Below the pieces are notes generated by a model. The model did not search any database. It saw only the letters and a list, made by a program, of their open reading frames with translations, and was not told the DNA's origin. Positions 1-64,000 of a stretch of 64,000 bases of DNA are shown one piece after another. This DNA comes from a bacterium (GTDB taxonomy: Bacteria; Myxococcota; UBA727; JAUIJE01): assembly GCA_030431455.1 (NCBI GenBank), contig JAUIJE010000001.1:434001-498000 (forward strand), read 5' to 3'. A program made the position numbers and the translations under genes. Positions within the stretch are counted from its first letter, which is position 1, and every line of letters starts with the position of its first letter.

Positions 1-405
1 GAACAATCCAGGCACATTGGACTCGAACTGGCCGTCGGTCTGGGGCATCACCGCGCGCTCGCGCGTGCCGAACACCAGCTCGATGGCCCCCACCGGGCAC
101 TCCGCCGCGCACCGCGAATGGCCGATGCAGTTGGCCGCGGTGACGAGGTGGGCGCGCCCGTCCACCAGCCCGAGGATGTCCCCCTCGGGGCAGGCCTTGA
201 GGCAGGACAGGCTGCCGATGCAGGTGTCGAGACTGATCACCGGGTGCAGCGACGCGGGCACGGACAGGCCGCTGGCCACCGCGACCTGGAGCCGGTCCCG
301 GTCGCGCTCACCGCGGCGGGCCCGGACAACGACGAAGACGAAGAAGCCGGCGATCACCACCATGAGCGCGACGAGGCTGGTGGCGTAGAGAACATTGTCG
401 GCCAT
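1..405 (-). CDS. Ferredoxin-domain FAD/NAD(P)-dependent oxidoreductase, N-terminal part (runs off the window)
   Basis: This is the first 135 codons of a gene that continues past the left edge. Translation from the ATG at 405 gives an N-terminal membrane anchor (LVALMVVIAGFFVFVVV, about residues 8-24). Two ferredoxin-like Cys motifs follow: CIGSLSCLKACP and CIGHSRCAAECP. Each lacks the second Cys of a classic CxxCxxCxxxCP motif. The reading ends in FESNVPGLF, which in the thioredoxin-reductase-like FAD family leads into the 'valid redox product' segment. The likely role is membrane-bound electron transfer from Fe-S centres to a flavin disulfide-reductase-type module, most of which lies outside the window. 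The substrate cannot be told. The frame is open through base 1. Confidence 0.8.
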   Translation of the reverse strand, partial: MADNVLYATSLVALMVVIAGFFVFVVVRARRGERDRDRLQVAVASGLSVPASLHPVISLDTCIGSLSCLKACPEGDILGLVDGRAHLVTAANCIGHSRCAAECPVGAIELVFGTRERAVMPQTDGQFESNVPGLF

Positions 406-511
406 CGTCACAAATACGCAGCCGGGGGCGATCCGTGTGCCGTACTGCACGGTACTGGAAACCTCCCGGGCCCCCGCGCGTGGTGGGGAAAACAAAACAA
501 ACGGAGGACGT

Positions 512-1084
512 ATGCGCGGACACGCGGTGTGGGGGATCGGACTGTTGCTGGGGATGGGGTGCGACGGGGGCGCCATCGGGTTTGGGCCCGCCACCTACGT
601 GACCAAATCCATTGCCAATGCAAGCAGCCGATCGGGCTCGTGCGTGATCGAGTTCGACGCCCCCGCGTGTTACGAGACGTTTGTCGATCACGACTGCGAC
701 ATCACCCCGAGCTGCGAGGGGGGGGTGTTGGGGCCTTCCCCGGACAGCCCGTGCCCGGTGTGTTTGCCCGCGGTCGAGGGCGACACCTGCGAGATGGCCG
801 AGCAAGGCTTGCCCGAGATGCTCGCCCACACCGTGCCCGCGTCCTGCGCCAATTGGTGCAACGCCGACGAGGAGTGTTTCGCGTTCAAGTTCGACACCGC
901 GTGCGGCGAGGTCTGCGCGGCCCTGCAGGGCGGGATCGACGAGGAGACGGAGTTTGCGATCCAGGAATACGCCACCCGGCGGTGTGGCCTGTGCGGCGAC
1001 ACCGAGGTCACGGTGGAGCGCCTGGGCGCCACCGGTCATTGCGTCGATCACCGATGTGTCTTTGCCGAAGAAGAGGCCGAGTAG
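512..1084 (+). CDS. Cys-rich lipoprotein of unknown function
   Basis: A 190-residue protein with a short lipoprotein signal: MRGHAVWGIGLLLGMGC, lipobox LGMGC, so it is probably lipid-anchored at Cys17. The ATG at 512 is chosen over an upstream in-frame ATG at 395 because a strong GGAGG (503-507) precedes it and the signal peptide then sits at the N-terminus. The mature part holds many Cys residues in pairs, such as CVIEF...ACYETF, CPVC and CGLCG, suggesting a disulfide-rich periplasmic or surface domain. I recognise no family. It converges with the small acidic gene at 1088-1339, separated by 3 bases. Confidence 0.75.
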   Translation: MRGHAVWGIGLLLGMGCDGGAIGFGPATYVTKSIANASSRSGSCVIEFDAPACYETFVDHDCDITPSCEGGVLGPSPDSPCPVCLPAVEGDTCEMAEQGLPEMLAHTVPASCANWCNADEECFAFKFDTACGEVCAALQGGIDEETEFAIQEYATRRCGLCGDTEVTVERLGATGHCVDHRCVFAEEEAE

Positions 1085-1087
1085 GCG

Positions 1088-1339
<252 letters not shown>

Positions 1340-1446
1340 CTCGTCCTCCTGTTCGGTTGCGCGCCGCGAGGTTGCCCCAGGTCGCTCGCCCAGAGAACCC
1401 TTTTCAACCTCGACCCAAGATGCTTTGTGACCCTGCGGAGGACCTT

Positions 1447-1788
1447 ATGGCCAACGAAGGAATGCACGAGCCCATTTCTGAACTCACCGACGAGGTGCGC
1501 GACATGCACCGGGCGATCATCTCGTTGATGGAGGAGCTTGAGGCGGTCGACTGGTACAACCAGCGCGCGTGCGCGACCAAAGACGAAGAGCTCAAGGGCG
1601 TGCTCGAACACAACCGCGACGAGGAGATGGAGCACGCGGCCATGACCCTGGAGTGGATCCGCCGCCGCAGCCCGACCTTCGACAAGGAGCTGCGCGATTG
1701 GTTGTTCACCGACAAGCCCTTGGCCCACCATGGCGGGGACGCGGCCGGCGACGACAGCGGCACCACCGTGGGATCGCTCAAATCCTGA
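1447..1788 (+). CDS. Encapsulated ferritin-like protein (EncFtn)
   Basis: A 113-residue ferroxidase of the encapsulated ferritin family, which oxidises Fe(II) inside an encapsulin nanocompartment. The segment MEELEAVDWY ... HNRDEEMEHAAMTLEW closely follows the Rhodospirillum rubrum EncFtn sequence as I recall it. By that alignment the ferroxidase ligands are E30, E60 and H63, with W36/Y37 beside them. The C-terminus is a flexible Gly/Asp linker ending TTVGSLKS, which resembles the LTVGSLRR-type encapsulin cargo-loading peptide. The start at 1447 is preceded by GGAGG at 1437-1441; an upstream in-frame ATG at 1420 is less likely. No encapsulin shell gene lies next to it, which is unusual, since the shell is normally the next gene. 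Confidence 0.9.
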   Translation: MANEGMHEPISELTDEVRDMHRAIISLMEELEAVDWYNQRACATKDEELKGVLEHNRDEEMEHAAMTLEWIRRRSPTFDKELRDWLFTDKPLAHHGGDAAGDDSGTTVGSLKS

Positions 1789-1826
1789 GCCCGTGCCCGC
1801 CGGCCGGGCGGTGGTACACTGAGGCC

Positions 1827-2759
1827 ATGCGCCGCGGCCCCCTCCTGTTGTTCGTCGTGCTCTTGGGGGCTTGCCCCGACACCACCGGGCCCGCGCCCGA
1901 GCCCGAGGGGTTCGTGGTCGGCCCCAGCCCCTACGTCGAAGACTTCGAGACCGCCGCGGAGAACATGGACCCCGCGGTGCGCGATCAAGGGGTGGGCATC
2001 CCCGAAGGCGACCTCGCCGGTACCTTCGCCCTGCGCACCGTGTCCGCCACCCTCGTCGACACCGTGATCAACGGCCAACACCGGGGCGGCGGGGTCAACT
2101 TCCGCCTGGTCACGCGCACCTTCGACGAGGAGACCCGCGACTACACCCAGCGCTCGGTGCTGTGCGACGGCTTCAACTTTGAGGTCGCCGGCGTCATCAC
2201 CGAGACGTTGCCCGGCGCGTACCGCAAAGTGCCTGCATCGGAGAACGAGACCGTGCGGGCGGACATGGAGGGCGGCATCTACCTGTCCTTCGGCCACGTG
2301 CAGCTCTGGGGCATTCAGGGTCTCGAAGACCCCGCGACCTCGCCGTTGCCGACGACGATTGAAGAGGCCGACGCCCCCCCGCACAAAGACCACATCTACG
2401 ACATGGACGAGGACGGCGAGCGCGGCATCACCCTGCACATCGAGGGGCAGCTGGGCGCGGGGGAGTTCGTGGGGGACGTCTACGCGATCCAACGCAAGAC
2501 GGTGGGCCTGCAGGGCGTGACGGTGTCGAAGGACCACGCGTTTGGCTTTGTCACCACCGGCTACGAGAGCCTCCCGTTGGGGGCGGACCCGGACATCCTG
2601 TCCTCGATTTACCAGGGCTCGGCCGACCCGCACCCGGACGCGAACGAGAGTTGGTTCGAAGAGGTGCGCATCGCCGACGACGCGGATTGTGACGACGTGA
2701 TGGCGTTTGCCGACGACGGCGGATTTGTCGAGGACGCGGCCCCGTGGATCAGTGAATAG
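1827..2759 (+). CDS. Lipoprotein of unknown function
   Basis: A 310-residue protein beginning MRRGPLLLFVVLLGAC: lipobox LGAC, predicted lipidation at Cys16, followed by a short Pro/Glu linker. The mature part has no Cys pattern or repeat that I recognise. It is acidic with predicted beta structure (for example GGIYLSFGHVQLWGIQG and GERGITLHIEGQLGAGEFVGDVYAIQRKTVG). It starts 38 bases after the encapsulated ferritin gene. It is not an encapsulin: the sequence is clearly exported and has no HK97-like features. Function unknown; probably periplasmic or outer-membrane attached. Confidence 0.75.
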   Translation: MRRGPLLLFVVLLGACPDTTGPAPEPEGFVVGPSPYVEDFETAAENMDPAVRDQGVGIPEGDLAGTFALRTVSATLVDTVINGQHRGGGVNFRLVTRTFDEETRDYTQRSVLCDGFNFEVAGVITETLPGAYRKVPASENETVRADMEGGIYLSFGHVQLWGIQGLEDPATSPLPTTIEEADAPPHKDHIYDMDEDGERGITLHIEGQLGAGEFVGDVYAIQRKTVGLQGVTVSKDHAFGFVTTGYESLPLGADPDILSSIYQGSADPHPDANESWFEEVRIADDADCDDVMAFADDGGFVEDAAPWISE

Positions 2760-2774
2760 CCGCGGGGGGCGCGG

Positions 2775-3896
2775 TCAGCGTTTCTCCAGGTGGCGCTTGA
2801 CCGGGCCGCCGATGTCGTCGGTCAAAATCAGGAACGAGTCGTGGCCTTGCGGGGCGCCGACCTCGACGTAGGTGGTGGGCGCGCCCCCCTCTTGGATGAG
2901 CCGGGCCGCCTCCCGCTGTTGCCACACCGGGAACAAGATGTCGGTGGTGACCCCGATGACCAGCGTGTCGCTCTGGATGCGGGCCGCGCCCTCCTCCAGC
3001 GACGAGAAACCATCGCCGAGGTCGAACAGGTCCATCGCCTTGCTGATGTAGAGATAGCTGTTGGCGTCGTAGGTCCGGGCGAACTTCTCGGCCTGGTATT
3101 CGATGTAGCTCTCGACGGCGAAGTCGGTCCCGAGCTGGGGGGCGCCGGGCTGGCGCGCCCGGCCGAACCGTTCGTTGAGCTCGGGGCCGGACCGGTAGGT
3201 GAGCGTGCCCATGGCCCGGGCCACGCGCATGCCGTCGAGGGGGGCGGGGCCGTCGTAGTAGTGGCCGGCGGCGAAGTGGGGGTCGGCCATCACCGCCCGG
3301 CGCTGGGCATAGCGGGCCGCGATCGACGACGGGTAGCTGCGCGCGGTGGCGGAGATGGACACCGTGCGGGCCACCCGGTCGGGGGCGAGCGCGGACAAGG
3401 CCAGCGATTGCATTCCGCCGAGGGAGCTGCCCACCGACGCGTGCAGGCGCTCGATGCCCATGGCGTCGAGCAGCCGCAGCTGGGCTTGGACCATGTCGAA
3501 CACGGTGATGATCGGGAAGTCGGGCCCGTAGGGCCGGCCGGTGGCGAAGTCCAAGCTGCTCGGTCCGGTGGAGCCAAAACAGCCGCCAAGCACATTGGTG
3601 CACACCACAAAGAAGCGGTCGGTGTCGAGGGCGCGGCCCGGGCCGATGAACGCTTCCCACCAGCCGTTGTTGTCGTTGGCCGCGGTGGAGTGCGCGTGCG
3701 AGGACGCGGAGAGCCCGGTGTGGAGCAGGATGACGTTGTCTTTGGCCGGGCGCAGGGCGCCCCAGGTCTCGTAGGCCAGCTGCAGGCGAGACAGGCTGCC
3801 GCCGTGCTCGAGCCCGAAGGGCTCGTCAGACCGAAAACAAAACGCACCCTTGGGGGCGCGGTCGGAGCACGGACGCTCTTTGAGGGCGACGGCCAT
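2775..3896 (-). CDS. metX: Homoserine O-acetyltransferase
   Basis: A 373-residue alpha/beta-hydrolase-fold acyltransferase that acylates homoserine for methionine synthesis, using acetyl-CoA in most of the family (some members use succinyl-CoA; I cannot exclude that). Diagnostic segments are LAYETWG, NVLGGCFGSTGPSS, the nucleophile elbow GSSLGGMQS (catalytic Ser158), the acid in TTDILFP and the base in GHDSFL. The length fits the family. The start at 3896 is chosen because homology begins there; the frame stays open far upstream but is not MetX-like. It diverges from the sspB-like gene, with 139 bases between. metH in the same window is the last step of the same pathway. Confidence 0.93.
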   Translation of the reverse strand: MAVALKERPCSDRAPKGAFCFRSDEPFGLEHGGSLSRLQLAYETWGALRPAKDNVILLHTGLSASSHAHSTAANDNNGWWEAFIGPGRALDTDRFFVVCTNVLGGCFGSTGPSSLDFATGRPYGPDFPIITVFDMVQAQLRLLDAMGIERLHASVGSSLGGMQSLALSALAPDRVARTVSISATARSYPSSIAARYAQRRAVMADPHFAAGHYYDGPAPLDGMRVARAMGTLTYRSGPELNERFGRARQPGAPQLGTDFAVESYIEYQAEKFARTYDANSYLYISKAMDLFDLGDGFSSLEEGAARIQSDTLVIGVTTDILFPVWQQREAARLIQEGGAPTTYVEVGAPQGHDSFLILTDDIGGPVKRHLEKR

Positions 3897-4035
3897 GCGC
3901 ACATGTTGGCATTCCCGTAAAATGATGCAACGCGGTAAGCGGATCAACGCCAGGCCTGGACGAGACTTCCCGCGCCACGCGGCCCAGGGGGCGCGGGGGC
4001 CAGCGCCAGGCGCGCGGCGGGCCAGAGGAGGACGT

Positions 4036-4635
4036 GTGGCGGAGGACAAAGGGGGCGACGTGGTTTCGTTCGCCGCAAAAAAGGCCGAAGCCGACGCCCA
4101 AGACGCGGCCATCCTCGCGGTCGCGGGGTCTGCCCAGAAGCTCGCGGCCTTCGCCCGGTACATCGAGGACGGCATGGTCATGGTCACCATCGACGCCCGC
4201 CCGGTGGGGGTGAAGGTCCCGGCCCAGTTTCGCGGCAACTGCCAACTCAACTTGAACTTTTCGCACCGGTTTTTTCTCGACGACTTCGAGTACGACGACC
4301 GCGGGGTGCGCGCGTCCCTGTCGTTTTCGGGCACGTCCTCGCTGTGTGACATCCCCTGGCCCGCGGTGTGGATGATCCGCTCCCACGTCACCGGTGAGGT
4401 CGCCCTCGCGCCCGACGACGTGCCCGACGTGCTGCGCACCGACCTGCTCGGCCCCGAGCCCGAATCGGTGACCGAGGCGCCCACCAAAGAAGAGACCCCG
4501 GCCGCCCTGTCCGACACCGCGGAGGTGGGCAGCCAAGACCCCACCGAGACCGCCGACGACGGGGCCGACGACGAGGGGGGCGACGACGAGCCGCCCCGCG
4601 GCCCCCCCAAGCTCACCTTGGTCAAGAGCTCCTAA
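4036..4635 (+). CDS. sspB: SspB-like ClpXP adaptor
   Basis: A 199-residue protein with the SspB fold signature at about residues 48-115: VTIDARPVGVKVPAQ, LNLNFSHRF, ASLSFSGTSSLCDIPWPAVW. SspB tethers ssrA-tagged or other substrates to ClpX for degradation in the cytoplasm. After the domain comes a long acidic linker and then a C-terminal RGPPKLTLVKSS. This matches the ClpX-docking tail of E. coli SspB (ending RPALRVVK, from memory) but with two extra serines. It starts with GTG at 4036, supported by AGAGGAGG just upstream. It converges with the PolX gene 8 bases away. Confidence 0.85.
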   Translation: MAEDKGGDVVSFAAKKAEADAQDAAILAVAGSAQKLAAFARYIEDGMVMVTIDARPVGVKVPAQFRGNCQLNLNFSHRFFLDDFEYDDRGVRASLSFSGTSSLCDIPWPAVWMIRSHVTGEVALAPDDVPDVLRTDLLGPEPESVTEAPTKEETPAALSDTAEVGSQDPTETADDGADDEGGDDEPPRGPPKLTLVKSS

Positions 4636-4643
4636 GGGGGCTT

Positions 4644-6584
4644 CTACCCATCGTCTTCGACGTCGACGATGTCGCTGCTCTCCTCGGGCAGGACCTGGGG
4701 CGAGCCGGTCAACATCAACAGGTTGAACGCGGCTTGCAGCGGGTTGTCTGACAGTTGCATCAGGCCCGCCTCGACCTCGTGGTCGGGCTGGCCCTGCATA
4801 AACTTCTGGATGCGGTCCCGCAGGGCGGGGCTGAGCACCCCGGCCTTCAGCTGCTCGGCAATGTCGTTGCGCACGGGCACGTGGGCCGCGGCCGCGGGCA
4901 CTTCCCCGCGCCGGGTCACGCGGTAGAGCCCCTCGAGGTCCAAGGTGTTGAGCACCCGGGCCCGGGTGGCCCAGCCCCGCCGGGCCACGTAGGTCGCGAA
5001 GCGCAAACCCTCGTCGGACTTGCCCGAGGCGAGCGCGAGCTTGGCCCCGCGCTCGACCAAGCTGCGCACCACCCCCTCGTCGGGGTCCATGCGGTGGTAG
5101 GTCCCGTCGACGTCGACCGCGAGCTTGGCGGCCAAAAACGCTTCAAAGAACTGTGCGCTGGGGGTGCCCGCCCGGCTCTTGCCCTCGTGCCGATCCGACA
5201 GGTGGGCCCAGGCGTCGATCACCCCGTGGTCGGCCGCGGCGGTGAGCGCACGGGTGCGCACCTCATCGTCGTCGGGCACGTCTTGGTCAAAGCGCGCCAC
5301 CACCCAGTCGAAGCCCTCGGTCCAGTCGTCCGGCCGGTTGAGCGCGCCGGCGGCATCGACGGTGAGCAACAGCGTGCTCTTGACCTGGACCGGGGAATGT
5401 TGCTGGACCTGCACCAGGGTGTCGTGAAACGCGACCACCTCCGCCCGCTGGGCGAAGTCCCGCGCGTCCACCCCCACGAACACATGGGACAGGCGCAGGC
5501 GCCGGGCCCGGGCGACCACGTCCTCGATGGCGGCGCGGCTTTTCCCGGCCATGGCCCGCAGGTCGCCGACCAGGCTGGTGGGCTCGACGAGGGCGGGGAG
5601 GGTGCCGGCGTCGGCGGCTTCGATCTCGCCCAGGTTCTCGCGCAGCTCGGGGGGGATGAAGGGCAGGCCCACCGCGCGGAAGATGTCGTTCTCTTCGGGG
5701 CCGGGGGAGATGCGTTTTTCCTCGGGGAGGCGGAAAATGCCGTGGTCCGAGATCTTGAGCTGGCGGCGGTTGGCCCGCAGCCGCATCGCGATGTTGTGGC
5801 CCTGGGAGCCGGTGAAATAGTGCATACCGGCCCCGTACTGTTCGGGCGGGATCACGCGCACATCAAACTGCAGGCCCGGGGCCATGCGCACCGAGGCCCG
5901 GCCTTCGCCGGCGATGTAGACATGCTCGACCATGGGCAGGTGGGCAAAGGTCTCGACGATGCGCCCGCGCTCGGTGGTGGCCACGAGCACGTCGAGGTCC
6001 CCGCAGGTGGCCTTGCGCCGGCGGGCCGAGCCGGTCTGGGTCAAGGCCGCCACCGCGGGGTCGCTCTTGAGCGCGTCGATGACCTCGCCCCCGATGCGCA
6101 ACGCGTCGAACAGGAGCACCCGGTGGCCTTGGCTTTTGTGGATCTCGATGGCGCGCAGGATGTCGGCGGAGGCTTGTTCGGGCAGGCCGGGCAGGCCGAT
6201 GAGCTGGCCGGTGCGGGCGGCGTATTCGAGCTGGTCGACCGACGCGATGCCGAGGTGTTGGAAGACGGTGCGGGCGGTGCGGGCGCCGATGCCCTTGATG
6301 GCCAAAAGCGCGCGAATGCCGGGGGGGAGTTTTTGGCGGAGGCGCTTGTGTTCGGCGCAGGTCCCGGTGCGGAGGATGTCTTTGATCCGGGTGACGCTGC
6401 CTTCGCCGATGTCGTGCAGGCGCTCCAAGGAGCCCGCGGCGAGCATCTCGCTCACCGGGCGGCCGAGGGTCTGGAGTTTTTTCGCGGTGCGCTCGAAGGC
6501 GCGGGCCCGGAAGGGGTCGCCGCCGTCGATGCGCAGCAGCTCCGACATCTCGAGGAACACCTCGGCGATGTCGTCGTTGGTCAT
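4644..6584 (-). CDS. polX: Family X DNA polymerase with degenerate PHP domain
   Basis: A 646-residue bacterial PolX homologue. The N-terminal helix-hairpin-helix region has HDIGEGSVTRI and AIKGIGARTART (about 57-107). The palm motif is intact: TGSARRR at 184-190, CGDLDVL with D196 and D198, and a third Asp in LQFDVRV (D241), so nucleotidyl transfer is expected. The C-terminal PHP nuclease region (about 340-570) has lost the metal-binding His and Asp motifs: where DLHxHT is expected it reads GDLRAMAGKS, and SDAH is replaced by ASGKSDE. About 70 extra C-terminal residues follow. The start codon overlaps the stop of the upstream PolX paralogue as ATGA, so the two are probably translationally coupled. 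Confidence 0.85.
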   Translation of the reverse strand: MTNDDIAEVFLEMSELLRIDGGDPFRARAFERTAKKLQTLGRPVSEMLAAGSLERLHDIGEGSVTRIKDILRTGTCAEHKRLRQKLPPGIRALLAIKGIGARTARTVFQHLGIASVDQLEYAARTGQLIGLPGLPEQASADILRAIEIHKSQGHRVLLFDALRIGGEVIDALKSDPAVAALTQTGSARRRKATCGDLDVLVATTERGRIVETFAHLPMVEHVYIAGEGRASVRMAPGLQFDVRVIPPEQYGAGMHYFTGSQGHNIAMRLRANRRQLKISDHGIFRLPEEKRISPGPEENDIFRAVGLPFIPPELRENLGEIEAADAGTLPALVEPTSLVGDLRAMAGKSRAAIEDVVARARRLRLSHVFVGVDARDFAQRAEVVAFHDTLVQVQQHSPVQVKSTLLLTVDAAGALNRPDDWTEGFDWVVARFDQDVPDDDEVRTRALTAAADHGVIDAWAHLSDRHEGKSRAGTPSAQFFEAFLAAKLAVDVDGTYHRMDPDEGVVRSLVERGAKLALASGKSDEGLRFATYVARRGWATRARVLNTLDLEGLYRVTRRGEVPAAAAHVPVRNDIAEQLKAGVLSPALRDRIQKFMQGQPDHEVEAGLMQLSDNPLQAAFNLLMLTGSPQVLPEESSDIVDVEDDG

Positions 6585-8293
6585 GCCGCGGCGGCCGCGC
6601 GCCGGTCGGCGATCCACTGCTGGAGGGCGTCGAGGGGGCGGCAGTTGAGGATGTCGTCGGGGGAGAGCCCGGCCCGGCGCGCGATGGTGATGCCGTAGTC
6701 GAGGTGGGACAATGCTTCTGTGCTGTGGGCGTCGGCGGCGATGGAGATGAGGATGCCGCGCTCTTTGGCCTGGGCCATGTAGGTCTCGTTGAGGTCGAGG
6801 CGGGCGGGGTGGCTGTTGTGTTCGACACAGGTCCCGGTCTCGGCGCAGGCGGTGAGGAACGCGTCGACGTCGAACTCACTGGGGGCGCGGCCGAGCAGCA
6901 GGCGGCCGGTGGGGTGGCCGATGATGTCGGTGAGGGGGTGGCGCACCGCCGCGAGCATGCGGTCGGTCATCTCCTCGGCGGTGGCCCGGTAGCGCTGGTG
7001 CACCGACGCGATGACCACGTCGAGGGTCTGTAACACCCCGTCGGGGTAATCGAGGGCGCCGTCTTTCAAGATATCGCTCTCGACCCCGAGCAGCACCGGG
7101 CAGCCCTGGTGGTCTTGGTTGAGCGCGTCGACCTCTTGGCGCTGTTTGGCCAGCGCGCCCGCGTCGAGCCCGCCGGCGTAGGCCGCGGTGTGGCTGTGCT
7201 CGGTGATGCCGAGATAGGTCAGGCCCGCGGCCGCGGCCGCGTCGCGCATCTGCACCAGGGTGTGCAGGCCGTCCGAGGCGGTGGTGTGGTTGTGCAACGC
7301 CCCCGCGATGTCTTCGCGGCGGACCAGGCGTGGGCCCGCTTGGCCCTCGACGACGAGCGGCACCGGATCGAGCCAGCGCTCGGGGGGCGCGGGCACAAGC
7401 TCGAGGGCGCGGAACACCTCGTCGACGTCCGCGGCCTCGACCGGGTCTTCGCCGTCGAAAAGCCCGCTTTTGTCGTACACAAAGCCGAGCTCCTCGGCCC
7501 GGGCCACGAGCCGCGCACAAAAGTCCGGCTCGGCCCCGAAGTAGAGCACCGCGGCCATCGCCTGGTCGGCGTCCGGCAGGTGCAACGTCACGTCGAAACC
7601 GTCGAACGTGCCGGTCACGGTGTCGTCCTCGACCTTGGCGTCGTCGAGCAAGGCCGCGAGGGTCTCGCCGTCGGTCCCGGTGCACACCACCCGCAGGCCG
7701 GCCACGGTCTCTTGGCCGCGCCGGAGGGCACCGGACAAATGCAGCTGGGCATCGGGGGCCTTGTCCGCGGCCGCGGCTTGGAGGGTCGCGTACAATGCCA
7801 GTGCATGATCGAGCCGGCGCTTGCCCAAGAACTGCCGCACGGTCTCGATCCCGGCCACGACCTTGTCTTGGGTCTTCTTGCCAAACCCCTTGAGGTCCAC
7901 GAGGCGGTTTTCGTTGCAGGCGTACTCGAGCTCGCCCACCGAGGTCACGCCGAGCTCTTGCCACAGCTGGCGCACCTTCTTGGGGCCGAGGCCCTTGATT
8001 TTGCGCACGTCGAACAGCCCGATGGGGATCTGTTGCTTCATCTCGTCGAGGGGGGCGAAGGCCCCGTCGGTGGCGAGGGCGCGCACCGCTTCTTTGACCT
8101 GCTTGCCAATGTCACGGCGCTTGTCGAGTTCGCCCGACTCGACCATCTCGTCAAACTCCCCTTCGCTGCTGCGCAGGGTCCAGGCCGCGGCGGAAAAGGC
8201 GGGGCCGTTCAGGCCGGTCTCGGGGAGGAGCTCGGCCGCGAACGCGATTTGGCCGAGGGCATCGAGAATCTGTCGTTTGGTCAGGGTGCTCAT
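6581..8293 (-). CDS. PolX paralogue with intact PHP domain and inactivated polymerase palm
   Basis: A 570-residue PolX-type protein of normal family length. HhH motifs are present (IKGLGPKKVRQLW, DLKGFGKKTQDKV). In the palm, the expected GS...GDxD motif reads SGALRRGQETVAGLRV at about 187-202, so both catalytic aspartates are replaced (by Gly and Arg). Only the third Asp (D234, GFDVTL) remains. The PHP phosphoesterase site is complete: HNH at 334-336, D341, EHSH at 365-368, E405, H432, H460, H495, D521 and H523. This predicts a 3'-5' exonuclease or phosphatase without polymerase activity. The start at 8293 fits the family; its TGA overlaps the ATG of the second PolX gene. Confidence 0.85.
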   Translation of the reverse strand: MSTLTKRQILDALGQIAFAAELLPETGLNGPAFSAAAWTLRSSEGEFDEMVESGELDKRRDIGKQVKEAVRALATDGAFAPLDEMKQQIPIGLFDVRKIKGLGPKKVRQLWQELGVTSVGELEYACNENRLVDLKGFGKKTQDKVVAGIETVRQFLGKRRLDHALALYATLQAAAADKAPDAQLHLSGALRRGQETVAGLRVVCTGTDGETLAALLDDAKVEDDTVTGTFDGFDVTLHLPDADQAMAAVLYFGAEPDFCARLVARAEELGFVYDKSGLFDGEDPVEAADVDEVFRALELVPAPPERWLDPVPLVVEGQAGPRLVRREDIAGALHNHTTASDGLHTLVQMRDAAAAAGLTYLGITEHSHTAAYAGGLDAGALAKQRQEVDALNQDHQGCPVLLGVESDILKDGALDYPDGVLQTLDVVIASVHQRYRATAEEMTDRMLAAVRHPLTDIIGHPTGRLLLGRAPSEFDVDAFLTACAETGTCVEHNSHPARLDLNETYMAQAKERGILISIAADAHSTEALSHLDYGITIARRAGLSPDDILNCRPLDALQQWIADRRAAAAA

Positions 8294-8363
8294 CGCGCGA
8301 AAAGCTAGCGCGCGAGACCCCTGGGGTGAACCGGGACGTGCCCGCGCGCCGCCCTTGGGGCGC

Positions 8364-10136
8364 TCACGGCGCGGGGATGAAGAAGTCGACCAACACCGGG
8401 CGGTGGTCGGACGCTTCTGCGCTCCGGCCGCAGGGCAAGTTGGTGCCGGCTTTGTCGAGGTAGTACCCGGTGGGGGGCTCGTCATCGACGCCATTGTCCG
8501 CGCACGATTCGTAGACCTCGTCGCCCACGGTGGCGAGGTCTTGGTAGAGCACGTAATCGATGCGACGCTCCGACGGGTAGCGGGTGCCGTAGGCGCCCGG
8601 ATCGTCCTCCCAGGTGGCGTCGGCGACGTCGAAGTCATGGGCGGTCAAAAACGGCGCGAACGGGTCGTAGGTGAGGGGCAGGGCCAGGTCGCTGCCGAGG
8701 CTGTAGCTGCCCGGCAGCCCCGGGGGCGGGGCGCTGAAGGTGTTGCCGATGGGGGAGCCGTCGAGCTCCTCGTTGAAGTCCCCGAGCACGATGATGCCCT
8801 CGCCGGGGTAGGCGGCTTCGATCTCGTCGACGATCTGGCCGGCGCGCACGGCCTCGACGTGTTTGCGAAACTCGTCGGTGTCGTCGAAGCCGCTCTTGAG
8901 GTGAAGCACCAGCACGTGCACGTAGGCGGCACCGGGGATGATCTCGGCCCGGACGTGCACGATGTCGCGGCCGGTCTCGTTGGCGGTGCCGTCGACGGAG
9001 ATGTTGGGGGAGTTGCGCGAGGCCTTGAGCACCAAGGGGTAGCGGCTGATGCAGGCGTTGCTCAGGCCGCCGGCCATGGCGGTGGTGATCGAGCCTTGGA
9101 AGCTGTCGACGTAGCCAAGGTCGGCGGCGATGGACAAGAGATCGGCGGAGTCGTCGTTGGTGATCTCTTCGAGGCAGAGGATGTCAGCATCGATGCGGGC
9201 GAACACGTCGCGCAGGGCGTCGTTCTGCAGGGTGCCGGCCGCGCCCACCGTCTCGGTGTTGTAGGCCGCGACCCGCAATGTCACCGCATCGCAGATCGCG
9301 ATCCCGTTGCAGTCGAAATCGTCACAGTCGAAATAGGTGTCGCCGTCGTTGTCCACCCCGTCGCTGCAGGCCGCGTCGTTGTCTTCGTTGGGCTGGCACA
9401 CGCTGGCCACGTCACAGTCGAAGTCGTCACAGTCGAAGTAGGTGTCGCCGTCGTTGTCCACCCCGTCGCTGCAGGTGTCGTTGGCGTCCTCGGTGGTCTT
9501 GCACACCGACACCAGCGCGCAGGCGGTGTCCTCGCAATCGGTCGCGTTGTTGTCGTCGTTGTCGATGCCGTCGGTGCACAGGTCGAAGGTCACCTCGGGC
9601 ACGCCGCAGTACCAAACGTCACAGTCAAAATCGTCGCAGTCAAAGTACCCGTCCCCGTCGTTGTCGTACCCGTCCTTGCAGGCCTCGTCGTTGTCCTCGT
9701 CGAGCTGACAGTGCAAAACCGCCCCGCAGTCAAAGTCCTCACAGTCGACGTACGTGTCGCCGTCGTTGTCGATCTGGTCGGTACACGCCTCAAACGTGTT
9801 CTCGGCGTCGCCGTCCCCATCCCCATCACCATCGCCATCCCCGTCGCCATCCCCGTCGCCATCCCCATCGCCATCCCCATCACCATCCCCGTCCCCGTCC
9901 CCGTCCCCGTCGCCATCCCCATCGCCTGAAGAACCGGAGTCGGCGGCTCCGCCGTCCGACGGTTCTTCCAAGCCGCCGTCAGGCGGCCAGTCGCCATCCC
10001 CATCACCATCACCATCACCATCACCATCGCCGTCGCCATCCCCGTCCCCGGCGGTGTCCGTGGGACAGGCCACCCCCCACACGGGGGCCGAGAGCAACAA
10101 CAGCGAACACAACAGCGAGCGGGTGGGGCGGAGCAT
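8364..10136 (-). CDS. Asp-Gly-tethered lipoprotein with Asp-rich repeats and an endonuclease/exonuclease/phosphatase domain
   Basis: A 590-residue surface or periplasmic lipoprotein: the signal ends WGVAC (lipobox VAC), followed by two Asp-Gly tracts separated by a short acidic spacer. Five imperfect repeats of the form CxDGxDNDGDxxxDCxDxxC follow; they resemble putative metal-binding motifs seen in myxobacterial surface proteins. The C-terminal half is an EEP-fold phosphodiesterase or nuclease with intact motifs: VAAYNTE, CLEEITND, VLHLKS, GDFNEE, RIDYVLY and SDHRPVLVDFF. It may degrade extracellular DNA or a phosphoester; the substrate is not determinable. The start at 10136 places the signal peptide correctly. 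Confidence 0.85.
   Translation of the reverse strand: MLRPTRSLLCSLLLLSAPVWGVACPTDTAGDGDGDGDGDGDGDGDGDGDWPPDGGLEEPSDGGAADSGSSGDGDGDGDGDGDGDGDGDGDGDGDGDGDGDGDGDGDGDGDAENTFEACTDQIDNDGDTYVDCEDFDCGAVLHCQLDEDNDEACKDGYDNDGDGYFDCDDFDCDVWYCGVPEVTFDLCTDGIDNDDNNATDCEDTACALVSVCKTTEDANDTCSDGVDNDGDTYFDCDDFDCDVASVCQPNEDNDAACSDGVDNDGDTYFDCDDFDCNGIAICDAVTLRVAAYNTETVGAAGTLQNDALRDVFARIDADILCLEEITNDDSADLLSIAADLGYVDSFQGSITTAMAGGLSNACISRYPLVLKASRNSPNISVDGTANETGRDIVHVRAEIIPGAAYVHVLVLHLKSGFDDTDEFRKHVEAVRAGQIVDEIEAAYPGEGIIVLGDFNEELDGSPIGNTFSAPPPGLPGSYSLGSDLALPLTYDPFAPFLTAHDFDVADATWEDDPGAYGTRYPSERRIDYVLYQDLATVGDEVYESCADNGVDDEPPTGYYLDKAGTNLPCGRSAEASDHRPVLVDFFIPAP
9812..10055 (-). repeat. Two Asp-Gly hexanucleotide microsatellite tracts
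   Basis: Within the lipoprotein gene, a GAYGGN-type hexamer encodes two Asp-Gly runs, about 9812-9926 and about 10007-10055, split by a Pro/Glu/Ser-rich spacer. The unit varies at third positions, so it is an imperfect microsatellite that could still change length by slippage. It acts as a flexible acidic linker after the lipidated Cys. Confidence 0.85.
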
Positions 10137-10252
10137 GACGCCTCCTGGCAGGGGCCGGGCGCGAGGGGGAAAGAGCGCGCGCACGACCAGACCCTCAGCG
10201 GTACCAAGGCCAGGGGGGGCCAATATGGGCGTTTTGACCGACGCTCAAACGT

Positions 10253-12076
10253 TCAGTAGGCCAACGACCCGCGTCGGGTGCGGATTTGATCGACGAGCCG
10301 CCCGATGAACATCCGCAGGTTGGGGTCTGGCTCGCGGCGCCGGTTGCGCTCCAGGGCAGAGAGCATGCGCTCCTGGGCGTGTTTTTCGAGCAACGCGCGC
10401 GCGCGGTGGCCGAGGGCGGCGGAGTTGCTGCGCAAGATGTCGAGCAAGAACTCGCACGCTTCGTCGGTGCCGATGGCGGCGATGGAGCGCAGACAGGTGT
10501 CTTTGATCTCGGCCTCGTTGTGGCTGTTGAAAATGCGCACCAACGAATCGAGGGCTTGGGGAAAGGTGGTCCGGCGCAGGGCCATGATGCCCGCTTTTTG
10601 GACCGCGTCGTTGCTGTCCGAGACCGCGCGGTCGATGAGCGCGAACACCTCTTTTTGTTTGAGCCCCGATGCGCGCTCGAGGATGACCACCCTCGTCGAG
10701 GGGCCGGCCTGTTCGTACAGCGCCATCAGGGGGGGCACCGCGGCGGCGTGGTTGAGCTCGCCGATCTTCTCGATGATCGCGGGGGGCACCGCGGAGGCAT
10801 CGCCCCCGCTGCGGATGTGGTCGTCGTACATCAGCGAGATGAGCAAGGCCTTGCGGCGCTGCACCTCCCACACATTCTTGTGGTCGCCGACCAACCGCCC
10901 GATGGCGTCGGGGATGTCCTTGCCCGACTCGGCCACCAACAGGTCCCGGATCCAGATCTTCGGCATCTTGACCGGTCGACGGAAATACTCGGGGAACGGC
11001 TGTGGCTCGTTCGGCTGTCCACTTTGGAACGCCTCGTCCTGCAGCTCCTCAAACAGCGTGCGGTACCGCTTGATCTTGCTGTCGGACAACGAGAGCTCCG
11101 ACAGCGTGCGGTAACATTCCGCCACCCCGCGGTCGTCCTCGATGCGGTTGAAACAGCTCACCGCCGCGAGCAGGGCGTTCTCCACCAGCTCGGGGGGGTT
11201 GCCCTGTTCGAGCCCGACCTCGCCGACGTGGAGCCAGGCCTTGGCCGCCCGCTGCAAAAAATAGTCGCCGTAGATGAAGCCCACCCGCCGCGCGTACTCG
11301 CCCGCTTCCCGGTACAGCTCCGCCACCGAGTGCAACTCGCCGAGCTCCTCGGCCCGGCTGATGAAGTCGTAGTAGTACTGCATGGTGAAGAACCGGTCGG
11401 CCTTGGCCTTCAAAATGCGAATGCAATTCAGGTAGCCCTCGGCGAGGTTTTCGTAGCTGGCCTCGACCTTGCCGATCTCGATCAAGCACAGGTAGCAGCG
11501 GAACGCGCCTTCGCGTTCGCCCCGTTGCTCCCGTTCGTCCGCTTCCTGTTCGAGCAGCCGCGTGGCGTGGGCGAACAACGCGTCCCGCCGGTTGTCCCGG
11601 GACAGCTCGGCCGCGACCCGCCCGCCGTTGAGGGCGCCGAGCCCCGCGAGGTAGCGCTCGCCGAGCGCCTCGTTCTGGCGGGTGACCTGCTCGTACAGGG
11701 ACAGGGCAAACTCGAGGTCGCCGTCCTCCTCCGCGGCCTGCGCGGCGTGCGCGAACAGCGAGGCTTCTTGGTACTGCCGGGCGGCCTCGCTCAGCCGGCG
11801 CCCGAGCTGGAGCACGCGGCCCACGTCCCGGGGGCTGCCGTCCTGCCCGTACTGCTCGAGGGCGGGCCCGATGGACAGGAGGTATTCGTGGATGCGGCCC
11901 GCGGCCAGCCCGCGTCCTCGTCGACGGTAGAGCTCGGCCAACGCCCGGGCCCAGTCTGCGTAGTCGGCTTCGTCGACGTGGGTGTGGGTCAGAAGCTCCC
12001 GCCAGGCGGTGATCGCTTCGGCCGACGCGCCCATGTTGCGCGCGCGCACGACGTTGTCGGCGATGTGCGAGACCAT
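10253..12076 (-). CDS. TPR and HEAT repeat protein of unknown function
   Basis: A 607-residue cytoplasmic protein without a signal peptide. The N-terminal two thirds read as TPR-like helical pairs (for example FAHAAQAAEEDGDLEFALSLYEQ and SVAELYREAGEYARRVGF). The last 200 residues are HEAT-like repeats (AAVPPLMALYEQAGPSTRVVILERASG, DSLVRIFNSHNEAEIKDTCLRSIAAIGTDEAC). Such proteins usually act as scaffolds or are annotated only as HEAT-repeat proteins; no catalytic motif is visible. It diverges from the lipoprotein at 12249, with 172 bases between them. Confidence 0.8.
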   Translation of the reverse strand: MVSHIADNVVRARNMGASAEAITAWRELLTHTHVDEADYADWARALAELYRRRGRGLAAGRIHEYLLSIGPALEQYGQDGSPRDVGRVLQLGRRLSEAARQYQEASLFAHAAQAAEEDGDLEFALSLYEQVTRQNEALGERYLAGLGALNGGRVAAELSRDNRRDALFAHATRLLEQEADEREQRGEREGAFRCYLCLIEIGKVEASYENLAEGYLNCIRILKAKADRFFTMQYYYDFISRAEELGELHSVAELYREAGEYARRVGFIYGDYFLQRAAKAWLHVGEVGLEQGNPPELVENALLAAVSCFNRIEDDRGVAECYRTLSELSLSDSKIKRYRTLFEELQDEAFQSGQPNEPQPFPEYFRRPVKMPKIWIRDLLVAESGKDIPDAIGRLVGDHKNVWEVQRRKALLISLMYDDHIRSGGDASAVPPAIIEKIGELNHAAAVPPLMALYEQAGPSTRVVILERASGLKQKEVFALIDRAVSDSNDAVQKAGIMALRRTTFPQALDSLVRIFNSHNEAEIKDTCLRSIAAIGTDEACEFLLDILRSNSAALGHRARALLEKHAQERMLSALERNRRREPDPNLRMFIGRLVDQIRTRRGSLAY

Positions 12077-12204
12077 GCCCCCCGTTTAGCCCTGCGGGCG
12101 CGCGGCGTCTGCCCCGATTCGGGCGGGCCGGGGCGGGGCCCCTCATTTCGCGGCGGTACGCGGCCGAAGCGCCCTGGGGCCAGAAGCCGGATGCCGACCC
12201 CTCT

Positions 12205-12232
12205 TTGCCTGGGTATGGTGATTGTGTATTCG
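12205..12232 (+). promoter_or_regulatory. Weak candidate sigma70 promoter
   Basis: TTGCCT at 12205-12210 and TATTCG at 12227-12232, spaced by 16 bases, lie just before the lipoprotein start at 12249 in an otherwise GC-rich divergent intergenic region. The match is only partial, and the distance to the ATG leaves a leader of about 10 bases. Confidence 0.25.
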
Positions 12233-12248
12233 ACTGGCGGAGGCCTCT

Positions 12249-13181
12249 ATGCGGAATTTGTTTGTGATCTCGGCAATCTGCGGCGCGTTGTGCGCGTGTG
12301 ATGACGGCGGCGTGGTGCGCGACGACCCCGACGCGGGCCTGGACGCCGGCATCCCCGACGTGGACATTCCGCCCGATCCGCCGGTGTTCCCGCTCAAGGC
12401 CGGCGACATCGTGGAGATGAACGTCGGGGCCCGGACCCAGCCCTGCAACGCGGGCGAGGGGTTTTGTGATCGCGCGATCGACGCCTCGTACACCATCGAG
12501 TCGGTCACCCTCAACGAGGAGACCAACCGCTGGGAGATCGAGGCCTACTTCAACTACACCCTGAAGAAGGACGGCACGAGCTACGCGAGCATCTCGCGGC
12601 TGTTCTGGTCCAAGGTCGCCCCCTTCGGCGAGCTCATGGCGGTGGAGGCCACCTCCGACGGCACCGCGACGTTCTACACCGACGTGCCGCTCACCGACGA
12701 GCACATGACCGCCAACGGGTTCCCGTTTTTCCACTTCGAGTCCAACTACGCCAACACCGAGGGCAGCGCCTTCCAGACCGCGTCCGCGCAGTTCACGTCC
12801 CGCTTGCGCACCATCGACGCCGAGGCCGAAATCGAAAACCAAGCCGCGGCCGCGAAGTTCGAGGCGTATTTCAAAGACGACCTCGGCCCCGACGTGTACC
12901 TGCACAAGGTCCGGGTCGAGTTCCACCGCTTCGGGTTTGCCTGCGCGGTGCAAGAGCAGCTCGTCGACTGGCAAGACGGCATGCCGCGCAGCCAAGCGTC
13001 GTTCAACAACACCCAACCGCCGGTGACCAACAGCTTCGACAACGTGTTCGTGCGCCGCGCGGGCACGCGTTACCGCTGCTCGTGTTTCTCCGGGGTCTGC
13101 CAGACCGTCGACGGGACCAACACCTGTCTCGATCCCACCGACCCCGAGGCGGAGGCGTCCACCGAGGCCTGCGAAAAATAG
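12249..13181 (+). CDS. Lipoprotein of unknown function
   Basis: A 310-residue protein: MRNLFVISAICGALCAC with lipobox LCAC and predicted lipidation at Cys17, then an Asp/Pro-rich tether. The mature part looks like a beta-rich domain (VTLNEETNRWEIEAYFNYTLKKDGTSYASISRLFW) with a late Cys cluster (CSCFSGVCQ). No family is recognised. The start at 12249 is used because it places the signal peptide at the N-terminus; an in-frame ATG at 12222 would add nine residues. The phosphatase gene begins 7 bases after its stop, suggesting co-transcription. Confidence 0.75.
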   Translation: MRNLFVISAICGALCACDDGGVVRDDPDAGLDAGIPDVDIPPDPPVFPLKAGDIVEMNVGARTQPCNAGEGFCDRAIDASYTIESVTLNEETNRWEIEAYFNYTLKKDGTSYASISRLFWSKVAPFGELMAVEATSDGTATFYTDVPLTDEHMTANGFPFFHFESNYANTEGSAFQTASAQFTSRLRTIDAEAEIENQAAAAKFEAYFKDDLGPDVYLHKVRVEFHRFGFACAVQEQLVDWQDGMPRSQASFNNTQPPVTNSFDNVFVRRAGTRYRCSCFSGVCQTVDGTNTCLDPTDPEAEASTEACEK

Positions 13182-13188
13182 CCGCGCC

Positions 13189-13818
13189 TTGCGCTTCTCG
13201 TTCGATCTCGACGGCACCCTCGTCGATTCCCTCGAAGACATCACCGTCGCGCTGCAGCGCGCGGTGGTGGCGTTCGCCCCGGGGGTGACCTACGCGCGGT
13301 CGGACGTGCGCGGCTACATCGGCCGCGGGGCCGGTCACCTGGTGCACAAGGCGTTGCGCGATCGGGGCCTCGACCTCGACGAGCCGGCCGTGCTCGAGCG
13401 CTTTTTGGCGGTGTACGAATCGACCCTCACCGGGCGCACCACCGTCTACCCGGGCATCGCCGCGTTGCTCACCCGGTTGCACGACGCCGGTCATGCGTTG
13501 GCGGTCTGCACCAACAAGCCCGGGGACAAAGCCCGCCAGGTGGTGGCGGCGCTGTTGCCCGCGGTGTTCACCACCGTGCTCGGTCCCGACGACGTGGGCG
13601 CGCGCAAGCCCGACCCCACCATGCTGCACCGCGCGGCCGACGCCCTGGGGGGCCCGCTGCACGCCCACGTGGGGGACAGCGCCTTCGACATCGACGCCGC
13701 GGTGGCCGCGGGGGTGCGCCCGGTGGCCGTGACCTGGGGCTACGTCGATGCCCACGCGCTCCCCGCGGTCGAGACCGCCCACGACGCCGACGGTCTGGGC
13801 CGGCTGCTCGTCGGCTGA
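13189..13818 (+). CDS. HAD-family phosphoglycolate phosphatase-like hydrolase
   Basis: A 209-residue haloacid dehalogenase-type phosphatase. Motif I is FDLDGTLVDS (residues 5-14) with the two catalytic Asp; motif II is VCTNKP; motif III is the Lys in ARKPDP; motif IV is GDSAFDIDAA. The helical cap between motifs I and II is of the Gph type, so 2-phosphoglycolate or a related small phosphoester is the likely substrate. The start is a TTG at 13189 with no strong ribosome-binding site. It may rely on coupling to the lipoprotein gene ending 7 bases earlier. Confidence 0.85.
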   Translation: MRFSFDLDGTLVDSLEDITVALQRAVVAFAPGVTYARSDVRGYIGRGAGHLVHKALRDRGLDLDEPAVLERFLAVYESTLTGRTTVYPGIAALLTRLHDAGHALAVCTNKPGDKARQVVAALLPAVFTTVLGPDDVGARKPDPTMLHRAADALGGPLHAHVGDSAFDIDAAVAAGVRPVAVTWGYVDAHALPAVETAHDADGLGRLLVG

Positions 13819-13900
13819 TTTTGCCCGCGGCCCCGGCCAACCGCGCACCGGGTTTTGCTACAACGGGGCTTTACGCACCCAGACGACACCGAGGACTTCC

Positions 13901-15118
13901 ATGGGCCGAGCCGCCGCATCCACCACCGAAGAGCTGATCGAACGCGCCGAGCACTCCTGCTTGAAGAACTACCGTCCGCTCCCCGTGGTCATCGACCACG
14001 GCAAGGGCGCCCGCCTCTACGGCAAGGACGGCAAAGAGTACATCGACTTCGTCGGAGGCATCGCGGTCAGCTGCCTGGGGTACGACCACCAGCCTCTGAT
14101 CCAAGCGGTGCAAGAGCAGGCCGCCAAGGTCATGCACACGTCGAACATTTTTTGGAACGAGCCTGCTGTGACATTGGCAGAGAAGCTCACCACGAACTCG
14201 TTCGCCGACCGGGTGTTTTTCGCCAACAGCGGGGCGGAGGCCAACGAGGCCATGCTCAAGCTCGCCCGCAAGTACTTCCACGACCGCGGCGAAGGCCGGT
14301 TCGAGATCATCGCCATGGACCGCAGCTTTCACGGCCGGACCATGGCCACCGTGACCTGCACGGGGCAGGAAAAATACCGCGTGGGCTTCGAGCCGCTGCT
14401 GCCCGGGGTGCGCCACGTGCCCTTCGGCGATCTCGCCGCCCTCGAGAGCGCGATCACCGAGCGCACCGCCGCGGTCTTGCTCGAGCCCATCCAAGGCGAG
14501 GGCGGCCTGCGCATGCCCGCGCCGGGCTACCTCGCCGAGGTCCGCCAGCTCTGCAGCAAACACGGCGTGCTGATGTTGCTCGACGAGGTACAAAGCGGCG
14601 TGGGTCGTACAGGAACATTGTTTGCGTACGAACAAGAAGGCTTCGAGCCCGACGCCATGAGCCTGGCCAAAGGCATCGGCGGGGGCATGCCCTTGGCCGC
14701 GATGTTGACCAAGGAAGACATCGGGGCGTGCCTGACCTACGGCAGCCACGGCTCGACCTACGGCGGCAACCCCGTGGCCTGTGCCGCGGGCAACGTCGTC
14801 ATCGACACCGTGAAGGAGCCCGCGTTCTTGCAGCGGGTGCAACAAGCGGGCGCCCGGGTGCTCGCGGGCTTCGACGCCCTGGCCAAAAAACACCGCCGGG
14901 TGGCCCGCGAGGCGCGCGGCCGCGGGCTGTGGTGCGGGCTCGAGCTCACCGTCGACGGCAGCAACCTCGCCAAGGAAGCGATCCAACGCGGCCTGGTGCT
15001 CAACTGCATCGGCGGGCGGGTCATCCGGGCCGCGCCCCCCCTCGTCATCACCGACGAGGAGATCGACAAAGCCCTCGAGATCATCGACGGCCTGCTCACG
15101 GATTTGGCCCGGGCATGA
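13901..15118 (+). CDS. argD: Acetylornithine aminotransferase-type class III aminotransferase
   Basis: A 405-residue PLP-dependent class III aminotransferase of ArgD length. Key segments are FANSGAEANEAMLKLAR (109-124), SFHGRT, LLEPIQGEGG, DEVQSGVGRTG (228-238) and the PLP lysine in SLAKGIGGG (K257). It most likely converts N-acetylornithine and 2-oxoglutarate in arginine synthesis. Related ornithine, succinylornithine or 4-aminobutyrate enzymes cannot be fully excluded. The ATG at 13901 gives the expected N-terminus. The stop overlaps the next start (ATGA at 15115-15118), tying it to a gene of unrelated function. Confidence 0.9.
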   Translation: MGRAAASTTEELIERAEHSCLKNYRPLPVVIDHGKGARLYGKDGKEYIDFVGGIAVSCLGYDHQPLIQAVQEQAAKVMHTSNIFWNEPAVTLAEKLTTNSFADRVFFANSGAEANEAMLKLARKYFHDRGEGRFEIIAMDRSFHGRTMATVTCTGQEKYRVGFEPLLPGVRHVPFGDLAALESAITERTAAVLLEPIQGEGGLRMPAPGYLAEVRQLCSKHGVLMLLDEVQSGVGRTGTLFAYEQEGFEPDAMSLAKGIGGGMPLAAMLTKEDIGACLTYGSHGSTYGGNPVACAAGNVVIDTVKEPAFLQRVQQAGARVLAGFDALAKKHRRVAREARGRGLWCGLELTVDGSNLAKEAIQRGLVLNCIGGRVIRAAPPLVITDEEIDKALEIIDGLLTDLARA

Positions 15119-16296
15119 CCGAAGACGAGCTCCCGCGCCGTCTCGCCGAGGCCCTCGCGGCGTTGCTGTCCGACCCCGACATCGATTGGATTCGGGGCAC
15201 GGGCCGCGCGCTGCGGGTGTCGCGGCGGGGCCAGCGCGAGGCGCTCGCCGCCGAGCTCGACGACGACCTGGTCGCGGCCTTGAGAGAGCGCGCCCACGCC
15301 GGGGCCGCGGACGTGGCCTTGCCCGACGGCTACACCCTGCGCGCGGTCTGCACCCCGGCCGGCACCGTGCACTTCGTGGCCTTTTGCCGCCCCCGGCCGC
15401 GCACGATGATGGAGCTGGTCGAGGCCGGCGCGGTGGCCGGGGACGTGGCCACCGCCCTGATGAACGCCCTGCTCGCGGGCCGTCCGATCCTGATCAGCGG
15501 CCCCCACCGGGCCGGGCGCGGCCTGCTGCGCGGGGCGCTGTGGACCGAGGCCACCCAGCGCGCGGAGTGCACCGACCTCGACGGCCCCGACGCGTGGGGG
15601 CCGGATCGGACCCGGGCCCTGGAGCATGCTGTGGCATTGGGCGTGGACATGGTGTTCGTGCGGTGTCGCGGCCCGGAGGCCGCGCGGTGGCTGCGCGCGG
15701 GCCCGGTGGTGGTGCTCGACGTCGAGGGCCTGGACGCGGACACCCGGCGAGGGCTCGCTGCGCAGTTTGACGCGGTGTGGGCCCGGTGTGGCCACGCCCC
15801 CACCGGGGGCTTGGAGGTCGCGCTCCCCGACGAGGGCGCGCGGCCCCCGGCCCCGGTGCTCGCGCCGGTGATGCTCGCCCCCCCCGTGGCCGGGCCCGCC
15901 CCCGCCGCGGCCGCGCTGGTCCCGTCCCGGGCGCGGCCCGAGCCTGAGCCCGATGCGGACTTGCCCCCCCTGGTGCCGCTCCCCGAAGGCCCCCCGTCGG
16001 GCTGGGCCACCGACGACGACACCGCGGGGCCAGGCTGGGAACTGTCCGATGGGCCCGGCCCGGCTCTGCCTGCAGAGGCATTGGACGTTCCGGTGGACCC
16101 GAGCCAGGGGGGCGGCGGCGGTGACTTCGCGAGCGCCTTGGCCGCGGTGAAGGACCGCCCCACGTTCGTGCCCAAGCGGCCCGCGGCCCATCCCCAGACC
16201 CGGGCCCTGCGCGAACAATCCGCCGCCCCCGACGACGCGCCCGACCCCTTGGGCGGTTTGACCCTCGAGCCGCCCCCGGGCGGGGAGGGCGCATGA
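15115..16296 (+). CDS. Degenerate CpaF/TadA-like protein with broken Walker A
   Basis: A 393-residue protein of unknown function. Residues 1-215 resemble the CpaF/TadA secretion-ATPase core: MELVEAGAVAGDVATALMNALLAG precedes ILISGPHRAGRG (129-136 being the would-be P-loop). The essential Lys and Thr/Ser of GxxxxGK[ST] are replaced by Arg and Gly, and no convincing Walker B is seen, so ATP hydrolysis is not expected. The last 180 residues are a Pro/Ala/Asp-rich low-complexity tail. It overlaps argD upstream and the mlaF-like gene downstream as ATGA, so its synthesis is coupled to both. It may be a regulatory or structural relic; this is inference. Confidence 0.6.
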   Translation: MTEDELPRRLAEALAALLSDPDIDWIRGTGRALRVSRRGQREALAAELDDDLVAALRERAHAGAADVALPDGYTLRAVCTPAGTVHFVAFCRPRPRTMMELVEAGAVAGDVATALMNALLAGRPILISGPHRAGRGLLRGALWTEATQRAECTDLDGPDAWGPDRTRALEHAVALGVDMVFVRCRGPEAARWLRAGPVVVLDVEGLDADTRRGLAAQFDAVWARCGHAPTGGLEVALPDEGARPPAPVLAPVMLAPPVAGPAPAAAALVPSRARPEPEPDADLPPLVPLPEGPPSGWATDDDTAGPGWELSDGPGPALPAEALDVPVDPSQGGGGGDFASALAAVKDRPTFVPKRPAAHPQTRALREQSAAPDDAPDPLGGLTLEPPPGGEGA

Positions 16297-17096
16297 CGTC
16301 CGTGACCCACGTGGGGCCGCCGCCGCCGCCCAAGCAAGGGGAAAACCCCCTGGTCTCGTTTCGCGGGGTACAAAAAGCCTTTGGTCGCAATGTCATTTAC
16401 ACAGACTTGAACCTCGACGTGCGCAAGGCGGAGACGCTGTGCGTGATCGGCCCCTCGGGGTGCGGCAAGAGCGTGATGATCAAGATGTTGATCGGGCTTT
16501 TGCGCAGCGACGCGGGGGAGATTTGGTTCGACGGGGAGAATGTGGCCGCGTTCGAGGAGGACGAGGAGTATCTCCCGGTGCGCAAGCGGGTGGCGATGGT
16601 GTTCCAGGGCGCGGCCCTGTTTGACTCGATGACCGTCTACGAGAACATCGCGTACCCGTTGCGCCAGCAGTTCGACCTCGAGGAGGAGGAGATCGCGCGC
16701 CGGGTGGATGAGAAGCTCACCTGGGTGGGGCTGCCCGGCATCGAACAAAAACGTCCCAGCGAGTTGTCGGGGGGCATGAAAAAACGCGTGGGGCTCGCGC
16801 GGGGCATCGCCACCGACCCCGAGGTCATCCTCTACGACGAGCCCACCACCGGCCTCGACCCGGTCAACTGCCATCGCATCGGGGACCTCATCCTGTCCAT
16901 GCACGCGCGGCTGAATTGCACATCCATTGTGGTCACCCACGACATGGGGTTGGTGCGCCAGGTGTCCGACCGGGTCGCGTTTGTGTACGACCAACAGATC
17001 GCGGCCGCGGGACCGGCCGCGACCCTGGAGCGCAGCCCCAATCCCATCGTGTCCGGGTTCATGTCCGGGGACCCGGCGCCGTTTCAGGATTCCTGA
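16293..17096 (+). CDS. MlaF-type ABC transporter ATPase
   Basis: A 267-residue ABC ATPase of the MlaF/Mkl subfamily, which powers lipid transport through an MlaE permease and MCE proteins. Walker A is GPSGCGKS (53-60), the signature is ELSGGMKKRVGLARG, Walker B is VILYDEPTTGLDP, and the switch His is in VVTHDM. The insertion EDEEYLPVRKRVAMVFQ and the PLRQQ segment are typical of this subfamily. It begins inside the stop of the preceding gene (ATGA) and is followed 57 bases later by an MCE-domain gene. No MlaE gene is adjacent, which is unusual. Confidence 0.9.
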   Translation: MTSVTHVGPPPPPKQGENPLVSFRGVQKAFGRNVIYTDLNLDVRKAETLCVIGPSGCGKSVMIKMLIGLLRSDAGEIWFDGENVAAFEEDEEYLPVRKRVAMVFQGAALFDSMTVYENIAYPLRQQFDLEEEEIARRVDEKLTWVGLPGIEQKRPSELSGGMKKRVGLARGIATDPEVILYDEPTTGLDPVNCHRIGDLILSMHARLNCTSIVVTHDMGLVRQVSDRVAFVYDQQIAAAGPAATLERSPNPIVSGFMSGDPAPFQDS

Positions 17097-17153
17097 GCAA
17101 AAACAGAGTCTTGGCTTCTCGCGCCGGCCATCGGTTTTCGCTATGGTCAGGAC

Positions 17154-18707
17154 ATGGCGAACGAAAAAAGCCGGGCCACCGACATCCGCGTCGGCTTGTT
17201 CGTGACCGCGGGGGTGGTGGTGCTGTTCATCAGCATTTTCCTCATCGGTCAGGAGCGGAACTTTTTCGAGCGCCCCGCTTATCTCAAAGCGGAGTTCCCC
17301 AATGTGGCTGGTCTCAAGGTGGGGGCCGCGGTCCGGCTCTCGGGCGTGGACATTGGCATTGTGTCCGACATCGCCTTTCCCCCCGCCGACCCCGACATCT
17401 ATGAAAAGGTGATGCCCCCCACCACCTTGGCCGCGCTGTCCCAGCGACCGGAGAAGTCCGCCCAGGGCATTCGGTACCGCGCCCTGGACATCGGGCCTGA
17501 AGCCCTCACCTTCGACGTGCCCAAGACGGTGCGGCTCACCGCGACCTGCCAGGCCGCCGACGGCGCCGCGGGGGCGTGCGGCGACACCTCGCGGACGCTC
17601 AAGATCGACGTGGTGGGGCAAGACCAGTTCGGCGATCCCCTGGTCGAGACCTTCGCCTTCGGCTGGCGCGGCGCGGGCAACCGCGTAGAGGGCAAAAAAC
17701 GCTTCAAGACCATCGAGGAGATTCGCCTCCTGGAGAACAGCCACCCCACCCGCATGCTCGACGGGAACGAACAGCCGAACACCTTCGACCGGCTCAAGAT
17801 CGGATACGGCGGGCTGCCCTTGATCACGGTGGCCATGCGCGTGCGCCAGGACGCCCTGGAGCGGGTGCGCGACGGCTCGGCCGCGGTGCTGTCCTCCGAC
17901 GGCCTGCTCGGGGACAAGACCATCGACATCAGCCTCGGCCCGTCGTCGGGCCGGCAGCACGAAGACGGGCACACCCTGCCGTCCCGCTTGTCGGGGCTCG
18001 ACCAGATCGTGGCCCGGGTGCCCGAGGCCCTCGAGACCTTCGACCAAATCAAGAACGCGGTGAACGAAGTCCACGGCCTCATCAGCGAGTTCCAAAAAGA
18101 GGGTGGCGAGGACGTGATCATCCAAGCGGTGCGCACCCTCGAGGACATCGCGATCCAGGTCAAAGAGGGCCGGGGCCTGATTCACGAGCTGGTCTACGAC
18201 GAGAAGACCGCCCAGCGGTACGCGGTGATCATCAAGGACGTCGAGGGGGCGGTGGCCGACGTCAACGCGATGATCCACCAGGTCAAGAGCAAGGACAGCC
18301 TGCTCCACGGCCTGATGTACGACCCCGAAGGGGAGAAGGCGGTGGCCGCGGCCAAGGACACGTTGGTCGAGGTCAAGCAACTGCTCGCCGACATCAAGAG
18401 CAAGGACGGCATCGCCCACCAGCTCATCTACAACGAGGACAACGGCGAGCTGGTGGCCAACCTCACCCAGGCCAGCGAGGACATCAAGACCGCGAGCGCC
18501 GACGCCAAGTCCGCCGCCGCCGACGTCAAGGTCATGGTCGCCGACGCCAAGCAGGGCAAAGGCACGGTGGGCGCGCTGCTCACCGATCCGTCGGTCTACG
18601 AGGACCTCAAGGTCCTGCTCGGCAACGTGAAGCGCAACGACGCGGTGAAGTCGCTGGTGCGCTACGCCATCGAAAAGGAAGATGCCCAGGTCAAGCCGGC
18701 TCCTTGA
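17154..18707 (+). CDS. MCE (MlaD-like) protein with an inserted segment
   Basis: A 517-residue inner-membrane-anchored periplasmic protein. It has one N-terminal transmembrane helix (VGLFVTAGVVVLFISIFLIG, about 13-32). The MCE domain starts at AYLKAEFPNVAGLKVGAAVRLSGVDIGIVSDI (42-73). It is then interrupted by about 145 residues containing a Cys pair (C132, C142) and resumes at LPLITVAMRV...SSDGLLGDKTIDISLG (221-262). The C-terminal 240 residues are a long amphipathic helical region, as in MCE proteins that form channels. It probably binds and passes lipids with the MlaF-type ATPase just upstream. It overlaps the downstream membrane-protein gene by 26 bases. Confidence 0.85.
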   Translation: MANEKSRATDIRVGLFVTAGVVVLFISIFLIGQERNFFERPAYLKAEFPNVAGLKVGAAVRLSGVDIGIVSDIAFPPADPDIYEKVMPPTTLAALSQRPEKSAQGIRYRALDIGPEALTFDVPKTVRLTATCQAADGAAGACGDTSRTLKIDVVGQDQFGDPLVETFAFGWRGAGNRVEGKKRFKTIEEIRLLENSHPTRMLDGNEQPNTFDRLKIGYGGLPLITVAMRVRQDALERVRDGSAAVLSSDGLLGDKTIDISLGPSSGRQHEDGHTLPSRLSGLDQIVARVPEALETFDQIKNAVNEVHGLISEFQKEGGEDVIIQAVRTLEDIAIQVKEGRGLIHELVYDEKTAQRYAVIIKDVEGAVADVNAMIHQVKSKDSLLHGLMYDPEGEKAVAAAKDTLVEVKQLLADIKSKDGIAHQLIYNEDNGELVANLTQASEDIKTASADAKSAAADVKVMVADAKQGKGTVGALLTDPSVYEDLKVLLGNVKRNDAVKSLVRYAIEKEDAQVKPAP

Positions 18708-20370
18708 GCACACGCTGAGACCTCTGGGGGCGTCGATGCGCGCGCGGCGCCATCGGTTCTGGCGCCGGCTGCAGGACGAGCGCGACAAGGGTTTGGTGCG
18801 CCTGTTGTCGTTGCTCGCGACCGTGCTCGGGATGTGGGGCGGGTTGTTCGCGGCCGCGTTTTTCGCCGGGCGCTACGTGCTGTCCCGGGGCGCGCCCGAG
18901 GTGTTGCCCGGCGGGGTGGCAGTGACATTGCTGGGGGTGATGGGGGCGCTGTTCTTCTCGTCGGTGGGCCACGCCGCGACCGCGTTCTTCGCGGCCCGGG
19001 ATCTGTGGTTCTGGGACGCCTCGCCCACGTCGGTGACCGCGTCGTTCGGCGACCGGGTGATCGAGACATTGACATTGGCGGCGCCGGCCACGGTGGGGTT
19101 GAGCTCGAGCCTGTTGCTCGGGTTTGTCATCGGAGGCACCGAGAGTCCGGGGGCGGTGGCGCGCGCGGGGGTGGGTCTGGTCGCGGTGGTGGTGCTCACC
19201 GTGGTGGTGGCCGCGGTGGTGGCCCACGTGGTGGCGGCGGTGTTCCCCGCGGGGGCGGTGAGCCGGGCCTCGGTGGTGCTGCTCGGCATCGCCCTGTGCG
19301 TGGCCCTGGTCCTGCTGCGCCAAAGCGGGGTCGAGCGGCTGGTGACGGAAAAAGGCGCCGAGGAGTTCGTGGCCAAAGCCGGCGGGCTGTTCACGGTGGG
19401 GCCGCCCCGGTTGCCCCACAATGCCGCTGCACAGTTCGTGATCGGGGGCGATCTCGTGGCCGGCGGGTGGTTGCTGTTGTGGGTGGCGGGCGCGGTGGCG
19501 GTGGCCCGGCTGGTCTACGGCGGCCTGTACAAACGGGCGCGCACCCGGGCCGAGCAAGACAACCCGAGCCGGGACGCCAAAGGGTTGGTCGAGCGGGTGG
19601 TGGCGTTTTACGCGCGTAGGAGCGGGCCCTCGTCGGGGGCGATGGTGCGCAAGGACCTGCTCGCGTTCGTGCGGGACCCGAGCCAGTGGGGACAGCTCGT
19701 GCTGCTGCTCACGATTTCGATCGTGTACGTGGTCAACTGCCGCGCGCTGGTGGCCGGCTTTGGTGACGTGCCCCAGGCGGGGGGCGTGATCCTGTCCGCG
19801 TTGCACGTGGGGGTGGTGGGCTTTGTCGCCGCGGGGCTCGCGGCCCGGTTCGCGTTTGTGCAAATGGCACTGGAGGGCCCCGCGATGTGGCTCGCGTGGG
19901 CCAGCCCGCTGTCGCCGCGGGGTTGGGTCGAGGCCAAGCGGCGGGCGGCGTTGCCGATCGTGTTCGGCTTCCCGGTGCTGACCGCGATCCTCGGCGCGGT
20001 GGCCCTCGACCTCGACGTGGGCACCGGGCTGTTGTCGGTGCTTCTGTCCGCGGGCATCGCCTGGTGCTGCGTGGCCATGGGGGTGGCGCGGGGGTCGGTG
20101 GCGCCGCTGTTCGACGCGGCCAGCGTCGGGGAGATGGCGATGGGGCCGGGCGCGATGTTGACCATGCTGCGGGCGCTGTTTTTGTCCGGGGTGGGGGCGG
20201 GGCTTCAGCTTGTGACCGCGGGGTTGACGTTCTTTTTGGGGGCGGCGGCCCGGGGCGGGGTCGCGGCGGTGGTGGGCGGGTTGTTCTGCCTCTGGACGGT
20301 GCGGTTCGCTCGACGACAGGTGGACGCGGGGGGGGCGGCGGTGGCCCGGTGGCGTCACGACCCGCCGTGA
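18682..20370 (+). CDS. Polytopic membrane protein, putative ABC-type permease
   Basis: About 562 residues with roughly a dozen hydrophobic segments, such as LLSLLATVLGMWGGLFAAAFFAG, AVTLLGVMGALFFSSVG and LVAVVVLTVVVAAVVAHVVAAVF. It resembles large ABC-2 or 'putative ABC exporter' membrane proteins rather than MlaE. A cytoplasmic loop (VYGGLYKRARTRAEQDNPSRDAKG) splits two halves. The gene overlaps the MCE gene by 26 bases if it starts at 18682; a second ATG at 18736, after GGGGG, is a reasonable alternative. Its operon position suggests it serves the MlaF/MCE system; this is inference. Confidence 0.7.
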   Translation: MPRSSRLLEHTLRPLGASMRARRHRFWRRLQDERDKGLVRLLSLLATVLGMWGGLFAAAFFAGRYVLSRGAPEVLPGGVAVTLLGVMGALFFSSVGHAATAFFAARDLWFWDASPTSVTASFGDRVIETLTLAAPATVGLSSSLLLGFVIGGTESPGAVARAGVGLVAVVVLTVVVAAVVAHVVAAVFPAGAVSRASVVLLGIALCVALVLLRQSGVERLVTEKGAEEFVAKAGGLFTVGPPRLPHNAAAQFVIGGDLVAGGWLLLWVAGAVAVARLVYGGLYKRARTRAEQDNPSRDAKGLVERVVAFYARRSGPSSGAMVRKDLLAFVRDPSQWGQLVLLLTISIVYVVNCRALVAGFGDVPQAGGVILSALHVGVVGFVAAGLAARFAFVQMALEGPAMWLAWASPLSPRGWVEAKRRAALPIVFGFPVLTAILGAVALDLDVGTGLLSVLLSAGIAWCCVAMGVARGSVAPLFDAASVGEMAMGPGAMLTMLRALFLSGVGAGLQLVTAGLTFFLGAAARGGVAAVVGGLFCLWTVRFARRQVDAGGAAVARWRHDPP

Positions 20371-20401
20371 CGAGGCGGGACCGGTTTGGTACCACCAAGG
20401 G

Positions 20402-20983
20402 ATGGACGAAGACGCGAATCTCCAGACCGCGCGCGAGCGGGCGGTGTTCTTGGTGCACGAAAAGCGCGACCGCATCGCCCGCGCGGTGGCCCGGCAGATT
20501 CAGCACCAGGTGCCCAAGTACAAAGAGGTCGACCAGGTCGCCCTCGCGCGCAGCTGCCGCGGGGTGCTGAGCGCGTCCGAGCCGCTGGTGCGCGCCGGGG
20601 ACGCGCGCCGCTTGGCCGCGCTGGTCGATGACCTGGCCACCATGCGCCTGGCCGGGGGGTTCGAGCTGGAGCACTTCGTGGTCGCCGCGCTTTGTTTTGT
20701 CCCCGTGTTGCGGCAGTTCTTCTTCGAGACCATCAAGGACCCCGCCGAGGCCAACCTGCTGTACGAGCAATACGAGGGCGTGCTGCTGCCCTTCGTGGGC
20801 CGGGTGGCCAACATCTTCATGAACAGTGAGTACGACGTGACCAACCCCGACGGCATCGACACCGTGAGTCTGCGCTCGGCCCTGACCCAGCTCACCGCCG
20901 AGCGGTTCCCGCGCATCCGCCCGCTCACCGTCGAAGAGAACACCGACAGCGGCCGTTCGAGCCCCTTCTCGCGCCAAGGCTGA
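20402..20983 (+). CDS. RsbRD-N-terminal-like helical protein
   Basis: A 193-residue all-helical cytoplasmic protein. Its pattern (HEKRDRIARAVARQIQHQVPKYKEV, then RRLAALVDDLATMRLAGGFELEHFVVAALCFVPVLRQFFFETI) resembles the helical sensor domain found at the N-terminus of RsbRD-type stressosome proteins, here alone. It has no DNA-binding or catalytic motif. It starts 31 bases after the membrane-protein gene and converges with the oxidoreductase gene at 21006. Family assignment is tentative. Confidence 0.6.
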   Translation: MDEDANLQTARERAVFLVHEKRDRIARAVARQIQHQVPKYKEVDQVALARSCRGVLSASEPLVRAGDARRLAALVDDLATMRLAGGFELEHFVVAALCFVPVLRQFFFETIKDPAEANLLYEQYEGVLLPFVGRVANIFMNSEYDVTNPDGIDTVSLRSALTQLTAERFPRIRPLTVEENTDSGRSSPFSRQG

Positions 20984-21005
20984 GCCGCCTCGACGAGGCC
21001 GGGCG

Positions 21006-22442
21006 TTATTTGGACTGACCGAGCACGGACTCGGCGGCCCGGGCGCAGCTCATGGCCGCGGACAGTTCGCCTTCGAGCCCCAGGCCCGGGCACAGGTCAC
21101 GACCGGCCCGAAACACGTTCTTGAGCGCGGTCTTCATCGAGCGGCCGCCGAACGCGTTCTGGGCGTCGTCGATGCGGTAGGTGGGCATGGTCACCGCCGC
21201 GTCCGCCCCGTAGACCCGGTCGTGGGCCACCCGGGCGCGGTCCGCGAACGGCATCAACTGTGACAAGCAGCGCTCCAGCCGGTCGGCGTCCGCTTCTTGG
21301 GTGGGGCGCTCGGTGCGGCGGGCGAGCAGCACCGCCACCGGCTCGTCCAGCCCGGTGGGGACCGCGCTTTTTTGCCCCGGCTTTTCCAAGGGCAGGTCGT
21401 CGTACACCCCGAGGAGCGCGGGCTCGGCGTCGTCGAACAGCATCAACGCCCGCACGGGGATGCCCCGGGGCAACATCCCCCGCGGCACCAGCCACCGCAC
21501 GATCACCGCGCCCCCGGCCTGGCCCACCCGCTTGTCCAACGACGCCGACCGCTGGCTGTGTTTTTCACTCTGCACGCGCTCGGACAGGGTGCGCTGGCGG
21601 GTGCCGTCGATGATCGCCGACACCGCGTAGTCGTTCTTGCCCTGGGTGCGGATGTGCACCGCTTTCTGGCGCTTGACCTCGACGTGCTCGACCCGGGAGT
21701 CGGAGATCACGTCCCCCCCATGTCCCTGCACGACCTTGGCGAACAGGCCGAACAAGGCCGAGCGGAGGCCGAGCCCCTCTTTGCTGTGCGCCACCGACCC
21801 GGTGAGCAGCGACGCGGCCGCGATGTGCCCGGTCATGCCCGCGGCGGACTTGGTCGTCGACCACTGCACGAAGGGGACCGCGGCCTCGAGCACCGGGCCA
21901 AAGCCCGCGCGGACCAACGCGTCGACCGAGGCGTCGGTGCGCTGCAGCTCACGCTCGGGATCGGCCAGCCGGCTCTTGGTCCGGCGCCGGGCGAAGAAGC
22001 CCTCGACGTGCAGGTGCGTAGTCTCCTCGAACACCGGGTCACGCCCGTCGAGGGCGTGGCCGTCCAGGGCCGCGGCGATGCTGTCCCCGGTGGCCATGCC
22101 GTACACGCGGGCGAGCTCTTTTTGGCGCGCGCCCCGGTCGACGGGCAGCACAAACCGCGCCTCGGGATCGGCGATGACCCCGATGCCCACAGGGTCGCCG
22201 ACCACCCGGCGGGCGTCTTGGCGGAGACCGAGCTTGTCGAAAATCACCGACGCCGGCCCGCTGGCGGGCAGGCGAAACAGCGCCGGGGCGCGCGGCACCA
22301 TGAACCCGCCGAGCGGGGCGCTCTCCAGCTCTCCGTCGTCGAGGACGACCACGCGACGGCCCTGGTGGGCGAGCCACGCGCCGGCGGCGAGGGCGCAGAT
22401 TTCTGTTCCCACCACGGCGACGTCTGCGTGCAAGGTGCTCAT
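21006..22442 (-). CDS. FAD-dependent oxidoreductase, phytoene-desaturase-like, with degenerate Rossmann motif
   Basis: A 478-residue protein with the overall layout of amine-oxidase or phytoene-desaturase flavoproteins: N-terminal ADVAVVGTEICALAAGAWLAHQGRRVVVLDD and a C-terminal FRAGRDLCPGLGLEGELSAAMSCARAAE that matches the second FAD-contact region. The dinucleotide-binding GxGxxG reads GTEICA, so FAD binding may be weakened or the protein may be non-enzymatic. The start at 22442 is chosen because the Rossmann strand begins there; no strong ribosome-binding site is seen, and an ATG at 22478 is possible. It shares orientation with the DUF523 gene 42 bases upstream. Confidence 0.7.
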   Translation of the reverse strand: MSTLHADVAVVGTEICALAAGAWLAHQGRRVVVLDDGELESAPLGGFMVPRAPALFRLPASGPASVIFDKLGLRQDARRVVGDPVGIGVIADPEARFVLPVDRGARQKELARVYGMATGDSIAAALDGHALDGRDPVFEETTHLHVEGFFARRRTKSRLADPERELQRTDASVDALVRAGFGPVLEAAVPFVQWSTTKSAAGMTGHIAAASLLTGSVAHSKEGLGLRSALFGLFAKVVQGHGGDVISDSRVEHVEVKRQKAVHIRTQGKNDYAVSAIIDGTRQRTLSERVQSEKHSQRSASLDKRVGQAGGAVIVRWLVPRGMLPRGIPVRALMLFDDAEPALLGVYDDLPLEKPGQKSAVPTGLDEPVAVLLARRTERPTQEADADRLERCLSQLMPFADRARVAHDRVYGADAAVTMPTYRIDDAQNAFGGRSMKTALKNVFRAGRDLCPGLGLEGELSAAMSCARAAESVLGQSK

Positions 22443-22484
22443 TGGCGGCGGGCTATAGCAGGGAAGCCCCGCGGACAAAAAGGC

Positions 22485-22997
22485 TCAGTCGCCTTCGCCC
22501 GCGCGGGGAGGGGACAAAAGTCGCCCGGGCGCGGCCGCGAACGCCTCGTCGTTGATCACCAAAAGCCCCCGCCGGGTGAGCAGCGCCGCGGTTACGCCGT
22601 CGCCGGCCACGAGGCCTTGGTCGGTGTGGGTTTGGCCGAGGCCGCAGCTCGGGCTGCGGGCCTTGAGCACCGCGGCGGTGGCGCCGCAGGTTTCGGCACA
22701 GGACAGCGCGCCCTGGGCCCCGCGGACAAACCCCGCGGTCACGTCGCGCCCCCCGTCGGTGACGACCGCGGCGCGTCCGTCGAGCACGTCGTGGCCGTCG
22801 CCACCGACCATGCGCGCGGGGGGGCGAGGGGTGCCAAGCCCCCCGTGTTCTTCCGGGCAAAAGGCGATGACCTCGACGTCGGCCGCGAGCAGCGGGCGCA
22901 CGTTGTCCTGGCATTCGGCGCGGGCGGTCTCGCCGTCGTAGCGGCAGGAGCGGCCGAGCAGGCAGGCGCTGACCAGGACGGTGCGGTGCGTCGTCAC
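22485..22997 (-). CDS. DUF523 (TudS-like) protein, possible Fe-S thiouracil desulfidase
   Basis: A 170-residue DUF523 protein: VLVSACLLGRSCRYDG, CPEEHGGLGTPRPPA, DVTAGFVRGA and VLKARSPSCG. The three family cysteines (C12, C47, C118) are present. In the characterised member TudS these hold a [4Fe-4S] cluster used to desulfurise 2-thiouracil. Whether this protein has that substrate is unknown, since DUF523 is broad. It is cytoplasmic with no signal. It diverges from the lipoprotein gene at 23088. Confidence 0.85.
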   Translation of the reverse strand: MTTHRTVLVSACLLGRSCRYDGETARAECQDNVRPLLAADVEVIAFCPEEHGGLGTPRPPARMVGGDGHDVLDGRAAVVTDGGRDVTAGFVRGAQGALSCAETCGATAAVLKARSPSCGLGQTHTDQGLVAGDGVTAALLTRRGLLVINDEAFAAAPGRLLSPPRAGEGD

Positions 22998-23087
22998 CCG
23001 ACCAGGCTAACAAAAAGGCCCCATGGACGGCCCCCATGCCGCGGGCTAGACGGGGAATTCTCGTTCACGCTCGCCCCCGAGGTCCTG

Positions 23088-24482
23088 ATGACGACGACGC
23101 GCATTGTGTTCCGGCTGTTGATTCTGTGTTCGCTCTCCCTCGGGGTGGCGGTGGTGGTCCCCGGGTGTCCCGACGACAACGGCGACGGTGACGGTGACGG
23201 TGACGGCGACGGCGACGGGGACGGGGACGGGGACGGGGACGGCGACGGCGACGGGGGAGACGGCGACGGGGTGATCGACGTGGGCTGCACCGCCGACGAC
23301 CAGTGCGGGGTCGGGACCTTGTGTGACCTCGACAGCGGCGAGTGCGTGGCCGGCCAGGACTGCAGCGCCAACCCGAGCATCTGCGCGTTCTGCCAAGACC
23401 CGGGCGGGACCTGCGGCACCGGCGCCGCCCCCGCGTACTGCGACGAGGACGCGGGCGTGTGCCGCCGGAGCAAGGCCACCTGCGATGCCTGCACCGACGA
23501 TGCGGAGTGCGGCGACGGGGCGAACTTCCCGAACCAATGCATCGACGGGTTCTGCGCCGAGGGGTGCGGGCCGTGCCCGCCGGGCTTCACCTGCCACGCC
23601 GACGGGGGCTGCGTCCCGGTCGAGTCCGCGGGCAGCTGCCAAGGGGCCATCCACTGTGGCGACGACAACGAGTGCCCCGACGGCCAACGCTGCACCGAGC
23701 TTGGCGTGTGTTTGCGGGTCTGCGAAAACGACGCCGAGTGCGGCCCGGGCCAAATCTGCGGCGACGAAGCGCCGCTCACCGGCCAGTGCCTCAACGGCTG
23801 TCCCCAAGGCCAGACCGTGCAGGTCGGGGGCGAGACCCAGATTTGCCACGCCGACGGGCGCTTCGGCCCGCTGTGCCCCACCGAGGGCGAGACCACCGGG
23901 TGCCCGGCCGGGCTGGAGTGCACCGCCGACGGCAGCTGTGGCTATTCCGGGTGCGTGACCAGCCAAGATTGTGAATTGGTGCGCACCTACTGCGACACCG
24001 CCAGCGGCGAGTGCGTCGACGGGTGCGAGGTGATCAGCGACTGTGCGTCGTTCGAGCTGTGCGAGGACGGCCAATGTGTGCCCGAGGGCTGCCGGGGCAA
24101 AGACCTCTCGTGCAACCTCGGCCAATGGTGCTGCGGCGAGGAGTACTACGCGGACAACGCGTGCCCGGCCGAGGTCGAGGAGGGCGAGTGTTTCTTGACC
24201 CCCGAGCCCTGGTGCCAGACCTGCACCGAGACCGCCGACTGCGCGGACATCGACATGTTCGGCATCGAGTCCGACTGTTTTGAACTCCAGCAGCAAGACG
24301 ACCAGGGCAACACCGTGTCCTTGGGCAGCTATTGTTCGGTGGGGTGCGAGTCCAACCTCGACTGCCCCCGTGGGCTCAACTGCATTGACATTCCGGTCGA
24401 CGACCAAGGCAACACCGTGAAGGGCTGCCTCGGGGCCATCTGCCAAGCCATCGCCGAGGCGCGTGACAGCCAAGGCCAGTGA
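23088..24482 (+). CDS. Cys-rich lipoprotein with Asp-Gly tether
   Basis: A 464-residue lipoprotein: signal ending VVVPGC, then CPDDNGDGDG and about 15 Asp-Gly units. The mature part has some 50 Cys arranged in short repeats such as CTADDQCGVGTLCDLDSGECV and CENDAECGPGQICGD. These are dispersed EGF-like or 'Cxxxx-C' modules common in myxobacterial surface proteins. The start at 23088 puts the signal peptide at the N-terminus. Its stop overlaps the GTG start of the PHP lipoprotein gene by 20 bases, so the two are translated together. Function unknown; likely on the cell surface. Confidence 0.85.
   Translation: MTTTRIVFRLLILCSLSLGVAVVVPGCPDDNGDGDGDGDGDGDGDGDGDGDGDGDGGDGDGVIDVGCTADDQCGVGTLCDLDSGECVAGQDCSANPSICAFCQDPGGTCGTGAAPAYCDEDAGVCRRSKATCDACTDDAECGDGANFPNQCIDGFCAEGCGPCPPGFTCHADGGCVPVESAGSCQGAIHCGDDNECPDGQRCTELGVCLRVCENDAECGPGQICGDEAPLTGQCLNGCPQGQTVQVGGETQICHADGRFGPLCPTEGETTGCPAGLECTADGSCGYSGCVTSQDCELVRTYCDTASGECVDGCEVISDCASFELCEDGQCVPEGCRGKDLSCNLGQWCCGEEYYADNACPAEVEEGECFLTPEPWCQTCTETADCADIDMFGIESDCFELQQQDDQGNTVSLGSYCSVGCESNLDCPRGLNCIDIPVDDQGNTVKGCLGAICQAIAEARDSQGQ
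23184..23274 (+). repeat. Asp-Gly hexanucleotide tract
   Basis: An imperfect GACGGN hexamer array encoding about 15 Asp-Gly units directly after the lipidated Cys region of the Cys-rich lipoprotein. It is the same type of tether as at 9812-10055 and 50631-50871. Confidence 0.85.
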
Positions 24483-27474
24483 CCTGGGTCGCTTCGCCCT
24501 GACCGCGCTGCTCGGCGTGGTCGGGGCCGCGGGCTGCCCCCAGGCCGATTGCCCCGACGAGGCCGCGGGCTGTCCTCTGCCCACCCCGTGCGAACCCGTC
24601 GCGTTCGATTGCGACACCACCATCGTGCCCTCGGTGCACGAGATCGAGCCCGGCGAGCTTCTGCCCCAAGGCGAAGCCGCGCTGGGCGCGGTGGGCGACC
24701 TGTTGTTGGTCAACGACCGGGTGGCGGTGGTCATCGACGCGCTCCACCACGAAAACCACCTCGCCGAGTCCGGCGGCATGGTGCTGGACATCGCGACCTG
24801 GCCCTTCGGCGACGACAGCATCAACCACATCTGGCATGGCGCGGGCCTGCTCCCCGACGACGCCGCGGTGTACACCCAGCTGTCCACTTTTGACGCCGGG
24901 GGCGTGGTCGGGGTCCAGGTGCGCGGCCACCTCAAAGGGGACGAGCGGCACCGCATCGTCACCCGCTACGAGCTGCGCCGGTGCGAGCCCGGCCTGCGGG
25001 TCCGCTCGGAGTTGACCAACGGGGGCGACGAAGACGTGGTCTGGGCTCTGCAGGACGGGTTCTTCTGGGGCGAAAAATCGCTCCTGCCGTTCACCCCGGG
25101 GGCGGGCTTTGTGCATCCCTCGTTCGGGCTCGGCAACATCAACGAAGTGTTCCGCGCCACCGACTACATCGCAGGAAGCGGGGCCTCGGCCGACCAGGCC
25201 ACGGTGTTCGCGGTGGGGTGCGACGTCGCGCAGCTCGAGGGCTTTCACGACGACTACGTGAGCGCGGCGGGCACCGCCCGGCGGGTGGTCACCCCCGGCG
25301 ACGGCATCGTCTACGAGCGCTTCATCGGCGCGGCCGCGGGCCCGGGTGTGGGCCGGGCCAATGACATTGCCCGCACCCTGCGCGAACAGCTCCACGGCGA
25401 CACCCACGTCACCGTGAGCGGCCAGGTGGTCACCCCCACCGAGGCCCCCCTCACCGGACAGCACCGGGCCAGCGTGTTGTTGCGCGACACCAGCGGGGTC
25501 TTGGCCGAGGTGGTGCCGGCGCTTGACGGCTCTTTCGCGGCCAAGGTGCCGCGGGGCCAGTCCATCATCGCCGAGCTCTACGCGTTTTCTCGTCGAGCGA
25601 GCTCGTTGCGGGTGCTGCCGCCGGTCATGGCCGACGCCGCGTTCGAGCCGTTCTTCATCAACGACGCAGCCACATTGCGGGTCCGGGTGCGCAACGGCTC
25701 CGGGCAGGGCGGCCGCCCGGCCACGTTGTTCTTTGAGCCCCGCGACGACCGCACCAAGAGCCGCACCACCGCCCAGTACCTGCAGCAGGGCCGGACCTGC
25801 GCGCCCATGCTCGGCTATCCCTACGGCGGCTCGCCCGCGTGCAACCGCGCGGTGGTGCGCAGCGAGGAAGATTTCGAGCTCCCCGCGGGCCGGTACCGGG
25901 TCTACGCCTTTCGCGGGCCCTTCGCCCAGGCGGGCAAAGCCGACGTCGACCTCGCCCCGGGCGAGTCTTTGTCGGTGGTGATCGAGGCCCATGACCTGCC
26001 CGCGTTTTTCCCCGGCGGGGAGGTGGCGGGCCTTCTGGGGGCTGATTTCCACGTGCACGGATCGGGCTCGTACGACTCGAGCATCCCCGACCGGACCCGG
26101 GTGCTCAGCTTTGTGGCCGCGGGCATCGACGTCATCGCCGCCACCGACCACGACGCCATCTCCGATTACCAACGCGCCACCGACGAGCTCGGCCTCGCCG
26201 GGGTGGTGCGCATCCTCGGCGGCCTCGAGGCCACCCCCCTGGTCCTGCAGAACCTCCGCCCCGACGTGACCTATCCCCAGGTCATCGGCCACTGGAACTT
26301 CTGGCCCCTCCCGGTCCGCCCCGACCGCCCCCGCCGCGGCGCCCCCAACGACGAGTTCGCCGAACCAGGCGAACTCTTTGACCGCGTGCGCCGGGCCGGG
26401 CTCGGCCCCGACGGCATCATCCAGCTCAACCACCCGACCTCGGGCGACACCTTCGGCCGGGCCAACGGGTGGGCCTCGGCGCTGTCCATCCGGCTCGACG
26501 AGCCGCTGCCGATTCTGTTCGACGGCGCCGGCCCGGGCATGTTCTTGCGCACCCCGCCGGGGGCGTCGTTTTCCAACGCGGACTTCCACACCATCGAAGT
26601 GCTCAACGGCACCTCCGGCCGCGAGAACTTCTCGCACCGGGCGTTTTGGTTCTACCTGCTCAACCAAGGCATCCTCCGCGCCCAGACCTCGTCGTCGGAC
26701 AGCCACGCGTTGTCCGATTCGGTGCTCGGCACCCCGCGCACGCTGGTCGAGGCGAGCTTCATCGTGCCGTCCGATCTCAGCGCGTTCCAAGACGCGGTGA
26801 AAAAGGGGCATAGCCAAGGCACCAACGGGCCGGTGGTGCGCACCGCCCTCGAGCGCGCCGACGGCAGCCGGCTCGGCAGCGACATCGAGCGGTTGATCGC
26901 GCCCGCCCCCGGCGACCAGCTCGCGATCCATGTCCACGGCGCGCCCTGGGTGCCCATCGACGAGGTGCGCGTCCTGCTCAACGGCCAGGTGGTGTTCGTG
27001 GACCGGTTGCCGGACAACGACCCCGCCGCGCTGTTCGGCGACGGGCCCGTCCACCGGGCGAGCCTGCGCTTGCCCCTGTCGACCTTGGTGCCGGATTTGT
27101 CCTCTGACGCCTGGTTGCTCGTCGAGGCCGGCGCGCCGTTGCCCTCGTTGGGCGACCTCAACTGCGACAGCTACCCCGACACCACCGACAACGACGGGGA
27201 CGGGGCCGTGACCTGGATGGACGTCGACCGCGACGGGGACGGCGCCATCACCAGCGCCGACCAGGACCGCACCGGGGACGGCGCGGTCGACGACGCCGAC
27301 GTGCCCGCCCCGTGCAGCGGGGGCACCGGCCCCATCGATTTCGCTCCCCTGGTCGAAGGGGACCGCTACGAGGTGTTCCGCGCGGTGGTCCCGGGGGGCA
27401 TGCCCCTGTCGATGGGCAATCCCTACCTGCTCGACCTCGACGACAACGGCCGCTTCGACCCCCCCGGCCTGTGA
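24463..27474 (+). CDS. PHP-domain (CehA/McbA-like) lipoprotein metallohydrolase with calcium-binding-like C-terminus
   Basis: A 1003-residue exported protein. It starts with GTG at 24463 after GAGG, and its signal ends VVGAAGC (lipobox AAGC). After a long beta-rich N-terminal half comes a PHP-type metallohydrolase region: GADFHVHGSGSYDSS, AATDHDAISDY, IQLNHPTSGD and SSDSHALSD, all expected metal ligands. Near the C-terminus are Asp-rich segments (TTDNDGDGAVTWMDVDRDGD, TSADQDRTGDGAVDDADV) that look like EF-hand or dockerin calcium loops. The substrate is unknown; PHP proteins hydrolyse phosphoesters. It is coupled to the preceding Cys-rich lipoprotein gene. Confidence 0.85.
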   Translation: MTAKASDLGRFALTALLGVVGAAGCPQADCPDEAAGCPLPTPCEPVAFDCDTTIVPSVHEIEPGELLPQGEAALGAVGDLLLVNDRVAVVIDALHHENHLAESGGMVLDIATWPFGDDSINHIWHGAGLLPDDAAVYTQLSTFDAGGVVGVQVRGHLKGDERHRIVTRYELRRCEPGLRVRSELTNGGDEDVVWALQDGFFWGEKSLLPFTPGAGFVHPSFGLGNINEVFRATDYIAGSGASADQATVFAVGCDVAQLEGFHDDYVSAAGTARRVVTPGDGIVYERFIGAAAGPGVGRANDIARTLREQLHGDTHVTVSGQVVTPTEAPLTGQHRASVLLRDTSGVLAEVVPALDGSFAAKVPRGQSIIAELYAFSRRASSLRVLPPVMADAAFEPFFINDAATLRVRVRNGSGQGGRPATLFFEPRDDRTKSRTTAQYLQQGRTCAPMLGYPYGGSPACNRAVVRSEEDFELPAGRYRVYAFRGPFAQAGKADVDLAPGESLSVVIEAHDLPAFFPGGEVAGLLGADFHVHGSGSYDSSIPDRTRVLSFVAAGIDVIAATDHDAISDYQRATDELGLAGVVRILGGLEATPLVLQNLRPDVTYPQVIGHWNFWPLPVRPDRPRRGAPNDEFAEPGELFDRVRRAGLGPDGIIQLNHPTSGDTFGRANGWASALSIRLDEPLPILFDGAGPGMFLRTPPGASFSNADFHTIEVLNGTSGRENFSHRAFWFYLLNQGILRAQTSSSDSHALSDSVLGTPRTLVEASFIVPSDLSAFQDAVKKGHSQGTNGPVVRTALERADGSRLGSDIERLIAPAPGDQLAIHVHGAPWVPIDEVRVLLNGQVVFVDRLPDNDPAALFGDGPVHRASLRLPLSTLVPDLSSDAWLLVEAGAPLPSLGDLNCDSYPDTTDNDGDGAVTWMDVDRDGDGAITSADQDRTGDGAVDDADVPAPCSGGTGPIDFAPLVEGDRYEVFRAVVPGGMPLSMGNPYLLDLDDNGRFDPPGL

Positions 27475-27484
27475 GCGGGCGGGG

Positions 27485-31150
<3,666 letters not shown>

Positions 31151-31219
31151 GGCCCTATGCTAGCGGGGCGGAAAAAAGAGTCCACCACGTCGTGTCCGCC
31201 GGACCCCCGGGGCCGCGGG

Positions 31220-32605
31220 TCAGTTGGCGTTGAGGCAATGGAAGGGCTCGGTGTCGCCCACCGCGGCGACCTGGGTCTCGCCCCAGCCCTTCTTCTTGCG
31301 TTCCTCGACGAACACCGTGTTCCACAGCTCGCACTGGCCTTTGGTGCTCCGCACGACGACAAACGCGTTGCGGGTGCGCTCGCTGGCCCGGCCCCGGTCG
31401 TCGGTCTGGTCGGTCCAGTCCCGCTCCAGCGGCACCACCGAGAGCACCTTTTTGCGTTTGCCGTAGCGGGCGTCCATCGCCGACATCATGCGGCCGGCGA
31501 GATTTTTGTCATTGACCGCGGGCTTGGGCAGCCGGGGGCCGAGGCGCTTTTTGGCAACGTCGATGTCGCCTTTGTCGACGAGCAGGGTGAAGGACCCTTG
31601 GGCCACGATTTTTTCGTGGTCCTTCCAGGCGCCGTTCTTGGTGCGGCCGCGGCATTGGGCCGCGAGCACCAGCTCGACCTTGTTCTTGCCCGGGCTGAAG
31701 CGATCGAGGGCGTGAATCGAGAACGCCTTGGACAAGGTCTTGACGTCGGGGCCGGCGGGGTTTTCGTCGGTGAGCGATTCCGGCACCCGAAACGCGGTCC
31801 ACTTTTCAAACAGCTGCGAGGGGGCCGGCTCCCGGTAGAGCTCTTTGTTCCCCGGCACGCTGTGGTTGTTCACGCTGAGCCGGTACACGAGGTTGCCCGC
31901 GCTTTCCTCATCGATGGAGCACTCGGTGCCCGCGGTGCGGAAGCTGTTGCCCATGCTCTCTTTGAGCAGGGCCAGAAAGTGGATGGGGTCGGACAGGCGG
32001 AAGGTGCTTTGGGTGTCCCGGTCTTTGCTGCGGGCGGACAGGGGTTTGGTCGCGAACACGATCTCGCCCTGGTGCTTTTTGTGAAAAGCGGTGTTGACCC
32101 CGTCGTCGGTCCGGTGGTTGAGGGCGGTGGTCTCTTTTTTGGTGCCTTTTTTGGCCGGCTCGAGGTCTTTGATTTTTTCCTGGGCGAAGTCGACCAGGGC
32201 CTGCTTGCCTTTGCGCTTCTCGGTGGCGAGGTAGGTCACAAACAGGTCGCGCGCGGTCTTGGTCTTGCCCATCAACCGGTGGGTCTCGGCGAGGCCGAAC
32301 AGCGCGTCGGGGTGGTTTTTGTCGAGGTCGTAGGCCTGTTCGTAGGCGGCCAAGGCCCGCTCGTACTCCTGGGCCCGGCGGTAGGCGAGGGCTTCGTTGA
32401 GCAGGGCCTCGTAGCGCTGGTCGTCGAGCTCGTACACCACGTGAAAAAACGCCGCCGCCGACGGGTAGTTGCCGTTGCGGAACTGGCGCTTGCCCTTCGT
32501 GTTCAGGTCATCGACGGTGTAGGACTCGCTGCGGCGGCGGGCGTCCGCGTCAGGGGCGAGCAACACAACGGCCAACAGGGCACACAGGGCAGGGCGCAGC
32601 ACCAC
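31220..32605 (-). CDS. Exported TPR protein of unknown function
   Basis: A 461-residue protein with an N-terminal signal (LRPALCALLAVVLLAPDADA, cleavable, no lipobox). Tetratricopeptide repeats follow at about 35-150 (NGNYPSAAAFFHVVYELDD, AQEYERALAAYEQAYDLDKNHPDALFGLAETHRLMG), then a Lys-rich linker and a 300-residue domain I do not recognise. That domain has a few Cys (ECSIDEES, AAQCRGR, KGQCELW) and is probably periplasmic. It sits between uvrC (31 bases upstream) and metH (69 bases downstream) on the same strand and may be co-transcribed with both; the functional link is not obvious. Confidence 0.75.
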   Translation of the reverse strand: MVLRPALCALLAVVLLAPDADARRRSESYTVDDLNTKGKRQFRNGNYPSAAAFFHVVYELDDQRYEALLNEALAYRRAQEYERALAAYEQAYDLDKNHPDALFGLAETHRLMGKTKTARDLFVTYLATEKRKGKQALVDFAQEKIKDLEPAKKGTKKETTALNHRTDDGVNTAFHKKHQGEIVFATKPLSARSKDRDTQSTFRLSDPIHFLALLKESMGNSFRTAGTECSIDEESAGNLVYRLSVNNHSVPGNKELYREPAPSQLFEKWTAFRVPESLTDENPAGPDVKTLSKAFSIHALDRFSPGKNKVELVLAAQCRGRTKNGAWKDHEKIVAQGSFTLLVDKGDIDVAKKRLGPRLPKPAVNDKNLAGRMMSAMDARYGKRKKVLSVVPLERDWTDQTDDRGRASERTRNAFVVVRSTKGQCELWNTVFVEERKKKGWGETQVAAVGDTEPFHCLNAN

Positions 32606-32636
32606 GACACCTCCGGGGGAGGCGAGTCTAGCCCGG

Positions 32637-34601
32637 TCACCCGTCTCGTCCAGCCGGTCCGGCCTCGCTTTTGTCGTCCGCGGTCAGGTGGGCGAGGATG
32701 ACGCGGGCCAGCTTTTCCCCGATGCCCGGGGTCTCGGCCACATGCTTGAGGTGGGCGGTCTTGATGTTGGCCACCGAGCCGAAGCTGGTGAGCAGGGCCT
32801 TGCGCTTTTTGGGGCCCACCCCGGGGATGCCATCGAGGGCGCTTTTGAGCGTGCGCCGCTTGCGCCGTTTGCGGTGGAACTCGATGGCGAAGCGGTGCGC
32901 CTCGTCCCGGACCTGCTCGACGAGGTAGCGCTCGTGGGTGTGCGGCTTGAGCAGCAACGGGTCCTTGGCGCCAGGGATAAAAAGCCGCTCGAAGCTGCGC
33001 TCGACCTCCCGTTCCTCGAGGTTGGCGTCGTCGCGCGCGGCGCTGTTCGTCTCGTCGAGCACGCGGCTTTTGGCGATGGAACACAAAGCCAGGCCGCCCG
33101 GCCCGGTGTCGATGCCGAGCTCCGCGCAGACCGTCTCCGCCATCTTGAGCTGGCCCTTGCCCCCGTCGACGAGCAACAGGTCGGGCAAGGGGTCGTCGGG
33201 GCCGACCTTCTTGAGCCGCCGCCCGAGCACTTCGTACATCATCAAGAAGTCATCGGTGCCGTCCACGCTGCGGATTTTGTAGCGCCGGTAGCGCGCCTTG
33301 TCCGGCGCCCCGTCGACAAAACACACCTTGGACGCCACCGCGTCGGTGCCCTGGAACAGCGACACGTCAAAACACTCGATCACCCGCGGCAACTTTTGCA
33401 GCCGCAGCCGGCGCATCAGGTTCTGCATCGCCCGCTGCCGGGTGTCGCTCTTTTTGAGCCGCTCGGTGAGCTTGAGCTGGGCGTTTTGTTCGGCGATGCC
33501 CACCAGCCGCTTGAGCCCGCCCCGGGCGGGCTGTTTGATCCAGACCTTGCGCCCCCGCCGCTCGGTCAGGACCTTGGCCAGCTCGTCGAAGTCCTCCCCG
33601 GGCTCGAGGTTGAGCAACACCTCATCGGGCAGGTCCTCGTCGAGCATCTCGGCGTACAGCTGGGACAAGAAGCTGCCCACCAGCTCGTCGGTGGGGAACT
33701 CCTGCCGGTCGAACGAGTAGGTCTCGGTGTTCAACATCCGCCCCCCCCGCACCGTGACCCGCGCGATCTCCAGCAGCGCCCCCTCGCGGCAGGCGGCCAC
33801 GATGTCCTGGTTTTTGCGGCGGGCGACCTCGGTGACGACCTGTTTGGCGAAGCTCGTCCGCACCGCCTCGGCTTGGTCGCGCAGGCGGGCCGCGGTCTCA
33901 AAATCCTGGCCCTCCGACGCGGTCCACATCCGCTGCTCGAGCTTTTGGATCAGGGCGTCGCCCTTGCCGGACAAAAACAGCGCCGCCTCGGCCACGTGAT
34001 CGGGATAGGACGCTACTTCGACGACACAGGGGGCGGGGCAGCGACCGATTTGGTACTGCAAGCAGGGCCGTTTGCGGTTCTCGAGCACACTGTCACTGCA
34101 TGTGCGCAATTGGAAATAGCGGTTCACCCAGCGCAGCGATTGCCGCACCGAGCTCGCGGAATGATACGGCCCGAAGTAGCGGGCCCCGTCGTCCTTGGGG
34201 TTGCGCACCACCTCGAGGCGGGGGTAGCGGTGGCGCTTTTTGGCCCCGTCCTTGGGCAGCTTGGTGCGCAACCGAAGGTGAATGAAGTTCTTGTCGTCTT
34301 TGAGCAGCACATTGAAGCGCGGCTTGTGCTCGCGCACCAGGGTGCGCTCGAGGAGCAGCGCCTCTTTGGCGTTCTGCACGACGACGATGTCGAGGTCGTA
34401 GAGCAGATCGTCGAGCCAGGCCACGAACGCGCGGCTGTCCGATCCATTGAAATACGACCGCACCCGGCTGCGCAGATTCTGCGCCTTGCCGATGTAGAAG
34501 ATGTCGCCCTTTTTGTCCCGCATCAGGTAGCAACCGGGCTGCTGCGGAAGCTCGGCGAGCTTTTTGTCCAGTGCGGCGCGGGTGGATTCGGGCGGGGCCA
34601 T
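32637..34601 (-). CDS. uvrC: Excinuclease ABC subunit C
   Basis: A 654-residue UvrC, the nuclease that makes both incisions in nucleotide excision repair after UvrAB load on damage. The GIY-YIG domain is at about 20-110 (GCYLMRDKKGDIFYIGKAQNLRSRV), the UVR motif is in GQDFETAARLRDQAEAV, the RNase H-like domain starts at RVIECFDVSLFQGTDAVAS with LLLVDGGKGQL, and a C-terminal helix-hairpin-helix ends the protein (SALDGIPGVGPKKRKALLTSFG). The start at 34601 is chosen for the family N-terminus (APPESTRAALDKKLAELPQQPGCY). It diverges from ybaB. Confidence 0.96.
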   Translation of the reverse strand: MAPPESTRAALDKKLAELPQQPGCYLMRDKKGDIFYIGKAQNLRSRVRSYFNGSDSRAFVAWLDDLLYDLDIVVVQNAKEALLLERTLVREHKPRFNVLLKDDKNFIHLRLRTKLPKDGAKKRHRYPRLEVVRNPKDDGARYFGPYHSASSVRQSLRWVNRYFQLRTCSDSVLENRKRPCLQYQIGRCPAPCVVEVASYPDHVAEAALFLSGKGDALIQKLEQRMWTASEGQDFETAARLRDQAEAVRTSFAKQVVTEVARRKNQDIVAACREGALLEIARVTVRGGRMLNTETYSFDRQEFPTDELVGSFLSQLYAEMLDEDLPDEVLLNLEPGEDFDELAKVLTERRGRKVWIKQPARGGLKRLVGIAEQNAQLKLTERLKKSDTRQRAMQNLMRRLRLQKLPRVIECFDVSLFQGTDAVASKVCFVDGAPDKARYRRYKIRSVDGTDDFLMMYEVLGRRLKKVGPDDPLPDLLLVDGGKGQLKMAETVCAELGIDTGPGGLALCSIAKSRVLDETNSAARDDANLEEREVERSFERLFIPGAKDPLLLKPHTHERYLVEQVRDEAHRFAIEFHRKRRKRRTLKSALDGIPGVGPKKRKALLTSFGSVANIKTAHLKHVAETPGIGEKLARVILAHLTADDKSEAGPAGRDG

Positions 34602-34703
34602 ACCCGGTTGTACCGTCGGCGGCGGGCGGGCCCAACCCGCGGTCACTGCCGCATTGTTGGGGGCCCGGTGGGCTGCTAGCCCTCGAGGGTCGAAGGAGGC
34701 GTT

Positions 34704-35021
34704 GTGGAATTTGATCCCAGCAAGTTGGCCCAGATGATGGGGCAGGCGCAGGCGATGCAGCAGAAGCTGCAGGACGACTTGACCAAGAAGACCACCGAAG
34801 GCCAAGCCGGTGGGGGCATGGTCAAAGTCACCCTCAACGGGGGGTTTGAGTGTGTGGGGCTGACCATCGAGAAGAGCGTCGTCGACAAAGACGACGTCAC
34901 CATGCTCGAAGACCTCGTGCGGGCGGCGATCAACGACGCGGTCCGCCGGGTCGAGGAGATGCGCATGAGCGAGGTGCGCGGCGTGATGGGCGGCATGGGC
35001 CTGCCCGACGGGCTGTTCTAG
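34704..35021 (+). CDS. YbaB/EbfC family nucleoid-associated protein
   Basis: A 105-residue YbaB-type DNA-binding protein: KLAQMMGQAQAMQQKLQDDLTKK helix, then GMVKVTLNGGFECVGLTIEKSVV sheet and EDLVRAAINDAVRRVEEMR helix, which forms the tweezer-like dimer of the family. The start is GTG at 34704 after a strong AAGGAGG. It precedes recR by three bases, the classic ybaB-recR pair (dnaX absent here). The family binds DNA with low specificity and may help organise the nucleoid or DNA repair. Confidence 0.93.
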   Translation: MEFDPSKLAQMMGQAQAMQQKLQDDLTKKTTEGQAGGGMVKVTLNGGFECVGLTIEKSVVDKDDVTMLEDLVRAAINDAVRRVEEMRMSEVRGVMGGMGLPDGLF

Positions 35022-35024
35022 GCC

Positions 35025-35675
35025 ATGGACGAGGGCGGCCTCGACCCGATCGACAAGCTGGCGTCGTTGTTGTCCCGCTTGCCCGGCATCGGGGAGCGGA
35101 CCGCGCGCCGGTTGGTGCATCACCTGCTGCGGACCGACCGCGGCCTGATGGTCGAGATCGCCAGGGCCCTGACCGAGGTGGCCGAGGACGTGCACGAGTG
35201 CCCGACCTGCCACACGCTCACCGCCGACGGCACGAGCTGTCACTTCTGCCGTGACCTGCGACGTCACCGTGACGTCGTCTGCGTGGTCTCGGACGTGCAA
35301 GACCAGGCCGCGATCGAGGCCACGGGTGAATACCGCGGGCTGTACCACGTGCTGCACGGCACGCTGTCCCCCCTCGACGGCATCGGTCCCGACGAGCTGC
35401 GCATCGCCAGCCTGTTCGCCCGGTTGCGCGAGGGGGCGGACATCGAGGAAGTGATTCTGGCCACGCCCCCGACGGTCGATGGCGAGGCCACGGCGCTGTT
35501 TCTGAGCCGGACGTTGGCCCCCACGGGCATCGTGGTCAGCCGCATCGCGTCCGGCGTCCCGGTGGGCGGGGACTTGGCCCACACCGACCGAATGACGTTG
35601 CGCAAGGCGTTGGCGGCCCGGCAGCGGCTCGGCCACGCGACGCCGCCGCCCACCGCCGGGGGCGACCGTCCCTAG
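35025..35675 (+). CDS. recR: Recombination mediator RecR
   Basis: A 216-residue RecR, which with RecO helps load RecA on gapped DNA. N-terminal HhH: IDKLASLLSRLPGIGERTARRLVHHLL; the zinc finger is ECPTCHTLTADGTSCHFC (four Cys); the Toprim domain includes VCVVSDVQDQAAIEATGEYRGLYHVLHGTLSPLDGIGP. The C-terminus has a short extension after the conserved THTDRMTL-type segment (LAHTDRMTLRKALAARQ). It is co-directional with and directly downstream of ybaB. The next gene on this strand, mglB, is 273 bases away and probably belongs to a separate operon. Confidence 0.95.
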   Translation: MDEGGLDPIDKLASLLSRLPGIGERTARRLVHHLLRTDRGLMVEIARALTEVAEDVHECPTCHTLTADGTSCHFCRDLRRHRDVVCVVSDVQDQAAIEATGEYRGLYHVLHGTLSPLDGIGPDELRIASLFARLREGADIEEVILATPPTVDGEATALFLSRTLAPTGIVVSRIASGVPVGGDLAHTDRMTLRKALAARQRLGHATPPPTAGGDRP

Positions 35676-35858
35676 CGCGGCGGGTGTGCCCGGCGGGGTG
35701 CGGCCTGCGGTTCGCTTTTTTTTCTTCGGGGGGGCGCGGCGACGGGCCGTGGATCCGACGTGTCTCCGTCGGTTGGGGCGGGTTTTGCCCCCACTTGAGA
35801 CCACGGGCTGCTTTTTGGGGCCAAGGGCAAAAAAGGCACCGGAAAAACAAGGCAAACG
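35676..35858. other. Intergenic region between recR and the mglB promoter
   Basis: No gene is seen. It contains a perfect 6-bp hairpin (CCGACG at 35755-35760, CGTCGG at 35767-35772) and a GGGGC/GCCCC hairpin near 35775-35792, neither followed by a clear U-run, and a T-tract at about 35714-35723. One of these may end recR transcription, but none is a textbook terminator. Confidence 0.4.
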
Positions 35859-35901
35859 TTGAATGTCTCTCCACAATCGGCTTAAAACCGCGAAAGCCGA
35901 T
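35859..35901 (+). promoter_or_regulatory. Candidate mglBA promoter with overlapping inverted repeat
   Basis: TTGAAT at 35859-35864 and TAAAAC at 35883-35888, spaced by 18 bases, form a plausible sigma70-type promoter, giving a leader of about 55 bases before mglB. A perfect 8-bp inverted repeat, ATCGGCTT (35876-35883) and AAGCCGAT (35894-35901) with a 10-base spacer, covers the -10 region. It could be an operator or an early transcript hairpin. Predicted by eye only. Confidence 0.4.
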
Positions 35902-35948
35902 CGGGGGGCCCTCCTTCGATGGTGCCGGAATTTTCCTGAGGAGCGTTC

Positions 35949-36428
35949 ATGAACTCCCAGATGGTGATGTACGAGGCTGAGGTCCAAGAGATTCAGCGCT
36001 TGTGCGACCGCCTCACCCGCGAGGCCAACGCCAAAGTGGTCTTCCTGGTCGACAAAAATGGCCAGCTGATTTCGTCCTCGGGGGAGACCGCCCACCTCGA
36101 CACGACGAGCCTCGCGTCCCTGACCGCGGGCAACATCGCCGCCACCGGGGGCATCGCCAAGCTGATCAACGAGCGCGAGTTTTCGCAAATCTTCCACGAG
36201 GGAGAGCGCGACAACCTCCACATCTCGATCATTGGCCAGAAGGTCATTTTGGTGGTCATATTTGACCACCGCTCGTCGCTGGGCTTGGTGCGCCTGCGCG
36301 TGCGAAAAGCGTCCGAAGAGCTGAGCAACATCTTCATTCGCATCGAGCAGAAGTCTCAGTCGCCGGGCGCGGCGTCTCCGTTCGCGGAGATCACCGACGA
36401 CGACATCGACAGCTTGTTCTCGAACTGA
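35949..36428 (+). CDS. mglB: MglB, roadblock/LC7 GAP partner of MglA
   Basis: A 159-residue roadblock-domain protein matching Myxococcus xanthus MglB in length and, from memory, very closely in sequence: MVMYEAEVQEI start, LTREANAKVVFLVDKNGQLISS, DTTSLASLTAGNIAATGGIAKLI, VVIFDHRSSLGLVRLRVRKAS and the acidic C-terminus SPFAEITDDDIDSLFS. MglB homodimers stimulate MglA GTP hydrolysis and keep MglA at one cell pole, setting direction of movement. The ATG at 35949 follows TGAGGAG. mglA starts 49 bases after the stop, as in the usual mglBA pair. Confidence 0.95.
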   Translation: MNSQMVMYEAEVQEIQRLCDRLTREANAKVVFLVDKNGQLISSSGETAHLDTTSLASLTAGNIAATGGIAKLINEREFSQIFHEGERDNLHISIIGQKVILVVIFDHRSSLGLVRLRVRKASEELSNIFIRIEQKSQSPGAASPFAEITDDDIDSLFSN

Positions 36429-36477
36429 CCCGCTTCGTTTGTCGACGCCCACGCCCGACGGTTAAAGGCCAACCACC

Positions 36478-37068
36478 ATGTCGTTCATCAACTACTCCTC
36501 CCGCGAGATCAACTGCAAGATCGTCTATTACGGGCCTGGCTTGTGCGGGAAGACGACGAATCTGCAGTACGTCTACAACAAGACCAATCCCGACGCGAAA
36601 GGGAAGATGATTTCGCTCGCCACCGAAACCGAGCGGACGTTGTTCTTCGACTTTTTGCCCCTCTCCCTCGGGGAGATTCGCGGGTTCAAGACCCGTTTTC
36701 ACCTCTACACCGTGCCCGGTCAGGTCTTCTACGACGCGTCCCGGAAGCTGATTCTCAAAGGCGTCGACGGGGTGGTGTTCGTGGCCGACTCACAGATCGA
36801 GCGCATGGAAGCCAATCTGGAATCGATGGAGAACCTCCGCGTCAACCTCGCCGAGCAAGGCTACGACCTCGACCGCATCCCCTACGTGGTCCAATACAAC
36901 AAGCGCGACCTGCCCAACGCCGCCTCCGTCGACGAGCTTCGGCGGTTGCTCAACCCGCGGATGGTCCCCGACTTCGAGGCCACCGCCACCAACGGCGTGG
37001 GCGTGTTCGACACCCTCAAGGCCGTGGCTAAACTCGTTCTGCAAGAGCTCAAAAAGGGGTCGAGCTGA
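36478..37068 (+). CDS. mglA: MglA, Ras-like polarity GTPase
   Basis: A 196-residue MglA. P-loop GPGLCGKT (19-26); R53 in ATETERT (the intrinsic arginine finger); T78 and Q82 in [11 protein letters not shown], where T78 replaces the Asp usual in small GTPases, as in M. xanthus; NKRD (141-144) for guanine. GTP-bound MglA acts at the leading pole and activates the gliding motor. The stop TGA overlaps an ATG that opens the next frame. Unlike M. xanthus, where I recall mglBA lying away from the motor genes, here motor and scaffold genes follow at once. Confidence 0.96.
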
Positions 37069-37094
37069 TGGCGCGCCCCCAGAAGGATGGCCCG

Positions 37095-37934
37095 ATGACC
37101 GTGCCCACCCTCCGCCTCCTTTTGCCCGTCGCGCTCGTCGCGGCGGTGTCCGCTTTTGCCCAGGAAGGCGGGACCCCTGCGGCCGCCGGGCAGCCGGCCC
37201 CGCCCCCCGCCGACACCGCGACCCCGGCTGACGCCACCGCCCCCGCCGAGGGCGCGGCCCCCGCGGAGGGAGCCGCCGCGCCCGCCGATGGGGCCCCCGC
37301 CGACGGGACCGCCCCCGGCGAGGCCGCCGCGGCTGAGGCCGGCGCCGAGAGCCCCACCGCCACCACCGACCTCGCCACCGCCGAGCGCGAATACGAGCTG
37401 CGCGTCTCCGACCTCGAGACCCGCATCAAAGACCTCAAAGAGAACATTCACCGCAGCAAAGCCAAGCTCACCTTGCTCACCCAAGCGGTGACCGAGGGCG
37501 GGCTCGGCCGCGGGGCCCAGGTCATCATCATCCACAAGAACGACATGGGCGGGAACTTCCTGCTCACCGACGTCGCCTACTTCCTCGACGGCGGGCCTTT
37601 GTGGCAAGAGGTCGACGAGCAGGGCACGCAGCTGACGGAAAAGCGCAAACACGTGGTGTGGGAAGGCAACATCGTCGAGGGCAGCCACACCCTGAGCGTG
37701 TCCATGATCTACAAAGGCAATGGCACTGGGGTGTTCAGCTACCTCGAGGGCTACAACTTCAAGCTCAAGGACACGATCACCTTCACCGCCGAGCCCGGCA
37801 AGCAGGTCATCATCGAGGTGGTCGGCTACGAGCAAGGCAACTTCACCACCGAGCTCACCGACCGCCCGGCCATCCGCTTCGATACCCAACTCGACGCCAA
37901 CGCCTCCCCGGCGGCCGCGCCCGCGGGCGAATAG
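37095..37934 (+). CDS. Exported Ala/Pro-rich protein of the motor cluster
   Basis: A 279-residue protein from the ATG at 37095, preceded by AAGGA at 37083-37087; an alternative ATG at 37068 overlaps the mglA stop. The signal peptide is LRLLLPVALVAAVSAFAQ. A 65-residue Ala/Pro/Glu linker follows, then a coiled coil (YELRVSDLETRIKDLKENI), then a beta-sandwich-like domain (GAQVIIIHKNDMGGNFLLTDVAYFLDGG, GSHTLSVSMIYKGNGTGVFSYLEGY). Proteins of this layout sit in deltaproteobacterial TolQR/TPR clusters and are often mis-named after lipoyl enzymes because of the Ala/Pro linker. Probably a periplasmic scaffold; exact role unknown. Confidence 0.75.
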   Translation: MTVPTLRLLLPVALVAAVSAFAQEGGTPAAAGQPAPPPADTATPADATAPAEGAAPAEGAAAPADGAPADGTAPGEAAAAEAGAESPTATTDLATAEREYELRVSDLETRIKDLKENIHRSKAKLTLLTQAVTEGGLGRGAQVIIIHKNDMGGNFLLTDVAYFLDGGPLWQEVDEQGTQLTEKRKHVVWEGNIVEGSHTLSVSMIYKGNGTGVFSYLEGYNFKLKDTITFTAEPGKQVIIEVVGYEQGNFTTELTDRPAIRFDTQLDANASPAAAPAGE

Positions 37935-37942
37935 GAGCCGAT

Positions 37943-40390
37943 TTGGCCACCAAGACCTCGGCTACGCGAGTGCTGCGCCCCGCCGGCGCCCTGTTGTGGG
38001 GCACGCTGGTGGCGGGGGCAGGCTTTGCCCAGGGGCAGCCGGGGGTGCCGACGCAACCGGGGGACACCCCCAAGCCGCCCACGCCGAGCATGGACGGCAT
38101 CCGCGCCGAGGTGACCGCGTACGAGGAGGAGCTCGGCCGGCTCGAATCCGAGTACCACACGATTCCCGAAATCCGCGGCGAGAGCCGGTTCAACGACTAC
38201 CTGTTCTACGCCACCGGCGCCTACGAGAACAAAGAGTACGAAATCTCGTCGCTGTACTTCTACGGCGCGGTCGAGCCCCCCCTCCCGGAGCCCGGGCGCC
38301 CGGCGTCGACCCGGCCCGAGTTTGCCCTCGCGATCAAAGGCCTCGCCGACAGCCTCTACAAACTCGAGAATTACGGCGGGGCGCGCACCCACTACGAGCG
38401 GCTGCTCAACATGCCGAGCAACCAGTTTCGGGACCACGCGCTGGTGCGGCTGATCGACATCGCCTCGACGCTGCGCGACACCCGCTCGGTCCAGAACTAC
38501 GTGCGCATCTACGAGGCCCAGGGCCAAAGCCGCAACGGGACCCCGTCGGAGGTCAGCTATGCCCTCGGCCGGATGTACTTCCTCGCCGGGGAAATGGGGA
38601 AGAGCAAGGACCGTTTGGTCCAGATTCCCCCCGGGGACGCCTACTACCTGCGCGCGCAGTACCTCATCGGCGCCAACCTCGTGAAAGAGGGCAAGCTCGT
38701 CGACGGCCTTCGCCAGTACGACACGATTTTGCGCACTGTGCCCCCGGTGGCGGACGCCGACCCGGAGGTCCGCGAGCTGTGCCACCTGGCCCGCGGCCGC
38801 CTGTACTACGAGCTCGACAAGTACGACGAGGCCGTGGACGCTTACAATTACATTGACGTCGACTCCGACTACCTCGCGACCATGCTGTACGAGGTCATCT
38901 GGACCTACGTGCGCCGCGCGGGCAACGCCCGGACCAACACCGACCTCGAGGAGAAGGAGCGCCAAGCGGCCGCGGACAAGGAATACGAGTCCGCGCTCGA
39001 ACGCCTGCAGGTGCTCGACTACCTCGAGTCCGAGACCGACCTCGAGGCGGACATCAAGATCCTCATGGGCAACCTCCAGATTCAGCGCCGGGCGTTCCCC
39101 GAGGCGACCTCGACGTTCGCGTCGGTGCTCGGGCTGTACGGCCCCGCCGACGACGAGCTGCGCCTGATGGTCGAAGACCCCGTGGCCCGCCAGCAGCTGC
39201 TGCGCGACATCCTCACCCTCGAGCAAGGGGGCCTCGCGGCCGAGACCAAGCTGCCCCGCCTCGCCGCGGAGCGGGCCAAACAGAACACCGAGGTGGCCAA
39301 GGCCCTGTCCATCTACCGCGAGCTCGACCGGTCCAAGGCCGAGATCGTGGCCACCCAGAAGCTGCTCAGCAAGCTCGAGCAACGCCTCAACCAGCCCGAT
39401 CGCGCGGGGCTGTTCAAGGAGGTCGCGTCCCCCTTGGTGCGGGCCAAGGCCAACAAGACCAACCTGCTCAAGGCCGAGGCCAAGGTGCTCGACGTCAAGC
39501 GGGTGGCCGCGCGCCTCAAGGCCACCGACGAACAAAAGCTCCGCATGGCGAGCTTGGCCGCCCGCACCAACGAGTCCCGCGACGCCCTGGAGCGCATCAC
39601 CTCCGACGAGGAATCGATCAAGGCCGAGCGCGGGGCGCGCGAGGGGCAGCTGCGCGTCCTGTCCGAACGCATGAGCGAAGTTCGGGTCCTGCTGCAAGGG
39701 GTCAAAGCCCAAGTGCGCGCGGTGGACGGCATGATTTCGCGGGCCAAGCAGCAAAGCAACGCGTCGCCCCTCGAGGTGCGCAACCTCCGCAAAGAGCTCG
39801 CCTTCTTCAACCAAAATGTCCGCGCCCTCGAGGCCGAGCAAGAGGCCATCGACGAAGAAATCCGCGACATGCGCGACGAGCTCAAGCTCACCGCCGGGCG
39901 CGGGGTGGGCGACACCGCGGTTCGGCAAGCTTTCGAGCAGGCCGCGCGCGACGAGAACACCCTGCTCAACGAGATTCTCGGCCCCGAGGCGGCCAAGTTC
40001 GCCGCCATCGAGGCGCGGCTCGCGGACATGAAGCGCCGCAACCAGACCTTCATCGACCGGGTCGAGGCGGTGGTGCAAAAGCGCGTGAAAGAGTTCCAGG
40101 GCGCCATCGCCACCGAGCGCAGCAACCTCGACGACTACCGTCGACGGGTGGCGAGCATGGAAGCGGACGCGGCCGCGTTCCGGGACACCGCCACCGCCAT
40201 CGCCCTCGAGCACGTGCGCGCGGTGCTCGGCCAAGTGGTGATTCGCGCGGACGTCGGTCTCGTCGACGTCGCGTGGGCGCGCAAGCAGGCCGAGACAGAA
40301 AAGATCGCGGAGCTTCAGCGTGCGCGGCAAGCTGAGCTCACCGACCTGAACCAGGCCTATGCGGACCTGACCCAGGACGAGGTCAATTGA
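37943..40390 (+). CDS. Large exported TPR and coiled-coil protein of the motor cluster
   Basis: An 815-residue protein. It starts with TTG at 37943, supported by AGGAG at 37933-37937; an N-terminal signal (VLRPAGALLWGTLVAGAGFAQG) has no lipobox. Residues about 60-480 form TPR-like repeats (for example YALGRMYFLAGEMGKSKDRL, YDEAVDAYNYIDV). Residues about 520-800 form long coiled coils (AEAKVLDVKRVAARLKATDEQKL, RALEAEQEAIDEEIRDMRDEL). This fits a periplasmic scaffold of the Glt type. It begins 8 bases after the preceding stop, and its stop overlaps the next start (TGATG). Confidence 0.8.
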   Translation: MATKTSATRVLRPAGALLWGTLVAGAGFAQGQPGVPTQPGDTPKPPTPSMDGIRAEVTAYEEELGRLESEYHTIPEIRGESRFNDYLFYATGAYENKEYEISSLYFYGAVEPPLPEPGRPASTRPEFALAIKGLADSLYKLENYGGARTHYERLLNMPSNQFRDHALVRLIDIASTLRDTRSVQNYVRIYEAQGQSRNGTPSEVSYALGRMYFLAGEMGKSKDRLVQIPPGDAYYLRAQYLIGANLVKEGKLVDGLRQYDTILRTVPPVADADPEVRELCHLARGRLYYELDKYDEAVDAYNYIDVDSDYLATMLYEVIWTYVRRAGNARTNTDLEEKERQAAADKEYESALERLQVLDYLESETDLEADIKILMGNLQIQRRAFPEATSTFASVLGLYGPADDELRLMVEDPVARQQLLRDILTLEQGGLAAETKLPRLAAERAKQNTEVAKALSIYRELDRSKAEIVATQKLLSKLEQRLNQPDRAGLFKEVASPLVRAKANKTNLLKAEAKVLDVKRVAARLKATDEQKLRMASLAARTNESRDALERITSDEESIKAERGAREGQLRVLSERMSEVRVLLQGVKAQVRAVDGMISRAKQQSNASPLEVRNLRKELAFFNQNVRALEAEQEAIDEEIRDMRDELKLTAGRGVGDTAVRQAFEQAARDENTLLNEILGPEAAKFAAIEARLADMKRRNQTFIDRVEAVVQKRVKEFQGAIATERSNLDDYRRRVASMEADAAAFRDTATAIALEHVRAVLGQVVIRADVGLVDVAWARKQAETEKIAELQRARQAELTDLNQAYADLTQDEVN

Positions 40391-43300
40391 TGAAGCGTCC
40401 CCTCCTGGCCTGTGTGCTCCTGGCCGCGCCGATGGCGACGGCGCAGGCCCCCGCGCCGGCCGCCCCCGCGACCGGCGAAGGGGACGCAGACGCGGACGGC
40501 GACGCCCCCGAGGACGCGGCCGCCACCGGCGAGGTGACCGAGGCCGAGGCCGCGCCCCAGCCGCCGCCCCCGCCGCCGAAGCCGAAAAAGCCCGCGCGCC
40601 CGCCGGCCACGCCGATGAGCGACGACACCAAACTCGACCGGCTGCAGGCGCTCGAGGATTTGGTGGAGGCCTACGAGCGCGAGTCCGAGGCCTACCGGCA
40701 AGAGGTCCGGCGCGTCGCCGAGCGGAAATACAAAGAGCGCCGGCGCAGCATCGAGACCAACTACAAAAAGCAGCTCGCCCCCGTGATCAAGCGCGAGCGG
40801 GCCTACCGCCTCGAGGCCATCACCGCGTTCGAGCGCTTCATCGCCAAACACCCCCGGGACCCGACCTACACCCCGGACGCGCTGTTCCGTCTCGCCGAGC
40901 TGTACTTCGAAAAGTACGACGACGAGTACCAGCAAAACATGGAGCGGTACCGCAACGACTTCGAGACCTGGAACAACGCCGGGGCCGAGGGTGACCCCCC
41001 CGAGGAGCCCAAGCCGCGCTTCGACCGCACCATCGCGCTGTACCGCCAGCTCATCAACGACTTCCCCAACTACCGCCTGCTCGACGGCGCCTACTACCTC
41101 CTCGGCTACACGCTCCGCACCCAGGGCGACGCCGAGGAGGGCATGCAGGCCTGGCGTACCTTGGTGGAGCGCTACCCCAACAGCCGGTTCTACGCCGAGG
41201 TGTGGTTCCGCATCGGCGACTACCACTTCGACGAGGAGGAGTGGCCAGAAGCGATTCAAGCCTTCTCCAAGGTCACGCCCATCCGCGATGGGGCCTACTA
41301 CGACAAGGCGCTCTACAAGCTCGCCTGGACCTACTACCTGGTCAACGAGTTCGACAAATCTGTCACATTGTTCTTTGAGCTGCTCGACTTCTCGTGGGCC
41401 AAGCGCCTGGCGGGCGAGTCCGAGGGGGGCTCGGTCCTCGAGGAAGAGGCCGTGCAGTACGTCGCGATCTCGTTTTCCGACGACAACTGGGAGCGCCCCA
41501 ACAAGTACAAGACCCTCATCGCTGGCGACAGCCTCGACGACGAGTTCGCCGAGTTTGACGTCGACTATGTCGCGTTCGCCAACGACTATTTCGACGGGGC
41601 GGAAAAGAAGGCCGGCGAAAAGAAGCCCTACCGGCGCGACATCATGGCCAAGCTCGGCGACATCCTGTTCAAACAGTCCAAGAACCGCCAAGCGGTCATG
41701 GCCCTCGAGCAGGCCATCGCCCTCGACGAGCTGCACCGGGATGCGCCCAAGTTGCAGGACATGATCATCCAAGCCTGGGAGCGGGAGCGCGAGTTCGAAA
41801 AAGCGTCCGAGGCCCGGGACGTGCTGGTCAAGAAGTTCGGCGCCAACTCCGAGTGGGGCAAGAAGCACCGCAACGACTCGGAGGCGCGCAAGCAGGCCGA
41901 GGACCTCGCCCGGGTCTCGCTGTACAAAGCCGCGATCTACTACCACCAGCAAGCGCAGAAGTACTACGAGGACCAAAAGCAGGACCTGTCGATCCAGTTC
42001 TTCAAGGCCGCGGCCGCGTCCTATGGTGAATACCTGCAGCTGTACCCCCACGACAAAGAGGCGTACGAGCTCGGCTACTACCTCGCGGACACTTACTACT
42101 ACTCGCTCGATTTCCGCCGCGCGGCCACGCAATACGCCAAGGTCCGCGACTCGACCCTGGGCACCAAATACCGCGGCGATGCGGCGGTCAACGTCGTGTA
42201 CTCGCTCGAGCGCGTCATCGACGCGGCGGTCAAAAACGGCGAACTCGAGGACCGCAACATCTTTGCCCCCCCGACGCCGTCGGAAGACGGCACCCCGCCG
42301 CCGCAAGAGGAAATCCCGCCCCTGCGCATGGAGTACGTCGGTGCGGTGGACAAGATCGTCGAGCGCTCCCCCGAGCACGAGAAGGCCCCGGCGTTCTCGT
42401 ACGCGGCGGCCGCGATCTACTACTCGTACGGTCACCTCGACGAGGGCGTGAAGCGGTTCGAGAAAATCATCCAGGCCTATCCGCAGCACGAGGCGGCCAA
42501 GTTCGCGGCCAACTTCATCCTCGACTACTGGTTGGGCAAGAAGGATTGGGCCCAGGCGGCCAAATACGCCGCGCAGTTCAAGAGCACCCTCGCCGACGAC
42601 TCGGGCACGTTCGCCAAGATCGAGGGCGGGGCGAAGTTCCAGATCGCCAAGAAGAAGCTCGAGGACGGCGAGCAGGCCCTGCGCGAAGACCGCATCTCAG
42701 AAGGCCTCGCGTTGCTCGAGGAAGGGGCCAACCAGTACCTCGCGCTCCTCGACGAGGATCCCAAGCGCGAGTTCGCGGACGTGATGATGTACAACGCCGC
42801 GCTCTCGCTGGAAAAAGCCCGGCGCCCGGCGCGCGCCGCCGGCCTCTACGAACGCCTTTACAAGGAGTACCCCGACAGCGAATACGCGGCCGAGGCGATG
42901 TTCCGCGTGGGCAGCAAGTCCGAGCAGGCCTTCGACTTCAACAAGGCGGTCGACACCTACCTCGCCCTCGTCGACAAGTACAAAGAGTCCGACCGCCGGG
43001 CCGATGCCCAAATCAACGCCGCGCTCGCCCTCGAGGGGCAGCAGAAGTACAAACAAGCGGCCAAAGAGTTCGAGAACTTCGCGAAGCTGTTTCCCGACAA
43101 CCCGGAGGCCCCGAAGGTCTTTTTCCGGGCCGCGTTGGTGCACAAAAAGCGCGGCAACCCCGCGGCGGAGAAGTCATCGCTCAAGCGCTTCATCGCCCGG
43201 TACAAGTCGAGCTCGGAGCAGGCCCCCCTCGTGATCGAGGCCTACACCCGCATCGGCGAGATCGAAAAAGAGAAGGCCAAGACGGCCAAGAAGTACAAGC

Positions 43301-44034
43301 AGCGCAAGGCGGCCAACAAGGCCGCGGTCAAGGCCTGGGAGCAAGCGGTCACGCAATACAACCGGGCCAAGGGCAACCCCGCGGCGGCGTACTTCGCGGG
43401 CAAGGCGGCGTTCCTGTTGGCGGAGGAGGACTTCGCGTCCTACGACGACATGTCGATTAAGGCGAAGACCGGCAAAAAGCAGGCAAAAGAACTCGTGTCC
43501 AAGTCCGAACGACTGCAGAAGGTCGAGAAGACCTACAAAGAGATCATCTCCGACTACAAGCAGGCGGAGTGGTCGCTGGCGTCGCTGTACCGCATCGGTT
43601 CGCTGTACGACAATCTGCAGAAGTCCATCTTCGACGCGCCCTGTCCCGCGGACATCAAGCGCATCGACCCCATCGCCTGCGACGAGTACCGCACCGTGCT
43701 CGAGGACAAAGCGTACGCGGTGGAGGAAAAAGCGGTCGAGGCCTACCGGGTCGCGTACGAAAAATCCAAAGAGCTCAAAATCTCCAACGAGTGGACCAAG
43801 CGTACGCTCGATGCGCTCAACCTGCTGCGCTCCTCGGAGTTCCCCATCGACAAAGAACCGTTGGTCGCGCCCAAACGCGCGGACATCTACCGGCTTGGCA
43901 TGGTTTTGCCCGATGGTGGCGCGCAAGAGCTCAAGGCCACCGGCGTCGACACCGGCGCGTCGGGCGCGGCCGAGGGCGAAGACGGCCAGAGCGGGGGCGG
44001 GCAAGCGGCCCCCACCGAGGAGGACGACAAATGA
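40390..44034 (+). CDS. Very large exported TPR protein, GltD/AgmU-like by size and context
   Basis: A 1214-residue protein with a signal peptide (KRPLLACVLLAAPMATAQ) and an Ala/Pro/Asp linker, then TPR-like repeats almost to the end (LDGAYYLLGYTLRTQGDAEEGMQAWRTLVERYPNSRFY, AAGLYERLYKEYPDSEYAAEAMFRVG). Its size and periplasmic TPR character match GltD/AgmU of the M. xanthus gliding apparatus (about 1200 residues, as I recall). Orthology is an inference, not shown by motifs. It overlaps both neighbours (TGATG upstream, ATGA downstream). Confidence 0.8.
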   Translation: MKRPLLACVLLAAPMATAQAPAPAAPATGEGDADADGDAPEDAAATGEVTEAEAAPQPPPPPPKPKKPARPPATPMSDDTKLDRLQALEDLVEAYERESEAYRQEVRRVAERKYKERRRSIETNYKKQLAPVIKRERAYRLEAITAFERFIAKHPRDPTYTPDALFRLAELYFEKYDDEYQQNMERYRNDFETWNNAGAEGDPPEEPKPRFDRTIALYRQLINDFPNYRLLDGAYYLLGYTLRTQGDAEEGMQAWRTLVERYPNSRFYAEVWFRIGDYHFDEEEWPEAIQAFSKVTPIRDGAYYDKALYKLAWTYYLVNEFDKSVTLFFELLDFSWAKRLAGESEGGSVLEEEAVQYVAISFSDDNWERPNKYKTLIAGDSLDDEFAEFDVDYVAFANDYFDGAEKKAGEKKPYRRDIMAKLGDILFKQSKNRQAVMALEQAIALDELHRDAPKLQDMIIQAWEREREFEKASEARDVLVKKFGANSEWGKKHRNDSEARKQAEDLARVSLYKAAIYYHQQAQKYYEDQKQDLSIQFFKAAAASYGEYLQLYPHDKEAYELGYYLADTYYYSLDFRRAATQYAKVRDSTLGTKYRGDAAVNVVYSLERVIDAAVKNGELEDRNIFAPPTPSEDGTPPPQEEIPPLRMEYVGAVDKIVERSPEHEKAPAFSYAAAAIYYSYGHLDEGVKRFEKIIQAYPQHEAAKFAANFILDYWLGKKDWAQAAKYAAQFKSTLADDSGTFAKIEGGAKFQIAKKKLEDGEQALREDRISEGLALLEEGANQYLALLDEDPKREFADVMMYNAALSLEKARRPARAAGLYERLYKEYPDSEYAAEAMFRVGSKSEQAFDFNKAVDTYLALVDKYKESDRRADAQINAALALEGQQKYKQAAKEFENFAKLFPDNPEAPKVFFRAALVHKKRGNPAAEKSSLKRFIARYKSSSEQAPLVIEAYTRIGEIEKEKAKTAKKYKQRKAANKAAVKAWEQAVTQYNRAKGNPAAAYFAGKAAFLLAEEDFASYDDMSIKAKTGKKQAKELVSKSERLQKVEKTYKEIISDYKQAEWSLASLYRIGSLYDNLQKSIFDAPCPADIKRIDPIACDEYRTVLEDKAYAVEEKAVEAYRVAYEKSKELKISNEWTKRTLDALNLLRSSEFPIDKEPLVAPKRADIYRLGMVLPDGGAQELKATGVDTGASGAAEGEDGQSGGGQAAPTEEDDK

Positions 44035-45602
44035 TGCGTCATGTCCTCGTGCCCGTGGTCGCCGCCGTGCTCTTGTCTGCGTGCGCCAGCACCGAATCGG
44101 CCAAGCGGGACGACACGACCTCGTCCGACCCGGGCCAAGGGGAGGCGGGCGGTCCCATCCAGCCGGCCGAGCGCCCCCCCGAGGGCGCCCCGGAAGAGCG
44201 CGAGCCCGCGCCCACCGCCGCGCCGGCCCCCGCCGAGCCCGCGCCCCAACCGGCCCCCGCGGCCGCGGCCGAGCCTGCGCCCGCCCCGCAAAAGGGCCCG
44301 CCCGGGGAGGCCGACCGGCGGCGCAGCCCGGACGGCATCGACGACGACACCCCCCTGCCGAACGCCGGGTCCGCCGCCCGCCAAGCGTTCGACCAAGCCA
44401 CCCAGACCGCGCGCACCAACCCCGCCGCGGCGGTGCAGCAGTTTCTCGATGCGGCGGGCAAGACCAACTACTTCTACGCGGCCTACTTCAACGCCGGCGC
44501 CGCCGCCGAGGCCGCGGGCGATGCCGGCGCGGCCGAACGCAACTACCGGGCCGCGCTCAAAGAGCGCCCCGACTACGGCCCGGCGTTGATCAACCTCTAC
44601 CTCCTGCTGCGCAACCTCGGCCGGGCCCAGGACGCGGACCGCACCATCGACGACGCGTTGGCCAAACACGGGGACCGCGCGGGCCCGCACGTGGCCGCGG
44701 CCATGCGGCACTACGTCAACCGCCGCAAAGCGAAGGTCAAAGAAGAGGCGCTCGCCGCCATCCGCATCGACGAGCGCCAAGTGCCCGCGATGCAGCTGAT
44801 GGCGGCGGTGTTTTTTGAAGAGGGCCGCTACGAGACCGCCCGCTTTGCCCTCGAGAACGCCCTGCGCCTGGAGCCGGGCAACGCCTTGTTGCACCTCGAG
44901 CTGGGCCACGTGCTGATCAAACTCGACGAAGAAAAACGCGCGCTGACCGAGTTCGCCACCGCGTCCGCCCTGCGGCCCGACGTGGCCGAGGCCCACAGCA
45001 ACTACGGGGTACTCGTGTTGCGCGCCGGGGACGCGGACAAGGCGGTCGAGGCGTTCCGCAAAGTGACCGCGCTCAAGCCCAACTCGGCGGTGGCCCGCAT
45101 GCACCTCGGCAATGGGCTGCGCGCGCAGAAGCACTACGAGGAGGCGGCGGCCGCGTACCAACAAGCGCTGCAGCTCGATCCCAACCTGCACAAGGTGCAC
45201 TTCAACCTCGCCATCATGTACCTCGACAACGAGGTGCCGGGGCTGGACTTCCTGGCCCGGCTGAAGAAGTCGCAGGAGGAGTTCGGCATTTTCAAGAAGA
45301 CCGGCGAGGTGACCGAGGACTTGGCGTCCCGGATCGACGACTACGAAAAGACGCTCAAAAAGCGCATCCGGCGCGAAGAGAAGCGCATCGAGCGGGCGGC
45401 GGAGCGCAAGGCCATCGAAGCAGAAAAGAAGGCCAAAGAAGCGGCTGAGGGCGCCCAGGAGGGCGGCGACGGCGCTGGCGGGGAGGGGACCCAAGACGAG
45501 GCCCCGCCCGCAGACGGCGACGCCGCTCCCGAGGCGGGGAACACCGCGTCGAGATCCGATGTCTCCAGGGGTGGTGGTGCGGACGAGGAGGATGCCAAAT
45601 GA
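44031..45602 (+). CDS. TPR lipoprotein, GltE/AglT-like
   Basis: A 523-residue lipoprotein: MMRHVLVPVVAAVLLSAC (lipobox LSAC). A Pro/Ala-rich tether of about 100 residues comes next, then canonical TPRs (AAEAAGDAGAAERNYRAALKERPDYGPALINLYLLLRNLG, SNYGVLVLRAGDADKAVEAFRKVTALKPNSAVARMHLGNGLR). A highly charged C-terminal helix (RIRREEKRIERAAERKAIEAEKK) follows. It resembles GltE/AglT, an outer-membrane TPR lipoprotein of the gliding complex. ATG ATG at 44031 overlaps the previous stop and follows AGGAGG; a candidate promoter for the next genes begins 19 bases after its stop. Confidence 0.8.
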   Translation: MMRHVLVPVVAAVLLSACASTESAKRDDTTSSDPGQGEAGGPIQPAERPPEGAPEEREPAPTAAPAPAEPAPQPAPAAAAEPAPAPQKGPPGEADRRRSPDGIDDDTPLPNAGSAARQAFDQATQTARTNPAAAVQQFLDAAGKTNYFYAAYFNAGAAAEAAGDAGAAERNYRAALKERPDYGPALINLYLLLRNLGRAQDADRTIDDALAKHGDRAGPHVAAAMRHYVNRRKAKVKEEALAAIRIDERQVPAMQLMAAVFFEEGRYETARFALENALRLEPGNALLHLELGHVLIKLDEEKRALTEFATASALRPDVAEAHSNYGVLVLRAGDADKAVEAFRKVTALKPNSAVARMHLGNGLRAQKHYEEAAAAYQQALQLDPNLHKVHFNLAIMYLDNEVPGLDFLARLKKSQEEFGIFKKTGEVTEDLASRIDDYEKTLKKRIRREEKRIERAAERKAIEAEKKAKEAAEGAQEGGDGAGGEGTQDEAPPADGDAAPEAGNTASRSDVSRGGGADEEDAK

Positions 45603-45620
45603 GGCGCCGTCCTGGTCAAT

Positions 45621-45650
45621 TTGGCTCGCGCAGCCGGGTCCCCCTATACT
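45621..45650 (+). promoter_or_regulatory. Candidate internal sigma70 promoter of the motor cluster
   Basis: TTGGCT (45621-45626) and TATACT (45645-45650) are separated by 18 bases, close to the sigma70 consensus, in the 119-base gap between the TPR lipoprotein and the small exported protein gene. It would drive the small protein, TolQ/TolR-like and GltG-like genes independently of the mglBA promoter. Confidence 0.5.
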
Positions 45651-45721
45651 CCGGGCGATTTGAAGGATTCGCCTCGGGGGGGGATATCGACATCGCCCCC
45701 AGCGTGTCGAAAGGAAGAGTG

Positions 45722-45988
45722 ATGGCGACGCGGACGTGGAACAAAGCAGTGGCATGGGGGCTGGGCGCAGTGATGCTCGCCGCCTTGGCCATCGCCACCG
45801 CCGCGCCCGGCGCGCACGCCCAGGAGCGGCGCCGCATTTCGCTCGACGACATTGTCGTCGAGGGCAACATTCAAAAGCCCGAAGCGTTCTTCATTCTCCC
45901 GCGCACCAGCCTCAACTTTGAGGACTTGGAACGCCGCGAAGATCTCAAAAAACGCATCATCGACTCGGTGGAGAAAGCACCATTCTGA
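45722..45988 (+). CDS. Small exported protein preceding the TolQ-like gene
   Basis: An 88-residue protein from the ATG at 45722, after AAGGAAG, with a clear signal peptide ending AHAQ. The mature 50 residues include ISLDDIVVEGNIQKPEAFFILPRTSLNFEDLERRED. A similar short 'QKPEAFYILPR'-type protein commonly sits before TolQ/ExbD genes in deltaproteobacterial motor clusters (from memory). It has no membrane segment apart from the signal. It probably binds the periplasmic part of the motor; function not established. A GTG at 45719 is an alternative start. Confidence 0.7.
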   Translation: MATRTWNKAVAWGLGAVMLAALAIATAAPGAHAQERRRISLDDIVVEGNIQKPEAFFILPRTSLNFEDLERREDLKKRIIDSVEKAPF

Positions 45989-46014
45989 TCTTTCTTCTGA
46001 CCCCATTTCGTGGA

Positions 46015-46057
46015 AGGTTGCGACGCAACCTGCTGATCATGCGGCAAAAGTTGCCGC
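46015..46057 (+). other. Two tandem perfect hairpins before the TolQ-like gene
   Basis: AGGTTGC (46015-46021) and GCAACCT (46025-46031) form a 7-bp stem with a 3-base loop. Nine bases later GCGGCAA (46041-46047) and TTGCCGC (46051-46057) form a second 7-bp stem with a 3-base loop. Neither is followed by a U-run. They may stabilise or mark a processing point in the transcript between the small exported protein and the motor genes. Confidence 0.55.
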
Positions 46058-46076
46058 GCCTTGGAGGCTAGGTTTC

Positions 46077-46715
46077 ATGGGCAGCATCGCTGATTTCTTC
46101 ATCAAGGGTGGCGCTTGGATGATCCCGATTGGGATCGTCTCGTTCATCGTGGTCGCCGTGGCCATCGAGCGGGTCATCTTCTTGTTCTTCCGCTACAACA
46201 TCAACGGCTCGGCGTTCATGGCCCAGATTCAAAAGCTGGTCATGGCCAACAACATCGACCGCGCCATCAAGCTCTGCAATGCCGCCCCCAACGCTGCGCT
46301 TCCCCGCATCGTCAAGGCCGGCCTGCACCGGGCGAACAAAGGCGAGACCGAAATCCAAAACGCGGTGGAGGAGGCCAGCCTCGAGGTCATCCCGCTGCTG
46401 CAAAAGCGCGTCTCTTCGCTCAACACCTTGGCGTCTCTGGCCACGCTGCTCGGCTTGCTCGGGACCGTGTTCGGCCTCATCGAGGCGTTCAAGGTTGTGG
46501 CCAACGCGCCGCCGGACCAACGCGCCAACCTGCTCTCCGACGCCATCGCCATCGCCATGCACACCACCGCGTTTGGTTTGTTGGTGGCGATTCCCTCGCT
46601 CTTCCTGCACATGATGCTGTCTGGGATCATGAAGAAGATCATCGACGAGATCGACATGTACTCGGTCAAGCTCGAGAATCTCCTCATCACCCGCGGCAAA
46701 GGCGGAGCCGGCTGA
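46077..46715 (+). CDS. TolQ/ExbB-family proton channel subunit, AglR-like
   Basis: A 212-residue MotA/TolQ/ExbB-family protein with the usual three transmembrane helices: GGAWMIPIGIVSFIVVAVAIERVIFLFF, SLNTLASLATLLGLLGTVFGLIEAFKVV and AIAIAMHTTAFGLLVAIPSLFLHMML. The conserved TLLGLLGTV and the helix-3 T/A-rich face for proton passage are present. With TolR-like partners it should form the proton-driven inner-membrane motor that in Myxococcus (AglR) powers gliding. The ATG at 46077 follows TTGGAGGC; two perfect hairpins sit just upstream. Confidence 0.9.
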   Translation: MGSIADFFIKGGAWMIPIGIVSFIVVAVAIERVIFLFFRYNINGSAFMAQIQKLVMANNIDRAIKLCNAAPNAALPRIVKAGLHRANKGETEIQNAVEEASLEVIPLLQKRVSSLNTLASLATLLGLLGTVFGLIEAFKVVANAPPDQRANLLSDAIAIAMHTTAFGLLVAIPSLFLHMMLSGIMKKIIDEIDMYSVKLENLLITRGKGGAG

Positions 46716-46763
46716 TCGGCCGTTTGGGCCTTTTGGGGTTGAGCCTCGGGGGGACAAAGACGC

Positions 46764-47303
46764 ATGGCGAAACAAAAGCCTTCTGATCGACGACGCGGCG
46801 GCGCGAGCGATGAAATCGGAGAACCCGATCTCATCCCCATCATGAACCTCACGTTCATTCTCATCGCCGGCGTGTTGACCATGACGTCTATGGCCATCGG
46901 GCTCATCTCGGTGCAGGCCCCCCGGCTCAACAGCGGCGATTCCTCCGGGCCCACCGACGAGCCCGAGGAAAAAGAAGAAGAGAAAAAGCTCAACCTCACG
47001 CTGTTCATCACCGACCAAGGCTACAACCTGGCCGCGTCGGGGGCGACCCTCGACGGCAGCTCCGAAGGTCGTCCCGGAGAAGCGCTGTTCCCCAAAAAGG
47101 GCGAGACCTACGACTACGACGCGCTCCAGCGCAAGCTGATCGAAATCAAAAAGGTGTTCAAGCGGGAGCAAAGCGTGATCATCGTGGCCGACCCCGACGT
47201 GTTGTACGACGACATCGTGCAAACCATGGACGCCGCGCGGGCCACGAAGGACAACAAAGAGCTGTTCCCTGCAGTGGCATTTTCACCCGGCATCGTGGGC
47301 TAA
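46764..47303 (+). CDS. TolR/ExbD-like protein lacking the conserved membrane aspartate
   Basis: A 179-residue ExbD/TolR-family protein: a charged cytoplasmic N-terminus, one transmembrane helix (DLIPIMNLTFILIAGVLTMTSMAIGL), an acidic linker and a periplasmic domain (LNLTLFITDQGYNLAASG, SVIIVADPDVLYDDIVQTMDAAR). In TolR/ExbD the helix has PLxD, whose Asp carries protons. Here the same position is Asn28 (PIMN). It corresponds to AglQ or AglS of the gliding motor, but which one cannot be told. It is followed 12 bases later by a second ExbD-like gene. Confidence 0.85.
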   Translation: MAKQKPSDRRRGGASDEIGEPDLIPIMNLTFILIAGVLTMTSMAIGLISVQAPRLNSGDSSGPTDEPEEKEEEKKLNLTLFITDQGYNLAASGATLDGSSEGRPGEALFPKKGETYDYDALQRKLIEIKKVFKREQSVIIVADPDVLYDDIVQTMDAARATKDNKELFPAVAFSPGIVG

Positions 47304-47315
47304 GGCGAGGACTTC

Positions 47316-47999
47316 ATGGCTGGCAACGCCCCCGAATCATCGATCGCCGACGGCAGCGCGCCCTACACGGGCTGGCCGGAGTCGGTTCAAGCGACCCCCA
47401 CCGGGGGCAAGAAGCGGCGCCGCAAGAGCCGTTTTGAGCTCCCCGAGGCGTCGCTGTCCATCAACTCGTTGATGGACATTGTGACCATCATCCTCGTGTA
47501 CCTGATCAAGAGCTTCGCCACGTCGCCCATCGATGTGCAGGACCCGAGCCTCGAGATTCCCGCGTCGTCGTCGCTGGAGACGGTGGAGGAGGGCGCGGTG
47601 GTGCTCGTGACCGGCCCGGTGCGGAAGGTGTACGACGAGGCGTCCGGCCAGACCAAATACGAAGCCAACCAGCCCATCCTCGCGGTCGACAACCAAAAGC
47701 TGTTCCCGCTGGTGCAGGACAAGGCCAAGGACGGCTCGGTGACCTGGCGGGTGCCCGCGGACCAAAAGTCCGGCGGCTCCGACGGCTACGTCGTCAACGT
47801 GCTCAAGGACGAGTTGGTCAAAGCCAAAGAGCGGCAGGAGATCCTCGCCGCCGAAATCAACGAGCCCGATTTCACCGGCAAGGTCGTGATCCTGGCCGAC
47901 AAGCGCACGCCCTACCGCGTGCTCATGGACGTGCTCGTGACGTGCGGGCAGGCCGGGTTCGGCGAGTTCCGCTTCGCGATTCTGCGCAGCACGGGTTGA
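47316..47999 (+). CDS. TolR/ExbD-like protein with intact membrane aspartate
   Basis: A 227-residue second ExbD/TolR-family protein with a basic N-terminal tail (GGKKRRRKSRFELPEAS), one transmembrane helix SINSLMDIVTIILVYLIKSF that keeps the proton-relay Asp (D54), and a periplasmic domain ending KVVILADKRTPYRVLMDVLVTCGQAGFGEFRFAILR, the usual TolR fold end. With the TolQ-like protein and the Asn28 paralogue it would make a TolQ-TolR-TolR motor like AglRQS. It starts at an ATG after GGCGAGG. Confidence 0.9.
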   Translation: MAGNAPESSIADGSAPYTGWPESVQATPTGGKKRRRKSRFELPEASLSINSLMDIVTIILVYLIKSFATSPIDVQDPSLEIPASSSLETVEEGAVVLVTGPVRKVYDEASGQTKYEANQPILAVDNQKLFPLVQDKAKDGSVTWRVPADQKSGGSDGYVVNVLKDELVKAKERQEILAAEINEPDFTGKVVILADKRTPYRVLMDVLVTCGQAGFGEFRFAILRSTG

Positions 48000-48082
48000 G
48001 GGAGATGTTTTTGCTGGGTCTAGATCGTTCGTTCACCGCAACCGTTTGCACCACCGAGCCCCGCTAGGGCCCCGGAGGAGAC

Positions 48083-49453
48083 ATGGCGCCAAACGATTCC
48101 AACACGAAGATTCTTCGCATCGGCGTGATTCAGTCGGGCAAGGTGGTGGAAGAGCGCCTGGTCCGCAAGCGCACCACGGTCACGTTCGGCTCGGATCAGA
48201 AGAACACCTTTGTGCTCGGCAGCGACGAGGTGCCCAAGAGCTGGGCGCTGTTTGAGCTCAAGGGCAACCAGTACTCCCTCGTGTTCTCCGACGACATGGA
48301 CGGCCGGGTCTCGGTCGACAAGAACAACGTCGACTTCGCCAGCTTGAAAGCCCAGGACCTGGTGCAAAAGCAGGGCGACCGCTACCGGCTCAACCTCTCG
48401 GACAGTTCCCGCGGCCGGGTGCAGTTCGGCAAAGACCTGACCATCCTGTTCCATTTTGTGGCCGCGCCCCCGGTGGCGGCAAAGCCCGAGCTGCCGTTGG
48501 CGGCCAAGGGCGGATGGGTCAAATCCATCGAGCCGGTGTTCACCACCGTGCTGACGGGGTCTTTTCTGTTCCACGCGCTGTTCACCATTTTGGTGTTCAA
48601 CGTGGACCGGCCGCCGCCGCCGAGCATGGACGACCTCAAGGCGCTCATCGCCCGGGTGAAGCCACAGGCGGTGGACACCCCGCCGCCCCCGGACGAGCCC
48701 ATCGTCGACGACAACGCCAACCAGCCGGCCAAGAAGCCGAAGAAATCTGGGGGAGAAGAAGAAGAGGGCGCAAAGAAGCCCAAGAAGAAGGGCAGCGCGG
48801 CGGACCAAGCGCGCGCGGCCCAGGCCAACCGCGACGCGGTCCGGTCCAAGATCGCGGGCAAGGGCCTGCTGGCCATGATCGGCACGTCCGGCGGCGATGG
48901 CGCCATGGGTGACGTGTTCGGGTCGGGCTCGGTGCTCGGGGGCGTGTCCACCGACATCGAGGGCACCGGCGGCGTCGGCTTTGCGTCCGGCGGGGGCGGT
49001 GTCTCCCGTCGTGGCGAAGGCGGCGAGGGCGGCGGTGGCGGTGGTGCCGCGGACATCGGTGGTTTGGGTGCGGGCGGGGGCGGGAAAGTCTCGGCCGGGG
49101 CCAAGAAGACCACGAAGGTGAAGGCCCGGGTGTCGTCGGACAAGATCAGCGACGTCGACGGGACCATCGACAAAAAGGGCGTGTCCCGGGTCCTTCGTGG
49201 GCGGCAGCGCATGTTCCAGCAGTGCTACGAGACCGCGCTCAAGACCAATTCCAAGCTGCAGGGCAAGTTGGTGGTGGAGTTCACCATCGGAGCGTCCGGG
49301 CGGGTCATCGATGCCCGGGTGGTCAAAGACGGGCTGAACTCCTCGGCGGTGAGCCGGTGCGTGACGTCGGCGCTCAAGCGCCTGCGGTTCCCGCGACCGG
49401 ACGATGGCGAGGTCACAATCACGAACTCGTTCGTGTTCCAACCGTCCGGCTGA
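48083..49453 (+). CDS. FHA-like, single-TM, TonB/AgmX C-terminal protein (GltG-like)
   Basis: A 456-residue protein with the layout of GltG from the Myxococcus gliding complex. A cytoplasmic FHA-like domain covers about 1-130 (VTFGSDQKNTFVLGSDEVPKSWALFEL) but lacks the canonical GR and SxxH phosphothreonine-binding residues. A transmembrane helix lies at about 152-174 (FTTVLTGSFLFHALFTILVF). Pro- and Lys-rich linkers lead to a Gly-rich stretch. The C-terminal AgmX/PglI-type TonB-like domain is about 365-456 (SRVLRGRQRMFQQCYETALKTN ... FTIGASGRVIDARVV). It probably links the cytoplasmic platform, the TolQR motor and the periplasmic TPR proteins. Confidence 0.87.
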   Translation: MAPNDSNTKILRIGVIQSGKVVEERLVRKRTTVTFGSDQKNTFVLGSDEVPKSWALFELKGNQYSLVFSDDMDGRVSVDKNNVDFASLKAQDLVQKQGDRYRLNLSDSSRGRVQFGKDLTILFHFVAAPPVAAKPELPLAAKGGWVKSIEPVFTTVLTGSFLFHALFTILVFNVDRPPPPSMDDLKALIARVKPQAVDTPPPPDEPIVDDNANQPAKKPKKSGGEEEEGAKKPKKKGSAADQARAAQANRDAVRSKIAGKGLLAMIGTSGGDGAMGDVFGSGSVLGGVSTDIEGTGGVGFASGGGGVSRRGEGGEGGGGGGAADIGGLGAGGGGKVSAGAKKTTKVKARVSSDKISDVDGTIDKKGVSRVLRGRQRMFQQCYETALKTNSKLQGKLVVEFTIGASGRVIDARVVKDGLNSSAVSRCVTSALKRLRFPRPDDGEVTITNSFVFQPSG

Positions 49454-49476
49454 CGGACGCTTGAGGTGGGAGCGGG

Positions 49477-50376
49477 GTGAAGGCGAAGTGGATCGATGAG
49501 GTCGTTGAGATCGTGTCCGCGGATCGGTTCGCGGATTGGCTCGAGGGCCTTCATCGTGCGCGCCAAGACCTGAAAGCCAAAAGCGACCGGTACGACGAGA
49601 TCCTCACCCAGGTGAACCTCGTCGAGTTCCGGGCGGAGTTGGCCCACCGCAATGCCATTGAAACGTTGGAGCGCAGCACGCGGCTGGAGGACATGAGCGC
49701 GCGGCTGGCCAACGAGTCGGCGGTGCTGGAGAACGACTCGTTCGAGGTCGTCTCCCAGTTCGAAATGCAACGCGATCGCACCACGAAGCTGTGGGAAACG
49801 CTCGGCGCCATCGATGTCACCATCGAGCAGGCCCAGAGCGAACGCGAGCGCAAGAAGCTGCAAAAACAAAAGCAGAAGCTCTCCGAGGACTACGAACGCG
49901 AGGACCAGCGGAAGCAGCGGCTGTGGTCAGACGTGGAGCGGCTGTGGATCCGGAGCATCGACTGCAACCTCGCGTTGCGGGAGTTGCGGCACAAGGGCGC
50001 GCTGGTTCGCAAACAAGCAGAAGCATTGTTTGAGGCGTACGAAGCGGAGTCCCGCCAGGCCCAAGCCCTCCGCGAGGAGGCGGACAAGATCAGCCTGGAG
50101 CGCGACGCGCGCGAGGAGGCCCTCGAGAAGGCCCAGGAGTCGGCGCGCAGCGACTTCGGCTGTCTGCTGCACGAGGACTTCCTCTACTGGGTGGCCCGCG
50201 AGGACAACAAGGTCGTGTACACCGTGCCCCTGATCGACGACGCCGAGAACTACCCGGTCGAGATCGTCGCCGGTCAGGTCTACAAGACCACCCCGCAGGG
50301 CGGGGTCGACGCGATGACGCCGGTGGACCCCGACCGCCTCGACCAAGCCTCTGCCACCGCCGCGGGGCCCGGCTAG
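49477..50376 (+). CDS. Cytoplasmic coiled-coil protein at the end of the motor cluster
   Basis: A 299-residue protein with no signal or membrane segment. It is mostly alpha-helical with long coiled coils (RNAIETLERSTRLEDMSARLANESAVLEN, QSERERKKLQKQKQKLSEDYEREDQRKQRLW, QAQALREEADKISLERDAREEALEKAQESAR) and ends in a small beta domain (FLYWVAREDNKVVYTVPLIDDAENYPVEIVAGQVYK). It starts with GTG at 49477, 24 bases after the GltG-like gene, so probably in the same operon. No name is recognised. A cytoplasmic assembly factor for the motor platform would fit; this is inference. Confidence 0.75.
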   Translation: MKAKWIDEVVEIVSADRFADWLEGLHRARQDLKAKSDRYDEILTQVNLVEFRAELAHRNAIETLERSTRLEDMSARLANESAVLENDSFEVVSQFEMQRDRTTKLWETLGAIDVTIEQAQSERERKKLQKQKQKLSEDYEREDQRKQRLWSDVERLWIRSIDCNLALRELRHKGALVRKQAEALFEAYEAESRQAQALREEADKISLERDAREEALEKAQESARSDFGCLLHEDFLYWVAREDNKVVYTVPLIDDAENYPVEIVAGQVYKTTPQGGVDAMTPVDPDRLDQASATAAGPG

Positions 50377-50490
50377 GGCGCTTGGCGCGCCGAGGCGATC
50401 ACGTCGCGTCGCGTCACCCCACCCATCGGTCGGCTGTCCCCCCACAACCCCCTCCGCACGCTGGCTCGACGCGCTAAGCTCCGCCCGGGA

Positions 50491-50510
50491 GTTGTCCCCG
50501 CGGGGACAAC
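50491..50510. promoter_or_regulatory. Perfect 20-bp palindrome upstream of the Asp-Gly lipoprotein
   Basis: The half-site GTTGTCCCCG at 50491-50500 is followed directly by its reverse complement, CGGGGACAAC, at 50501-50510, with no spacer. It lies 36 bases before the lipoprotein ATG, where a repressor could act, and is flanked by further CCCGG/CCGGG pairing. With no U-run after it, it is more like a protein-binding site than a terminator. Confidence 0.5.
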
Positions 50511-50546
50511 GCCGCCGGGCTCACGTCGCCCCACAATGGAGGACTC

Positions 50547-51821
50547 ATGCGTCGCTATGGATTGTTTGGCCTGCTGGCTTTTTTGCTCACTGTCCCCGTG
50601 GGGTTTTCGGTGGGGTGTCCGGGCGACACCGGCGACGGCGACGGCGATGGCGATGGCGATGGCGACGGTGACGGCGACGGGGATGGCGATGGCGACGGGG
50701 ATGGCGATGGCGATGGCGACGGGGATGGCGACGGTGACGGCGACGGGGATGGCGACGGGGATGGCGACGGCGATGGCGACGGTGACGGGGATGGCGATGG
50801 CGACGGGGATGGTGACGGCGACGGGGATGGTGACGGCGACGGGGATGGCGACGGCGACGGCGACGGCGATTGTCCCATCGCGCCGGTGTGCCCGGACGCC
50901 ACCGTTGATCCTGTGACATTGCTGGGCCAGAACGGCGGCGTGCCGCCCTCGGTGTCGAGCGCGACCGCCGGGATCATTTCGCTCGGAGACACCCGCGCCA
51001 ACGTCGAGGCGGCGTTCGGGGCGGGGGTGGCGTCGGCCAACAACCCGTTCTGGGTGAACTACTGCGCCCAGCGCGTGCAGGTCCAGTACGTCGACGACCT
51101 CGACGGCGCAGGGTTCGAGGGCAACCCCAGCGCGGGGGATGTGCTCGCCCGCGTCATCACGTTGTCGGGGGCGGACGTCAATCTCGAAGGCGCAGGCGTG
51201 GGGCTTGGCGATCCGGTGGGCGATGCCACCGCCGAGTTGACCGCGCCGGTGAGCCACAGCCTCAACGGGGTCACGCTTCACTTCGGCGCGGCCAACGGCA
51301 TCCAGGTCACGTCCGATGGCACCAACATCGTGGGCCTCGCCCTGTACAAACCGCAGGCGGGCAACAACTGGGGGCTGGCCGTCGACATGGGCGCGGGCGC
51401 GGTGGGCACGCTGCAGACCGGCACGACGACGGTCGCGGGCGTGGACGCGATCTTGGGCACCGACTACGACGCCCAAGGCGAGGTCGATCTGGACTCCAAC
51501 GGGTTCATCAAGGGCGTGGCGCGCATCTACCCTGCGCTGGGCATTCGCGTGGCCGGCCTCTGTGGGTTCAGCTGCGAAGGCGATCTGTCGGAGGACGTGG
51601 CCTCCATCGTCCTGTCCCCGCCGTTCCTCGGCGCGACCGGCGATGGGCTGGGCCTCGGCTCGTCGCGGGAAGACGTCGAAGCGGTGTACGGCACCGGCAC
51701 CCAGAGCGACACGTTGTGGGTGTACGACGCGGGCGCGTCCGACGTCGCCATCGTGTACTTCACCGACGAGAACTGCGTGGACCGCATCGCGGGCATCATC
51801 CTGAACTACCAAACGCTCTGA
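50547..51821 (+). CDS. Lipoprotein with about 40 Asp-Gly units
   Basis: A 424-residue lipoprotein: signal ending GFSVGC (lipobox), then PGDTGDG and about 40 Asp-Gly units (over 80 residues), then a 310-residue domain. That domain is beta-rich with several Cys ([31 protein letters not shown]) and two similar halves, each opening like [14 protein letters not shown] and [14 protein letters not shown], suggesting an internal duplication. Function is unknown. The ATG follows TGGAGGAC. The tether could project the domain well beyond the membrane or capsule. A perfect 20-bp palindrome sits upstream. Confidence 0.85.
50631..50871 (+). repeat. Long Asp-Gly hexanucleotide microsatellite
   Basis: About 40 copies of a GAYGGN hexamer (GAC or GAT, then GGC, GGG, GGT) in frame, encoding an Asp-Gly polymer. 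Third-position mixing makes it imperfect. This is a protein-coding microsatellite, not a CRISPR or an origin iteron array. Confidence 0.95.
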
Positions 51822-51941
51822 CCCGCGACTGGCATCCGGCGCGCCGCCGCGCGCCGGGGCCAGGATGTGCCGAACGGGGCGGCGTTGTCGCCGGCATGAC
51901 GCACGGTGCGCTATGCTTCGCCCCGGGGGGTGGGAGACAGC

Positions 51942-53126
51942 TTGGCTGAAGCTGTATCGACGACGTTGCTCGCCATTTCGGCGTTGGCCTCGATGGGTTG
52001 GGCGTTCGTCATCTACCGCGCCTGGCGCACCATCGCGTCGCTGGGTCGCTTGCCCCGGGCCGCGCCGGGCGACCGCACCACCAAGGTCACGGCGGTGGTC
52101 GCGGCGCGCAACGAAGCGGGCATCATCGAGCGCGCGGTGCGATCGCTCCTGTCGCAAGAGGGCGTCGACATCAACGTCGTGGTCGTCGACGACGCCAGCG
52201 AGGACAACACCCACGAACGCTTGCTGCGCTTGGCCGACGCGGACGAGCGCCTCTTGGTGCTGCAATCGGAGAAGCTGCCCGCGGGCTGGGTCGCGAAGAA
52301 CTACGCCCTCGAGCTGGGCCAGGGCCGCGCCGACGGTGAGTACATCTTGTTCACCGATGCCGATGTGATTCACAGCCGGCGCGCGGTGGCGCACGCGGTG
52401 GCGGCGATGGAGTTTCAGCACCTCGACCATCTCGCGCTCCACCCGCGGCTGGAGGCGTCGACCCTCGTCGAGGCCGTGGTGCTGCCGCTGTTTTTCTTGC
52501 TCACCGAGTTCCGGTTTTTTGATCGGCGGTCGGTGGAGCCGGACAGCGGCGTGGGCGCGGGCATCGGCGCGTTCAACCTGGTGCGGGCCGAGTCTTATCG
52601 TCTGCGGGGGACCCACGCGCGCATCCGCGGGGCGGTGCTCGACGACCGCGCCCTCGGGCGCATGATGCGGGACGACGGCGGGCGCGGCACGGTGATGCGT
52701 GCCGGGACCGAGGTCCGGATGCGGCCGTTTCGTTCGGTGCGGGAAATGTACCTGGGCATCAAAAAGGGTGTGCTCAGCTCGTTCGGCCATTCGAGCGTGG
52801 TCGCCGCGGCGATGGGCCTGCTTCTGCTCGCCGCGGTGGGGGCGCCGCTGATGACCTTGGCCTCGGTGGGGCCGCTGATCTACTTCGGGCACATCCCCTG
52901 GGCTGCGATCCCGGCCATTGCCGCCCTCATCGCGCCTGCAGTGGCATTGTTGCGGGCCCGGTCCATGGTCCGGTTCGAACCCCTGGCCGCGATCCTCTAC
53001 CCGGTGGGGGCGGCGGTGCTCGGCGTCGCCGCGCTGCACGCGGCCTTGGTGTTCGCGGTGCGGGGCACGGTGTCGTGGCGGGGGCGCCACTACCGCAAGG
53101 CCGACCTGCGCGAGAGCGGGTACTGA
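51942..53126 (+). CDS. Membrane-bound family 2 glycosyltransferase, HpnB/CrtQ-like
   Basis: A 394-residue family 2 glycosyltransferase with membrane segments at the N-terminus (LLAISALASMGWAFVIY) and C-terminus (VAAAMGLLLLAAVGAPLMTLASVGPLIYF and others). The catalytic core has TAVVAARNEAGIIERAVRSLL, VVVVDDASEDNT, PAGWVAKNYAL and the metal motif FTDADVIH (DxD). The GWxxKxxA segment is typical of the hopanoid/carotenoid-associated HpnB/CrtQ branch. The start is taken as TTG 51942, after GGGAG; a GTG at 51906 is possible. The substrate is not determinable. Confidence 0.85.
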   Translation: MAEAVSTTLLAISALASMGWAFVIYRAWRTIASLGRLPRAAPGDRTTKVTAVVAARNEAGIIERAVRSLLSQEGVDINVVVVDDASEDNTHERLLRLADADERLLVLQSEKLPAGWVAKNYALELGQGRADGEYILFTDADVIHSRRAVAHAVAAMEFQHLDHLALHPRLEASTLVEAVVLPLFFLLTEFRFFDRRSVEPDSGVGAGIGAFNLVRAESYRLRGTHARIRGAVLDDRALGRMMRDDGGRGTVMRAGTEVRMRPFRSVREMYLGIKKGVLSSFGHSSVVAAAMGLLLLAAVGAPLMTLASVGPLIYFGHIPWAAIPAIAALIAPAVALLRARSMVRFEPLAAILYPVGAAVLGVAALHAALVFAVRGTVSWRGRHYRKADLRESGY

Positions 53127-53210
53127 CCCCGGCGGCGACAACCGCACCCGCCGGCACCAGCGACACGAGGCCCGCGGGCGGACCGGACAAGCGCGGCGCC
53201 GCGACCGCGC

Positions 53211-53753
53211 TCAGCCCGGGCAGCGGGCGTCGTTGTCGACGAGCCAATCGAACAGCGGGTGTTGGTTCTCGTCGTAGCCACAGGGTTCGCTCTGGGTCTT
53301 GCCGCAGGTGAAGTCGTATTCGGCCGGGGCTTGGCCGTGGCACCCCATGCAGGCCCCAAACACCCCGCGCGCGCTGGGGCCGCGGTCGATGATCTCCGTG
53401 CCGTCCGCTGACGTGCCGAGCTGGAAAAACTCCCAGTCGTTCGTCGAGGGGGAGTAGCCCGGCGCCCGCTTGACCATCGCCTCCTGCGGAACGAGCTGGA
53501 GCACCGTGCCGACCGGGTACGTGCCCGGCTCGTCCGACTCGGCCACCGCCAGCGCCTCGTCGAGGTGGCCGCGCTTGTTCCACACCGTCACGCGGCCCAC
53601 CCGCACCCCGCCGTGCAGGCATTCGAAATCCGCCGCGGTCATCACGATGTCCTCGCTCTCCCCCGCGGGGCCGGGCAGGGCGTCGGGGGCGGTCCCGCAG
53701 CCCAGCTGGGCGGCGGAGAGCAACAGGGCGGCGAGCACCAAAAGAACGTTCAT
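53211..53753 (-). CDS. P460-like haem-binding lipoprotein
   Basis: A 180-residue lipoprotein: MNVLLVLAALLLSAAQLGC (lipobox QLGC). It carries one CxxCH haem-attachment motif (CMGCH, about 133-137) near the C-terminus, after a beta-rich domain with DWEFFQLGTSADG and AMVKRAPG. This layout resembles cytochrome P460-type proteins, whose characterised members oxidise hydroxylamine or detoxify NO. That activity is not shown here, and the P460 cross-linking Lys cannot be assigned. An operator identical to that of the adjacent tetR lies 16-30 bases upstream of its ATG, so expression is probably repressed by that regulator. Confidence 0.7.
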   Translation of the reverse strand: MNVLLVLAALLLSAAQLGCGTAPDALPGPAGESEDIVMTAADFECLHGGVRVGRVTVWNKRGHLDEALAVAESDEPGTYPVGTVLQLVPQEAMVKRAPGYSPSTNDWEFFQLGTSADGTEIIDRGPSARGVFGACMGCHGQAPAEYDFTCGKTQSEPCGYDENQHPLFDWLVDNDARCPG

Positions 53754-53768
53754 GGCTGGTCTCCTTTT

Positions 53769-53783
53769 CCGAACACTGTTCGG
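53769..53783. promoter_or_regulatory. TetR-type operator before the P460-like gene
   Basis: The 15-base palindrome CCGAACACTGTTCGG lies between tetR and the P460-like gene, 16-30 bases before the latter's ATG. The same sequence, on the other strand, recurs with one end mismatch at 54416-54430 before tetR itself. Confidence 0.75.
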
Positions 53784-53804
53784 TGGTGGGAAAAAAAAAA
53801 AGCA

Positions 53805-54404
53805 CTAGGCGGCCAGGCCGCGCAAGAAGTCCTGCAGCAGCACCGCGTCCGCCGCGGGAAAATCCGCTTCGAACCGTTGTAGGTACGTCGCCTGGAGTGT
53901 GGCCATACCGTGGGCCGCCGCCCACAGGCCGTAGGCGACGCCCGCGGTGGGCATCGCCGGCCGTTTGCGCACCGCGCCGGTCGCCATCGCCTCTTCCACC
54001 ACATCGATCAGCACTTGGAAGGGGCGGTGTTGCTCCTGCTCCAGGCGGGTCACGCGGGCGCCCAAGCGCGCGAACAGCAGCAAGAACTCGTCGCGCCGCT
54101 CGACGGCGAACCGGATGTACGTGAGCAACACCGCGCGCACGCGCTCGGCCCCCGGGGCTGCCACATCCGCGGCGTCGCGCAGGCGGGCCGCGAGCTCGCC
54201 GTCGACGTGGTCTTGGACCGCATCGACCAGGGCTTGTTTGCTCGGGAAGTACTCGTACAGACCCGCGGGCGAAAACCCCGCGGCCTTGGCCACCGCACGC
54301 AGCGAGAACGTGTCGAGCCCCTCCGCGCGCAAGAGCTCGCGGGCCACGGCGATGAGCTCGAGGCGTCCGAGGGCTTTGCTTCCGGCGCGGGCGGTGCGGG
54401 TCAT
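53805..54404 (-). CDS. TetR-family transcriptional repressor
   Basis: A 199-residue TetR-family regulator. N-terminal helix-turn-helix: LELIAVARELLRAEGLDTFSLRAVAKAAGFSPAGLYEYFPSKQALVDAV (about 15-63). The C-terminal ligand-binding helical domain ends at the stop; the ligand is unknown. Two near-identical 15-bp palindromes occur: one inside its own promoter spacer, and one just upstream of the P460-like gene that it precedes on the same strand. Autorepression plus control of the haem lipoprotein is therefore the simplest reading. An 11-base A/T run follows its stop. Confidence 0.92.
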   Translation of the reverse strand: MTRTARAGSKALGRLELIAVARELLRAEGLDTFSLRAVAKAAGFSPAGLYEYFPSKQALVDAVQDHVDGELAARLRDAADVAAPGAERVRAVLLTYIRFAVERRDEFLLLFARLGARVTRLEQEQHRPFQVLIDVVEEAMATGAVRKRPAMPTAGVAYGLWAAAHGMATLQATYLQRFEADFPAADAVLLQDFLRGLAA

Positions 54405-54409
54405 GAATG

Positions 54410-54438
54410 TTTTTTACGAACAGTGTTCGGAAAATGCA
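54410..54438 (-). promoter_or_regulatory. tetR promoter with operator in the spacer
   Basis: On the minus strand TTGCAT (54433-54438) and TAAAAA (54410-54415) are separated by 17 bases, a good sigma70 pattern. The spacer contains the palindrome CGAACAGTGTTCG (54417-54429 on the plus strand), so a bound repressor would block polymerase. This supports autoregulation. Confidence 0.65.
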
Positions 54439-54799
54439 AGCCAGTTTGTCCGCGGCCTCGAGGTTTCGCCTAACCATTTGAAAAGTTTGAAAAAACCGAA
54501 CGCGCCGGACGGATCGCCCGGGAGGGCCCACCCCCATGGCCCCAGCGCCCGCCGCCACCGGACGGACCGGTGCCGTCCCGCGCGCAAGCGCAGGACCGCA
54601 GCAGGAACAGGGGCCACCACCGATCACACCGCCCGGCGCCGCGCCGCGATCGAACCCTCCACACAGAGTCCGGACGCCCGCGCCCCGGGTTGCGTCGCCC
54701 GGGTTCAACCCCTTGAAAACACGGGGCTTGGCCCGCAAACACGCATCGGATCTGTAACCTCCGCCGCCGGGCTGCGTGGTCCTCCCAAAGGAGACCACC
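54439..54799. other. Intergenic region upstream of the FAD oxidoreductase
   Basis: About 360 bases without a convincing gene between tetR and the oxidoreductase. It contains a short A/T-rich patch near 54477-54500 and a GGACGG/CCGTCC hairpin around 54560-54578. A small open frame near 54536-54757 has no ribosome-binding site or recognisable product. No ECF41-type TGTCACA promoter element was seen. Confidence 0.5.
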
Positions 54800-56014
54800 A
54801 TGCCAAACCCCCATGTTCTCATCGCCGGCGCCGGCCTCGGCGGCCTGCTCAGTGCCGACCTTCTGCTCGACCGCGGGCTCGACGTGACCCTGCTCGAACG
54901 CAGCGCACCCCTCGGCGGTCTGGCCCAGACCGACGAGCAGGCCGGCTTTTCTCTCCACCGGGGACCGCGCGCGCTGTACCGCGGGGGCGCGCTGCGCCGG
55001 CTCCTGCTCGCGCAGGGCATCGAGGTCCGCGGCCACGTGCCGCCCAACCGGGGCGTCTGCGCGTCGCGGGGGGGCGACATCGTGCCCCTGCTCGGCGCCA
55101 CCAAGGGCGGCCGCTGGCGGCTGCTGCCCGCCCTCACCACCCTGTGGCGCACGTCCCCGGCCGCGGTGGCCCACCGCGGGGTGTCCGGATGGTTGGCGGA
55201 ACAGACCCGTGGCAATGCTGAAGCATTGGCATTCCTGCAGGCCGCGGTGCGGATCGCCACCTACTGTGCGGCCGACGACCTCAGCGCGGAGGTCGCGCTC
55301 GGCCAGCTGCAGGGCGCGGCCCGCGGCGTGCTCTACCTCGACGGCGGCTGGTCGCGGCTGGTCGAGCAACTGGCCCGGAAGGTCCGCGCCCGGGGGGCGC
55401 GCATCGTGACCGAGGCGGCGGTGCACAAGCTCGAACACGGACCGGACGGGGTGCGGCTCGAGACCGCCCGCGGGGCGTACGAGGGGGACGCGGTGGTGCT
55501 GGCCTGCGCGCGGCCCGCGGCCCAGACCCTGCTCGACGGGGCGCTCGCGCCCGCCGAGCCCGCGCAGGTGTCGTGCCTCGACCTCGCCCTGCGGGGCACC
55601 TGCCGGGGGCCGACCCTCGTGCTCGGCATCGACGCCCCCACGTATCTCTCGGTGCACTCGCGGGTGGCCGCGCTCGCCCCCGCGGGCGACGAGGTGGTGC
55701 ACGTGGTGGGCTACGACGGTGCCCCCCGCGCAGCGCTGGAGCGCGTCCTCGACGGGTGGGACCCCGCTTGGCGCGACCGGGTGGTGCACGTGCGGTACCT
55801 TCCCCGCATGAACGTGACCGGTCATCTGCCCACCGGGGCTGAGGGGGGGCTCGCCGCCCGCGCGTCCAGTGACTTTGCGCCCCGGGTGCAGCTGGTGGGC
55901 GACTGGGTGGGGCCCGAAGGGTACCTCGCCGACGGCACCGCCCACAGCGCCGAGGCCGCATGTCACTGCATCGCGGCGCGCCTTCATCGCGCGCCCCTCG
56001 CGGGGGCGGCGTGA
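54800..56014 (+). CDS. FAD-dependent amine-oxidase/phytoene-desaturase-like oxidoreductase
   Basis: A 404-residue flavoprotein with an intact FAD-binding GxGxxG (HVLIAGAGLGGLLSADLLLDRGLDVTLLERSAPLGG, residues 5-40). The second FAD-contact region near the end is QLVGDWVGPEGYLADGTAHSAEAACH. It resembles the protoporphyrinogen/phytoene/amine oxidase superfamily; the substrate is not determinable. The ATG at 54800 is preceded by AAAGGAG. Its stop overlaps the GTG start of an ECF41-type sigma gene. ECF41 genes are usually linked to an oxidoreductase they regulate, which fits this neighbour. Confidence 0.88.
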   Translation: MPNPHVLIAGAGLGGLLSADLLLDRGLDVTLLERSAPLGGLAQTDEQAGFSLHRGPRALYRGGALRRLLLAQGIEVRGHVPPNRGVCASRGGDIVPLLGATKGGRWRLLPALTTLWRTSPAAVAHRGVSGWLAEQTRGNAEALAFLQAAVRIATYCAADDLSAEVALGQLQGAARGVLYLDGGWSRLVEQLARKVRARGARIVTEAAVHKLEHGPDGVRLETARGAYEGDAVVLACARPAAQTLLDGALAPAEPAQVSCLDLALRGTCRGPTLVLGIDAPTYLSVHSRVAALAPAGDEVVHVVGYDGAPRAALERVLDGWDPAWRDRVVHVRYLPRMNVTGHLPTGAEGGLAARASSDFAPRVQLVGDWVGPEGYLADGTAHSAEAACHCIAARLHRAPLAGAA

Positions 56015-56936
56015 CCGGGCTGGCGGCCTCCCTCGAGGAGCACCGCGGGGTGCTCTTCGGGATTTGTTATCGGATGCTTGGTGAGCCGGCCGAGGCCCAC
56101 GACGCGGTCCAGGACACCTTTGTGCGGGCGCTGGAAAAGCCGCCGCCGGACCTCGAGCGATCCCTGCGCCCGTGGTTGGTGACGGTGGCGTCGCGGCTGT
56201 GCATCGACCGGTTGCGTCGTCGGAAAAAGCGCGCCTACGTGGGGCCGTGGCTGCCCGGTCCGTGCGATGTCGAAGACCTGTTGCGTGAGGAGACCCGCGC
56301 GTGGGAGGGGGGGCCGCGGATCGGCGCATCGAGTTGCGCCAGAGCGCGACGTTTGCGTTCTTGGTCGCGCTGGAGCGGTGTACGCCGACGCAGCGCGCGG
56401 TGTTGGTGTTGCGGGACGTGTTTGGTTGCTCGACACGGGAGACCGCGGCGCACTTGGACCTGAGCGAGGGCAACGTCAAGGTCACGCTGCACCGCGCCCG
56501 GGCGGCGCTCGACGAGGAGGGCCTCGCGTGGTCGGCGCAGGCGGTGGACGCGACCGGGGTGGAGGACACGCTGGGGGCGCTGCTGGGAGCGTTGGTGCAG
56601 GGCGATCAAGAGACATTGGTGCGCCTGCTGCGCGAGGACGTGGTCGCCCTGTCCGACGGTGCGGGTGAGGTGTTGGCGGCCAAGGCGCCGGTGGTGGGGC
56701 GCGACAAGGTGGTGGTGTTCTTTGGGCGGCTGGCGCAGATGCACGGCGCCGGGTACCGGGTCGCGATGGTGCCGGCCAACGCGAGCACCGCGGTGGTGAT
56801 GGAGCCGCACACGGTGCCGGCCGGGTGGCCGCCGCGCAGCGTGCTGTTGCTCGACCTCGACGGCGCGGGGCGGGTGCGGCGCATTTTTTCCCAGTTGGCC
56901 CCGGCCAAGGTCGCTGCATTTGGTGCCGCGGGGTAG
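56011..56936 (+). pseudogene. ECF41-type sigma factor with a frameshift in a G-tract
   Basis: The region encodes an ECF sigma factor in two frames. The first (from GTG 56011) gives sigma2: EEHRGVLFGICYRMLGEPAEAHDAVQDTFVRAL and DLERSLRPWLVTVASRLCIDRLRRRK. The second gives sigma4: LERCTPTQRAVLVLRDVFGCSTRETAAHLDLSEGNVKVTLHRAR, and a SnoaL-like C-terminal domain with SDGAGEVLAAKAPVVGRDKV, typical of ECF41. The frames meet at a run of seven G at 56307-56313. One more G would join them into about 308 residues, normal for ECF41. It may be a sequencing error, a real mutation or a phase-variable tract. It is coupled to the oxidoreductase gene (GTGA). Confidence 0.85.
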
Positions 56937-56945
56937 AATGGGACC

Positions 56946-57323
56946 ATGACCAAACAGACCATGTCGTGGGTGGGTTTTCTGATCGCGCTGGGCGCCGGGT
57001 GCGACAGCGGCAGCACGGTGACGTTCACCCCGGATGGCGCGCGCTGCCAGGTGGAGATGGTGCGCAACGCGGACGGGTTCGCGGTGGAGATGGCCCTGGC
57101 GTGCAATGACAGTGGGGCCGACTGCTACGCCATCGAGTCATTGCAGTGCCAGGGCGAGACCAAGCCCGCGGCGGTCCCGATCGATTTGGTCGCCGACGGG
57201 TGTCCGGGACAGCCCTACTGCGTCGAGCGCTGCGAAGACGGGCTCGAGGCCCCCGGCCACCTGTGGGACATGCCCAGCCTGCTCGAGGTCGAGGGCTGCA
57301 ATGTCTATGAAGACGCGCCGTGA
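56946..57323 (+). CDS. Small Cys-rich lipoprotein
   Basis: A 125-residue lipoprotein: KQTMSWVGFLIALGAGC (lipobox GAGC), then a domain with eight further Cys (RCQVEM, ACNDSGADCYAIESLQCQGE, GCPGQPYCVERCEDG, EGCNVYED) that are probably disulfide-bonded. No family is recognised. The ATG at 56946 lies 10 bases after the sigma factor stop, with GGGA just upstream, so it may belong to the same operon. It is followed by a hairpin (GAGCCGC 57333-57339, GCGGCTC 57351-57357) in the gap to the convergent dioxygenase. Confidence 0.7.
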   Translation: MTKQTMSWVGFLIALGAGCDSGSTVTFTPDGARCQVEMVRNADGFAVEMALACNDSGADCYAIESLQCQGETKPAAVPIDLVADGCPGQPYCVERCEDGLEAPGHLWDMPSLLEVEGCNVYEDAP

Positions 57324-57332
57324 CGTGCGCTG

Positions 57333-57357
57333 GAGCCGCGAACCGCAAATGCGGCTC
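57333..57357. terminator. Possible bidirectional hairpin between convergent genes
   Basis: A 7-bp stem (GAGCCGC, 11-base loop, GCGGCTC) lies between the small lipoprotein and the convergent dioxygenase gene. No strong U-run follows on either strand, so termination is possible but weakly supported. Confidence 0.3.
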
Positions 57358-57379
57358 TCGTCCTAAGCGGGTCGACTCT

Positions 57380-58339
57380 CTAGCGGGCGTGGTCGGTGTC
57401 GGGGCCCATGCCGATGGCGCGCAGGCGCTCTTCGAGCAGTTGGCGGGCGGTGACCGCGGGGTAACGGCTCTCGCCGCCCTGCCGGGCCACGCACGAGGGC
57501 AGGGGGGTGAGGTCGACGTCGGCCCGGGGGTGCACAAAAAACGGCATGGAAAAGCGCCGGCTGGTCATGTCGTCGGGATTGACCACCCGGTGGGTGGTGC
57601 TCTTGAACACCCCGTTGGTCAGGTGCTGCAACATGTCGCCGCTGTCGACGATGAACTGCCCGGGGGCGGCCTTGACCGGCAACCACTGTCCGTCGCGTCC
57701 CTGGATCTCGAGGCCGGACTCGGTCGCTTCACACAACAGGGTGATGAAGTTGATGTCCTCGTGCTCGGCCGCGCGCATCGCCCCCGCGGGGGTGTCCGGA
57801 CCCAATGGGGGATAGTGGATCAACCGCAGCACGGTGTCGCCGCGGGTGGCCATGTCCGCGAACCGCCGGCGGTCCTCGCCCAGGTACATGGCGCAGGCCT
57901 CGAGCAAACGTTGCGCGACCTCGTCGAGGGCGGACCACAGGGCGGTCATGGAGGTGCGAAACCCGTCCGGCGCGGCCGGCCAAAGATTGTGGCCGTACAC
58001 GTCGAGCAAGGGGTCGTCCGCGTCGAGCTCGGGGCCGACGTGGAAAAACTCTTTGAGGTCGTTGGCGGTCCGGTCCTTGGCTTTCTCTTTGCCGAACCGC
58101 ACAAAGCCGCGTTGGCCGAGCGCCCCGTCCTCGCACGCGCGTTTGTCCGCCTCGTCGAGCAAGAAGAACGCTTTGGACTTGTCGTAGGCGGCGCGCACCA
58201 AGGCCGGGTCGATGCCGTGCGCGTCGAGGGCAAAAAAGCCGACCTCGCGCAGGGCTTCGCCCAATGTGTGTGCGAACCGGTCTCGCTCGGCGGCCGTACC
58301 ACTGCGAAACGAGGCGAGGGATAAGACGGGGATGCTCAT
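57380..58339 (-). CDS. Isopenicillin N synthase-like Fe(II)/2-oxoglutarate-type dioxygenase
   Basis: A 319-residue enzyme of the isopenicillin N synthase/2OG oxygenase family. N-terminal IPVLSLASFRSG and EVGFFALDAHGIDPALV are typical of the family entry. The iron ligands are the His and Asp of AAEHEDINFITLL and the distal His of STTHRVVNP; the co-substrate Arg/Ser pair is in RRFSMPFF. The substrate is unknown; such enzymes often modify secondary metabolites, but some act on amino acids or gibberellin-like compounds. The start at 58339 is chosen for the family N-terminus. Confidence 0.88.
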   Translation of the reverse strand: MSIPVLSLASFRSGTAAERDRFAHTLGEALREVGFFALDAHGIDPALVRAAYDKSKAFFLLDEADKRACEDGALGQRGFVRFGKEKAKDRTANDLKEFFHVGPELDADDPLLDVYGHNLWPAAPDGFRTSMTALWSALDEVAQRLLEACAMYLGEDRRRFADMATRGDTVLRLIHYPPLGPDTPAGAMRAAEHEDINFITLLCEATESGLEIQGRDGQWLPVKAAPGQFIVDSGDMLQHLTNGVFKSTTHRVVNPDDMTSRRFSMPFFVHPRADVDLTPLPSCVARQGGESRYPAVTARQLLEERLRAIGMGPDTDHAR

Positions 58340-58518
58340 GCGCGGTCGAGCATAAACGGCGGAATCACTGCACGCAGCTTTGCGACCGACTGACATGTCT
58401 CGGTCGCGGCCGCGGATCGTTGCGTGGCCCGCCTCACGTCACAGAACCCGCCAAACCGGGCGTATCCCAGGCACGTCGCACACGACGAAAGCTTTTCCCC
58501 CTTTGTGCAGGAGTTCCC

Positions 58519-60870
58519 ATGTCTCGCATCAGCAAGTCGGCCCCCCGGGCCGTCCGGCCTCGCTCGTCCGCGTCCGCCCCAGCCGCGACGAAGCCGCGGT
58601 CCGGGGCCCGGTCCATGCCGACCAAAAAGCCGGTCCAAACGGCCACCGTGCGCCACGCGCGCCAGCGCGCGGCCGGGGCCGAGACCCAGGCCCGGGGCCA
58701 GCTCGAGCGCCGGCTCGCCACCGCCGAGGGCGGCCCGCTCACCTCGCGCGAGGGCCGCTCGCTCTCGACCCGCGAAGGGCTGCCCTTGACCCCCAGTGGG
58801 CCCGGCGTGGCCAGTCGGCTGGACGCCGGCGCGCCCCCGCGGCCGTCCGCCGACGACGCGGCCATCGCCGAGGCCGAACGCGCCGCGGCCGACATCGCCC
58901 AGCACCGCCCCGGCACCCGTGCACACCGCGAAGCCACCGCGGTGGCGGCGGAGGCCGCGAACGCGGCGGTGCAGGCCGCGCCCCCGCGTGAACGCGCCGC
59001 GGTCGCGGACCAACTCGGGGACGAGCTCGAGACCATCGGCGCCGCCCTCGCCCAAAACCCGGGCGGGCCGAACCCCGAGACCGAGCGCGCCGCGGTGGCG
59101 CTCACCCAGGCCACCGAGACCTTGGGACCGGACCACGCGTCGGCGATCACCGGCCCGGTGGCCGGGGGGCTGAGCACGGTCGCGGCCGACGCCAACCCGC
59201 AGGCCTTGGCGGTGGGCGTGCAGCAGGCGGTGGGCGATGGGCACGGGGCGCTCTTTGGCGCGTCGTTGTCGCAGCAGCTGTCCAGTCGCATTCAATCGGA
59301 CGGGACCCCGGCGGATCTCGGGGTGCAACGGTTCGCGCATGCCACTGCACTGGGCACGTCGGAGGGCATCGACACCCTGCGCGGCCGGTACGACGACGCC
59401 CAGGACGCGCTCGATCACGAACTCGATGTCCAGGGCGCGTTCGCCGCGTACGGCGGCGCGTTGCCCCCCGATGAGTTCGCCGCGGGCACCGCCGCGGCGC
59501 AGGCCCGCGTCGACGACGTCGCGGGGGCGGCCAACACCGCGGCCGAGCAGCTCGCCACCGCCCTCGACGGGGCCGCGTTTGTGCTCGGGCCGAACCGCGG
59601 CTTCACCCCCCCGCCCAACGACGGCGCCGCCGCCCTCGTCGACCAATCCGCGCAGGCCCTCGGCGACGTGGCACGCTTCGGCACCAGCCCCGGCGGGCAA
59701 CAGGTCATCGCCGACGCGCTCGCCTCTCGCGGCCAAGGCGAAGCCACCTGGTTGGACGCGCTCCCCGCGGCCGCGGCACAGAGCGACGACCCCGAGCGCG
59801 CCCGGGTCGCCCTCGGGGCGGCGCTGACCGACAGCGCCACCGCCGACGGCATCGTGCAGGCGGGTCAGCCCGGCGGCGCCCAAGCCGTGGCCGACACCAG
59901 CATCGGCCTCGCCGCGTCGCTCCAAGGCCTCGACCTCATCGACGCCGACCACGTGGGCCGGATCCGGAACGCCTACAATGACTTTGCCCAATCGCCCGAC
60001 GATGAAAACGCCGCCCGCGAGGTGGCCAGTGCGGTCAACAGCGCACGCAGCCACATTGACCGGGTCATCGACGGGTTCAACGACGCCCGCGGCACCGAGC
60101 TGCCCCACATCGGGGATCGCTTCGCCGGGGGCACCCGCCTGGTCGCGGGGCTCACCTTCGCCAACGCGGCCTTCGGCGCCGCCGACGCGATCCTCCACGG
60201 CAGCGGCGAAGAGCGCGTGCGGGCCATCATCGGCACCGGCGCCGACGCCATCAGCGCCACCAACGCCGCGCTCACCGCGTTCGCGGGCAACGCCGAACGG
60301 TTCGCGTCGATCACCGGCCCGCTCACCGTGACCGGTCGCGTGCTCGGCGTGGTCAACGCCGGCTTCTCCGCCGCCGACGCCGCGCGCCACTTCGCCGAAC
60401 AGCGCTACCTCGCGGGCGCGGGCAGCGGCCTCACCGCCGCGGGCGCGCTCTTGTCCGCCGCGGCCTCGGCCAACGTGGTCCCCGGCTGGGGCCAAGCGGT
60501 GGCCGCGGGCTTGTCCGTGGCCGGCATCGTCACCAGCGCGGTGGCCGCCACCAACGAGACCAACCGCTTCGAGGGCCCCCTCGAGGACATCCTGCGCGAA
60601 GCCGGGGTGCCCCCCGAGGTCGCCCGGCAGCTGAACAACAACGCCGGCGCCGTGCCCCCCGGGGCGGTGCTCTCCCAGCTCGCGGCCGACTTGGGCCTGT
60701 CCCCCACCGCGTTCTACAACCAGATCGCGGCCCTGCCCGAGAAGGACCCGCGGGACCGGCGCAGCGTGTTCGCCCTCGACGAGCTGGTCGAGCTCAGCCA
60801 CGACGTGATCAACGGGGATCTCAGCCCCGCGCGGCTCGCGGACATCGCCCGCGCACACGGCCTCGGCTGA
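58519..60870 (+). CDS. Large Ala-rich protein with C-terminal membrane-active segments
   Basis: A 783-residue protein of unknown function. The ATG at 58519 follows AGGAG. The N-terminus is basic and Ala/Pro-rich without a signal peptide. The middle is Ala/Gly/Asp-rich and helical. Near the C-terminus are hydrophobic, glycine-zipper-like segments (TRLVAGLTFANAAFGAADAIL, SGLTAAGALLSAAASANVVPGWGQAVAAGLSVAGIVTSAVAA). A short acidic helical region follows (RSVFALDELVELSHDVING). Such layouts occur in secreted or injected effectors and pore-forming proteins, but no family was recognised. A 29-residue membrane peptide is encoded right after it. Confidence 0.75.
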   Translation: MSRISKSAPRAVRPRSSASAPAATKPRSGARSMPTKKPVQTATVRHARQRAAGAETQARGQLERRLATAEGGPLTSREGRSLSTREGLPLTPSGPGVASRLDAGAPPRPSADDAAIAEAERAAADIAQHRPGTRAHREATAVAAEAANAAVQAAPPRERAAVADQLGDELETIGAALAQNPGGPNPETERAAVALTQATETLGPDHASAITGPVAGGLSTVAADANPQALAVGVQQAVGDGHGALFGASLSQQLSSRIQSDGTPADLGVQRFAHATALGTSEGIDTLRGRYDDAQDALDHELDVQGAFAAYGGALPPDEFAAGTAAAQARVDDVAGAANTAAEQLATALDGAAFVLGPNRGFTPPPNDGAAALVDQSAQALGDVARFGTSPGGQQVIADALASRGQGEATWLDALPAAAAQSDDPERARVALGAALTDSATADGIVQAGQPGGAQAVADTSIGLAASLQGLDLIDADHVGRIRNAYNDFAQSPDDENAAREVASAVNSARSHIDRVIDGFNDARGTELPHIGDRFAGGTRLVAGLTFANAAFGAADAILHGSGEERVRAIIGTGADAISATNAALTAFAGNAERFASITGPLTVTGRVLGVVNAGFSAADAARHFAEQRYLAGAGSGLTAAGALLSAAASANVVPGWGQAVAAGLSVAGIVTSAVAATNETNRFEGPLEDILREAGVPPEVARQLNNNAGAVPPGAVLSQLAADLGLSPTAFYNQIAALPEKDPRDRRSVFALDELVELSHDVINGDLSPARLADIARAHGLG

Positions 60871-60937
60871 GCTGGCCACCCCTATTCATTGTTTTCCGAG
60901 TCGGCCGCGCCGCGGCCGGTCACGCCCGAGGTTTGTC

Positions 60938-61027
60938 ATGTTTGAATCCAAGATGTTGTATCTGCCGGTGGTGTTCGCGGTCGCGCTTGCGGCGTTCGGT
61001 TGGTGGCGGCAGCGGTCGTCGTCTTAG
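60938..61027 (+). CDS. Possible 29-residue single-membrane-span peptide
   Basis: A short frame of 29 codons gives a peptide with one transmembrane segment (LYLPVVFAVALAAFGWW) and a basic end. GAGG lies 7-10 bases before its ATG at 60938, and it starts 67 bases after the large Ala-rich gene. It overlaps the end of the convergent RluA-like gene by 4 bases. It could be a small membrane protein, perhaps protecting against or assisting the preceding protein, or chance. Confidence 0.4.
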   Translation: MFESKMLYLPVVFAVALAAFGWWRQRSSS

Positions 61028-61701
61028 AACGCCAAAACCCCGTCACCGAAAAGCGCGGTCACGGTCTCGGCCAGCGCCCCCGAGAGAGGGGCGCGGTCGC
61101 GGGTGCCGTCCGGCCAGGTCAGCTGGTGGGCGTGCAACGCCAAGCGGTGCAAGCCATACCCTTCGCGGAACGCGCGGTTGAGGGGCCCTTTGCCGTACTT
61201 CACGTCGCCCACCAGGGGGTGCGAGAGGTGTTTGGCGTGGCGGCGGATCTGGTGGCGCCGGCCGGAGAAGAGCTGGGCCTCGACCAGGCACACCCGCGGG
61301 TCCGGGCAGTGGGCCAACAATGAAAATGCAGTGCGCGCGGGCTTTTCGGTCCCGTCGATGACCAGGGGGTGCGAGAGGTCCACGGGGGCCTTCAGCCGGC
61401 CCCGGCACAGGGCGAGGTAACGCTTCTCGGCGTGCTCGAGCTGTTCGCCCAGCGCGGCGGCCGCGGTCTTGTCCGCGGCGAAGGCCACCAGGCCCGACGC
61501 GCCCCGGTCGAGGCGGTGCAACGGCACGGCCCCGGGGTGCCCGGTGCGCAGCCAATCGACCAGGGTCGCCTCCTTGGGGCCGGCCCACGCGCTGTTGTGC
61601 ACCAGCCAGCCGGACGGTTTGTCCACGATCAAAAGCGCCCCGCGGGCGGCCACGAGCCGGGGAGGAGGCGCGTCAGGGGCGGGTGGGGGACTTTGCGTCA
61701 T
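61024..61701 (-). CDS. RluA-family pseudouridine synthase
   Basis: A 225-residue RluA/TruC-type pseudouridine synthase. The catalytic segment HRLDRGASGLVAFA contains the nucleophilic Asp in the family motif HRLDxxxSG. Further family blocks are ALLIVDKPSGWLVHNS, EKRYLALCRG, SGRRHQIRRHAKHLSHPLVGDVKYG and LHRLALHAHQLTW. The compact length without an S4 domain fits TruC (tRNA U65) or a small rRNA enzyme; the target is undetermined. It starts with ATG at 61701, divergently from rpsA. Confidence 0.9.
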   Translation of the reverse strand: MTQSPPPAPDAPPPRLVAARGALLIVDKPSGWLVHNSAWAGPKEATLVDWLRTGHPGAVPLHRLDRGASGLVAFAADKTAAAALGEQLEHAEKRYLALCRGRLKAPVDLSHPLVIDGTEKPARTAFSLLAHCPDPRVCLVEAQLFSGRRHQIRRHAKHLSHPLVGDVKYGKGPLNRAFREGYGLHRLALHAHQLTWPDGTRDRAPLSGALAETVTALFGDGVLAF

Positions 61702-61705
61702 GGTT

Positions 61706-61735
61706 GCTAAAGGTGCGTCCCGATTGGTAAATTCC
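61706..61735 (+). promoter_or_regulatory. Candidate rpsA promoter
   Basis: TTGCTA (61706-61711) and TAAATT (61730-61735) with an 18-base spacer form a plausible sigma70 promoter in the divergent gap, giving a leader of about 200 bases. A separate TTGACA at 61784-61789 lacks a clear -10 at the expected distance. Confidence 0.4.
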
Positions 61736-61822
61736 CCCGGCCAAAGCGCCCCCCGGACCCGGTGGGAAAACGTCCTACCCCGTTTGACAAGGGGGATCGG
61801 CCGTACGAGGAATGGCCCGGCA

Positions 61823-61850
61823 CTGGTCGTCGGTTCGACCAGGCTTTTTT
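61823..61850 (+). terminator. Intrinsic terminator inside the rpsA leader (candidate attenuator)
   Basis: A 7-bp perfect stem (CTGGTCG 61823-61829, CGACCAG 61836-61842) with a 6-base loop is followed by GC and six T (61845-61850). It lies about 95 bases before the rpsA ATG and downstream of the candidate promoters. No plus-strand gene ends nearby, so premature termination of the rpsA transcript is the likeliest role. A second hairpin (CGCCTC 61880-61885, GAGGCG 61890-61895) follows. Confidence 0.65.
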
Positions 61851-61944
61851 GTCTCTACTCCGCGGGATTGGTCCCCCGCCGCCTCGACCGAGGCGCCTTT
61901 GACCACGGTCGTCTCGACGGCCGGACAACAGGAATCGTTCATAC

Positions 61945-63696
<1,752 letters not shown>

Positions 63697-63726
63697 ACCA
63701 GTCGGCGTCCATGACGGACAGAGAGG

Positions 63727-63753
63727 GGGCGGGCCGCAGGGTCCGCCCTTTTT
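63727..63753 (+). terminator. Intrinsic terminator after rpsA
   Basis: A GC-rich hairpin at 63727-63748 (GGGCGGGCC pairing with GGTCCGCCC, one G-U pair, 4-base loop) is followed by five T at 63749-63753, 31 bases after the rpsA stop. It is a textbook Rho-independent terminator. Confidence 0.9.
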
Positions 63754-63857
63754 CGTGGGCGACCGTCGGGACCGACAACCTGGGTGGTGCTCGGGCGACG
63801 ACATCGGTATCGTCGTGAGGAGGCCGTCCGGCGGGCGGCCGATGGAGAGGACGCGAC

Positions 63858-64000
63858 ATGGCACGGATGCGACGGTGGGTTTTGCTGGCTTCGATGATGG
63901 TGGCGGTGGGGGCGTTGGCCTCGACGGGCTGCGAGCCGGTGAAGCTCGCCCACGAGATGCCCGGACCCCCGGGCTGCGGCATGCGCAATCCCGGCGACAC
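63858..64000 (+). CDS. Lipoprotein, N-terminal part (runs off the window)
   Basis: The ATG at 63858, after GGAGAGG, opens a frame that continues past the right edge (47 codons visible). Translation begins MARMRRWVLLASMMVAVG and ends the signal with LASTGC, a clear lipobox with lipidation at the Cys. The mature start is CEPVKLAHEMPGPPGCGMRNPGD. Function cannot be told from the visible part. Confidence 0.75.
   Translation, partial: MARMRRWVLLASMMVAVGALASTGCEPVKLAHEMPGPPGCGMRNPGD

Follow-up and report, generated by a model that had tools for sequence, protein, structure and literature searches.

Overlapping genes for two PolX proteins that have lost opposite active sites in a member of the Myxococcota

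The 64,000-nucleotide stretch of myxococcotal DNA analysed here (the window) carries two overlapping PolX genes on the minus strand whose products have lost opposite active sites. In the upstream protein, P1, the polymerase palm is dead and the PHP nuclease site is intact; in the downstream protein, P2, the palm is intact and the PHP site is dead. By their placement in sequence trees the two come from different old PolX lineages, and similar reciprocal losses recur in other genomes. Our preferred explanation, to which we assign a probability of roughly 0.6, is that one repair function has been split in trans, with P1 trimming, P2 filling gaps and the gene overlap matching their levels. The pair is laid out as follows.

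6581..8293, minus strand: P1, palm-dead, PHP-intact PolX of 570 aa, upstream gene of the pair
4644..6584, minus strand: P2, palm-intact, PHP-dead PolX of 646 aa, downstream gene of the pair
6581..6584, minus strand: four-base overlap, ATGA, in which the stop of P1 meets the start of P2, read in the sequence

Both genes (P1 8293-6581, P2 6584-4644) are full-length open frames with normal codon-position GC, which reaches 0.90 at the third position in P1 and 0.92 in P2. These properties rule out a sequencing or assembly artefact, as does a second family from this order, in which a palm-dead and a PHP-dead PolX also occur as a pair but with other residues at the lost sites. The ATGA overlap would fit coupled translation of the two proteins. 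A promoter scan gave nothing above chance, and a PHROGs search returned no match. Seventy bases upstream of P1 and on the same strand (8364-10223, minus) lies a gene for a PF03372 endonuclease/exonuclease/phosphatase-family protein with long GDGDGD repeats, which is probably exported. The convergent neighbour (3850-4635, plus) is similar to SspB, stringent starvation protein B, with a score just under the Pfam cut-off.

We read the active sites of both proteins by alignment with two PolX structures, from Thermus (3AU2) and Deinococcus (2W9M). The AlphaFold models of both match PDB 3AU6, with TM scores of 0.80 for P1 and 0.73/0.83 for P2. Neither protein reaches the 426-bit cut-off of the NCBIfam PolX equivalog NF006375 (336 bits for P1 and 205 bits for P2). 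Two features define the state of P1.

7691..7735, minus strand: degenerate palm motif of P1, residues 187-201, SGALRRGQETVAGLR, from alignment with Thermus and Deinococcus PolX
6614..7318, minus strand: PHP nuclease domain of P1, nine of nine metal ligands in the alignment

In the P1 palm, GDLD has become AGLR, with G199 and R201 substituting for the first two catalytic aspartates. The third position is ambiguous, being T236, or D234 if the alignment is moved by two columns. The dNTP-binding motifs of the fingers are degraded from GAGLQYLTGSKAHS to MAAVLYFGAEPDFC. The PHP ligand string, HHHEHHEDH, keeps all nine residues and matches the noncanonical PolX consensus. By these sequence features P1 is a member of the published palm-dead, exonuclease-only PolX, of which the Deinococcus protein is an efficient Mn-dependent exonuclease without polymerase activity (PMC9226535). 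Four features of P2 present the reverse picture.

5979..6035, minus strand: intact palm motif of P2, TGSARRRKATCGDLDVLVA, with D196 and D198, from alignment
5862..5864, minus strand: third catalytic aspartate of P2, D241, from alignment
4917..5585, minus strand: PHP-like domain of P2, metal site gone, predicted fold with pLDDT mostly 85-96
4707..4865, minus strand: C-terminal tail of P2, a predicted four-helix mini-domain, from structure prediction and comparison

P2 retains the palm triad D196, D198 and D241 and most of the dNTP pocket: by the criteria of PMC9226535, GSARR, R189, the YF steric gate, GS and N264 are all present. A Gln stands where most canonical PolX carry the dNTP-binding Lys, a basic residue, and we count this against a divided repair function. 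In the PHP domain the ligand string reads RM-LDHDGS, with seven of nine ligands lost, one Glu replaced by Asp and one His kept, and the eight- or nine-ligand metal site of canonical bifunctional PolX is gone. Inspection of the PHP motifs in three relatives ruled out nearby replacement of the lost ligands; in P2 these motifs are GDLRAMAG, VGVDA, TLLLTVD, VARFD, AWAHLSD, VDVD and LASGKSD. The alignments thus bear out the original prediction as to the overlap and both active-site states, and equivalent residues close by, which it had named as a way to be wrong, are not found in the P2 PHP motifs.

Sequence constraint across the domains mirrors these losses. The genome G008, from the same order but the other family, carries a counterpart of each protein. 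Between P1 and its counterpart, identity is 22% in the palm and 25% in the fingers, but 55% in the PHP domain; between P2 and its counterpart, it is 51%, 57% and 24%, respectively. A control pair of bifunctional PolX, from Plesiocystis and Planctomycetota, is 61% identical in the palm and 55% in the PHP domain. The drop in P2 to 24%, confined to the PHP domain, bears on whether that domain could still be a nuclease with a rearranged metal site. Its fold is retained in prediction, and other PolX are reported whose ligand set is altered in part, HHPERHEDQ for example (PMC9226535). Seven ligands are nevertheless lost, and the residues at these positions differ from one relative to the next (RM-LDHDGS, GRPEQREAT, HRPESRERQ). 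We consider a surviving P2 nuclease very unlikely.

P1 and P2 are only 26% identical over their full length. In a 52-row tree they fall on opposite sides of the deepest PolX split (100/100). In AU tests, placing P1, P2 and their counterparts in one clade costs 116 log units (p-AU 9.8e-7), and a clade of P1 and P2 alone gives p = 3e-55. P2 groups with the PHP-dead copies of G008 and G010 (99/96), and this group is nested within the bifunctional PolX of Enhygromyxa, Plesiocystis, a Planctomycetota MAG and a Myxococcales MAG (100/99). P1, in a larger tree, is placed in a clade of 15 palm-dead rows that includes the PolX of Deinococcus and of rhizobia (99/97). The original prediction had supposed that a bifunctional PolX was duplicated in tandem and that each copy then suffered complementary losses in place. 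Adjacent homologous genes with reciprocal losses are what such a history would leave, but the tree and the AU test rule it out under the model used, each copy is more closely related to PolX from other genomes, and we leave it a negligible probability. An unrelated origin of the copies holds only in part: judged from these trees, P1 and P2 are homologous yet not duplicates of each other, and are members of two old PolX lineages.

The larger tree also places P1 nearer to a palm-dead PolX from G351, a genome of a different phylum-level set, to which it is 50% identical, than to the G008 copy. P1 and the G008 palm-dead copy may therefore not be strict orthologs, and P1 may have been acquired by transfer. 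Counting the fewest changes on the tree, the palm was lost at least three times and the PHP site at least five times, the fifth PHP loss being the partly altered HHREHHEDR copy of G535. The root split divides the two kinds, every palm-dead copy falling to one side and every PHP-dead copy to the other. G535 itself carries at least three PolX genes (L193, L194, L195), one a tailed bifunctional form, one with the HHREHHEDR PHP domain and one cut by a contig end.

Within the same order, G008 carries its two copies on separate contigs, the palm-dead one lying upstream of coaE. G010 combines a PHP-dead PolX with the terminal part of a PHP-competent one, which sits at a contig edge. We also searched 379 genomes of the group around Plesiocystis and read the matches, which revealed four further genomes (G492, G567, G569 and G539), each pairing a DDD / VGAV.RG.. 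copy with a palm-dead / HHHEHHEDH copy. On the tree the PHP-dead copies of these four are far removed from P2 (100/100), and the reciprocal state therefore arose separately there. On the complete chromosome of G539 the two genes are about 398 kb apart. Other combinations also occur, with a bifunctional PolX accompanied by a PHP-dead PolX in G200, G201, G202, G289 and G504 and by a palm-dead PolX in G416, G437, G452 and G495. No other tandem PolX arrangement was present among the loci read or the two-copy genomes, and linkage was seen in the window's genome only. The reciprocal loss is thus repeated, with the genes unlinked, in one genome of the same order and in four of a separate group.

Several unusual forms of PolX appeared among the genomes read. 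In G497 (L327:1036-2755) the polymerase half and the PHP half occupy two successive overlapping frames, through either a frame break or fission of the gene. For G500 and G393 (L313:1397-2428; L314:1358-2407) the sole PolX seen is about 345 aa long; its palm is intact, but it lacks the PHP domain entirely. Many myxobacterial genomes also encode a protein of about 300-400 aa that matches only the N-terminal HhH part of PolX (e.g., G092:C2:191591-192154).

We then counted how the two kinds of loss co-occur in 147 genomes, 18 with two PolX copies read and 129 with one; two-copy genomes were read preferentially in the 379-genome set, where three candidates were scored per genome, so that second copies were possibly missed, and contig ends truncate some of the copies. 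PolX proteins without any PHP domain (G500, G393) stood outside the count. A degenerate PHP domain was found in 12 genomes, all 12 of them two-copy genomes with a PHP-competent partner, an association that spans related genomes and represents about four to five independent losses. Among the single-copy genomes the PHP site is intact in 128 of 129, the exception (G070) being an apparent frame break in a fragmented contig. Palm-dead PolX is solitary in 28 of the same 129.

The solitary palm-dead copies suggest that proteins of the P1 type can work without a partner. Together with the lack of conserved linkage, they favour a reading in which P1 and P2 are separate repair enzymes in one operon, P1 a double-strand-break-end exonuclease and P2 a gap-filling polymerase, sharing no pathway step or hand-off. 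PHP-dead PolX, however, was never seen alone in this count, and in the window the overlap would couple both genes. In addition, Ku (PF02735) and LigD_N (PF13298) gave no match in the window's genome, which is 96.9% complete; this weakens an end-joining role for P1, and we rejected a link between the pair and NHEJ on the same grounds. Overall, separate enzymes seem rather unlikely to us. Both Ku and LigD_N are present in G008, and on a Mesorhizobium plasmid (L154) a palm-dead PolX directly follows ligD, in agreement with the published end-joining association.

Both dead domains keep a confident predicted fold, and most of the P2 clade has the four-helix tail, predicted to follow a disordered linker. 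With the ATGA overlap, these features would suit a stable P1-P2 heterodimer docked through the tail, an element that the P2 lineage has conserved, or through the dead domains. The structure models are single-chain predictions, from which contact is not readable. The tail also occurs in bifunctional PolX from Enhygromyxa, Plesiocystis and a Planctomycetota MAG. No palm-dead partner turned up in Enhygromyxa or Plesiocystis, so docking of P1 was not what the tail arose for, and the idea of it as a docking adaptation is weakened accordingly. The independent PHP-dead copies of G492, G567, G569 and G539, at 554-560 aa, are too short to carry it, and comparable pairs elsewhere are unlinked. We judge a stable heterodimer quite unlikely.

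We therefore return to a single function divided between P1 and P2, which might operate as follows. P1, as an exonuclease-only PolX, would trim or sanitise 3' ends at its PHP site, possibly also cleaving abasic sites, while its dead polymerase half would hold the DNA. The 3' end would then pass to P2 by release and rebinding, and P2, as a polymerase-only PolX, would fill the short gap. A stable complex would be unnecessary: in Bacillus PolX the 3' end moves intermolecularly between the nuclease and polymerase sites (PMC6616362), so two proteins could work together without one. Deletion of the PHP domain greatly impairs gap filling by the Bacillus enzyme (PMC6616362), which could explain why P2 has kept its dead PHP fold, presumably as a structural part. 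Taken with the exonuclease activity of the palm-dead Deinococcus protein, these findings would account for the folded state of both dead domains. The gene overlap would hold both proteins at matched levels.

As to the order of events, we infer that P1 and P2 were brought together from different old PolX lineages. Palm loss would have come first, in the P1 lineage; P2 could have lost its own nuclease afterwards because P1 supplied one. Against a divided function stands the linkage, which by sequence is seen in the window's genome only, the G008 and G539 pairs being unlinked.

A bolder version, which we hold only tentatively and think somewhat improbable, is that in several Myxococcota-related lineages PolX has come to work only as two proteins. 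One would be nuclease-only and the other polymerase-only, both would stem from different ancient lineages and depend on each other, the nuclease would be lost only where another PolX supplies it, and in the window the two would form one translational unit, maybe a complex. More generally, the pattern suggests a rule by which PHP activity is indispensable and is lost only if another PolX provides it. The repeated reciprocal losses form a natural separation-of-function set for asking whether trimming and gap filling must share one polypeptide.

Palm-dead, exonuclease-only PolX is known, having been described in 2022; its overlapped PHP-dead, palm-intact partner seems to be new, and in the literature searched we found no description of such a protein paired or overlapped with a palm-dead PolX. 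P1 resembles the noncanonical PolX of PMC9226535 (Deinococcus radiodurans, PDB 2W9M) in its lost palm triad, degraded fingers pocket and full set of PHP ligands, and it belongs to the same large clade. Unlike there, its gene is overlapped by one for a PolX that is polymerase-competent by sequence and nuclease-dead; that study had already noted noncanonical PolX alongside canonical PolX, but not alongside PHP-dead PolX. The window's genome, lacking Ku and LigD_N, also differs from those of NHEJ-associated noncanonical PolX. P2, in turn, is like the canonical bifunctional PolX of Thermus thermophilus (3AU2/3AU6) and Bacillus subtilis in domain order, palm triad, YF steric gate and fold, and differs in the loss of the PHP metal site and in its extra C-terminal four-helix tail. 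The PolX2 and PolX-like groups of a 2026 survey (PMC12926913) miss whole domains, whereas P1 and P2 do not. Both share the architecture of PolX1, in which the same survey found the PHP site conserved in 95% of proteins and the polymerase site in 75%, and P2 represents the rare reverse case.
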